Notes under the pieces: model-generated
Told to the model about the DNA's origin: nothing
Seen by the model: only the letters and a program-made list of their open reading frames with translations
The model's database searches: none
From: an uncultured Candidatus Melainabacteria bacterium
GTDB lineage: Bacteria > Cyanobacteriota > Vampirovibrionia > Gastranaerophilales > Gastranaerophilaceae
Assembly (NCBI GenBank): GCA_950096985.1
Contig: CATNBA010000016.1
Span: 1-35,186, forward strand
DNA length: 35,186 nucleotides
Reading direction: 5' to 3'
In this document: positions 1 to 35,186 of the stretch, one piece after another
Numbering within the stretch: position 1 is the first letter of the stretch
Layout of the letters: each line of letters starts with the position of its first letter
Position numbers and translations under genes: made by a program

Positions 1-7
1 TATATAC

Positions 8-35
8 TTGATTTAGCAAAATAAATTATTATAAA
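8..35 (+). promoter_or_regulatory. Sigma70-type promoter for the TPR gene
   Basis: A TTGATT -35 at 8-13 is followed after 16 nt by a TATAAA -10 at 30-35, about 25 nt before the first start codon. Both elements lie at the very edge of the window, so anything upstream is unseen. Confidence 0.5.
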
Positions 36-60
36 TAAACTAATAGAAAAGGAAGTAATC

Positions 61-1044
61 ATGAATAAAAAGATTGTTTTATTAATTGCTTTTACATTAA
101 TGTTGAATTCAGTATGTGCATTTGCAGAAGATAATTCAAAACGTGCAAAAAGATTAGAGGCACAAAGACAGGAACAGGAAGCTGAAAAAAAACCGTCTGC
201 TGCACTGGATATAGATACAATTTATTACCCTAATGCAAACATGAAAAGTGCAGTGGCTAAATATAAGGCAGGCAACTATTCAGGATGTTTACAGGAGTTA
301 TTTTCTTTAGTAAAGAAAGATCCGACTAATGCTACAGCATATTATTATATGGGCATGGCATACACACAAGTTGATATGCTTGATGCCGCAATTGAATCTT
401 ATGAAAAAGTAATTGCTCTTAATCCGAATTCATATCTGACAGAATATGCAGAAATCGGCAGAGATTGTCTAAATGGCGGTCCAAAATGCTCAACTTCTGC
501 CGCTACTGAAGAAACAGATGAACTTGATCAGTTTATTAAAGCTCCATATGGCAACGGATTATCACCGGAGCTCAACGGACAGGTAAAACAAAAAGAATTA
601 AACAATATCAAAGAAACAATCAACAAAAAAGAAGATCTAGAACACAAAGATATTGAAAAAATTAAAGAATTTGATTTGAAGCATAATAATGTGGATGATA
701 TGCAGTCTTTAACAGAAGAAACTGAACGAATTGCTATGGTTAGTGATGAAGAAATACTTCAAGCCGTTAAAACATTAAAAGAGGCAGGTTTAAATTTAAC
801 CGTTCAAGAAGAAAATCCTTATCAGCAGTTTGCACAGTACCAAGATCCGCGTATGGCAGAAATGAGTATGATGCTTGGTAATAACAATAATTATAATAAC
901 AACAGTATGATGAACATGCTTCCGATGCTTATGAGTAAAGCTCAAAACGGAGAAAATATAGACCCGCGTTTTATGCAGGCAATGATGATGAATTCAATGA
1001 TGTCTGATTTGAATTTTAATGGAAATAATAATAACAATTACTAA
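61..1044 (+). CDS. Secreted TPR protein with Met/Asn-rich tail
   Basis: A 327-aa protein that I cannot name. Residues 1-22 form a Sec signal peptide with likely cleavage at AFA|ED, so it should act outside the cytoplasm. Residues about 55-131 carry two tetratricopeptide-like repeats (KYKAGNYSGCLQEL..., then AYYYMGMAYTQVDMLDAAIESYEKVIALNP), a protein-binding scaffold. Residues 150-245 are charged and helical. The tail from about 254 is low complexity, with many Met and Asn and short poly-Asn runs, ending NGNNNNNY. An AGGA-type ribosome site precedes the ATG. A second TPR gene starts 5 nt after the stop and pseudopilin 1 follows that, so the three look like one operon; a link to pilus assembly is inference from this context only. 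Confidence 0.8.
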   Translation: MNKKIVLLIAFTLMLNSVCAFAEDNSKRAKRLEAQRQEQEAEKKPSAALDIDTIYYPNANMKSAVAKYKAGNYSGCLQELFSLVKKDPTNATAYYYMGMAYTQVDMLDAAIESYEKVIALNPNSYLTEYAEIGRDCLNGGPKCSTSAATEETDELDQFIKAPYGNGLSPELNGQVKQKELNNIKETINKKEDLEHKDIEKIKEFDLKHNNVDDMQSLTEETERIAMVSDEEILQAVKTLKEAGLNLTVQEENPYQQFAQYQDPRMAEMSMMLGNNNNYNNNSMMNMLPMLMSKAQNGENIDPRFMQAMMMNSMMSDLNFNGNNNNNY

Positions 1045-1049
1045 TTTAT

Positions 1050-1667
1050 ATGGTTTTAGAATATAAAAAAGCTAAAGAAAATTTGCTGGCTAATCTGGAT
1101 TCGGATAGTCAGCAGTTTTTCGTAAAAAAAGGTTGTATTTTAGAAACGGCATATTGCTGTCTTTTGAATGATAATTTAGAAGATGCAAAAAAAAACTTTT
1201 CTTTAATAAAGAATAATGATATTCGTGCAGATTGGGCATTGTTTATGATTTCTTTGATTGAAGACAATGTTAAAGAATATCCAACATATTTTCAGCTTAG
1301 GAATTTTTTGGAAATAGATTTGAATATTTTAATACATTATTATAAAGGTGACTATGTTGAAAAAATTATCCGTTATTGCGATTTTATGTTCACTATAAAC
1401 CCTGAAGTGTATAAGTTTGTTGGGCGTGTTCTTTATAATAATAATCTTGAATGCCAAGCTCTCTTTTTTCTGGAAAAAGCCAAAAGTTATTTCTGGAATG
1501 ATCCTGAACTTCATTACTTACTTGGCTATATCTATTTTAATAAAGGCGATTTGGATAATGCCCGCAAAGCTGCTGAGGATTGTCTGCGAATTCTGCCCAA
1601 ATATTTTCCGGCACTTGAACTTATGAAGAAAGTCGTATATAATAAAAACATTAAGGAGGAATTATGA
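1050..1667 (+). CDS. TPR-like protein, unknown role
   Basis: A 205-aa protein without a signal peptide or membrane segment. The C-terminal half holds TPR-like helical pairs: residues about 120-150 (VGRVLYNNNLECQALFFLEKAKSYF) and about 153-187 (LHYLLGYIYFNKGDLDNARKAAEDCLRILP). The N-terminal half is also helical, with a weak repeat around residue 30. It starts 5 nt after the preceding TPR gene, and its TGA overlaps the ATG of pseudopilin 1 (ATGA at 1664-1667), so translation of the pilin is probably coupled to it. It could be an accessory protein for the pilin, but no family is recognised beyond TPR. Confidence 0.8.
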   Translation: MVLEYKKAKENLLANLDSDSQQFFVKKGCILETAYCCLLNDNLEDAKKNFSLIKNNDIRADWALFMISLIEDNVKEYPTYFQLRNFLEIDLNILIHYYKGDYVEKIIRYCDFMFTINPEVYKFVGRVLYNNNLECQALFFLEKAKSYFWNDPELHYLLGYIYFNKGDLDNARKAAEDCLRILPKYFPALELMKKVVYNKNIKEEL

Positions 1668-2454
1668 AAAATTTTAGCTTTAATTTCGGGGGGGGGGCAC
1701 TCTCAGCTTAACTCCTTTACGTTTTGGTTTTACATTAGCAGAAGTGTTAATCACTCTTGGTATTATTGGTGTAGTTGCAGCATTAACAATGCCCTCAATT
1801 ATTGAAAAACACAGAAAACATGTAGTGGTAACCAGAGCAAAACAAAACTATGTGATTTTAAATAATGCTATAGAACGTGCTAAAGCTGATTATGGTATGG
1901 ATATTTCCAACTGGGAGTGGCTTGACAATGCCAGTAACAAAGAAAAAAGCGTTTATTTTGCCGAAAAATATATGCTCCCTTATCTCAATACCGTTGCATA
2001 TTCAGGCTATAAACCCATGGATCAGGTCATAAATTTAGAGGGATATGAAGGTGATTATGCCAAAATTAATACCAGTTCCGGTGTGTCATTTGTATTAAAT
2101 AATGGAGCTCTTGTATATCTGTTGGTAGGATTTGTAAATAACGCCGAAGGTGAAAGTGGTAAAAATTATAACAGAGTTACTATAGTATATGATATTGATG
2201 GTGCTAAAGGTTTTAATTTATATGGAAAAGATATATTTAGAGTAGAACTTGGCGGTCTTGACGGGTGGCATTCGCAAAGTATGATAAGCCGAAATCGTTT
2301 TTTACCTTATCATTATGACAGTTCAAAAAAATGTGAGGAATATTTGTCATCTTCATTTGTTGGACAGCACGGCTGTAATGGTGTCACAAAATATGCTTGT
2401 CTTGCATATCTTATGTGTAACGGCTGGCAGGTAGACGATAAATACCCTTGGTAG
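1664..2454 (+). CDS. Pseudopilin 1, reading frame broken at a G10 tract
   Basis: A type IV pilin/type II secretion pseudopilin-like gene. The start is fixed by the ATGA overlap with the gene before and by AAGGAGGA just upstream. Eight codons later a run of ten G (1688-1697) puts the frame out, and the ATG frame stops at 1709. With 11 (or 8) G it reads on through ...PLRFG|FTLAEVLITLGIIGVVAALTMPS to the stop at 2454, giving about 263 aa. The prepilin peptidase site is G|F with Glu at +5, followed by the hydrophobic assembly helix. The C-terminal part has the family motif DIDGAKGFNLYGKDIF and several Cys. The pilin frame has no usable start of its own before a GTG inside the helix. As written the gene is OFF: phase variation, slippage decoding or a sequence error are possible. 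Confidence 0.75.
1688..1697 (+). repeat. G10 homopolymer (pseudopilin 1)
   Basis: Ten consecutive G in the context TC-G10-CA, 24 nt after the ATG. One nucleotide more would open the pilin frame. Outside the three pilin tracts, the longest G run I see in the window is five. Confidence 0.95.
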
Positions 2455-2468
2455 ATTGATATATTTGT

Positions 2469-2480
2469 GATAAGCTTATC
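2469..2480. promoter_or_regulatory. 12-bp palindrome before the DAHP synthase start
   Basis: GATAAGCTTATC is a perfect palindrome 4 nt before the AAGGAG ribosome site. It could be a small operator or a hairpin stem. No known regulator site is recognised. Confidence 0.3.
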
Positions 2481-2496
2481 TTACAAGGAGATAAGT

Positions 2497-3555
2497 ATGA
2501 TTATAATTATGGAAACCGGGGCGTCTGAAGCACAGGTTCAAAAAGTTATAGATTTCTTAAAAGCAAATGAATTTGAAATAAGATTTAACCGTGGTCAAGT
2601 GCATACTGTTATTGATGCATTAGGCGATAAGACAACAGTTACTCCAGGAAGAATATCCGCTTTTGACGGTGTAAAAGAAGTTAAAGTTATAAGAGAACCT
2701 TTTAGGCTCGCATCACGCGATTTGAAATCGGAAGACACGGTTATTGAGTTTTCAAACGGAGTGAAAATCGGTGGAGATAACAAGCCGGTTTCAATGGTTG
2801 GACCTTGTTCGATAGAAGAAGATTATGAAGGTCTTTTAAAAGTTGCTTATGCCGCAAAAGAAATGGAATGTCAGTTTTTAAGAGGTGGAGCATTCAAACC
2901 CAGAACTTCTCCTTATGATTTTCAAGGATATGGCGAAAAAGCTTTAAAGTATATGCGTCAGGCTGCGGATGAAACGGGATTACTTACTGTTTCTGAAGTA
3001 ATGGATGCATCAGACTTAGATTTAATGTGTGATTATATTGATGTTCTGCAAATCGGCGCAAGAAATGTTCAAAATTTTAAACTTCTGCATGCTGTAGGTA
3101 AATGTAGTAAGCCTGTAATTTTAAAACGTGGACTTTCAAGCACAATTAGAGAATTTCTACTTGCAGCAGAACATATTATGTATAACGGAAATTCAAATGT
3201 AATCCTTTGTGAACGGGGTATTAGAAGCTTTGACAGTGCCTTTACCCGTAACGTAATGGATATTGCTTCAATACCGGTTATAAAAAAATATTCGCACCTG
3301 CCTATAATCGTTGACCCTAGCCACGGAACCGGTCAGAGATATTTGATTGAACCTATGGCAAAAGCAGGCTTGATTGTAGGAGCAGACGGTGTTATGATTG
3401 AAGTGCATCATGACCCCGAAAATGCTTTATCAGACGGTAAGCAAAGTCTTTCAATCCCGATGTTTAAAGATATAATGGGAAGAATTAACCAATTAACAGA
3501 CAGTCTTCATTATGAAAAAGAATGTTTGTCAGCAAATGTAGTAAAGGAATTATAA
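2497..3555 (+). CDS. aroF: 3-deoxy-7-phosphoheptulonate (DAHP) synthase, type I-beta
   Basis: Condenses phosphoenolpyruvate with erythrose 4-phosphate, the first step of the shikimate pathway. From the ATG at 2497 (AAGGAG at 2485-2490) it is 352 aa; the GTG at 2467 would add ten residues but has no ribosome site. Residues 1-70 form the ferredoxin-like N-terminal domain (MIIIMETGASEAQVQKV...) that in Thermotoga-type enzymes carries feedback control. The barrel shows VGPCSIE (Cys104), RGGAFKPRTSPYDFQG (129-144), DPSHGTGQ (His276), EVHHDP (Glu302) and LSDGKQ (Asp313), matching the metal ligands and PEP site of the family. It follows pseudopilin 1 with a short spacer and is followed after 3 nt by ychF. 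A 12-bp palindrome lies just upstream of the ribosome site. Confidence 0.95.
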   Translation: MIIIMETGASEAQVQKVIDFLKANEFEIRFNRGQVHTVIDALGDKTTVTPGRISAFDGVKEVKVIREPFRLASRDLKSEDTVIEFSNGVKIGGDNKPVSMVGPCSIEEDYEGLLKVAYAAKEMECQFLRGGAFKPRTSPYDFQGYGEKALKYMRQAADETGLLTVSEVMDASDLDLMCDYIDVLQIGARNVQNFKLLHAVGKCSKPVILKRGLSSTIREFLLAAEHIMYNGNSNVILCERGIRSFDSAFTRNVMDIASIPVIKKYSHLPIIVDPSHGTGQRYLIEPMAKAGLIVGADGVMIEVHHDPENALSDGKQSLSIPMFKDIMGRINQLTDSLHYEKECLSANVVKEL

Positions 3556-3558
3556 AAT

Positions 3559-4656
3559 ATGTTAAGAACAGGAATAGTAGGACTTCCAAATGTTGGAAAA
3601 TCAACTTTATTTAACGCTTTAACAAGTTCGAAAAATGCTCAGAGTGCAAACTACCCGTTTTGTACAATTGAACCTAATGTAGGTGTTGTTAATGTACCGG
3701 ATGAAAGATTAGAGATTTTACAGAAACTTTGCAAATGTACTGATATTATCCCGACAGCTATTGAATTTGTGGATATTGCAGGGCTTGTGAAAGGGGCAAG
3801 TAAAGGTGAAGGATTAGGAAACCAGTTCTTGCATAACATCAGAGAAGTTGATGCAATTATTCAAGTTGTAAGATGTTTTGACGACCCTAATACTATTCAC
3901 GTTGCTGGTAAAGTCAATCCGCTTGATGATATTGAGGTAATTAATACTGAATTGGCGCTTGCAGATTTGGCATCGGTTGAAAAAAGACAGGCACGTATTT
4001 CGAAACAGGCAAAAAGCGGCGATAAAGATGCTGTTCTTGAAGATAAAGTTTTGAAAAAGTTAACTGAACTTTTATCAGAAGGTACTTTTATAAGATTAAA
4101 AGATCATTTCGATGAGGATGAAATTGCTGTTGTAAAACAGCTTAATTTGATGTCAGTAAAACCTGTTATTTATGCAGCGAATGTGTCTGAATATGATTTG
4201 AAAGATGGTAACGAATACACAAAACAAGTTCAGGAATATGCATCAAAACATAATGCCGAAGTTGTGCTGATTTCAGCTAAAATAGAAGAAGAACTTGCAG
4301 AATTGGGACCGGATGAGGCAAAAGAATATTTGACCGAACTGGGCATTGAGGACAGCGGTATAAACAGAATGATTAAATCTGTTTATAAACTTCTTGATTT
4401 AAGAACATTTATCACAGCTGGTGAAAAAGAGGTTCATGCGTGGACAATCCCGGCAGGAGCAAAAGCTCCTCAGGCAGCAGGTGTAATTCATACCGATTTT
4501 GAAAAAGGGTTTATCAGAGCTGAAATTACACCATACGAAGAATTTGTTAAAAACGGTTCTTATACAGCCTGCAAAGAAAAAGGTGTTACACGTCTTGAAG
4601 GTAAAGATTATGTAGTTCAAGACGGGGATCTTGTTCATTTCAGATTTGCAGTTTAA
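3559..4656 (+). CDS. ychF: Ribosome-binding ATPase YchF (Obg family)
   Basis: A 365-aa member of the OLA1/YchF group of Obg-type P-loop proteins, which bind ribosomes and act in translation and stress responses. The P-loop GLPNVGKST is at residues 8-16, the G3 region reads DIAGLVKGAS near residue 72, and the G4 motif is NVSEYD in place of NKxD, the change that gives this family its preference for ATP over GTP. A coiled-coil insert spans roughly 125-200 and a TGS domain fills about 280-363 (ending QDGDLVHFRFAV). Length and domain order are standard. It starts 3 nt after the DAHP synthase stop and ends at a bidirectional terminator. Confidence 0.96.
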   Translation: MLRTGIVGLPNVGKSTLFNALTSSKNAQSANYPFCTIEPNVGVVNVPDERLEILQKLCKCTDIIPTAIEFVDIAGLVKGASKGEGLGNQFLHNIREVDAIIQVVRCFDDPNTIHVAGKVNPLDDIEVINTELALADLASVEKRQARISKQAKSGDKDAVLEDKVLKKLTELLSEGTFIRLKDHFDEDEIAVVKQLNLMSVKPVIYAANVSEYDLKDGNEYTKQVQEYASKHNAEVVLISAKIEEELAELGPDEAKEYLTELGIEDSGINRMIKSVYKLLDLRTFITAGEKEVHAWTIPAGAKAPQAAGVIHTDFEKGFIRAEITPYEEFVKNGSYTACKEKGVTRLEGKDYVVQDGDLVHFRFAV

Positions 4657-4682
4657 AAAAAGACCTAAATGGTCTTTTTTTT
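4655..4682. terminator. Bidirectional rho-independent terminator
   Basis: A7-GACC, loop TAAAT, GGTC-T8. The A and T tracts extend the stem and give a U-run in both directions, serving ychF (+) and the GH13 gene (-), whose stop codon lies at its edge. Confidence 0.85.
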
Positions 4683-7600
4683 ATTTAGATATAAGTGATA
4701 AGACAGACCCTGTAATAATATTTTCTTTCTGTATATAAGGGTTTGATACAAAATTGTATTGTGGATTATACATTACTTTTTTCCCTGTAAAGCTTAGTTG
4801 TTTTGGGATGTGATAAAGAGTAAGCACACTGTCTTTGAATGTAATCGGTTTATGATTCGGACCTGTAATTTGATTATTAGCGTTTACATAATATATTGTA
4901 TGGTCATTTTTATCTGCATTTTTAAATTCCATCCCGGCTTTTAAACCGCCATTTTGCATAACTTTGTCGGCAGAGCCGCCATTGAGGTCAATACAATCCA
5001 TCGTCAATTCAGCTGGGGTATAATATTCATCAAATTTATGTGTCAAACCTTCTGTGTTGAATACTGATACTGTCATTCGGCCATCAGGACTTTGACGCAG
5101 TAATGCTGAAACTTTTGTACCGCCATTATTTGTACGCGCATTTTGCATATTGAGAAGATATGGAGTACCATCATTTAGCGGCTGTAATTCACTGCGTGTT
5201 CTTTGATTGTATTGATAATCCATATAATCTTTGTGACGTTTTACAAAATCTAAATATTCTGGGCTTTCAGGGTCTGTCCATTCTTCATGAATTATATTAC
5301 GGTTTTGGACTGTAATGTTTTTTGTTGTATGTTCAAAACCAGTTGCACCATATTCATCACCTGCATACAATGTAGGATTGCCTGTAAGTGCCGCAAGAAA
5401 TTTTGTATGCCCAAGAAGTTTTGACATAGCAGGGTCGATAATCATTTCAAGTGATTTCTTTTTAAGGTTTTGTCTTTCTTCCTCTGTTAGTCTGCCGTCC
5501 CCTTCGTTGTCAGCAATATAATTCATTTCATCCAATACTATATTTAAAGCTGTCGGATAATCTTTTGTTCCAAAGCCTTCTGCTTCAAATACTTTGTTTA
5601 GATGTTTGCTATTTGAAATATTAGACAGTGCTCTAAGCATTAAGTCATAAACATATTTAGATCTTCCGTCATTTAGACCTATTTTATGGGATGCTTTACC
5701 CATACCGCTTGAAATTGATTCGCATCTGGCAATTGCAAGTGGGCTTACACGGCTGAAATCATATCCGTAAACTGAATCTGAATGCGGTTCGTTTCCAAAT
5801 GCCATTCCATGAAGGATTTTGTATGCTCTAAGCAGTAAGTTATAATTGCTCTTGTCGGTCAAATCGGCAAAAACCATATCCATATCCATTGCATAACCAT
5901 CTAATGCACGGCATTTATCGTGATTGCCTGCAAAAATATATGAATAAATTATTGATTCAAGAGGTCCTGATGTTAAGAAACCTGCAAGTTGTTCCGTAAC
6001 TTTACTGCCTTTTGAAGTACCTTTTTCAGGACTGTTTTCTCCATCAAAGTCAAACAATTTACCGAAAATTTCATTTATTCCTGATGATAAATATGTGTAA
6101 TTAGCTGTTGTAGTAAAACCGGCTTCGTTTATAAGTTTTTTAACAGCCTCTTTTGATGATGAAAATCTTGCACTACTGCCTCCGCCTTTATTAAATATAT
6201 CATCTTCATCGGTAACTTCGGCTGCAATATATGCATCAGGGTGATATTGTTTTACATTTTCGCTGAATTTTGTCCAGAATTTTATTATTTGATTCCAGGT
6301 AAACTCAAAGTTGGTTTTTCCGTTTCGTACTGATTCAATGTCTGCTATATCTTTGGTTGCATCAATTCTCCAGTCAAGACCACCTTGCGCGCGGTTTACA
6401 ATCATTTCTGCAAGTTTAAAGCTTTCTGCACTTGTACCTTTCACAGATAAAATTAACGCGTTTGTAATATCGTTAGTATCTTTTATATTTATTATACCCT
6501 TTTTAAGATGCTTAATAAGTGAAACAGCCTCATCTTCAGGACTGTCTGCAATAATTCCCATCTGAATAAGAGATGTATTTTTTAAATCGTTATATTTATA
6601 GGAAATTTCGCCGGTTTCATTGTTAAAACTTATTTTTGTATCAGGTGAAATTCCTTTAATAACAGCAAATTTGGCAATTTCAGAGGTTAAGAAAGGTATA
6701 GCATATTTACCAAATTCTGTAGTGTTTCCTTTATTATCGTGGAATTTTTTATCCGCAGGCAGTGATTTTTCAACTTCATCTAAAACTTTTGAAGCAAACT
6801 GTGACATCTCATTTTTATACAAATCATCTGTCATTGTGTAAGCTTTTTTGTATTCAGATGTTAAGTGCTTATTACCGTTTTTAAAAATTTCATATCGTGA
6901 AACGCCTATTTGTTCCTCTGTTGATGCTCTTTTAGTCATATAAGGCGATGCAAGAACTGAAACAATATCGTCACCGACTTCAATACTGTCAAGAGGAACA
7001 TCCATTAAACCCTGTAAAATTGCATTTTTGTAATCGTTTTCTGTTGTCTGGACAGAAAGGTGATATCTGTTTCGCAATATATTTTTTACAATATTTTTGT
7101 TTACATCAAGGTCTTTAGGTAACACTGTGCCGTCAGCAAGTGATTTAATACGGCTATAAATTTCATCAGCATCTTTGTTGTCAATGTTTTTCAAGTGCTG
7201 AGCAACATTCAGGGTAAGAATTTGGTTAGTTTTCTTTGACCAGAATTTTGCTGAAGATATTGCATAATCTTGAACTTCCATATTTTTTTGTTTAAGAAGT
7301 TTTTTCATTTCAGCTCTTTGTTCCGGGTCTTTTATATTTTTAAGTGACTGTGTTTCAGAATGTGATTGTACAAAGCTTAATTTTGCAATATCTGGGTTTG
7401 CATCCCATGTCTCAAAACCGCTTTCGTGCTTGCCGTCAAGTCCGAAGTATTCAAATTGCGCAACTGCTCTTGTGCCTTCACCACTTTTAAGTTTCAATTG
7501 TTTTTCTTTTGGAACACTTTTGTTGTAGTCGCTTAAATGTTCGACATTTGTTCTGTAAGTTTCATTGTTAATCCTGAAACTGTAAGGTACAACAGTGTCA

Positions 7601-8796
7601 TTGTGGTTGTTGATTTCGAGGTTGTTTTTAACAAGTTTGTCATAAGCCTTGATTAATTGCTTGTCATTTAGATTTTCAGCATTAACAAGTCTGTCGTCAT
7701 AAATTTGAATATATGTCGGCTGATTTGATTTATAATTATGATTTTTGGTTATTTTTACAGTACCGTCGGCATTTTGTTTAACATCATATTTCGGGTTTAT
7801 AATTCTGTGGGTTACGTGGTCAAGGTTTTTGCCGAATACACCCATATTCAACGGACTGTCTTGAAGTCCTGATATTTTAAACCAGTTAAAGTAAGGTGAC
7901 TTTTCGCCCCATTGAAGAATGTGTTTAAAGTGAATTCCTTCAAGTCCTTCGTTTACGTATGCACCGTCTGAAACAAGGTTAATTCCTTTGGCAAAAAGTT
8001 TTCTTTGTAATGATGCGTAATTATTGATATTTCCAAGACTGTGCGCCATTTGGAAGCAGTTTTTGTTCCAGTAAGCATGGGCTGAAAGACTGTCATCTGT
8101 AAATAAAGGGGTTGTAATAATTCTTGTGAAGTTGTCAAGTTTTCCCTGTTCTAAATCTTTTTCTATGCCGGCAAGAGAACCCCCGATTTTATTTGCAGTG
8201 TTCTTATTTGTTTTTCTAGCATGTTCAATGTTTTTATTAGGAATAATTTTGTTATTTTCGTCATAGACCCAGCTTACATTGTTAAAATCAGGCACTATTA
8301 ATTTCATAGAGCCGCTTTTTGTTGCTGTTGAAAGTCTGTCTGTTACAAAGTTATAAATCTCATGCGCTCTATGAGTAAATGCGGCATCGTTGATTACATT
8401 ACCCGGATCAATTTTGTATTCGGGGGTTGCATTTTTTTGTCCCGCAGGAACAAGTTTGTAATGATATGCGAACGGCTGATCCGGTCTTATACCGTATTCT
8501 TTTGCAAGGTTTATTCTTGTTGCTTTACCTTTTTCAAGCATTACTTCTGCTTGTTTTTTAGTATTTTCAAGCGGTTTTATATTGCCATAATCGTCTTTTT
8601 TGCCTGTAACAAACCAGTTGCCGTCAGCATCTTTATCAAGTAAGAAGATTTCTAAATAGCAGTCTTTTTGGTCTTCATTATAAACATAGTTAAACTCATA
8701 TTCCCTGTTTCCCGTATCGGATTTTATAGGTTTATAGCCCTCAAATTGCACATTTTTATTAGCTTTCGGCTGGTTTAAATTTAGACTGACTTTCAC
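4681..8796 (-). CDS. Large GH13 alpha-amylase-family protein
   Basis: A 1371-aa protein with the catalytic landmarks of glycoside hydrolase family 13, acting on alpha-glucans. Visible motifs are a region-I-like LVSDGAYVNEG (Asp277), WRIDATKD with the nucleophile Asp812, AAEVTDED with the acid/base Glu860, FAGNHDK with His959-Asp960, and PTLYAGDEYG near 1148. Regions I and II are more than 500 residues apart, so a long insertion of unknown fold interrupts the barrel. Residues 25-150 resemble a beta-rich carbohydrate-associated module. There is no signal peptide or anchor, suggesting a cytoplasmic enzyme for storage glucan or imported oligosaccharide. The start is GTG at 8796, eight nt after AAGGAG. 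Substrate and linkage cannot be read from the sequence, and the non-catalytic parts are unfamiliar to me. Confidence 0.85.
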   Translation of the reverse strand: MKVSLNLNQPKANKNVQFEGYKPIKSDTGNREYEFNYVYNEDQKDCYLEIFLLDKDADGNWFVTGKKDDYGNIKPLENTKKQAEVMLEKGKATRINLAKEYGIRPDQPFAYHYKLVPAGQKNATPEYKIDPGNVINDAAFTHRAHEIYNFVTDRLSTATKSGSMKLIVPDFNNVSWVYDENNKIIPNKNIEHARKTNKNTANKIGGSLAGIEKDLEQGKLDNFTRIITTPLFTDDSLSAHAYWNKNCFQMAHSLGNINNYASLQRKLFAKGINLVSDGAYVNEGLEGIHFKHILQWGEKSPYFNWFKISGLQDSPLNMGVFGKNLDHVTHRIINPKYDVKQNADGTVKITKNHNYKSNQPTYIQIYDDRLVNAENLNDKQLIKAYDKLVKNNLEINNHNDTVVPYSFRINNETYRTNVEHLSDYNKSVPKEKQLKLKSGEGTRAVAQFEYFGLDGKHESGFETWDANPDIAKLSFVQSHSETQSLKNIKDPEQRAEMKKLLKQKNMEVQDYAISSAKFWSKKTNQILTLNVAQHLKNIDNKDADEIYSRIKSLADGTVLPKDLDVNKNIVKNILRNRYHLSVQTTENDYKNAILQGLMDVPLDSIEVGDDIVSVLASPYMTKRASTEEQIGVSRYEIFKNGNKHLTSEYKKAYTMTDDLYKNEMSQFASKVLDEVEKSLPADKKFHDNKGNTTEFGKYAIPFLTSEIAKFAVIKGISPDTKISFNNETGEISYKYNDLKNTSLIQMGIIADSPEDEAVSLIKHLKKGIINIKDTNDITNALILSVKGTSAESFKLAEMIVNRAQGGLDWRIDATKDIADIESVRNGKTNFEFTWNQIIKFWTKFSENVKQYHPDAYIAAEVTDEDDIFNKGGGSSARFSSSKEAVKKLINEAGFTTTANYTYLSSGINEIFGKLFDFDGENSPEKGTSKGSKVTEQLAGFLTSGPLESIIYSYIFAGNHDKCRALDGYAMDMDMVFADLTDKSNYNLLLRAYKILHGMAFGNEPHSDSVYGYDFSRVSPLAIARCESISSGMGKASHKIGLNDGRSKYVYDLMLRALSNISNSKHLNKVFEAEGFGTKDYPTALNIVLDEMNYIADNEGDGRLTEEERQNLKKKSLEMIIDPAMSKLLGHTKFLAALTGNPTLYAGDEYGATGFEHTTKNITVQNRNIIHEEWTDPESPEYLDFVKRHKDYMDYQYNQRTRSELQPLNDGTPYLLNMQNARTNNGGTKVSALLRQSPDGRMTVSVFNTEGLTHKFDEYYTPAELTMDCIDLNGGSADKVMQNGGLKAGMEFKNADKNDHTIYYVNANNQITGPNHKPITFKDSVLTLYHIPKQLSFTGKKVMYNPQYNFVSNPYIQKENIITGSVLSLISK

Positions 8797-8849
8797 GTAA
8801 ACAACTCCTTACCTTCTCCTGTTATAACCCAAGTCAAGAAAAATTTTTG

Positions 8850-8869
8850 TTATATTATATTATATTATT
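8850..8869 (-). promoter_or_regulatory. Overlapping -10 elements for the GH13 gene
   Basis: On the minus strand TATAA is repeated three times with a 5-nt period, giving overlapping TATAAT hexamers about 55-70 nt before the GTG. No single well-spaced -35 stands out. Confidence 0.4.
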
Positions 8870-8908
8870 AAGAAAATTTTACAAAAAATGATTATCAGGA
8901 TATGTTTT

Positions 8909-8917
8909 TGATATAAT
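8909..8917 (+). promoter_or_regulatory. Extended -10 promoter for the ahcY gene
   Basis: TGATATAAT is a perfect extended -10 (TGnTATAAT) 23 nt before the ATG at 8941, with AAAGGAG in between. The -35 is poor, as is usual with an extended -10. Confidence 0.65.
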
Positions 8918-8928
8918 CCGTTTTGTAA

Positions 8929-10206
<1,278 letters not shown>

Positions 10207-10227
10207 GAGCTACGGCTCACCGTTTTA
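10207..10227 (+). terminator. Short hairpin with UACG tetraloop after ahcY
   Basis: GAGC-TACG-GCTC directly follows the stop codon: a C(UACG)G tetraloop of the very stable UNCG type on a 4-bp stem. Only a weak T run (TTTT after ACCG) follows, so termination may be leaky. Confidence 0.4.
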
Positions 10228-10233
10228 TCGGGT

Positions 10234-11067
10234 TTAATAGAATGTTTTTAGAATTAACTTTAGGGTATTGCGATATCCTAAAGTTTTTCTTTCCTGCCAT
10301 AAAAATTTAATTGTTTCAGGACGGATTTTTAGGTTATTTTTGATATTTAGTATTGTTGTTTTGTCACTGTGTAATTTTTTGTTACCGGTCACAAGTGTGC
10401 AGTTGCCTGCATTGTTATCGTGACGTCGGTAACCGATAAGAGGTTTATAAATTATTGCTGAACCGCCAATAAGGTGAGCGAAATTAAATAAAAATTTATC
10501 TGGACAAATTCGCCAGCCATCTGTATTTTTGTAATTCTCTATAATTTCAATTGAAGCTTTTCTGAACATTGCCGATGAATTGGGTGACCAGTACCATCCC
10601 CCAAAACGTTTTTTCTTTAATACTTTAAAATCTGGATTTTCACTGCCTAATAGTTCTTGCGGTGATGAAATTGAATTCATTGTATGGATTTCGTTATTTT
10701 CACCAATCTCAATAATTTGGCAGGATGTCAAAGCAACAGAAGTTTGCAGATGAACTCTTATGTGATTTTGTGCATATTCAGGCATTAAGATATCATCGCT
10801 GTCAATAAAGCTGACAAATTGACCATTAGCAAATTTTAGCCCTTTTAACATTGATGCGAGCTGTCCGATATTTTTGTCGTTTTTAACAAGTTTTACATCA
10901 TTGAATTGTTCGATAATTTCACGGGAATTATCTGTAGAGCAGTCGTCAACTATTATTATTTCAATGTTTTTATATGTTTGAGCTTTTATGCTCTCAATAG
11001 TTTTTGCAATAAATTTTTCGTAATTAAATGATGTTACTACAAATGTGACAAGTGGAAGTTTAAGCAT
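10234..11067 (-). CDS. Family 2 glycosyltransferase
   Basis: A GT-A fold enzyme transferring sugar from a nucleotide donor. From the ATG at 11067 it is 277 aa; a longer version from 11106 would lie deeper inside the upstream gene. Motifs are PLVTFVVTSFNYEKFI (strand 1), IIIVDDCSTDNS with Asp41-Asp42, and the metal-binding SFIDSDD near 88-92. The acceptor half (from about 100) contains WYWSPNSSAMFRK. There is no membrane segment, so it is a soluble or peripheral enzyme probably building a surface glycan. Its ATG overlaps the last 8 nt of the TerC-like gene, so the two are coupled although no functional link is obvious. The acceptor and sugar are unknown. Confidence 0.88.
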   Translation of the reverse strand: MLKLPLVTFVVTSFNYEKFIAKTIESIKAQTYKNIEIIIVDDCSTDNSREIIEQFNDVKLVKNDKNIGQLASMLKGLKFANGQFVSFIDSDDILMPEYAQNHIRVHLQTSVALTSCQIIEIGENNEIHTMNSISSPQELLGSENPDFKVLKKKRFGGWYWSPNSSAMFRKASIEIIENYKNTDGWRICPDKFLFNFAHLIGGSAIIYKPLIGYRRHDNNAGNCTLVTGNKKLHSDKTTILNIKNNLKIRPETIKFLWQERKTLGYRNTLKLILKTFY

Positions 11068-12115
11068 CTTTTGCCAATAGCCTTTCCATTTTTTTATTAT
11101 GAACAACAGATGTTATAAATGCTAATACTATGAAACCAAGTCCAATACCGCCTGTAATTATTTCAGGAATTTCTTTAACTGTTGATACAAGCATCAGGCA
11201 GGCTAATGCTCCAATAGCCCAGTGTGCACCGTGTTCGAGGTATAAGAATTTATTTAAAGTTTTCTTTTCCACAAGCATTATTGTTAATGAACGTACAAAC
11301 ATAGCCCCTATTGCAAGACCAATTGAAATTATAATGATATCTTTTGACAAAGCGAATGCTCCTAAAACTCCGTCAAGAGAAAATGATGCGTCAATAAGCT
11401 CAAGATACAAAAAGCTTACAAACCCTGTACAAGCTGCCCCTTCTGCACATTTTGCCAATCTTTGCTGTTCATGTCTTTCTAGATAATGAGTAAATCCGTC
11501 AATTGTAAGGTATGTTATAATACCTGCTATGCCGGAAATAATTACATTAAGTTTCTGTTCTTGGGGTACAAAGTTTTGGGTTGCCAAAAGCATTAATAAA
11601 GAAATTACAACTTCTATTCCTTTAATGTGGTCTAAATGTGATAGCCAGTTTTCTAAAGGTTTTATCCAATGAACTTCTTTTTGATGATTAAAAAAGTAAT
11701 TAAGAAACAGCATAATTAAAAACATTCCGCCGAAAGTTACGATAGGAGCGTGGGTTTGATGTAAATAATATGCGTATTTATCAATATTATGTAGTGCAAT
11801 ATATGCAACTTCCGACATACTTAATTTTGCAAAAATCGATACAACTAGAATTGGGAATAAAAAACGCATTCCAAATACTGCAATAATAATTCCCCATGTT
11901 AAAAATCTGTGCCGCCAGAGGTCATTCATTTTTTCAAGTTTCATTGCATTTACAACTGCATTGTCAAATGAGAGGCTAATTTCAAGTACTGCAAGGACAA
12001 GAACAATAAATACGCAGGCCAATCCGTTTCCTCCATGTGCGTGTTCGCCAAGAATATATGCACCTAAAAGTCCAAATGCAGTAACAATATATGAACATAA
12101 AAAATAATGTAACAT
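11060..12115 (-). CDS. TerC/DUF475-family integral membrane protein
   Basis: A 351-aa protein with about nine hydrophobic segments. Two family hallmarks are visible: EISLSFDNAVVNA (Asp51-Asn52) and DASFSLDGVLGAFAL near residue 240, the repeated acidic intramembrane motif of the TerC superfamily. Characterised relatives export manganese or confer resistance to tellurite and metal stress. The His-rich loops (GEHAHGG, HQTHAP, EHGAH) suggest metal contact, but the substrate here is inference. AGGAG lies 6-7 nt before the ATG. The regulatory region upstream is short and I see no yybP-ykoY manganese riboswitch. The glycosyltransferase gene follows with an 8-nt overlap. Confidence 0.88.
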   Translation of the reverse strand: MLHYFLCSYIVTAFGLLGAYILGEHAHGGNGLACVFIVLVLAVLEISLSFDNAVVNAMKLEKMNDLWRHRFLTWGIIIAVFGMRFLFPILVVSIFAKLSMSEVAYIALHNIDKYAYYLHQTHAPIVTFGGMFLIMLFLNYFFNHQKEVHWIKPLENWLSHLDHIKGIEVVISLLMLLATQNFVPQEQKLNVIISGIAGIITYLTIDGFTHYLERHEQQRLAKCAEGAACTGFVSFLYLELIDASFSLDGVLGAFALSKDIIIISIGLAIGAMFVRSLTIMLVEKKTLNKFLYLEHGAHWAIGALACLMLVSTVKEIPEIITGGIGLGFIVLAFITSVVHNKKMERLLAKDA

Positions 12116-12135
12116 TTTTTTCTCCTATAAATTTT

Positions 12136-12163
12136 ATTATATCTGAAATCCCAATTAATGCAA
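12136..12163 (-). promoter_or_regulatory. Sigma70-type promoter for the TerC-like gene
   Basis: Read on the minus strand, TTGCAT (12158-12163), a 16-nt spacer and TATAAT (12136-12141), about 20 nt before the ATG at 12115. It diverges from the pseudopilin 4 promoter. Confidence 0.6.
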
Positions 12164-12184
12164 TCGCATAAAGTTTGAATTATA

Positions 12185-12213
12185 TTGCAAAATTTAAGAA
12201 CTTTGTATATAAT
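12185..12213 (+). promoter_or_regulatory. Sigma70-type promoter for pseudopilin 4
   Basis: TTGCAA (12185-12190), a 17-nt spacer and TATAAT (12208-12213), then AAAGGAG and the ATG at 12237. The broken gene therefore still has a complete promoter and ribosome site. Confidence 0.65.
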
Positions 12214-12236
12214 AAATGGCAGAAAGGAGCTGAAGA

Positions 12237-12907
12237 ATGAGAGATTTAAATTTTAAAAATACCTTCTGGGGAGGGGATAATTCATTAGCCTTTACTCTTG
12301 CTGAGGTCTTGATTACTTTAGGAATTATTGGTGTTGTTGCAGCAATGACTTGCCAACACTAATTCAAAGTCATAAAAAGAGTGAGTATTCAACGAGATTA
12401 AAGCGTTTTTATAGTACAATGCAGCAAGCAATTACACTTTCTGAACATCAAACAAATACAATGGTTGAAGATTGGTCTTATCCTTGGCAAAATGTTGATT
12501 CTGTTGAGAAATTTTGGAATACATATTTTAATCCGTATTTTAAATCTGTTGTTAAAACATCTAAAACCCAATACCAAAATTATATTTATACAGTATATTT
12601 TAATGATGGTTCTAGTGTAAGTATCAGATGTGGCGGAGCTGTTGATTTTATGTATGATATTAATTCTATAGATAAAGGTCCAAATGTTCGAGGTAAAGAT
12701 CAACATCAATTTATTATGAGAATGAGTTCAGGTAACTTTACTCCTTATGACTGGACTGGTGACATCCCGACTTTTTATCCTGATGCAACAACAAATTTAA
12801 CAGATAGGAACAATCTTTTAAAATTATGTAAAAAAGGCTCTTTTTGTACTCAGCTTTTATTTATAGACGGATGGGAATTTAAAGATGACTATCCGCAACG
12901 CCTGTAA
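12237..12907 (+). pseudogene. Pseudopilin 4, single-nucleotide frameshift
   Basis: A fourth pilin-like gene of the same family. From the ATG it reads in frame through an interrupted G tract (GGGGAGGGG, 12270-12278) into NSLA|FTLAEVLITLGIIGVVAAMT, then stops at TAA 12360-12362. The remaining coding sequence continues one frame over from about 12350 (LPTLIQSHKK...). One nucleotide is missing in ACTTGCC where the other copies imply ACNTGCC. Repaired, it would be about 223 aa. The C-terminal part keeps KGPNVRGKD, a worn version of the family motif, and paired Cys near the end. Promoter and ribosome site are intact, so the loss is recent or the base is a sequence error. The A in the tract would stop homopolymer slippage there. 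Confidence 0.75.
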
Positions 12908-12934
12908 ATCTATATTTGAAAAATATTTTGTTCT

Positions 12935-12943
12935 TGATATAAT
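12935..12943 (+). promoter_or_regulatory. Extended -10 directly before prfA
   Basis: TGATATAAT, the same extended -10 as before ahcY, ends only 6 nt before ATG 12950 and 15 nt before ATG 12959. Initiation from it would give an almost leaderless prfA message. Confidence 0.45.
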
Positions 12944-12958
12944 CAAGGTATGAAAGAT

Positions 12959-14032
12959 ATGTTAGATAAAATTCTTCAAATAGAGAAGAAATATAATGAG
13001 TTAGGAATTACACTGTCTGATCCTGCTGTTATTCAGGATTATAATAAATTCAGGGATTTGTCAAAGCAAAGAAAGTCTATGGAAGAAACCGTTGAACTTT
13101 ATTATGCTTGGAAAAAAGCTACTGATGCCATTGATGAAGCTAAAGAATTAATTCATTCTGAAAGTGACGAAGAAATGAAAGCTTTTTTAAAAGCTGAAAT
13201 GGCTGAAAATGAGGCAAAACTCCCTGAATACGAAGAAAGAATGAAAGTTCTTCTACTCCCGCGTGACCCTATGGATGATAAAGATATTATGCTTGAAATC
13301 AGAGGCGGCGCTGGTGGTGATGAAGCAAATATTTTTGCAGGCGATCTTGCACGTATGTATATGCGATTTGCGGATAAGCAGGGGTGGCAGACACAAGTTT
13401 TAAGTAAGACCGAATGTGAAGCAGGCGGTGTGTCTGAAATTATTATCTCTATGAAAGGTGACAGCATTTATTCAAAATTAAAGTATGAATCAGGTGTTCA
13501 CCGCGTTCAGAGAGTTCCCGCGACAGAATCTCAAGGCAGAGTTCATACTTCAACTGCTACAGTTGCTGTAATGCCCGAAGTCGATGATGTCGAAGTTGAA
13601 CTTAATATGAATGATGTGGAAATTACAACCGCTCGTTCAGGCGGCGCAGGCGGTCAAAACGTTAACAAAGTTGAAACTGCTGCAAGGGTCTTCCACAAAC
13701 CTACGGGAATTATGATTTTCTGTACGGAAGAACGTTCCCAGTTGCAAAACAAAGAACGTGCTTTACAGATTTTAAAAGCAAAACTTTATGATATGGAAGT
13801 TCAAAAACAAATGCAGGAAATTACGGATTTACGTCGTTCACAAGTTGGTACAGGTGATAGAAGTGAACGTATCAGAACTTATAATTTCCCGCAAGGTCGT
13901 TTGACAGATCACAGAATTAATCACAATTTGAATGTTAATACGGTAATTGACGGTGATTTGGACGAACTTTTGGGGCTGCTAATTGAACACGATCAAAAGT
14001 TAAAATTGGAAAAATTGGCAGAGGTGAATTAG
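12959..14032 (+). CDS. prfA: Peptide chain release factor 1
   Basis: Recognises UAA and UAG in the ribosomal A site and triggers hydrolysis of peptidyl-tRNA. The RF1 codon-reading tripeptide PAT is at 187-189 in [14 protein letters not shown], and the catalytic GGQ is at 231-233 in [15 protein letters not shown]. From ATG 12959 ([15 protein letters not shown], matching the usual RF1 N-terminus) it is 357 aa; ATG 12950 adds MKD. AAGG at 12945-12948 is well spaced only for 12959. Its TAG shares its G with the GTG start of ylxR, so the downstream translation genes are coupled. The usual neighbour hemK/prmC is absent. Confidence 0.95.
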
Positions 14033-14271
14033 TGGTTGAACGCAAGTGCGCAGGATGCGGTGTGGTTAAAGACAGAAACGAATTAATTAAAATCACAAAT
14101 GTACAAGGCGAGCTTGTTGTAAACCCCGATAGTAAAAAATTTGGCAGATCTGTATATCTCTGCTATAATAATGCTTGTATAGAGAATGCATTTAAGAAAA
14201 ATAAAATTTCAAGAATTCTGAAAACCTCTGTACCGCAAGATTTGAAAGGAAAATTAATAAATGAGTTTTGA
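14032..14271 (+). CDS. ylxR: YlxR/RnpM family RNA-binding protein
   Basis: A 79-aa DUF448 protein. It shows the family's RKCAGCGVVKDRNELIK start, a central VVNPDSKKFGRSVYLC segment and the C-terminal KKNKISRILK helix. Members bind RNA, and RnpM has been linked to RNase P. The GTG start overlaps the last base of the prfA stop and is preceded by GAGGTG. Its 3' end overlaps infB by 11 nt. The ylxR-infB pairing is the classic arrangement; nusA, which normally lies upstream, is replaced here by prfA. Confidence 0.9.
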   Translation: MVERKCAGCGVVKDRNELIKITNVQGELVVNPDSKKFGRSVYLCYNNACIENAFKKNKISRILKTSVPQDLKGKLINEF

Positions 14272-16789
14272 CACAATTAGAATAAATGAATTAGCAAAAG
14301 AACTTGGGCTTACCAGTAAGGAAGTTATAGAAAAGTTCGCACAAATTTCTGTTACGGGCAAAACTCATTCAAGCACTGTTACTGTTGATCAGGTAAAAAG
14401 ATTGAAAGAGCATATTGCCACAGGCGGTGTTAAAGAAGCTAAAAAACCAAAAGCTTTTGTTGTAAAAAAAGCAAAAACTCCTGAAGCTACACCTGTAGCT
14501 GAAGAGGTTAAAGAAGAAGAAAAACCGGTCGTTGAAGTCAAAAAATCTTCAGTTCCGAAAGTTGAGATTGTGAAAGCAAAACCTCAGCCGCAAAGTCGTT
14601 TAGAAATTGTAAGACGTGCTCCTCAAAGACCTGCCGGCTCTCCTTCTGAGGGTAAAAAATTCCCGCCTCGTTCTGACAGACCCCAGCGCGGAGACAGACC
14701 TGACAGACCGCCTCGCGGTGAAAGACCTGCTCGTCCTCCAAGAGAAGGAGGCAGAGATGGTGCACCTAAAAAACCTTTCGAAAAACCGTCGGGAGAAAGA
14801 AAACCAATACAAAGAACAATAATTTCCCAGGATATTTATGAAAATAAAGGCCCGGCAAGAAAACGTACAGGACCAGATGCTAAGAAAAAAGGCAAGGATT
14901 TTAATTCTAAAAAAGAAGAACAGGAAAGAATTTCTTTAGAAAAAGCAGCAGCTCAAAAACATAAAAAACGCTCTCATAAAGAGGAAGAAGCAGAACAAGT
15001 AACACAAATTGTTGTTAACAGAGCAATGACTATTAGCGAACTTTCTGAAAAAATCCAAAAAACACCTGCCGAAATTGTTAAGTTTCTTATGTTCCAGGGT
15101 ATTATGGCAACAGTTAATCAGCTTATAGATGTTGATGTTATCAAAAAAATCTGTGCTGAATATGAACTTGAAGTTCTTGATGAAGATTTAGAAGCATTCA
15201 TGGAAGAAGAACTTGAAAAAGAAGAAAAAGTTAAAAAACTTACGGAAGTTGATAAAAAGTTACTCAAAAAACGTGCTCCTGTTGTATCAATTATGGGTCA
15301 CGTTGACCACGGTAAAACTACTTTATTGGATAGCATTCGAGCATCAAAGCACAAAATTGTTGCGACAGAAGTCGGAGGCATTACGCAATCTATAGGTGCT
15401 TATACTGTTTATCTTGATAATACGGAAAACAAAAAGATTGTATTTGTAGATACTCCGGGTCACGAGGCATTTACCGAAATGCGTGCCCGTGGTGCTAAAG
15501 CTACAGATATTGCCATTCTTGTTGTTGCTGCAGATGACGGTATTATGCCTCAGACAATTGAAGCCATTAACCACGCAAAAGCTGCGGAAGTTCCAATTAT
15601 TGTAGCGGTTAACAAGATTGATAAAGCAGGTGCTAACCCTGATAAAATTTTACAGCAATTGACAGAACACGGACTTGTTCCCGAAGAATGGGGCGGTGAA
15701 ACCATTACAGTTAAGGTTTCAGCATTACAGGGTACAGGTATTGATGAATTATTAGAATATATTTTACTTGTAGCTGATGTTCAAGATTTAAAAGCTAATC
15801 CTAAGGCTGAAGCATCAGGTGTTGTAATTGAGGCAAATCTTGATAAAGGTAAAGGTCCTGTTGCTACATTGCTTGTTCAAAACGGAACATTGCGTGTTGG
15901 TAATTGTATTGTTGTGGGAACAGCCTGCGGACGTGTCAGAGCTTTATTGTCTGACAGCGGAGAAAGAATTCAAAAAGCGGAACCTTCTACACCTGTTGAA
16001 ATATTGGGTCTGACAGAAGTTCCACAAGCGGGTGATTATTTTGAAGTTGTTCAAAACGAGAAAGAAATGAAATCAATTGTTCAGGAACGTAAAGAAAAAG
16101 AACGCAACAAACGTCTTGATGCAATGTTACCTGCACACGTACGTCGTGAGGCAGCAGCAGGTGAGGATGATATTCCTCAATTGAATTTGATTATTAAAGC
16201 TAATACTAACGGGTCTGCGGAAGCTGTATCACAGGCTATTGCACAGGTTGAATCTTCAGAAATTAAAACCAAAATTATACACGTTGGTGTCGGTGATATT
16301 TCAGAAGCCGATGTAATGCTAGCATCTGCATCTAATGCTTTGATTTTAGGCTTTACGGTCAAAGAAGATTCAAATGCTCTTGCAGCCGCTGAACGCGAAG
16401 GTGTTACAATTAAGAAATATGATATTATCTATCAGATATTAGAAGATATTGAAAAAACAATGTTGTCACTTCTTGAACCTGAAATTAAAGAGGTTGAACT
16501 CGGTAAGGCTGAAATTCGTCAAGTATTTACAGTTGGTAAAACAACCAGAATTGCCGGCTGTTATGTAATTGAAGGTAAGATTGTAAGAAGTAAAGATGCT
16601 GTTCTTATTCGTGACGGCAAAGAAATTTTCCGCGGTGCAATCGACCAGCTTAAACGTTTCAAAGATGATGTAAAAGAAGTTGCACAAGGCTTTGAATGCG
16701 GTATTTCATTTGCGAAGTGGAATGATATTGAAGTTGGCGATATTATCGAAGTTTCTACAACAGAAGAAGTGGAGCGTAAATCACTTTAA
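14261..16789 (+). CDS. infB: Translation initiation factor IF-2
   Basis: GTPase that places initiator fMet-tRNA on the 30S subunit and promotes subunit joining. It is 842 aa. Residues 1-50 form an IF2_N helical domain (INELAKELGLTSKEVIEKF), then a long disordered linker rich in Arg, Pro, Gly and Lys (about 105-245) and a second IF2_N domain (TISELSEKIQKTPAEIVKFL). The G domain has GHVDHGKT (346-353), DTPGHEAF, NKID and SAL. Domains II-IV follow with the usual C-terminal GFECGISFAKWNDIEVGDIIE. AAAGGA lies 10 nt before the ATG, inside ylxR. The stop TAA overlaps the ATG of a 63-aa ORF (TAATG). Confidence 0.97.
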   Translation: MSFDTIRINELAKELGLTSKEVIEKFAQISVTGKTHSSTVTVDQVKRLKEHIATGGVKEAKKPKAFVVKKAKTPEATPVAEEVKEEEKPVVEVKKSSVPKVEIVKAKPQPQSRLEIVRRAPQRPAGSPSEGKKFPPRSDRPQRGDRPDRPPRGERPARPPREGGRDGAPKKPFEKPSGERKPIQRTIISQDIYENKGPARKRTGPDAKKKGKDFNSKKEEQERISLEKAAAQKHKKRSHKEEEAEQVTQIVVNRAMTISELSEKIQKTPAEIVKFLMFQGIMATVNQLIDVDVIKKICAEYELEVLDEDLEAFMEEELEKEEKVKKLTEVDKKLLKKRAPVVSIMGHVDHGKTTLLDSIRASKHKIVATEVGGITQSIGAYTVYLDNTENKKIVFVDTPGHEAFTEMRARGAKATDIAILVVAADDGIMPQTIEAINHAKAAEVPIIVAVNKIDKAGANPDKILQQLTEHGLVPEEWGGETITVKVSALQGTGIDELLEYILLVADVQDLKANPKAEASGVVIEANLDKGKGPVATLLVQNGTLRVGNCIVVGTACGRVRALLSDSGERIQKAEPSTPVEILGLTEVPQAGDYFEVVQNEKEMKSIVQERKEKERNKRLDAMLPAHVRREAAAGEDDIPQLNLIIKANTNGSAEAVSQAIAQVESSEIKTKIIHVGVGDISEADVMLASASNALILGFTVKEDSNALAAAEREGVTIKKYDIIYQILEDIEKTMLSLLEPEIKEVELGKAEIRQVFTVGKTTRIAGCYVIEGKIVRSKDAVLIRDGKEIFRGAIDQLKRFKDDVKEVAQGFECGISFAKWNDIEVGDIIEVSTTEEVERKSL

Positions 16790-16980
16790 TGCTAAAAATT
16801 TCACGTTTACTCCACAAAATACCGTCACAAAACAGGGTAACACCCAAAACTGTAACTATTGTGCATAAAAACGGCAGAGATGTTATAAAGGATGAATTTG
16901 TCGGTTTTTATGTTCAAAGACCAAATATTGTTGAGGTAATAAATAATTTTTTTGAAAATTTATTTCCATTCCAAAAATAG
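16789..16980 (+). CDS. Small ORF coupled to infB, unknown
   Basis: A 63-aa ORF I do not recognise. Its ATG overlaps the infB stop (TAATG), typical of translational coupling. The N-terminal half is basic (ISRLLHKIPSQNRVTPKTV), the middle reads IVHKNGRDVIKDEF, and the C-terminal half is aromatic/hydrophobic (VEVINNFFENLFPF). No Cys, signal peptide or clear membrane segment is seen. It ends immediately against the stop codon of antisense pseudopilin 2. It may be real or chance coding after infB; the coupling and AT-rich codon use favour a gene. Confidence 0.45.
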   Translation: MLKISRLLHKIPSQNRVTPKTVTIVHKNGRDVIKDEFVGFYVQRPNIVEVINNFFENLFPFQK

Positions 16981-17756
16981 TTAATTGTCTATTTTTCCTC
17001 CTATTTGATAGTCGGTAAATTCCAGTTTGTTTTTGCCTGAAAGTATGTTTCGAAGACTGGAATATCCTATCGCATTCCAAGGTTCAGGTTCAAGTTTTCG
17101 TAATGCAACTACAGCCCCAAAATTATCTTCACCATAACGATTTGGACCTTTAATACCATTAACATCAAATCTTATATATCCGCATCTGTAGTTGGTGTAG
17201 GAAACTTTTATGTTATTTCCGTTTTCATCTTTTAAACATCGTCCATATTGATCAGTTTTACAAGAGTTAACTAGTAATGAACAGTCTGTATTACCGTTTA
17301 TTTGCGAAATTCTTAATACTGCTCCATTTGTTAATATAATTGCAGGACCAGAATTGTTTGAACCATAAAATGTATCACTGTCATTAGCTTGAGGAACAGC
17401 GTATCTTGTATTATAATAGAACTGAGAACACCCCTGTTGGCTGGCAGTTTCACAAAGTTTAGCATCTTTAAAATATTTCACAAACTGTCTTGCGGTTTGA
17501 ATGGATGTATTATTCTGGTCAAATAATGCTGTATTATTACCAATACTACCAAGGTCGTTTTGTGCAAGAATAAGAGCGTTTGCTATCGTTGAATAAGTTT
17601 TTTTAGCCTGTGCAATTAATTGCATTTGTTTGGATTTGTTAATAATAGATGGCATAGTAAGTGCCGCAACAACCCCGATAATCCCTAAAGTGATAAGAAC
17701 TTCTGCTAAAGTGAAAGCTCGGGGGGGGGGCAATTCAAAGCATTAAATTTTTTCAT
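16981..17756 (-). CDS. Pseudopilin 2, reading frame broken at a C10 tract
   Basis: A pilin-like gene antisense to its neighbours between infB and rbfA. The ATG at 17756 has a GAGGAG ribosome site, and the gene opens MKKFNALNC. Then ten C on the coding strand put the frame out and the ATG frame stops at a TAG in the signal-peptide region. With 11 or 8 C it reads PPPRA|FTLAEVLITLGIIGVVAALTMPS to 16981, about 258 aa. A TTG at 17733 opens the pilin frame but has no ribosome site. The C-terminal half holds FDVNGIKGPNRYGEDNF and three or more Cys pairs. The residue before the cleavage site is Ala, not Gly. As in pseudopilins 1 and 3, one nucleotide is missing. Confidence 0.75.
17721..17730. repeat. 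G10/C10 homopolymer (pseudopilin 2)
   Basis: Ten G on the plus strand (ten C in the coding strand of this minus-strand gene), again in the plus-strand context TC-G10-CA. It lies at the same place relative to the start as in pseudopilins 1 and 3 but in the opposite orientation to the gene. Confidence 0.95.
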
Positions 17757-17779
17757 ATTTCAAACTCCTCTTTTTCTTC

Positions 17780-17808
17780 ATTATTTATTATTATAGTTAT
17801 TTTGTCAA
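17780..17808 (-). promoter_or_regulatory. Sigma70-type promoter for pseudopilin 2
   Basis: On the minus strand, a consensus TTGACA (17803-17808), a 17-nt spacer and AATAAT (17780-17785), followed by GAGGAG and the ATG at 17756. It diverges from the rbfA promoter. Confidence 0.6.
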
Positions 17809-17850
17809 GCACTCAATTGTAAAGAACGGCAGTTAAAAATTTTTATTTTA

Positions 17851-17859
17851 TGTTATAAT
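17851..17859 (+). promoter_or_regulatory. Extended -10 promoter for rbfA
   Basis: TGTTATAAT (TGnTATAAT) lies 20 nt before the rbfA ATG, with AAGGAG at 17868-17873. The pilin gene separates rbfA from infB, and this promoter restores expression. Confidence 0.6.
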
Positions 17860-17879
17860 TTCTCTACAAGGAGATAATT

Positions 17880-18224
17880 ATGACTTTAAGAAACGAACGT
17901 GTAAGAAAAGAATTAATGAGAGATATTTCTGATATCTTGAGAAAAGAAATCCGCGGACTTGCAGGAGTTGTATCTGTTCTGGATGTCGAAGTTTCTCATG
18001 ATAATTCTTTTGCAAAGGTTATATATAGTGTCTTAGGTTCTGAAGAACAAGTAGAAAAAACTAAGGAAACAATCGAAAAAAGCACTCCGAAAATTCGTTA
18101 TGAAGTCGGAAAACGCATCCGTTTGCGCTTAACTCCCGAATTGAAATTCGTTTATACTGATTCTCTTGAAAAAGGTTCAAGAGTGAGCGAGCTTATTGAT
18201 AAGATTTCTCGCGGGGAAATATAA
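17880..18224 (+). CDS. rbfA: Ribosome-binding factor A
   Basis: A 114-aa single KH-like-domain protein that binds the 30S subunit during late 16S rRNA maturation. It shows NERVRKELMRDISDILRKEI at the N-terminus, the core VSVLDVEVSHDNSFAKVIYSVLG and the C-terminal IRYEVGKRIRLRLTPELKFVYTD segment typical of RbfA. AAGGAG is 6 nt before the ATG. Its stop overlaps the truB ATG (TAATG), keeping the classic rbfA-truB pair, while infB lies on the other side of an antisense pilin gene. Confidence 0.95.
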   Translation: MTLRNERVRKELMRDISDILRKEIRGLAGVVSVLDVEVSHDNSFAKVIYSVLGSEEQVEKTKETIEKSTPKIRYEVGKRIRLRLTPELKFVYTDSLEKGSRVSELIDKISRGEI

Positions 18225-19060
18225 TGCCTTTCGGCTTTTTGAATATATATAAACCAGTGGGAATGACTTCGCATGATGTTGTTGCAGTTCTAAGACGGCT
18301 GACAAAAATTAAGCAAATTGGACATACGGGAACGCTTGATCCTTTTGCTGAAGGTGTTTTACCTGTTTGCATAGGTAAAGCTACACGTCTGATTGAATTC
18401 CTTGCAGATGATAAAGAGTATATTGCTACTGTTCAGTTTGGCGCATCAACCACAACTTATGATATTGAGGGTGAAAAAAACTTTATTTCAAATAAAAAAA
18501 TCTGCGCTGATGCAATTGATTTAAAACCGTTTAAGGGCGAAATTGAACAGTTCCCGCCTATTTATTCAGCCATAAAAGTTAAGGGTAAAAAACTTTATGA
18601 ATATGCGCGTGAAGGTAAAGATGTCAAAATCCAATCTCGTAAAGTTATGATTGAAAAAATAGAACTGAAAAGTTTTGATGAAAATCTACAGCAGGCTGAA
18701 ATTCTTATTAAGTGTTCAAAAGGTACGTATATTCGTTCCATTGCACATGACTTAGGGCAAAATCTTTCAGTTGGTGCACACCTTGTAAAACTTATACGTA
18801 CTCAGGCAGGAAAATTCAGGATAGAAGACAGTGTTGAGCTTGACGGGATTGATGTATCTGCTAATCTGATAAATCCTTTTGAAATGCTCGATTTGCCAAA
18901 ACTTGATGTCAATGAAGAACAGATTGAAAAAATTCGTCATGGAATGCCTATTGAAAATCAGGGGTATAGTGGTAACATTATATTAGCTTATGATAAAAAT
19001 ATTGTTGCCATAGCTTTGGCTGACGACGATAAGATAAAAGTTAAGAAAGTGTTTTTATGA
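18224..19060 (+). CDS. truB: tRNA pseudouridine(55) synthase
   Basis: Converts U55 of the tRNA T-loop to pseudouridine. The 278-aa protein opens GFLNIYKPVGMTSHDVV and carries the catalytic Asp39 in GHTGTLDPFAEGVLP. Further TruB features are FPPIYSAIKVKGKKLYEYAREG and KGTYIRSIAHDLG. The C-terminal part beyond residue 210 is a short PUA-like domain. It overlaps rbfA by 1 nt and the next gene by 4 nt (ATGA). Confidence 0.96.
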   Translation: MPFGFLNIYKPVGMTSHDVVAVLRRLTKIKQIGHTGTLDPFAEGVLPVCIGKATRLIEFLADDKEYIATVQFGASTTTYDIEGEKNFISNKKICADAIDLKPFKGEIEQFPPIYSAIKVKGKKLYEYAREGKDVKIQSRKVMIEKIELKSFDENLQQAEILIKCSKGTYIRSIAHDLGQNLSVGAHLVKLIRTQAGKFRIEDSVELDGIDVSANLINPFEMLDLPKLDVNEEQIEKIRHGMPIENQGYSGNIILAYDKNIVAIALADDDKIKVKKVFL

Positions 19061-19896
19061 AAAAGATTATTTTAATATTGATGTTACTGTGCTCTGTATG
19101 TTATGCTTCTTGTGAAGTACAGTGTCCTGCGCCGTATGGACTTACATCAGGTGTATCCAGATTTTTTAGTTCGGTCACCGGTCAAAACTTTCTTGCGGAA
19201 AGAATTGGTTCTGCATTATTAAAAAAAGCAATCAAAAAAAACATTGAAAGCGGGTCGATAAAAACAGATTTACAATCTTTTAGCGTAAGAGATTTAAAAG
19301 CGGGCAGGTTTAAATCTATTGAAATTAAAGGTAAAGATGTTAATGTTCAAGGAATTCATATTACATCATTTAATGTAAGAACATTATGCAATTTTAACTA
19401 TCTTGTTGATAATAAAAAAGGTGATGTTATTGTAAAAGAAGATATGCCAATGTCGTTGAATGTTGTTATTACAGAGGATGATTTGAATAAAACAATGGCA
19501 TCGTCCGATTATAAACGTCTTATAAATGATGTAAATACATTTGCAGGCGGACTTTTTGAAATAAGTTCAACTTATGTTAAATTAAAGCATAACAAAATGT
19601 ATTATGTAATAAAATATAATTTACCGTTTGTAAGAAAACCGAAAGAAGTTGTTTTAAGTGCAGGATTACGTGTTGATAACGGAAAAATAATGCTTGCTGA
19701 TACCGCTTTTTCCGGAAGCAATGCATCTCTTGATATAAATAAATTTTCTAAATTATTAAATTACATAAACCCGCTTGATTTTTCTGCAAAAATATTAGAA
19801 AATAAAGATGCAAAAATCAATATTCAAAAGGTAAAACTTGAGGATAAAAAGATTATGATTGACGGCAGGGTTACTGTTTTGAAAGATAAGGAATAA
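19057..19896 (+). CDS. Secreted DUF2993-like (LmeA-type) protein
   Basis: A 279-aa protein with an N-terminal signal sequence (MKKIILILMLLCSVCYA). The rest looks like the DUF2993 family, common in cyanobacteria and actinobacteria, whose member LmeA binds phospholipid in the envelope: paired beta segments (DLKAGRFKSIEIKGKDVNV, IHITSFNVRTLCNF), then MPMSLNVVITEDDLNKTM and later repeats of the same pattern. Cys near the cleavage site (YASCEVQC) makes a lipoprotein conceivable, but the lipobox is poor. It overlaps truB by 4 nt and precedes a GerMN gene, so the operon mixes RNA and envelope functions. The family match is by pattern only. Confidence 0.65.
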   Translation: MKKIILILMLLCSVCYASCEVQCPAPYGLTSGVSRFFSSVTGQNFLAERIGSALLKKAIKKNIESGSIKTDLQSFSVRDLKAGRFKSIEIKGKDVNVQGIHITSFNVRTLCNFNYLVDNKKGDVIVKEDMPMSLNVVITEDDLNKTMASSDYKRLINDVNTFAGGLFEISSTYVKLKHNKMYYVIKYNLPFVRKPKEVVLSAGLRVDNGKIMLADTAFSGSNASLDINKFSKLLNYINPLDFSAKILENKDAKINIQKVKLEDKKIMIDGRVTVLKDKE

Positions 19897-19900
19897 AATT

Positions 19901-20497
19901 ATGCGTAAAGACGAAAGAGTGTTTTTGGCTGTAACGGCGGTTATAATGGTTGCTGTATGTTCATTTTTGGCATTAAGAATGTTTTACCATAATGACGATA
20001 ATATATCTGGTCCGCTTTTGCCAAAGACAGAAACTCCGGATGAAAATCAGCAAAAACCTGAACCGGTTGAAAAAGTATATGTTAATGTGTTCTTTATAGG
20101 ACAAAATGATAATAGAGAAGAAGTTTATAAGGCAGTTAACCGCGAATATGATAAGGATGTTGACGGGTCTAAAATTAAGTTTGCAATAAATGCTCTTATT
20201 TCTGGTCCTAAACAAAATGAAAAATTAAAAGGTGTGTACACCGAAATCCCTGTTGGCACAAGAATTATTTCAATAAATGAAACTTCTGATAAGGTTGTTA
20301 TAAATCTTAACTCTGCGTTTGAGCAGGGCGGAGGTACAGAAAGTATTTATAAGAGATTAAATCAGATTATTAAAACTGCAAAGAGAAATACAACAAAGCC
20401 GGTATATCTTTATATAGAAGGCAATAAGGCAGAAGTTATAGGCGGTGAGGGAATAATGATTACTCAACCTCTCAATGAAAATTCTTTGGAAGGATAA
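19901..20497 (+). CDS. Membrane-anchored GerMN-domain protein
   Basis: A 198-aa protein with one N-terminal membrane helix (about residues 8-27), a Pro-rich linker (LLPKTETPDENQQKPEPVEK) and a GerMN domain from about 52 to 190. The domain shows VYVNVFFIGQ, IKFAINALISGP, YTEIPVGTRIISI, KVVINLNSAFEQGGG and IYKRLNQIIKTA, matching the GerM/LpqB-type fold of spore germination and cell-envelope proteins. No sporulation gene is seen here, so an envelope role is more likely than a spore role. It starts 4 nt after the DUF2993-like gene and abuts the HicB-like gene. Confidence 0.82.
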   Translation: MRKDERVFLAVTAVIMVAVCSFLALRMFYHNDDNISGPLLPKTETPDENQQKPEPVEKVYVNVFFIGQNDNREEVYKAVNREYDKDVDGSKIKFAINALISGPKQNEKLKGVYTEIPVGTRIISINETSDKVVINLNSAFEQGGGTESIYKRLNQIIKTAKRNTTKPVYLYIEGNKAEVIGGEGIMITQPLNENSLEG

Positions 20498-20761
20498 ATG
20501 AAAGATTTAGATTACTATTTAAACCTTGATTGGACTTTGATAGAAGGTACTGATACTGATTTTGACGGTAATACTTATCATTATATTGAGATAAAAGAAA
20601 TTCCGAGTTTTCTGTTTTGTGCAAAAACAGCTGAAAAGGCACGCGCAAGCTATAAAGAACAATTGAAATGGACTTTAAAAGTTATGTTGGAAAGCGGTGA
20701 GCATATAATTGAACCAGGTGAAGATGATGAAGAACCCGATTGGGAAAGTTTATGTCCATAA
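20498..20761 (+). CDS. HicB-like small protein without HicA
   Basis: An 87-aa protein resembling the partial RNase H fold of HicB antitoxins: LIEGTDTDFDGNTYHYIEIKEIP, then FLFCAKTAEKARASYKEQLKWTL, then LESGEHIIEP. This is the beta-beta-beta-alpha-beta pattern and EP ending of the family. It has no C-terminal DNA-binding domain, and no HicA toxin is next to it. The C-terminal tail is acidic (GEDDEEPDWESLCP). It starts right after the GerMN stop and ends 14 nt before pseudopilin 3, so it is probably co-transcribed with both. An orphan antitoxin or an adapted HicB-like protein is possible. Confidence 0.6.
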   Translation: MKDLDYYLNLDWTLIEGTDTDFDGNTYHYIEIKEIPSFLFCAKTAEKARASYKEQLKWTLKVMLESGEHIIEPGEDDEEPDWESLCP

Positions 20762-20775
20762 GAAAGGAGAATGTT

Positions 20776-21542
20776 ATGAAAATTTTTAAAAATTGTGTTT
20801 TCGGGGGGGGGGCACTTCTGTAGCTTTTACCCTTTCAGAAGTATTGATAACTTTAGGTATTATTGGTGTTATAGCTGCATTGACAATGCCGGCTTTGATT
20901 TCAAATCATAGAAAAAAAGTTTACGAAACTCAGTTTAAAGTTGCTCATTCGCTTGTGTCTCAAGCAGTTGATCAATTGGCAGAAGAAAAGTTTGACATCA
21001 ACATGTTTTACTGCGGTACTACGAGAAGAGATGCGACAGAAAATGCGTTTATAAAAGATTTTGCTAAATATTTTCAAGTCGTAAAAAGTGATTATAGTAA
21101 TTTGACATATCTTTTGACAAGATTAGGTTATCCAAAGGCCAATTTTAATCAATCAGGACCTGGTTGGAATAATTTTAACCCTGATGCTCATAATAATGGT
21201 GCAATATTTTTGAATAATGGTATGATGATTGCATCAAGCGGCTGTTGGTGGAGATCGATTTATGTGGATTTTATTGTCGATACAAATGGTGTAAAAGGTC
21301 CTAATAAATTTGGATATGATGTCTTTTATTTTCAAATAGGAAAGGATAACAGATTATATCCGTCATCCGGAAACTATGATTTGCAATCAAACACAAATGC
21401 AACAATGGAAAAATGCTGTAATTTTAAACAGGCAAATACTTGTTCTATACCTATGGATACTGGTGTATCATGTGCTTTGTATGCGGTTCAAAATATTTCA
21501 CCACACGATACCGGAAAAGGTTACTGGGAAAGTTTGCCTTAG
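20776..21542 (+). CDS. Pseudopilin 3, reading frame broken at a G10 tract
   Basis: A third intact-looking family member apart from the tract. The ATG at 20776 follows AAAGGAGA by 5 nt and encodes MKIFKNCVF before ten G; the ATG frame then stops at TAG 20821. With 11 or 8 G it reads GGGGTSVA|FTLSEVLITLGIIGVIAALTMPALI to 21542, about 255 aa. A TTG at 20793 in the pilin frame has no ribosome site. The C-terminal half carries VDTNGVKGPNKFGYDVFYF and several Cys (EKCCNFKQANTC). It lies just after the HicB-like gene with no obvious promoter of its own, and its stop overlaps the convergent four-winged-helix regulator by 4 nt. Confidence 0.75.
20803..20812 (+). repeat. G10 homopolymer (pseudopilin 3)
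   Basis: Ten G in the context TC-G10-CA, 27 nt after the ATG at 20776. The same length and phase error as in pseudopilins 1 and 2. Confidence 0.95.
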
Positions 21543-22669
21543 TTTTTATAAATTTCAGCATATTTCGGATTAACTGCTAACCATTTGAATGTTTGTTCAT
21601 CGGTTTGCGGAATGTCTATTACAAATGTTCCGCCATAACGTCCGCGAGAAAAGGCAAGATAGCCTTCGCGTGACAGGTTATGGAATGCTTTTCTTATTGT
21701 ATTCGGGCTTAAATCAAGCTGTTTCGAAAGTTCATTTATTGATGGAAGTTTTGCTCCGATTTCATAATTCTCGGCAATCATTTTTTTGATATGGTTTTGT
21801 GTTCTTTCATAATAATAAAAAGCTGTTTCGGGAGCTGATGCAAAAATCGAAGTTTCAGGTTTTTCCGAAACTTTTGCCTCATACGGCATTTTTAAAACAG
21901 TTGTGCCGTAGCGTCCTCGTCGTGCAAGAAGTATTCCTTCATCGATTAAAACCTTTAAGGCATCATGAATTGTTTTTATACTTACTGATAATTCTTTGGA
22001 AAGTTCTGCATGTGCAGGAATTTTATCACCTGTTTTAAGGTTTTTAGTGATGTAATTTTTTAAATCACTTTCTACCTTTTTAACAAGTGTGCTATGTTCT
22101 TCGTTTTTTTCTTCAACTGAAAAATTTGTAGAAATTATTTTCCAGCCGTTTTCGTTGGAATTTTTGAATTTATGTTCAAGAATATTAATTGTACCGAGAT
22201 ATTCCAATGCAAGTCTTGTTGTATTTGCGGAACATCCTATAGCATTAGAAATTATTCTTGATGACGGCAGGTTATCCCCGTTTTTTAAATTATTATCTAT
22301 AATATATTTTTTTATTGCATTAATTGCTATTTCACGTTTAGAAGTAAGTTTTCGCATACTTCCTTCATTGCTGCCTTTTACAATCGTACCTATGCATTGT
22401 TTTGATTCCACAAACCCTAAGTCTTCAATATATCTCAATGCGTTTTGAATTGTTCCTATACTTACTCCTAAAAGGTATGCAAGATCCGGTTTTGACGGCA
22501 GTAATGTATTTGGCTTAACGGCTTTATTTGTTTGGATTACATTTGTAAGCCATTTACCTATAGTAATCGCTTTTGATTCTTTTATGTTTTTTAAATCTGG
22601 CAGTGAAGAGTTGATATCACTAACCTTTATTTGTTCTAATTCAGATTTTTGCGGAAGAATATATTTCAT
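21539..22669 (-). CDS. Regulator with four GntR-type winged helices
   Basis: A 376-aa protein built almost entirely of four GntR-like winged helix-turn-helix domains, at about 34-98, 112-180, 195-260 and 286-352. Each has the LPS/IPA...LS..L.VS..TI..AL..L...G signature: LLPSKPDLAYLLGVSIGTIQ, NLPSSRIISNAIGCSANTTR, KIPAHAELSKELSVSIKTIH and KLPSINELSKQLDLSPNTIR. Domains 1, 3 and 4 end with a GT.V wing. No FadR, HutC or aminotransferase effector domain is present. The ATG at 22669 is 6 nt after GAGGT, while ATG 22675 would abut it. It is divergent from panC, which it may control, and convergent with pseudopilin 3. Targets are unknown. Confidence 0.85.
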   Translation of the reverse strand: MKYILPQKSELEQIKVSDINSSLPDLKNIKESKAITIGKWLTNVIQTNKAVKPNTLLPSKPDLAYLLGVSIGTIQNALRYIEDLGFVESKQCIGTIVKGSNEGSMRKLTSKREIAINAIKKYIIDNNLKNGDNLPSSRIISNAIGCSANTTRLALEYLGTINILEHKFKNSNENGWKIISTNFSVEEKNEEHSTLVKKVESDLKNYITKNLKTGDKIPAHAELSKELSVSIKTIHDALKVLIDEGILLARRGRYGTTVLKMPYEAKVSEKPETSIFASAPETAFYYYERTQNHIKKMIAENYEIGAKLPSINELSKQLDLSPNTIRKAFHNLSREGYLAFSRGRYGGTFVIDIPQTDEQTFKWLAVNPKYAEIYKN

Positions 22670-22734
22670 GCACATACCTCACTAATGATACACTATTTAT
22701 AAAAAAACAGCAAATATTTTTTTGCGGTTTTGTG

Positions 22735-22763
22735 AAGACAAATTTACATAATTGTGATATAAT
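22735..22763 (+). promoter_or_regulatory. Extended -10 promoter for panC
   Basis: AAGACA (22735-22740), a 17-nt spacer and TATAAT (22758-22763) preceded by TGA, forming TGATATAAT. It lies in the divergent gap shared with the four-winged-helix regulator. Confidence 0.6.
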
Positions 22764-22786
22764 TCATTAAGAAAGAGAGTAAATAT

Positions 22787-23650
22787 ATGCTTATTCATAC
22801 TATAGCTGAAGTTCGTGAAAAGGTTAGAGAGTGGAAAAGAGATGGCCTGACAGTAGGACTTGTACCTACAATGGGTGCTTTACATGACGGTCATAAAAGT
22901 CTTATAGAAAAATCTGTAGCAAAATGTGACAAAACTGTTGTTTCTGTATTTGTAAATCCTATTCAGTTCTGTCCCGGTGAAGATTTGGATAAATATCCGA
23001 GAACATTGGATGCTGACGAAAAATTATGCACAGATGCGGGTGTTGATATTGTTTTTTCACCATCTGCAAAAGAGATGTACGGTGAAGGGCATATAATGTC
23101 AAATGATTTTTTGACATACGTAATACCGCCTTATTTTTATGCAGATAAACTTTGCGGGAAATCCCGTGTAGGACACTTTGACGGGGTTTGTACGGTTGTA
23201 AACAAATTATTTAATATAGTTCAACCTGATTTTGCATTTTTTGGAGAAAAAGACAGGCAGCAATTAATAATTCTCAAAAAAATGGTTAAGGATTTGAATA
23301 TTCCTGTAGAAATTATTTCTTGTCCTATTGTAAGAGAAGAAAGCGGTCTTGCTCTTTCATCAAGAAATAAATATTTGTCTGAAGATGATAAATCTGAGGC
23401 GCTTGTTTTAAGCAAAATTTTGTTTAATATTCAAGCTTGTTACAAAAACGGAATAACTGATGTAAGGGCATTGAGTGAAACTGCATATTCTTATTTAAAT
23501 GAAAGACATTCTCTTGAATATTTGGAATTTAGAGATGCTGATGATTTGGAAGAAAAAACAAATGCTGATGATAATACAGTTGTATTCATCGCGTTAAAAA
23601 TTGGAAATGTAAGATTAATTGATAACATTACATTGAGGAATTTATGCTGA
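22787..23650 (+). CDS. panC: Pantothenate synthetase
   Basis: ATP-dependent condensation of pantoate with beta-alanine, the last step to pantothenate and so to coenzyme A. The 287-aa protein has the HIGH-like VPTMGALHDGH at 26-36, VFVNPIQFCPGEDLDKYPRT, the FDGVCTVVNKLFNIVQPDFAFFGEKDRQQ segment and the KMSKS-equivalent ALSSRNKYL. No panB or panD lies nearby. The last 7 nt overlap the following membrane-protein gene. Confidence 0.96.
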   Translation: MLIHTIAEVREKVREWKRDGLTVGLVPTMGALHDGHKSLIEKSVAKCDKTVVSVFVNPIQFCPGEDLDKYPRTLDADEKLCTDAGVDIVFSPSAKEMYGEGHIMSNDFLTYVIPPYFYADKLCGKSRVGHFDGVCTVVNKLFNIVQPDFAFFGEKDRQQLIILKKMVKDLNIPVEIISCPIVREESGLALSSRNKYLSEDDKSEALVLSKILFNIQACYKNGITDVRALSETAYSYLNERHSLEYLEFRDADDLEEKTNADDNTVVFIALKIGNVRLIDNITLRNLC

Positions 23651-24552
23651 AGTTTTATAAAATACTGATAAAATTATCTGAATTACTGTTAAATATCATG
23701 TTTGTATTGCAAATTGGACTAATGGTTACCGTATTTATAACAGCAGCATTTTGGTTTTTTGATTTAATTGGTTCTTCTGCATTTGAATTTGCAAGGCCTT
23801 TTGCAGAAGGTATTTCGGATTTTGTACGATTATTTTATCATGAAGATATTGAAATCGGCGGTCAGTACATTGATGGCTCGTTATTACTTTTTGATATATT
23901 AGCCTTGGTTGCAGTATTTCTAATTACAAAATCAAAATTTTATATTTACAGAGGAATTGAATGTATTGAGCATTTAATAAGAGTTTGTCTGAACGAATAT
24001 GAAGAAAAATTTAATCAGGAACTTCGCCAAGAGGCAGAGGATAGAATTAAGCAGTGTAATAATGTTGCGCTTTTAGTTCAGTTTGAAGTAAAAAATATGT
24101 ATGTAGATTATGAACAGGTTAATGCTAAGGAAAAAGAAAATGAAGCATTTAAAATATTTTATTCTGCATTAAAATCTCTCGGTGGATGTAAATTTGCAAA
24201 AACAGACGATAAAATGCTAATTTTGATGGACAATTTTTCAAGAGTTGACAATCTTTTAAATTTTGTTGAAATGACAATCGATAAAATTAGAGCAAATATG
24301 AAAAAAGATAAATGGGCATTAATCAGCTACACTGCCGTTGAAGTCTATAATCAAAAGTCAGATTTTAAATCATTAGTTTATCCGGTTTTAGAAAAGATAA
24401 TTAGTTTACATCATAAAAACGAAATATTATGCCTGGGTAATTTTAATTTAAGATATCAATTAAATTCCGAGCAAATTTACACATTATTTTTAAAGGGTTC
24501 TTATAATATAATGGACGATTGTGATGTGTACGGTTTGGTTAAGAAAAATTAA
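23644..24552 (+). CDS. Membrane protein with a degenerate cyclase-like domain
   Basis: A 302-aa protein with two hydrophobic segments (about 13-42 and 80-97), then a coiled or amphipathic stretch and a cytoplasmic domain from about 140. That domain looks to me like a worn class III nucleotidyl cyclase fold: VALLVQFEVKNM, then SLGGCKFAKTDDKMLILMD where GG...K..GD..L normally lies, and near the end IYTLFLKGSYNIMDDCDVYGL, which resembles the usual LKG....VY ending. The metal-binding Asp residues are not clearly conserved, so activity is unlikely. It overlaps panC by 7 nt and is followed by the rplJ promoter. Confidence 0.6.
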   Translation: MLKFYKILIKLSELLLNIMFVLQIGLMVTVFITAAFWFFDLIGSSAFEFARPFAEGISDFVRLFYHEDIEIGGQYIDGSLLLFDILALVAVFLITKSKFYIYRGIECIEHLIRVCLNEYEEKFNQELRQEAEDRIKQCNNVALLVQFEVKNMYVDYEQVNAKEKENEAFKIFYSALKSLGGCKFAKTDDKMLILMDNFSRVDNLLNFVEMTIDKIRANMKKDKWALISYTAVEVYNQKSDFKSLVYPVLEKIISLHHKNEILCLGNFNLRYQLNSEQIYTLFLKGSYNIMDDCDVYGLVKKN

Positions 24553-24560
24553 CTAACTGC

Positions 24561-24588
24561 TTGATTTTATTTTATTTTTTGATATTAT
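24561..24588 (+). promoter_or_regulatory. Promoter for rplJ-rplL
   Basis: TTGATT (24561-24566), a 16-nt spacer and TATTAT (24583-24588) preceded by TGA. It gives a leader of roughly 190 nt before rplJ. Confidence 0.65.
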
Positions 24589-24597
24589 AAAAACATA

Positions 24598-24690
24598 CCG
24601 CAGACAGTTAGTAAGCGTCAAAAGTGTAAAACTTTTAAATGCTTTTAAACCACCAGCTAACCGAGGTTAAACAGTCGAAATATTAATAGA
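24598..24690 (+). ncRNA. Ribosomal protein L10 leader
   Basis: The segment has the layout of the L10 autoregulatory leader: CCGCAGACAGTTAG... and ...CCACCAGCTAACCGAGGTT, with GTTAG (24607-24611) pairing with CTAAC (24657-24661) around an inner hairpin AAAAGT-GTAAA-ACTTTT (24620-24636). In this class L10(L12)4 binds the leader and represses its own operon. The assignment rests on these motifs and on rplJ following directly. Confidence 0.7.
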
Positions 24691-24712
24691 TTTGTTTGAT
24701 TTTGCGGTCTAA

Positions 24713-24771
24713 TTGTGTAAAGATGCAAAATCTTTTTTGTATATTTACAGGTCGGTCAGAAAATTACACAA
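24713..24771 (+). promoter_or_regulatory. Attenuator-like hairpin and stem beside the rplJ ribosome site
   Basis: AAAGAT-GCAAA-ATCTTT followed by TTT (24719-24738) looks like a weak terminator. The arms TTGTGTAA (24713-24720) and TTACACAA (24764-24771) pair perfectly and end one nucleotide before AAAGGAG (24773-24779). The two folds overlap and are probably exclusive, which suggests a switch. Confidence 0.45.
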
Positions 24772-24785
24772 CAAAGGAGCTAAAC

Positions 24786-25307
24786 ATGGCAACAAAAGCT
24801 TTTAAATCTGAAAAAATAGATGTTATTAAAGCAAAAGCAGAAAAAGCCCAGGTAGCTATTTTAACTGAATATAAAGGTTATTCTGTAGAAGAAATCACTA
24901 ATTTAAGACGTGCTTTACAAAAAGACGGCGGTGATTACATGGTAACTAAAAATACTTTGGCTAAAATCGCTTTCAAGGGTACTGATTTTGAAGTCCTTAC
25001 TGAAGCTTTAACAGGACCTATCGCTATTGCGTTTGGTTTTGAAGATCAGGTAAGCCCTGCAAAAGCAGTTGCAAAATTTATTAAAGAATCTAAAAAAGGA
25101 GCAATCCTTGGCGGTGCTTTAGACGGTAAATTGTTATCAGCACAAGAAGCAGAAGCATTATCTAAACTTCCTTCAAAAGAAGAACTTATTGCGAAAATTC
25201 TTGGTTCTATCAATTCACCTGCTTCAGGTATCGTTGGATCTGTTAATGCAGTTATGGCACAACTTACAAGAGCTATGGCAGCAGTTAGAGATCAAAAAAG
25301 TGCTTAA
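24786..25307 (+). CDS. rplJ: 50S ribosomal protein L10
   Basis: The 173-aa base of the ribosomal stalk, binding 23S rRNA with its N-terminal domain and L7/L12 dimers with its C-terminal helix. Typical segments are AILTEYKGYSVEEITNLRRAL, YMVTKNTLAKIAF and the C-terminal LTRAMAAVRDQKSA. The ATG at 24786 has AAAGGAG 6 nt before it; an upstream in-frame alternative start near 24696 would fall within the structured leader and is rejected. rplL follows 49 nt later. rplK and rplA, which often precede, are not here. Confidence 0.96.
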   Translation: MATKAFKSEKIDVIKAKAEKAQVAILTEYKGYSVEEITNLRRALQKDGGDYMVTKNTLAKIAFKGTDFEVLTEALTGPIAIAFGFEDQVSPAKAVAKFIKESKKGAILGGALDGKLLSAQEAEALSKLPSKEELIAKILGSINSPASGIVGSVNAVMAQLTRAMAAVRDQKSA

Positions 25308-25356
25308 TTTTTGCACTAACAATTAGTACACAACTAAAATTTAAAGGAGAAAAATA

Positions 25357-25731
25357 ATGAGTAACGTAGAAACAATTTTAGAATCAATTGAAAAATTAAC
25401 TTTGTTAGAAGCAGCTGAATTAGTTAAAGCTATGGAAGAAAAATTCGGCGTATCAGCAGCAGCTCCTGTAGCTGTAGCAGCAGCTCCTGCAGCTGCTGGT
25501 GAAGCAGCAGCTGAAGAAGCATCTGAAGTTAACGTAATCTTGGCATCAGCTGGTGCTAACAAAATCGCTGTATTGAAAGAAGTTCGTGCTATTACAGGTC
25601 TTGGCTTGAAAGAAGCTAAAGATTTAGTAGACGGCGCTCCTAAAGCAGTTAAAGAAGGCGTTAAAAAAGAAGATGCAGAAGCTATCAAAAAACAACTTGA
25701 AGCTGCTGGCGCAACTGTTGAAATCAAATAG
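25357..25731 (+). CDS. rplL: 50S ribosomal protein L7/L12
   Basis: The 124-aa stalk protein that recruits translational GTPases. The N-terminal dimerisation domain is [26 protein letters not shown], followed by an Ala-rich hinge (about 33-55) and the factor-binding C-terminal domain with [39 protein letters not shown] precedes the ATG. A small hairpin ACTAA-CAA-TTAGT (25315-25327) lies in the gap after rplJ, and a strong terminator follows. Confidence 0.97.
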
Positions 25732-25750
25732 TTCGACAATTGATAAATTT

Positions 25751-25781
25751 AAAAAGCACTCACTTATGTGGGTGCTTTTTT
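25751..25781. terminator. Bidirectional terminator after rplL
   Basis: AAAAAGCACTCAC, loop TTAT, GTGGGTGC-T6. With A and T tracts on either side it can also end the minus-strand nuclease transcript, whose stop codon lies at its edge. Confidence 0.85.
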
Positions 25782-26391
25782 ATATACAAATTTTTCTATA
25801 TTCGCAAAATTCACATTTTTTTGAATGCTCAACACTTGGTTTGGCGTTCTTTATTTTGTTACACATTTCAAGGATTGGCTTTTCATAATCTTTGTCAAAA
25901 TCTATTACACAGTTTTGATTGTTTTTAAGATCAATATATACAAATTTTATATTGTTGCCGAATTTTTTTGATGCACAAAGTAAATATACCATTGTTTGGA
26001 AATCATATTCCGGATTTTTTGGAATTTGTCCTGTTTTATAATCCAAAATATAATAATAGTTTTCATCTTTAACAAGTGCATCTAAACGGCCGCCAATCCA
26101 ATATTCTCCAACTTTACAGGAAAGATTATATTCAGATGCTACGTAAGTCTTTTGAAAAAATTCGTTTTGTTTCAAATTCTCCCAAATTTTAAGTTCATCC
26201 TCATCTAATGCGGTTTCAAGCTTTGAGATATCATCACCGCGTAAGTAATAATTTGCCAGTGCGTGAATTTTTTTTCCTTTTTCAAAGTGTGAACTTTTTT
26301 GCGGCATGGAAATTTTTTGAACATATTTGAACAAATATTTTTGTGGACAAGTTTCAAATGTTTTAAGCATGTTAGGTGAAAAATTAGTCAT
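25780..26391 (-). CDS. PD-(D/E)XK nuclease with Fe-S cysteines (RecB/Cas4-like)
   Basis: A 203-aa single-domain nuclease of the RecB/AddB-C-terminal/Cas4 type. The catalytic core shows GGRLDALV (Asp104), ILDYKTG (Asp117 and Lys119) and QTMVYLL (Gln132, Tyr136). Four Cys in the spacing Cys15 ... Cys193-x2-Cys196-x5-Cys202 match the iron-sulfur staple of AddB, Cas4 and Dna2. There is no cas1/cas2 or repeat array nearby, so a role in CRISPR adaptation is not supported. Its start overlaps the end of the tandem-helicase gene by 8 nt, so the pair most likely works as a helicase-nuclease on DNA ends. Confidence 0.85.
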   Translation of the reverse strand: MTNFSPNMLKTFETCPQKYLFKYVQKISMPQKSSHFEKGKKIHALANYYLRGDDISKLETALDEDELKIWENLKQNEFFQKTYVASEYNLSCKVGEYWIGGRLDALVKDENYYYILDYKTGQIPKNPEYDFQTMVYLLCASKKFGNNIKFVYIDLKNNQNCVIDFDKDYEKPILEMCNKIKNAKPSVEHSKKCEFCEYRKICI

Positions 26392-29300
26392 TTAAGAGTT
26401 CTCCAAAAATTGTGTTCGGATCTTGTTCCAGAATTTTATCAAAAGATTTTATTTTACGGCTTGTTGTAAAATAAAGCTGTTTTTTGGCACGTGTGATTGC
26501 AACATACAAAAGTCGAAGATGTTCTGCTATTTGTTCTTCTTTCATTTGAAGTTCTGTTTTGGGTTTGTAGTTGGGATTTAGGCGTTTTAAGGTTTCCGTA
26601 AAATCCGCGCCTTTAAGTTTCATCTGGTTAATATCAAGTGTCAGATTTTTTTCGGACATTTCTGGGATAAACACATAATCAAATTCATCACCTTTTGATT
26701 TATGCATCGTCATGACCTGAACTTTACCTGCAAAAAATTCTTTATCGCTTTCATCTTCTTCCGAGAAAAACTTAAATCCACTCAATGACGGCTTTTTGGC
26801 AAGTTCTCCAAGACGCTCGAGAAGTGTCGGAAAATCTTTATAATTCATACTTAATCGTTTGATAAGAGTTGAAATCAGATATACATTTGATTTTTCAATT
26901 TCTGAATTAAAATAATGAAGTCCGATTTTTATTGCAAGTTCTTCCCCTGGCAGATGAGGGAATGAAAGCCAGTATGTCAAATCCCAGTAGAATTGTGCAA
27001 GATGAATGTTTTCAATATTATCGCAATTAGTTTCGATAAACGGTGTTTCGTATTTTCTTATTTCAAGACCCATTCGTTGTTTATAAAATCCCATTTCGGC
27101 AAGAATTTCGTAGTTATCGGCTAAACAATTGTTGTCAAACGGGTGTAAAATCATCTGCATAACAGCATATATTGTTCTGAAAATAGCTTTTTGCTCTAAA
27201 CTTTCACTTCTGGTAATACACCTCAAACCACTGTTGTTTATAAAATTAAGCCATTGTCCAACCTGATAATTACTTCTTAAAAGTATTCCTATAGTACATT
27301 TCGGGTCTTTTTTCAGTGCTTGTTTAATCTCTTTCAGTATATAATTTCTTTCTTCAAGCGGTTTATCAAAAACTACAGCGTGGACTGCATTTTCCGATAC
27401 AGGGTTTCTGCCCTCAACGGGGTTCATATAGATTTCAAAGAATGCTTCTTTGCGCCATTTTACAAGTTCGTTTGCAAGCGTCCACACATCTTTTGTACAG
27501 CGTTGAGAGCGGTTCATGCTTACATTATTGCTTTCGATTATGAATTTTCTGAACCCTTCCACATCAGCATTTGAGAATGTTGTTGTGATAGCCTGATTTA
27601 TGTCGCCGCAGCGAATTAGGTTGCCGTGTTTTGCGCTCAGCAAATTTATCAATCTCTGCTGAATTGATGAGGAATCTTGAGCCTCGTCCTCTATTATGTA
27701 TTGGCAAATTCCCTGATAATAAGCGCGGATGTCGGGGTTTTTTTCCAAAAGTTTTACGGACGATATTAGCATATCATCATAATCAATCAAGCTTGCTTCT
27801 TTCAAAACTGTTTGATATTCTTCAAAGAATTTTTGGAAATTGGTTAGTTTTTTATCGGTTGTGGATTGGAAGCATCCGCCGCCGATTTTAAATACAGAAA
27901 TCCCCCTGTCAAATTCATCTGTTTCAGTCTTTTTAAATTTTAATTTTTGCGAAATTTCTCTAATAATCCTTGAACGCTGAGTGTCGTCGCAAATCTCAAA
28001 ATCAGAAGAAAGTCCGAGACGCTCAAAATTGCCGTTTTCTTTCAAAATTCTCAAAGCAAGTCCGTGAATTGTGCTGATATTAGGTAGCTGCGCAGAGTTA
28101 GAACGTATATTTTTAATCCTGTCACGAAAATTTCTGGCAGCAGACTCCATATAAGTCATAACAAATATGTTTTCGGGATTAATGCCGTTATCAAGAAGTT
28201 TCACAATAAGAGCTAAAAGAATTGTTGTCTTGCCTGCTCCGGGGACTGCCGAAATTGCCATTTTGCCTGATTTATATTCTAAAACAGGTTTTTGGTCGTC
28301 ACGAGGTGTGATATTAAATTGCGGTTTGTTATTGTTTTCTTGAATTTTGCTAACAACAATGTAGTCCTCTATTCCGCCGAAATTTTCTACTCCGTTGCCG
28401 TCAAAAAGACTTGAAAATGTGTAAATATGTTCTGAGGCGCAGAGGGTAAGTTTTCGAAGAATTCTTGCAGTCTTTTCTTTTGAAAGTTCAATATTATCGT
28501 CGATTGTGAATTTATCTTTTGCCCATCCGCGTTGGAAAACCCATGCGTTATATAAAGGTCCTGTGTCGCTTTTAATCCATTCATCGCTTGAAATATCAAG
28601 CCATAGCTGGTATTTGGTCTTAATTTTGTTATCAATAATTTTTTGAGGAGTTGAAATAATTAAGTCATTCTCTTTGATATCCAGTGTTGAATAAGGATTT
28701 TCAGCAATAATTGAGTTTTCAATCTGTGTGATAATTTCATTTTCTCGAGATTTAAAGTCTGACTTAAAAATATTTTCAAATTCCTGCAATTGTTTTACAA
28801 AAAAATTAAATTTATTTATTTCAACGGGATTTATTTCATAAAATTCTGCAAGTTCATAGAATATATCACAAACCTTTTCTGATAATTTTGTATCACTTTG
28901 AGAAATTTTTTCTAAAATCATGCGAAATTTTTGGTATTTGTCTGTGTATTCTTGAAGTGCAAATTCATGTTCTATAAATTCTCCGGCATTTAAAATCTCT
29001 TTGCAATATTTTACGGGTATTCCAAGAAACTCCGATAATACAACACGCATGTCAAATTCTGTTTTTTGCGGTTTAAGAATTGTCAAAACAGATTTAACAA
29101 GTCTGTTTTGTATAAGTTTTTCACTGCCTGACAAATACATTAAATTGCAATGAATGTTTTCTTTTAAAGAAAATTTCAGCATGTCGTCAATAACGGGTGT
29201 GATTATTGAAATCTCGCAAGGTAGAATATTTTTAGCAAACAAATCGTTAATCTGTTTTATTGCGTCGTCAATCATAGATGCTCTTTTGGATGGTGAATGT

Positions 29301-30166
29301 GTTGAAAAATGTTCCAAAGGTTCTGACTTGTTTTCTGTAATGTTTGAAAATATAGTTTCTGCATCATGATTGTGAGTTAGAATTTTTTGTGCATTTTGGT
29401 TAAACAGTTCTTCAAATTTCCAAACGGCAGTTCTGTCAGCACTTAAATATCCGGCTCTGCTTGCTCCTTTTTCATCAAAACAAATAAAAATATCTTTTAA
29501 CTGAGGTGAAAGATATTCAATAAAATCAAAGCAAATTGGTGTAATTTCGTCACCGTCATCAAGGATTAAATATTTTACATCTTTGAAGTAATCAGAATTT
29601 TTGTAAATATAATTGAAAATAAGACCTTGTCTCAAATAGTCAAAGTCACGTAATTGCAAAGTTCTTTTTAATAATTCTTTTAAGGCCTTTTTTGCATCGT
29701 CCGCAAAGCTTTCGCGAAGAACTCTCGAGCGCCATTCAACATCTTCATCAGATAAATTGTTTTGTACAATGAGTGAATATCTTCTGAAAATTTGATGTAA
29801 AAGTGATTTTTTAGAATTGTATCCCTTGAATTGAATATCTTTAATAATATCTTTTAAAATAAATTGTGAAATTTCCAACCCCGCAAGGTTTGGCAAAATT
29901 GTCGGATTATTAAAGGGATTAATATTTTCGACAAGTGCCCAATTATCGTTAATCGTATTATAAATAAGTGAAAAGAATGTATGTACCTGCAATTTTTCAA
30001 TATAGTCGACCTGAAGTTTTTCAAGAGTTTTATCAATAAATTTCTGCTTACCGCTTTGTACAAGCACAAGGATTTCCGAAGCATCAATACCGGAATTTAA
30101 AAGCTCTGCATACTTTTCTATTAAAAAATCAGTCTTGTTTGTCGATAAATCAGTTGAAATTAACAT
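26384..30166 (-). CDS. UvrD-like SF1 helicase with degenerate N-terminal helicase half
   Basis: A 1260-aa protein. The C-terminal half is a full UvrD/AddA-type helicase: Walker A AVPGAGKTT (Lys646), IIEDEAQDSS (Asp827-Glu828), RCGDINQAI, VMTMHKSKGDEFDYV and LLYVAITRAKKQLY. The first ~600 residues retain a helicase-like layout (ILVLVQSGKQKFIDKTL, VHTFFSLIYN, YLILDDGDEITP), but the P-loop is lost (STNKTDFL), as in AddB-type subunits. It therefore resembles a dead and a live helicase fused in one chain, with the nuclease in a separate overlapping gene. Likely role: processing of double-strand breaks for recombination. AAGGAG is 5 nt before the ATG. Confidence 0.85.
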   Translation of the reverse strand: MLISTDLSTNKTDFLIEKYAELLNSGIDASEILVLVQSGKQKFIDKTLEKLQVDYIEKLQVHTFFSLIYNTINDNWALVENINPFNNPTILPNLAGLEISQFILKDIIKDIQFKGYNSKKSLLHQIFRRYSLIVQNNLSDEDVEWRSRVLRESFADDAKKALKELLKRTLQLRDFDYLRQGLIFNYIYKNSDYFKDVKYLILDDGDEITPICFDFIEYLSPQLKDIFICFDEKGASRAGYLSADRTAVWKFEELFNQNAQKILTHNHDAETIFSNITENKSEPLEHFSTHSPSKRASMIDDAIKQINDLFAKNILPCEISIITPVIDDMLKFSLKENIHCNLMYLSGSEKLIQNRLVKSVLTILKPQKTEFDMRVVLSEFLGIPVKYCKEILNAGEFIEHEFALQEYTDKYQKFRMILEKISQSDTKLSEKVCDIFYELAEFYEINPVEINKFNFFVKQLQEFENIFKSDFKSRENEIITQIENSIIAENPYSTLDIKENDLIISTPQKIIDNKIKTKYQLWLDISSDEWIKSDTGPLYNAWVFQRGWAKDKFTIDDNIELSKEKTARILRKLTLCASEHIYTFSSLFDGNGVENFGGIEDYIVVSKIQENNNKPQFNITPRDDQKPVLEYKSGKMAISAVPGAGKTTILLALIVKLLDNGINPENIFVMTYMESAARNFRDRIKNIRSNSAQLPNISTIHGLALRILKENGNFERLGLSSDFEICDDTQRSRIIREISQKLKFKKTETDEFDRGISVFKIGGGCFQSTTDKKLTNFQKFFEEYQTVLKEASLIDYDDMLISSVKLLEKNPDIRAYYQGICQYIIEDEAQDSSSIQQRLINLLSAKHGNLIRCGDINQAITTTFSNADVEGFRKFIIESNNVSMNRSQRCTKDVWTLANELVKWRKEAFFEIYMNPVEGRNPVSENAVHAVVFDKPLEERNYILKEIKQALKKDPKCTIGILLRSNYQVGQWLNFINNSGLRCITRSESLEQKAIFRTIYAVMQMILHPFDNNCLADNYEILAEMGFYKQRMGLEIRKYETPFIETNCDNIENIHLAQFYWDLTYWLSFPHLPGEELAIKIGLHYFNSEIEKSNVYLISTLIKRLSMNYKDFPTLLERLGELAKKPSLSGFKFFSEEDESDKEFFAGKVQVMTMHKSKGDEFDYVFIPEMSEKNLTLDINQMKLKGADFTETLKRLNPNYKPKTELQMKEEQIAEHLRLLYVAITRAKKQLYFTTSRKIKSFDKILEQDPNTIFGELLND

Positions 30167-30210
30167 CCATACTCCTTATCGATATTTTACCATAAATAAT
30201 ACAAGTTTAA

Positions 30211-30261
30211 GGGTAAAAAATATTTGTCCTCATCCTTATGAACTATTGCAAATATTTACCC
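30211..30261. promoter_or_regulatory. Inverted repeat between the helicase and DUF2582 genes
   Basis: Arms GGGTAAAAAATATTTG (30211-30226) and CAAATATTTACCC (30249-30261) are complementary with a 3-nt bulge. A related ATATTTTACC lies at 30182-30191. The right arm overlaps the -35 of the plus-strand promoter, so it could be an operator in this divergent gap. Confidence 0.5.
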
Positions 30262-30274
30262 GTTCGGCTATTAT
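30246..30274 (+). promoter_or_regulatory. Promoter for the DUF2582 gene
   Basis: TTGCAA (30246-30251), a 17-nt spacer and TATTAT (30269-30274), about 46 nt before the ATG. Confidence 0.55.
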
Positions 30275-30320
30275 GTAACAATAAAGAAAAGAGATATCGC
30301 ATTTAAACAGGAGGTAAATT

Positions 30321-30527
30321 ATGCAACAATTACAAGAACAAATCGGATTTTCAGCAGGACAAATCTATGACTATTTGAACAATAATGGAGAATCTTCTTT
30401 CTCTAAAATGAAAAAAGAATTAGATCTTAAAAGCAACTTTGCAGACTTAGGTCTTGGCTGGTTAGCAAGAGAAGACAAAGTTGAAATTTCTAAAAAAGGA
30501 ACTTCAGTAAGCGTTAGACTTAAATAG
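30321..30527 (+). CDS. Small winged-helix protein (DUF2582-like)
   Basis: A 68-aa protein that is essentially one winged helix. The pattern IGFSAGQIYDYLNNNGESSF, then LGLGWLAREDKVEISKKG, matches the DUF2582 family, short winged-helix proteins of unknown role found singly in many anaerobes. A near-consensus AGGAGG ribosome site lies 6 nt before the ATG, suggesting strong expression. It is divergent from the helicase-nuclease pair and shares with it a gap containing an inverted repeat, so it may be a regulator or nucleoid-type protein; that is inference. Confidence 0.8.
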   Translation: MQQLQEQIGFSAGQIYDYLNNNGESSFSKMKKELDLKSNFADLGLGWLAREDKVEISKKGTSVSVRLK

Positions 30528-30635
30528 CGCGAGTGAGCTGAGGGCGAAGGTTTGTCGGCAAAATAGCAAAGCTATGCAGACGACAACCGAAGACCCGTTA
30601 AACGCGAACGAGCAAGACTAGCGAGTAAAATTAAT
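30528..30635 (+). other. Structured GC-richer intergenic segment
   Basis: About 108 nt of sequence richer in GC than its surroundings, between the DUF2582 stop and the terminator. GGTTTGTCG (30549-30557) pairs with CGACAACC (30581-30588) with one bulge, enclosing ATAGC-AAA-GCTAT (30563-30575). GGG (30542-30544) with CCC (30593-30595), and CGCG (30528-30531) with CGCG (30603-30606), can extend the fold. It could be a 3' UTR element, a small RNA or a dispersed intergenic repeat. Confidence 0.5.
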
Positions 30636-30668
30636 AAAAAAAGAACGGCATATTCGCCGTTCTTTTTT
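30636..30668. terminator. Strong bidirectional terminator
   Basis: A7-GAACGGC, loop ATATTC, GCCGTTC-T6. It serves the DUF2582 transcript (+) and the ribbon-helix-helix gene (-). Confidence 0.92.
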
Positions 30669-30669
30669 G

Positions 30670-30858
30670 TTACTCTAAAAGTGATTCTAATAATTCTGCA
30701 TTTCTTGCGGATGCTGTTGACTCTCTGACTTTTTGTTTGTAAATGTAGGTTCGCAATGCCTCTCTGATTAACTCACTGCGTGAACGATTTTCTCCATCCG
30801 CAACCTGGTCAATTCTTTGTAAAAATTCTTCGGGCATAGAAATTAATACTCGTGCCAT
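30670..30858 (-). CDS. Ribbon-helix-helix (CopG/Arc-type) regulator
   Basis: A 62-aa DNA-binding protein. MARVLISMPEEFLQRIDQ gives the short beta strand and first helix, and NRSRSELIREALRTYI the second helix of a CopG/ParD/NikR-type fold, which binds DNA as a dimer through the paired strands. There is no effector domain and no toxin gene next to it. AAGGAG precedes the ATG. Upstream lie a TTTTCATGAAAA palindrome and two adjacent 20-bp palindromes, good candidates for its own operator. It is divergent from pyrH, which it could also affect. Confidence 0.85.
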   Translation of the reverse strand: MARVLISMPEEFLQRIDQVADGENRSRSELIREALRTYIYKQKVRESTASARNAELLESLLE

Positions 30859-30877
30859 ATGTTCTCCTTTTCTTTTG

Positions 30878-30889
30878 TTTTCATGAAAA
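30878..30889. promoter_or_regulatory. 12-bp palindrome near the ribbon-helix-helix gene start
   Basis: TTTTCATGAAAA is a perfect palindrome about 20 nt upstream of the ATG, in the probable 5' UTR or start-site region. Confidence 0.35.
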
Positions 30890-30909
30890 TCGCTTATGTT
30901 TTAATAAAA

Positions 30910-30950
30910 ACTTTTTTATATAAAAAAGTGCTATTTTTTATCTAAAAAGT
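30910..30950. promoter_or_regulatory. Tandem 20-bp palindromes, candidate operator
   Basis: ACTTTTTTATATAAAAAAGT (30910-30929) is a perfect palindrome. CTATTTTTTATCTAAAAAGT (30931-30950) is an imperfect copy starting 21 nt later, two helical turns on. Ribbon-helix-helix proteins typically bind such phased sites. The 30859-31071 gap otherwise holds only promoters. Confidence 0.5.
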
Positions 30951-31020
30951 ATATATAAATTTTGAAAAGCCTTGGTATACCTTTGTTTTTGATGTTAATA
31001 AAACTTAATATAATGCCATA

Positions 31021-31049
31021 TTGCTTTAAAAGACAGTTTAATATATTAT
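31021..31049 (+). promoter_or_regulatory. Promoter for the pyrH operon
   Basis: TTGCTT (31021-31026), a 17-nt spacer and TATTAT (31044-31049), 22 nt before the ATG. A second TATAAT at 31009-31014 could be an alternative start. Confidence 0.6.
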
Positions 31050-31071
31050 AAATACAAAGAGAAGGTATCCT

Positions 31072-31782
31072 ATGAAATATAAAAGAATTTTGTTAAAGAT
31101 TAGCGGTGAAGCTTTATTGGGAGAGCAGCAGTTTGGAATTGACCAAAATCCTGTTAAAATGATTGCGGGTGAAATCCAAAAAGCAAGAGAACTCGGTGCA
31201 GAAGTTGCTGTTGTTGTAGGTGGCGGCAATATCTTTAGAGGCATGAAAAATAGTGCAAAACTTGGCATGGATCAAGCATCCGGAGATTATGTAGGTATGC
31301 TTGCAACAGTTATGAATGCTATTGCATTGCAAAGTGCTTTAAATCAAATGAAAATTCCATGCAGAGTTCAAAGCGCAATTGCAATGAATCAGATTGCCGA
31401 ACCTTATATCAGACATCGTGCTATAAGACACCTTGAAAAAGGCAGAGTGGTTATTTTTGCTGCCGGTACAGGCAATCCGTTTTTTACAACAGATACTGCG
31501 GCAGCTTTAAGAGCATCGGAAATTAATGCTGAGGCAATGCTTATGGCGAAAAATGGAGTTGACGGCGTTTATACCGACGACCCGAAAACTAATCCAGATG
31601 CTAAAAAATTAGATAAAATTAAATATGATGATATTATTATTAAAGGTTTGAAGGTCATGGATACCTCAGCATGCACATTGTGTAAGCAGAACAATATTCC
31701 TATCGTTGTATTTGATTTTGAGGCAGAAAATGCAATTACTGATATTCTGCATGGTAAAGAAATAGGTACATATATAAATTAA
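31072..31782 (+). CDS. pyrH: UMP kinase
   Basis: Phosphorylates UMP to UDP in pyrimidine nucleotide synthesis; a hexameric amino-acid-kinase-fold enzyme. The 236-aa protein starts [17 protein letters not shown], with [11 protein letters not shown] (47-57), IAAG-like [22 protein letters not shown] and [15 protein letters not shown], all as in PyrH. It heads the pyrH-frr-cdsA order found in many bacteria; tsf and rpsB, often upstream, are absent. frr follows after 15 nt. Confidence 0.96.
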
Positions 31783-31797
31783 TATAAAGGAGAAAAA

Positions 31798-32364
31798 ATG
31801 TCTGAGGCATTAGAAGAATTATTTTTATTTGGCGAAGAAAAAATGGAAAAAGCAATTAACCAGCTCCACAGAGAGTTCGGTTCAATCCGTTCCGGCAGAG
31901 CTAATCCTATGATTTTGGATAAAGTTATTGTTGAATATTATGGAGCACCAACTCCTTTAAGACAAATGTCACAGGTTACTGTTCAAGATGGTACAACTCT
32001 TGTTATCACGCCTTATGACAAAACTATCTTGAAAGAAATTGAAAAAGCAATCATTAAAGCTGAAATCGGTATCACACCAAACAGTGACGGTATCTGTATC
32101 AGACTGCCTTTTCCGCCTTTGACTGAAGAAAGAAGACGTGAAACAGCTAAAGAAGTTAAAAAATTAGGCGAAGATGCAAAAATTGCAATCAGAAATGTTC
32201 GCCGAGATATGGTTGATGATTTGAAAAAACTTGAAAAATCTGAAAATCTTCCTGAAGATGCTGTAAAAGATAATCAAGATAAAATTCAAAAATTAACCGA
32301 TAAATATACAGGTATTATCGATAAAGATGTATCAGACAAAGAAAAAGAGGTTATGACTGTATAA
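31798..32364 (+). CDS. frr: Ribosome recycling factor
   Basis: Splits the post-termination ribosome together with EF-G. The 188-aa protein is the usual length and shows the family segments AINQLHREFGSIRSGRANPMIL, YYGAPTPLRQMSQVTVQDGTTLVI, IRLPFPPLTEERRRE and RRDMVDDLKKLEKSENLPED. AAGGAG precedes the ATG. Its stop overlaps the cdsA ATG (TAATG). Confidence 0.96.
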   Translation: MSEALEELFLFGEEKMEKAINQLHREFGSIRSGRANPMILDKVIVEYYGAPTPLRQMSQVTVQDGTTLVITPYDKTILKEIEKAIIKAEIGITPNSDGICIRLPFPPLTEERRRETAKEVKKLGEDAKIAIRNVRRDMVDDLKKLEKSENLPEDAVKDNQDKIQKLTDKYTGIIDKDVSDKEKEVMTV

Positions 32365-33224
32365 TGGATGAAACTAAAGGCTTGAATAAAAACGCAACAA
32401 GAATGCTTACCGGTTTTATTATGGGGACGATTGCAATGGGCTGTATTATGCTTGGCGGTGTTGCACTCCTGTTATTACTGGCTGTAGTAATATTTTTTGC
32501 ATCAAAAGAGTATGTGAAAATTCTTGAACATAAAGGTTTTTTCCCAAGCCTTAAAATTATCCTTGCGGCAGAAGCTGTACTGGCATTAATTACATATTTT
32601 GACAGAACCGATTTGGTTGCAGGAGCACTTACTGCTTGTACTTTCGGGGCATTTATGTGGGTTTTGTTCAGAGGACGTCAGCCATATATTGCCAATGTCG
32701 CAACTACAATTTTAGGCTTTGTATATTGCGGTTATTTCCCTTTACAGCTGCAATTATTAAGAGATATGCATTCTGTTCAGTATCATGATGGTTTGGGCTT
32801 TGTTGTAATGATGTTTACTTCTGTTCTTTTAACCGATGTCGGATGCTATTATGCGGGAACAAAGTTTGGCAGACATAAACTTGCCCCTGTTATAAGCCCC
32901 AATAAAACAATTGAAGGGTCTATAGGCGGTATTATTTGTGCAATAGCAGGAGCTGTTCTTGTCGGATGTGTAATCGGTGTGGAATGGTATCTGGCAGCTA
33001 TAGCCGGTTTATTATGTACTGTGTTTGCTCAAATTGGCGATTTATGCGAATCTCTTATTAAGCGAGATGCGGGTGTGAAAGATTCAGGTAATTCTCTGCC
33101 CGGGCATGGTGGCTTTTTGGACAGATGCGACAGTTTTATTTTTACAATCCCTGTAATGTATTATTTCTGTAAATATTTTATTTTTTCTAATGATTTAGTA
33201 GAATTTATTAAAGGAATATTTTAG
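32364..33224 (+). CDS. cdsA: Phosphatidate cytidylyltransferase
   Basis: Makes CDP-diacylglycerol from phosphatidic acid and CTP at the inner membrane, the branch point to anionic phospholipids. The 286-aa protein has about seven hydrophobic segments, with SPNKTIEGSIGG in the middle and the C-terminal signature DLCESLIKRDAGVKDSGN followed by LPGHGGFLDRCDSF. It overlaps frr by 1 nt and abuts rnc with no gap, so the order couples lipid synthesis with RNA and translation genes. dxr and ispC-linked genes often found next are absent. Confidence 0.94.
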   Translation: MDETKGLNKNATRMLTGFIMGTIAMGCIMLGGVALLLLLAVVIFFASKEYVKILEHKGFFPSLKIILAAEAVLALITYFDRTDLVAGALTACTFGAFMWVLFRGRQPYIANVATTILGFVYCGYFPLQLQLLRDMHSVQYHDGLGFVVMMFTSVLLTDVGCYYAGTKFGRHKLAPVISPNKTIEGSIGGIICAIAGAVLVGCVIGVEWYLAAIAGLLCTVFAQIGDLCESLIKRDAGVKDSGNSLPGHGGFLDRCDSFIFTIPVMYYFCKYFIFSNDLVEFIKGIF

Positions 33225-33911
33225 ATGAAAAAGTTAGAGGAAATTTATGGAATACAAACAGATAATTCTGAAATTTTTAAATTTGCTTTAACCCATCCAT
33301 CTTATACACAGGAAAATAATTTACCGTATGGTGAGAATTATGAACGATTTGAGTTTCTTGGCGATGCGGTTTTAAAGCTGGTGACTTCGGAAATTTTATA
33401 TAAAAAATATCCGCAGTATGCAGAAGGTGAGTTATCAAAAATCAGATCAATTGTAGTTTCTGATAATACTCTTTTTAAAATTGCAGAAGAAATAGGTTTA
33501 TGTGAATTGATAATTCTTGCAAAACATGAACAAAAGCAGGGACTTGCAAAAATAGAGTCTGTTTGTGCCTGTGCATTTGAGGCTGTTCTCGGAGCTTTCT
33601 ATCTTGATGGAAAGCTTGAACAATTAAAAGCTTTTCTGGAGAAAGTCTTAACTCCATATATTGAAGCTGTAGATGCGAATTTTGAAAAATATAATTCTAA
33701 AGCAATACTTCAAGAGTTTACGCAATCTGTGGATAAGCAAATCCCTGTGTATAAGCTTGTGGAAGAAATCGGTCCTGCGCATAACAGAACTTTTAAGGTT
33801 TCTGTATCTTATCAAAATAAAGTTATTGCATTTGGCGAAGGTAAGTCTAAAAAAGAGGCTGAACAACACGCGGCTTATGAGGCATGCAAGATTCTGGGGG
33901 CTTTAAAATGA
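33225..33911 (+). CDS. rnc: Ribonuclease III
   Basis: Cleaves double-stranded RNA, including rRNA precursors. The 228-aa protein has the nuclease domain signature ERFEFLGDAVL at 40-50 with acidic Glu40, Glu43 and Asp47, further acidic residues in CAFEAVLGAFYLDG, and a double-stranded-RNA-binding domain from about 157 (NSKAILQEFTQ ... GKSKKEAEQHAAYEACKIL). It begins directly after the cdsA stop and ends by ATGA overlap with rpe. Confidence 0.96.
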   Translation: MKKLEEIYGIQTDNSEIFKFALTHPSYTQENNLPYGENYERFEFLGDAVLKLVTSEILYKKYPQYAEGELSKIRSIVVSDNTLFKIAEEIGLCELIILAKHEQKQGLAKIESVCACAFEAVLGAFYLDGKLEQLKAFLEKVLTPYIEAVDANFEKYNSKAILQEFTQSVDKQIPVYKLVEEIGPAHNRTFKVSVSYQNKVIAFGEGKSKKEAEQHAAYEACKILGALK

Positions 33912-34531
33912 TAATTTCACCGTCAATTCTTTCTGCTGATTTTGCAAATTTAGAACATGATATAAAAGCCGTCAAAACTGCCGATTGGCTGCATATAGAT
34001 GTTATGGACGGGCATTTTGTTCCAAATATTACTATTGGGGTTCCTGTTGTTGCATCGATTAGAAAAGTAACAGATATGCCTTTGGATGTTCATCTAATGA
34101 TTGAAAATCCTGAAAAATATATTGAAGTTTTTGCAAAGGCAGGGGCAGATATTCTTACATTTCACTACGAGGCAGCGAGTGACGTGAAAGCAATTATCAA
34201 GAAAATAAAATCTTTCGGTATAAAAGCAGGAATGTCAATTAAGCCTAAAACGCCTGTTGATGTTGTTTTTCCATATCTTAATGATTTGGATATGGTGCTT
34301 GTAATGACTGTAGAACCGGGATTTGGGGGACAGAAATTTATGCAGAATTGTGCCGAAAAAATTCCTGCAATAAAAGAAAAAGCTCATGACAGTTTGATTA
34401 TTCAGGTTGACGGCGGTATAAATGCTGAAACAGCAAGAATTTGCACTTCTTACGGTGCAAATTCTTTAGTTGCGGGTAATTATATTTATAAGTCTGCTGA
34501 TATAAAATCAGCCATTGCATCCTTGAGATAA
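33908..34531 (+). CDS. rpe: Ribulose-phosphate 3-epimerase
   Basis: Interconverts ribulose 5-phosphate and xylulose 5-phosphate in the pentose phosphate pathway. From the ATG at 33908, which overlaps the rnc TGA, it is 207 aa. The TIM barrel shows ISPSILSADFANL, the metal site LHIDVMDGHFVPN (His29, Asp31), LDVHLMIENP, VMTVEPGFGGQKF and VDGGINAETA. An in-frame start at 33884 lies inside rnc and lacks the family N-terminus. It ends 1 nt before the stop codon of the convergent acidic-protein gene. Confidence 0.96.
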   Translation: MIISPSILSADFANLEHDIKAVKTADWLHIDVMDGHFVPNITIGVPVVASIRKVTDMPLDVHLMIENPEKYIEVFAKAGADILTFHYEAASDVKAIIKKIKSFGIKAGMSIKPKTPVDVVFPYLNDLDMVLVMTVEPGFGGQKFMQNCAEKIPAIKEKAHDSLIIQVDGGINAETARICTSYGANSLVAGNYIYKSADIKSAIASLR

Positions 34532-34532
34532 T

Positions 34533-35051
34533 TTATTCTTGGATGCCTTTTCGAGCTTTTCGTTTTCTGATTTCTTCAGGATCAGTTGTAAGTTTTGTGT
34601 CAGCAAGCCCAAGTTCTTTGTCCGGTTCTTCTTCAACATCTTCTTCAGTGGCTTTTTCTGCTGCTTGACCAGGCACTGGCGGATTTATAAAAATATTTTC
34701 ATCATTTTCATCTCCAACCTCGGTGTCTTGAGCAACATCTTTAACTGCTCCAGGTTCCTCGGTTTTTTCAGCAGTCATAGCGTTTTCACTCTCAACTCCA
34801 ACAGGATTTTCTTCTTCAATACCGAGTTTTGCAAGTGCATCCAGTCCGACATCACCGTCTACCTGTTCATAGGTTACATTATCGGGAATTTTTGCAATTG
34901 CAGCCATTTGTTGAGCCCAGTTGATTATTTCAGCGGGTATTTCTTCCCCCTTGCTTTCTTGTTTTATAATTTCTTGAGGAGTAAGTTTTTTCCACTTTGC
35001 TAAATCAACTTTTGGTGTTGTCGCGCTTCCTACACTCATTGAATCTGCCAT
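34533..35051 (-). CDS. Acidic protein of unknown function
   Basis: A 172-aa protein I do not recognise. The first ~75 residues may fold (KVDLAKWKKLTPQEIIKQES, EIPAEIINWAQQMAAIAKIP), while the rest is strongly acidic and probably disordered, rich in Glu, Asp, Ala and Val with Pro (FINPPVPGQAAEKATEEDVE), ending in a basic cluster RKRKARKG. It has no signal peptide, Cys or membrane segment. AGGAG lies before the ATG, and a near-consensus promoter is upstream, so it is probably well expressed. It stands alone, convergent with rpe. Confidence 0.75.
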   Translation of the reverse strand: MADSMSVGSATTPKVDLAKWKKLTPQEIIKQESKGEEIPAEIINWAQQMAAIAKIPDNVTYEQVDGDVGLDALAKLGIEEENPVGVESENAMTAEKTEEPGAVKDVAQDTEVGDENDENIFINPPVPGQAAEKATEEDVEEEPDKELGLADTKLTTDPEEIRKRKARKGIQE

Positions 35052-35132
35052 TAATTTTCTCCTTTCTTATACCTTTAAAATAACGGTAAATTAATTTTAA
35101 AACTTTAGTATTTGTAAAGTAATGTAACAAGA

Positions 35133-35160
35133 TTTATATAAATTGAATATAAAAAGTCAA
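35133..35160 (-). promoter_or_regulatory. Strong promoter for the acidic-protein gene
   Basis: On the minus strand, TTGACT (35155-35160), a 16-nt spacer and TATAAA (35133-35138), about 80 nt before the ATG. The rest of 35052-35186 is AT-rich with nothing else recognised. Confidence 0.6.
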
Positions 35161-35186
35161 TAATTTTTTACAGAATTTTTTTATAT

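Follow-up and report, generated by a model that had tools for sequence, protein, structure and literature searches.

The poly-G contingency loci of Campylobacter and Neisseria resemble the elements described here in that the tracts lie inside surface-protein genes and expression is switched by reading frame. Poly-G tract lengths in those genera vary more than the G10 seen here, and we know of no conserved flank or strict replication orientation described for them. In Bifidobacterium breve, pili are switched by replication slippage in a G-tract (PMC9187656), and that sortase-pilus switch shares with our loci an intragenic G10 or G11 near the 5′ end, a mostly out-of-frame state, a gut commensal host and, as proposed below, a turn to ON by one-base replication slippage. 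However, B. breve has two such loci per genome, in sortase pilus genes, with no replication-strand locking or conserved flank reported (PMC9187656), whereas the genomes studied here carry tens to ~150 copies, in pseudopilin genes of both orientations and locked to the replication strand. The GnT hotspot is similar in that leading-strand position and neighbouring bases govern how mutable a G-run is: T changes to G after a G-run, with T:A to G:C rates raised >1000-fold on the leading strand in a flank-dependent manner (PMC12344412). There, a substitution occurs at the T after a short G-run, whereas here a G10 is maintained and a one-base length switch is proposed. Strand-specific G-runs are also known from antigenic variation loci (PMC3547852, PMC3585125). 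The gonococcal pilE G-quadruplex and the Borrelia vls G-runs share with our elements a strand- or orientation-dependent G-rich DNA associated with pilin or surface-antigen variation, but they are tied to recombination with silent cassettes, whereas the genes here have starts of their own, with the frame decided by the tract.

The DNA analysed (the window, 35,186 nucleotides) is contig 16 of a 48-contig, 1.65 Mb assembly, referred to below as G000. The tract-bearing genomes compared with it come from the same genus of gut bacteria (Candidatus Gastranaerophilales). It contains nine G8 matches against 0.13 expected, which none of 100 shuffles reached. Three G10 tracts (1688–1697, 17721–17730 and 20803–20812) all lie on the plus strand as TC-G10-CA. 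The first and third are in plus-strand pilins, while pilin 2 is on the minus strand and reads C10. With TC before and CA after, the tract of pilin 2 occupies 17719–17732, exactly as the initial annotation had described it. In all three genes the tract codes for the part of the leader ahead of the FTLAEVLITLGIIG prepilin motif. Pseudopilin 2 carries this motif at its N-terminus and has weak matches to TIGR02532 and GspG; pilins 2 and 3 were scanned without most of the leader, giving TIGR02532 scores just under the cut-off. The ATGs of the three genes (1664, 17756 and 20776) are each preceded by a Shine-Dalgarno sequence. Translation from these ATGs stops after 15–16 codons at N=10, and therefore all three genes are OFF as assembled. 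Among the lengths tested (9–12), only N=11 reads through, although N=8 also works for pilin 3. The initial annotation had read the tracts as Gly in pilins 1 and 3 and as Pro in pilin 2, but all three genes are out of frame at ten. In-frame TTG codons directly precede two of the tracts, with no Shine-Dalgarno site seen there. A fourth pilin in the window (12237–12905, plus strand) has a leader with an interrupted G-run, TTC-TGGGGAGGGGA, and is in frame at that point; a frameshift follows shortly after the prepilin motif (VAAMT, then stop), and the gene is probably a pseudogene.

Table 1. Pseudopilin genes and G10 element copies in the window.
Feature	Position	Strand	Description
Element copy 1	1686..1710	+	TC-G10-CACTCTCAGCTTA
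Pseudopilin 1	1664..2454	+	Co-directional with replication; 15 codons at G10, 263 aa at G11; TIGR02532 above cut-off
Element copy 2	17719..17744	+	TC-G10-CAATTCAAAGC in tract orientation; in a minus-strand pilin leader; flank common to forward pilins and unrelated genes
Pseudopilin 2	16981..17756	-	Head-on to replication; ATG 17756; 16 codons at C10, 258 aa at C11
Element copy 3	20801..20826	+	TC-G10-CACTTCTGTAGCTT
Pseudopilin 3	20776..21542	+	Co-directional with replication; 15 codons at G10, 255 aa at G11; weak TIGR02532 match

The same frame offset recurs well beyond the window. Pilins were classified by a motif together with a heuristic for Shine-Dalgarno sites, and N=2 mod 3 is required by 92 of the 103 leaders examined in four genomes, in both gene orientations. 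Ten of the 103 are in frame, nine of them in G000, against an expectation of one third (p ~2e-8 with leaders taken as independent, which they are not fully). In the other three genomes one of 66 sampled pilins is in frame, and ON states are mostly unobserved. Four leaders with a requirement for N=1 mod 3 carry G11, which leaves them OFF as well, and lengths of 10, 11 or 12 put some leaders in frame. As in contingency loci, a homopolymer inside the coding region, long enough to slip, sets the frame, and the gene behind it is intact and under selection in the species pair G004/G042. In this pair, the only one for which it was calculated, dN/dS of tract-bearing orthologous pilins is 0.05–0.28; most tractless pilins have similar values, which argues that the tract-bearing ones are in use at times. 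Gene-calling programs will probably assign wrong starts to G10 pilins or label them as pseudogenes.

Many paralogous, mostly OFF pilins with a G-rich element near the start could also be a store of silent copies on which the G-run initiates recombination, as proposed for the gonococcal pilE G-quadruplex, and the strand-specific G-runs of antigenic variation loci offer a precedent (PMC3547852, PMC3585125). We think this very doubtful. By the same heuristic, none of the sampled pilin leaders lacks an ATG or a Shine-Dalgarno-like site of its own. The tract is part of the coding leader, whose frame it determines, and tracts also occur in unrelated single genes.

Which strand carries the tract follows replication. 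G000 has 49 runs of at least eight Gs, 38 of them exactly G10, with 25 on the forward and 24 on the reverse strand. About 40 are in pilin leaders, 27 as coding-strand G and 13 as coding-strand C. Twelve contigs hold several tracts, always on one strand per contig, and all 24 adjacent pairs agree. Judged from sampled stretches around the tracts, tract strand matches GC skew in 22 of 25 contigs; in the three exceptions the sampled coding sequence is mostly or all on the opposite strand. Coding strand is unrelated to tract strand (50,645 vs. 51,137 aa pooled), which excludes gene strand as the explanation of orientation. In the near-complete genome G007, none of 77 tracts is opposite to its neighbourhood, and the strand changes just twice, between 176 and 349 kb on contig C1 and between 581 and 638 kb on C2. 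The third-codon-position GC skew of this genome, corrected for gene strand and computed without using the tracts, flips sign between 305 kb and 315 kb on C1 and between 595 and 600 kb on C2, and no sampled stretch that holds a tract disagrees with it. Because tract strand and corrected skew flip in the same gaps, the G-run is on the leading strand, whichever way the gene points. From the skew we infer that the strand-change points are the origin and the terminus; dnaA lies elsewhere in both G007 and G043. The latter, also near-complete (of these two genomes, skew was computed for G007), has 51 tracts in a G007-like strand pattern with two exceptions, C1:700371 (minus) and C3:67 (plus). Both have T instead of C before the run, and they are local inversions, misassemblies or true exceptions. 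The suggestion that the tract is a small invertible element found no support here: it has no sizeable flanking inverted repeats, and opposite copies number 0/77 in G007 and 2/51 in G043, with none inside any single contig of G000.

The tract is embedded in a recurrent flank. In tract orientation this reads TC-G10-CA, followed by a pyrimidine patch and by GC (often AGCT) ~7–15 nt downstream; the base that follows the run is C in almost all cases. Forward pilins served to train a profile, which gives reverse pilins a score of 3.36 (shuffles that keep CA, -0.48, s.d. 0.72) and 17 unrelated loci a score of 1.51 (shuffles, -1.41, s.d. 0.83). The observed values were reached by 0 of 2000 shuffles, and the mirror flank scores ~-8. 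GC is found at +7 to +15 in 16 of 20 reverse pilins (1.9 expected) and in 11 of 17 unrelated loci (2.8 expected). No hairpin was common to five element sequences that were folded, one of which folds better than most of its shuffles. In the mRNA the flank lies downstream of the tract in forward genes and upstream of it in reverse genes, and because the side differs with gene orientation, selection on protein or RNA explains it poorly. Selection on a Gly-rich peptide is excluded, as reverse genes code for Pro and keep the flank in tract orientation. The initial annotation had argued for selection on the DNA tract rather than on the peptide, and this stands: homopolymer, length and flanks are kept in forward, reverse and unrelated genes. 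It had also named a genome-wide survey, with random flanks and no orientation bias as the outcome that would count against it; the survey returned the opposite, a conserved flank and a conserved orientation.

The uniform frame offset, the conserved length of ten and the purifying selection on the genes would also be expected of recoding, in which expression from genes that remain at N=10 relies on -1 ribosomal frameshifting or transcriptional slippage on the homopolymer. We regard this as distinctly improbable. The messages to be recoded differ, with G10 in forward and C10 in reverse genes and the flank on opposite sides, and the element is fixed to the replication strand. Moreover, tracts of 10, 11 or 12 leave some leaders in frame, and eleven is found in some whose frame calls for ten.

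Run length is nearly fixed. Along 380 kb of independently defined G007 leading strand, G-runs fall from 21 of G5 and three of G6 to none of G7 or G8, and then number one of G9, 28 of G10 and one of G11. C-runs of at least seven are absent from this same sequence. G000 has a comparable length gap and somewhat more G11. Between G004 and G042 (~91% identical), most compared tracts are G10 in both genomes, the exceptions being one pair at 10/11, one at 11/10 that adjoins an assembly gap, and a tract that is interrupted but no different in length. The 10/11 pair, in orthologous pilins, corresponds to OFF vs. ON. Overall, tract lengths in this pair are steadier than expected of a fast random walk.

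Mutational asymmetry by itself might produce such a pattern, if G-runs grew or survived on the leading strand only, as in the GnT hotspot, and slippage settled at ten with no function. GnT hotspots are strongly leading-strand specific and flank-dependent (PMC12344412), and in our data G-runs of 3–5 also show a mild leading-strand bias, with C nearly always following the tract. Even so we regard this explanation as unlikely: lengths 7 and 8 are absent, C-runs of at least seven are missing altogether rather than merely rarer, and the flank at +4 to +15 is common to unrelated genes. Selection is also needed to explain why the tracts share one OFF frame and are concentrated in pilin leaders. Loss of mismatch repair is excluded, MutS1 being present in the window genome and in nearly all of the genus.

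All tract lengths were read from assemblies, and Illumina reads can fail at or misread G-tracts; in B. breve, tract lengths did not match those in the reference genome (PMC9187656). Some G000 contigs (C8, C18, C22 and C24) end at or near tracts, and N gaps occur in the G004 loci L101–L120, which suggests read dropout or length heterogeneity. If the true length were eleven, all genes would be ON and the G10 state an artefact of assembly. We find this hardly credible. Separate assemblies agree, lengths of 9, 11 and 12 occur too, and neither the replication orientation nor the flank can arise by artefact. Tracts outside pilins add to this: about nine coding tracts there keep the reading frame with ten bases, and about five do so with eleven. 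By Pfam, the non-pilin tract genes include an AAA ATPase and a PRTase-CE protein; others, judged by eye, are glycogen-synthase-like, acyltransferase-like and a membrane glycosyltransferase. The glycosyltransferase gene has C10 in both G042 and G019 (the G019 protein is 70% identical to the G004 query), and its G004 orthologue has an interrupted tract that is ten bases long, as in G042. Truncation of a true G11 during assembly is therefore unlikely. The non-pilin genes in frame at ten and the glycosyltransferase comparison support the reading that ten is the real length, set at the DNA level. A further G10 was seen in or near another glycosyltransferase-family gene, at L300:2620 in G020.

Presence in unrelated genes, together with fixed length, fixed flanks and locked orientation, could also fit a tiny mobile or templated sequence placed on single-stranded lagging template by an IS200/IS605-type transposase, a REP/RAYT system or a reverse-transcribed patch, its orientation recording the direction of replication at insertion. 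Targeting of the lagging-strand template is described for single-strand transposition (PMC6006769). However, the Y1/HUH transposase family is absent from G000, G004, G042, G014, G016 and G001, although a distant or unmodelled enzyme is possible. No larger element, target duplication or stable hairpin was seen, and insertion itself leaves the shared OFF frame unaccounted for. We rate such an origin as very improbable overall, and an origin from a Y1 transposase or REP is disfavoured, as the family is missing from most tract-rich genomes. Recent insertion, the other possibility raised by the initial annotation, is not borne out either: distant homologues of the glycosyltransferase have ordinary codons at the tract site, with zero net length change. 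What remains of that annotation is the DNA element itself; the invertible element falls away, and it had missed both the frame offset and the strand that follows replication.

A strict form of the motif was found in 88 stretches from a collection of 84,980 species. Named records among the matches listed are Candidatus Gastranaerophilales, uncultured melainabacterium, ‘Fusobacterium sp. CAG:439’ and a few uncultured-bacterium MAGs. A match on a viral contig proved to be unrelated Gly-rich coding sequence. Members of the order searched outside the genus have 0 to 6 runs of at least nine. Across 33 genomes of the genus (1.6–2.2 Mb), candidate pilins number ~9 to ~200 per genome. G012, G023 and G021 are nearly tract-free. 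This differs from KOPS and Chi, which are likewise G-rich and leading-strand-biased whatever the gene strand, but are spread through the genome and not gathered in the leaders of one gene family; the G10 elements are absent or rare in these three genomes of the same genus. G021 has ~131 pilins and only four tracts. Several of its leaders (L159–L187) carry G-rich, hairpin-like inserts that end in CGGG(A/T)GAGGGCTAA at the same position in the gene; strand agreement of these inserts is not clear in the short loci available. Long low-complexity or repeat-like leader inserts, e.g. cttcacccttcactcttcact and gctacgcacgtagccctgt, were seen at L077–L087 (G008, G016, G040, G019, G041, G022 and G003). 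It seems that inserts of many sorts are tolerated in the pilin leaders of this genus.

Taken as a whole, we lean towards a slipped-strand contingency switch, built as a DNA element locked to the replication strand and mostly parked in the OFF state. G10 within TC-G10-CA-(pyrimidines)-GC lies on the leading strand, inside a pseudopilin leader that is expected to be cleaved, reading as coding G10 (Gly) in a co-directional gene and as coding C10 (Pro) in a head-on gene. While the tract rests at ten, start codon and pilin body are in different frames and the gene would be OFF. Gain of one G on the leading strand would give eleven and turn either kind of gene ON, and loss of one would turn it OFF again. 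At the DNA level, forward and reverse genes would undergo an identical change when the leading strand gains one base, and both would come into frame. Locking to the replication strand points to DNA synthesis, not to RNA or protein, and one-base slippage during replication would presumably do the switching, with strand and flank setting the slippage rate and the resting length. Most pilins of a cell would then be silent and few expressed at any time, and the benefit may be diversification of the pilus. The presence of MutS1, the steadiness of G10 between G004 and G042, the scarcity of ON alleles and the in-frame TTG codons ahead of two tracts weigh against this reading. Conceivably, though we give it only a modest chance, TC-G10-CA...GC (on the leading strand, the lagging template) is the target site of a dedicated trans-acting factor or template, which resets the tract to ten and adds or removes one G; pilin switching would then be directed instead of random, and fork-coupled.

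To our knowledge, the novelty lies in the replication-strand locking and the conserved flank, slipped-strand switches of pili being known already. Judging from what is generally known, from a literature search of limited extent and from a survey of tract orientation within this one genus, we know of no earlier strand-locked contingency repeat. If the proposed switch is correct, this would be the first family of contingency loci locked to the replication strand rather than to the gene, with a conserved flank and a near-fixed length. With as many as ~150 copies in a genome, in genes of either orientation, it would also serve as a natural test bed for strand-specific slippage and for flank effects on its rate and direction. 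For the organism itself, it would explain how a gut relative of the cyanobacteria with a genome of just 1.6–2.2 Mb keeps tens to ~200 pilins, most of them silent.
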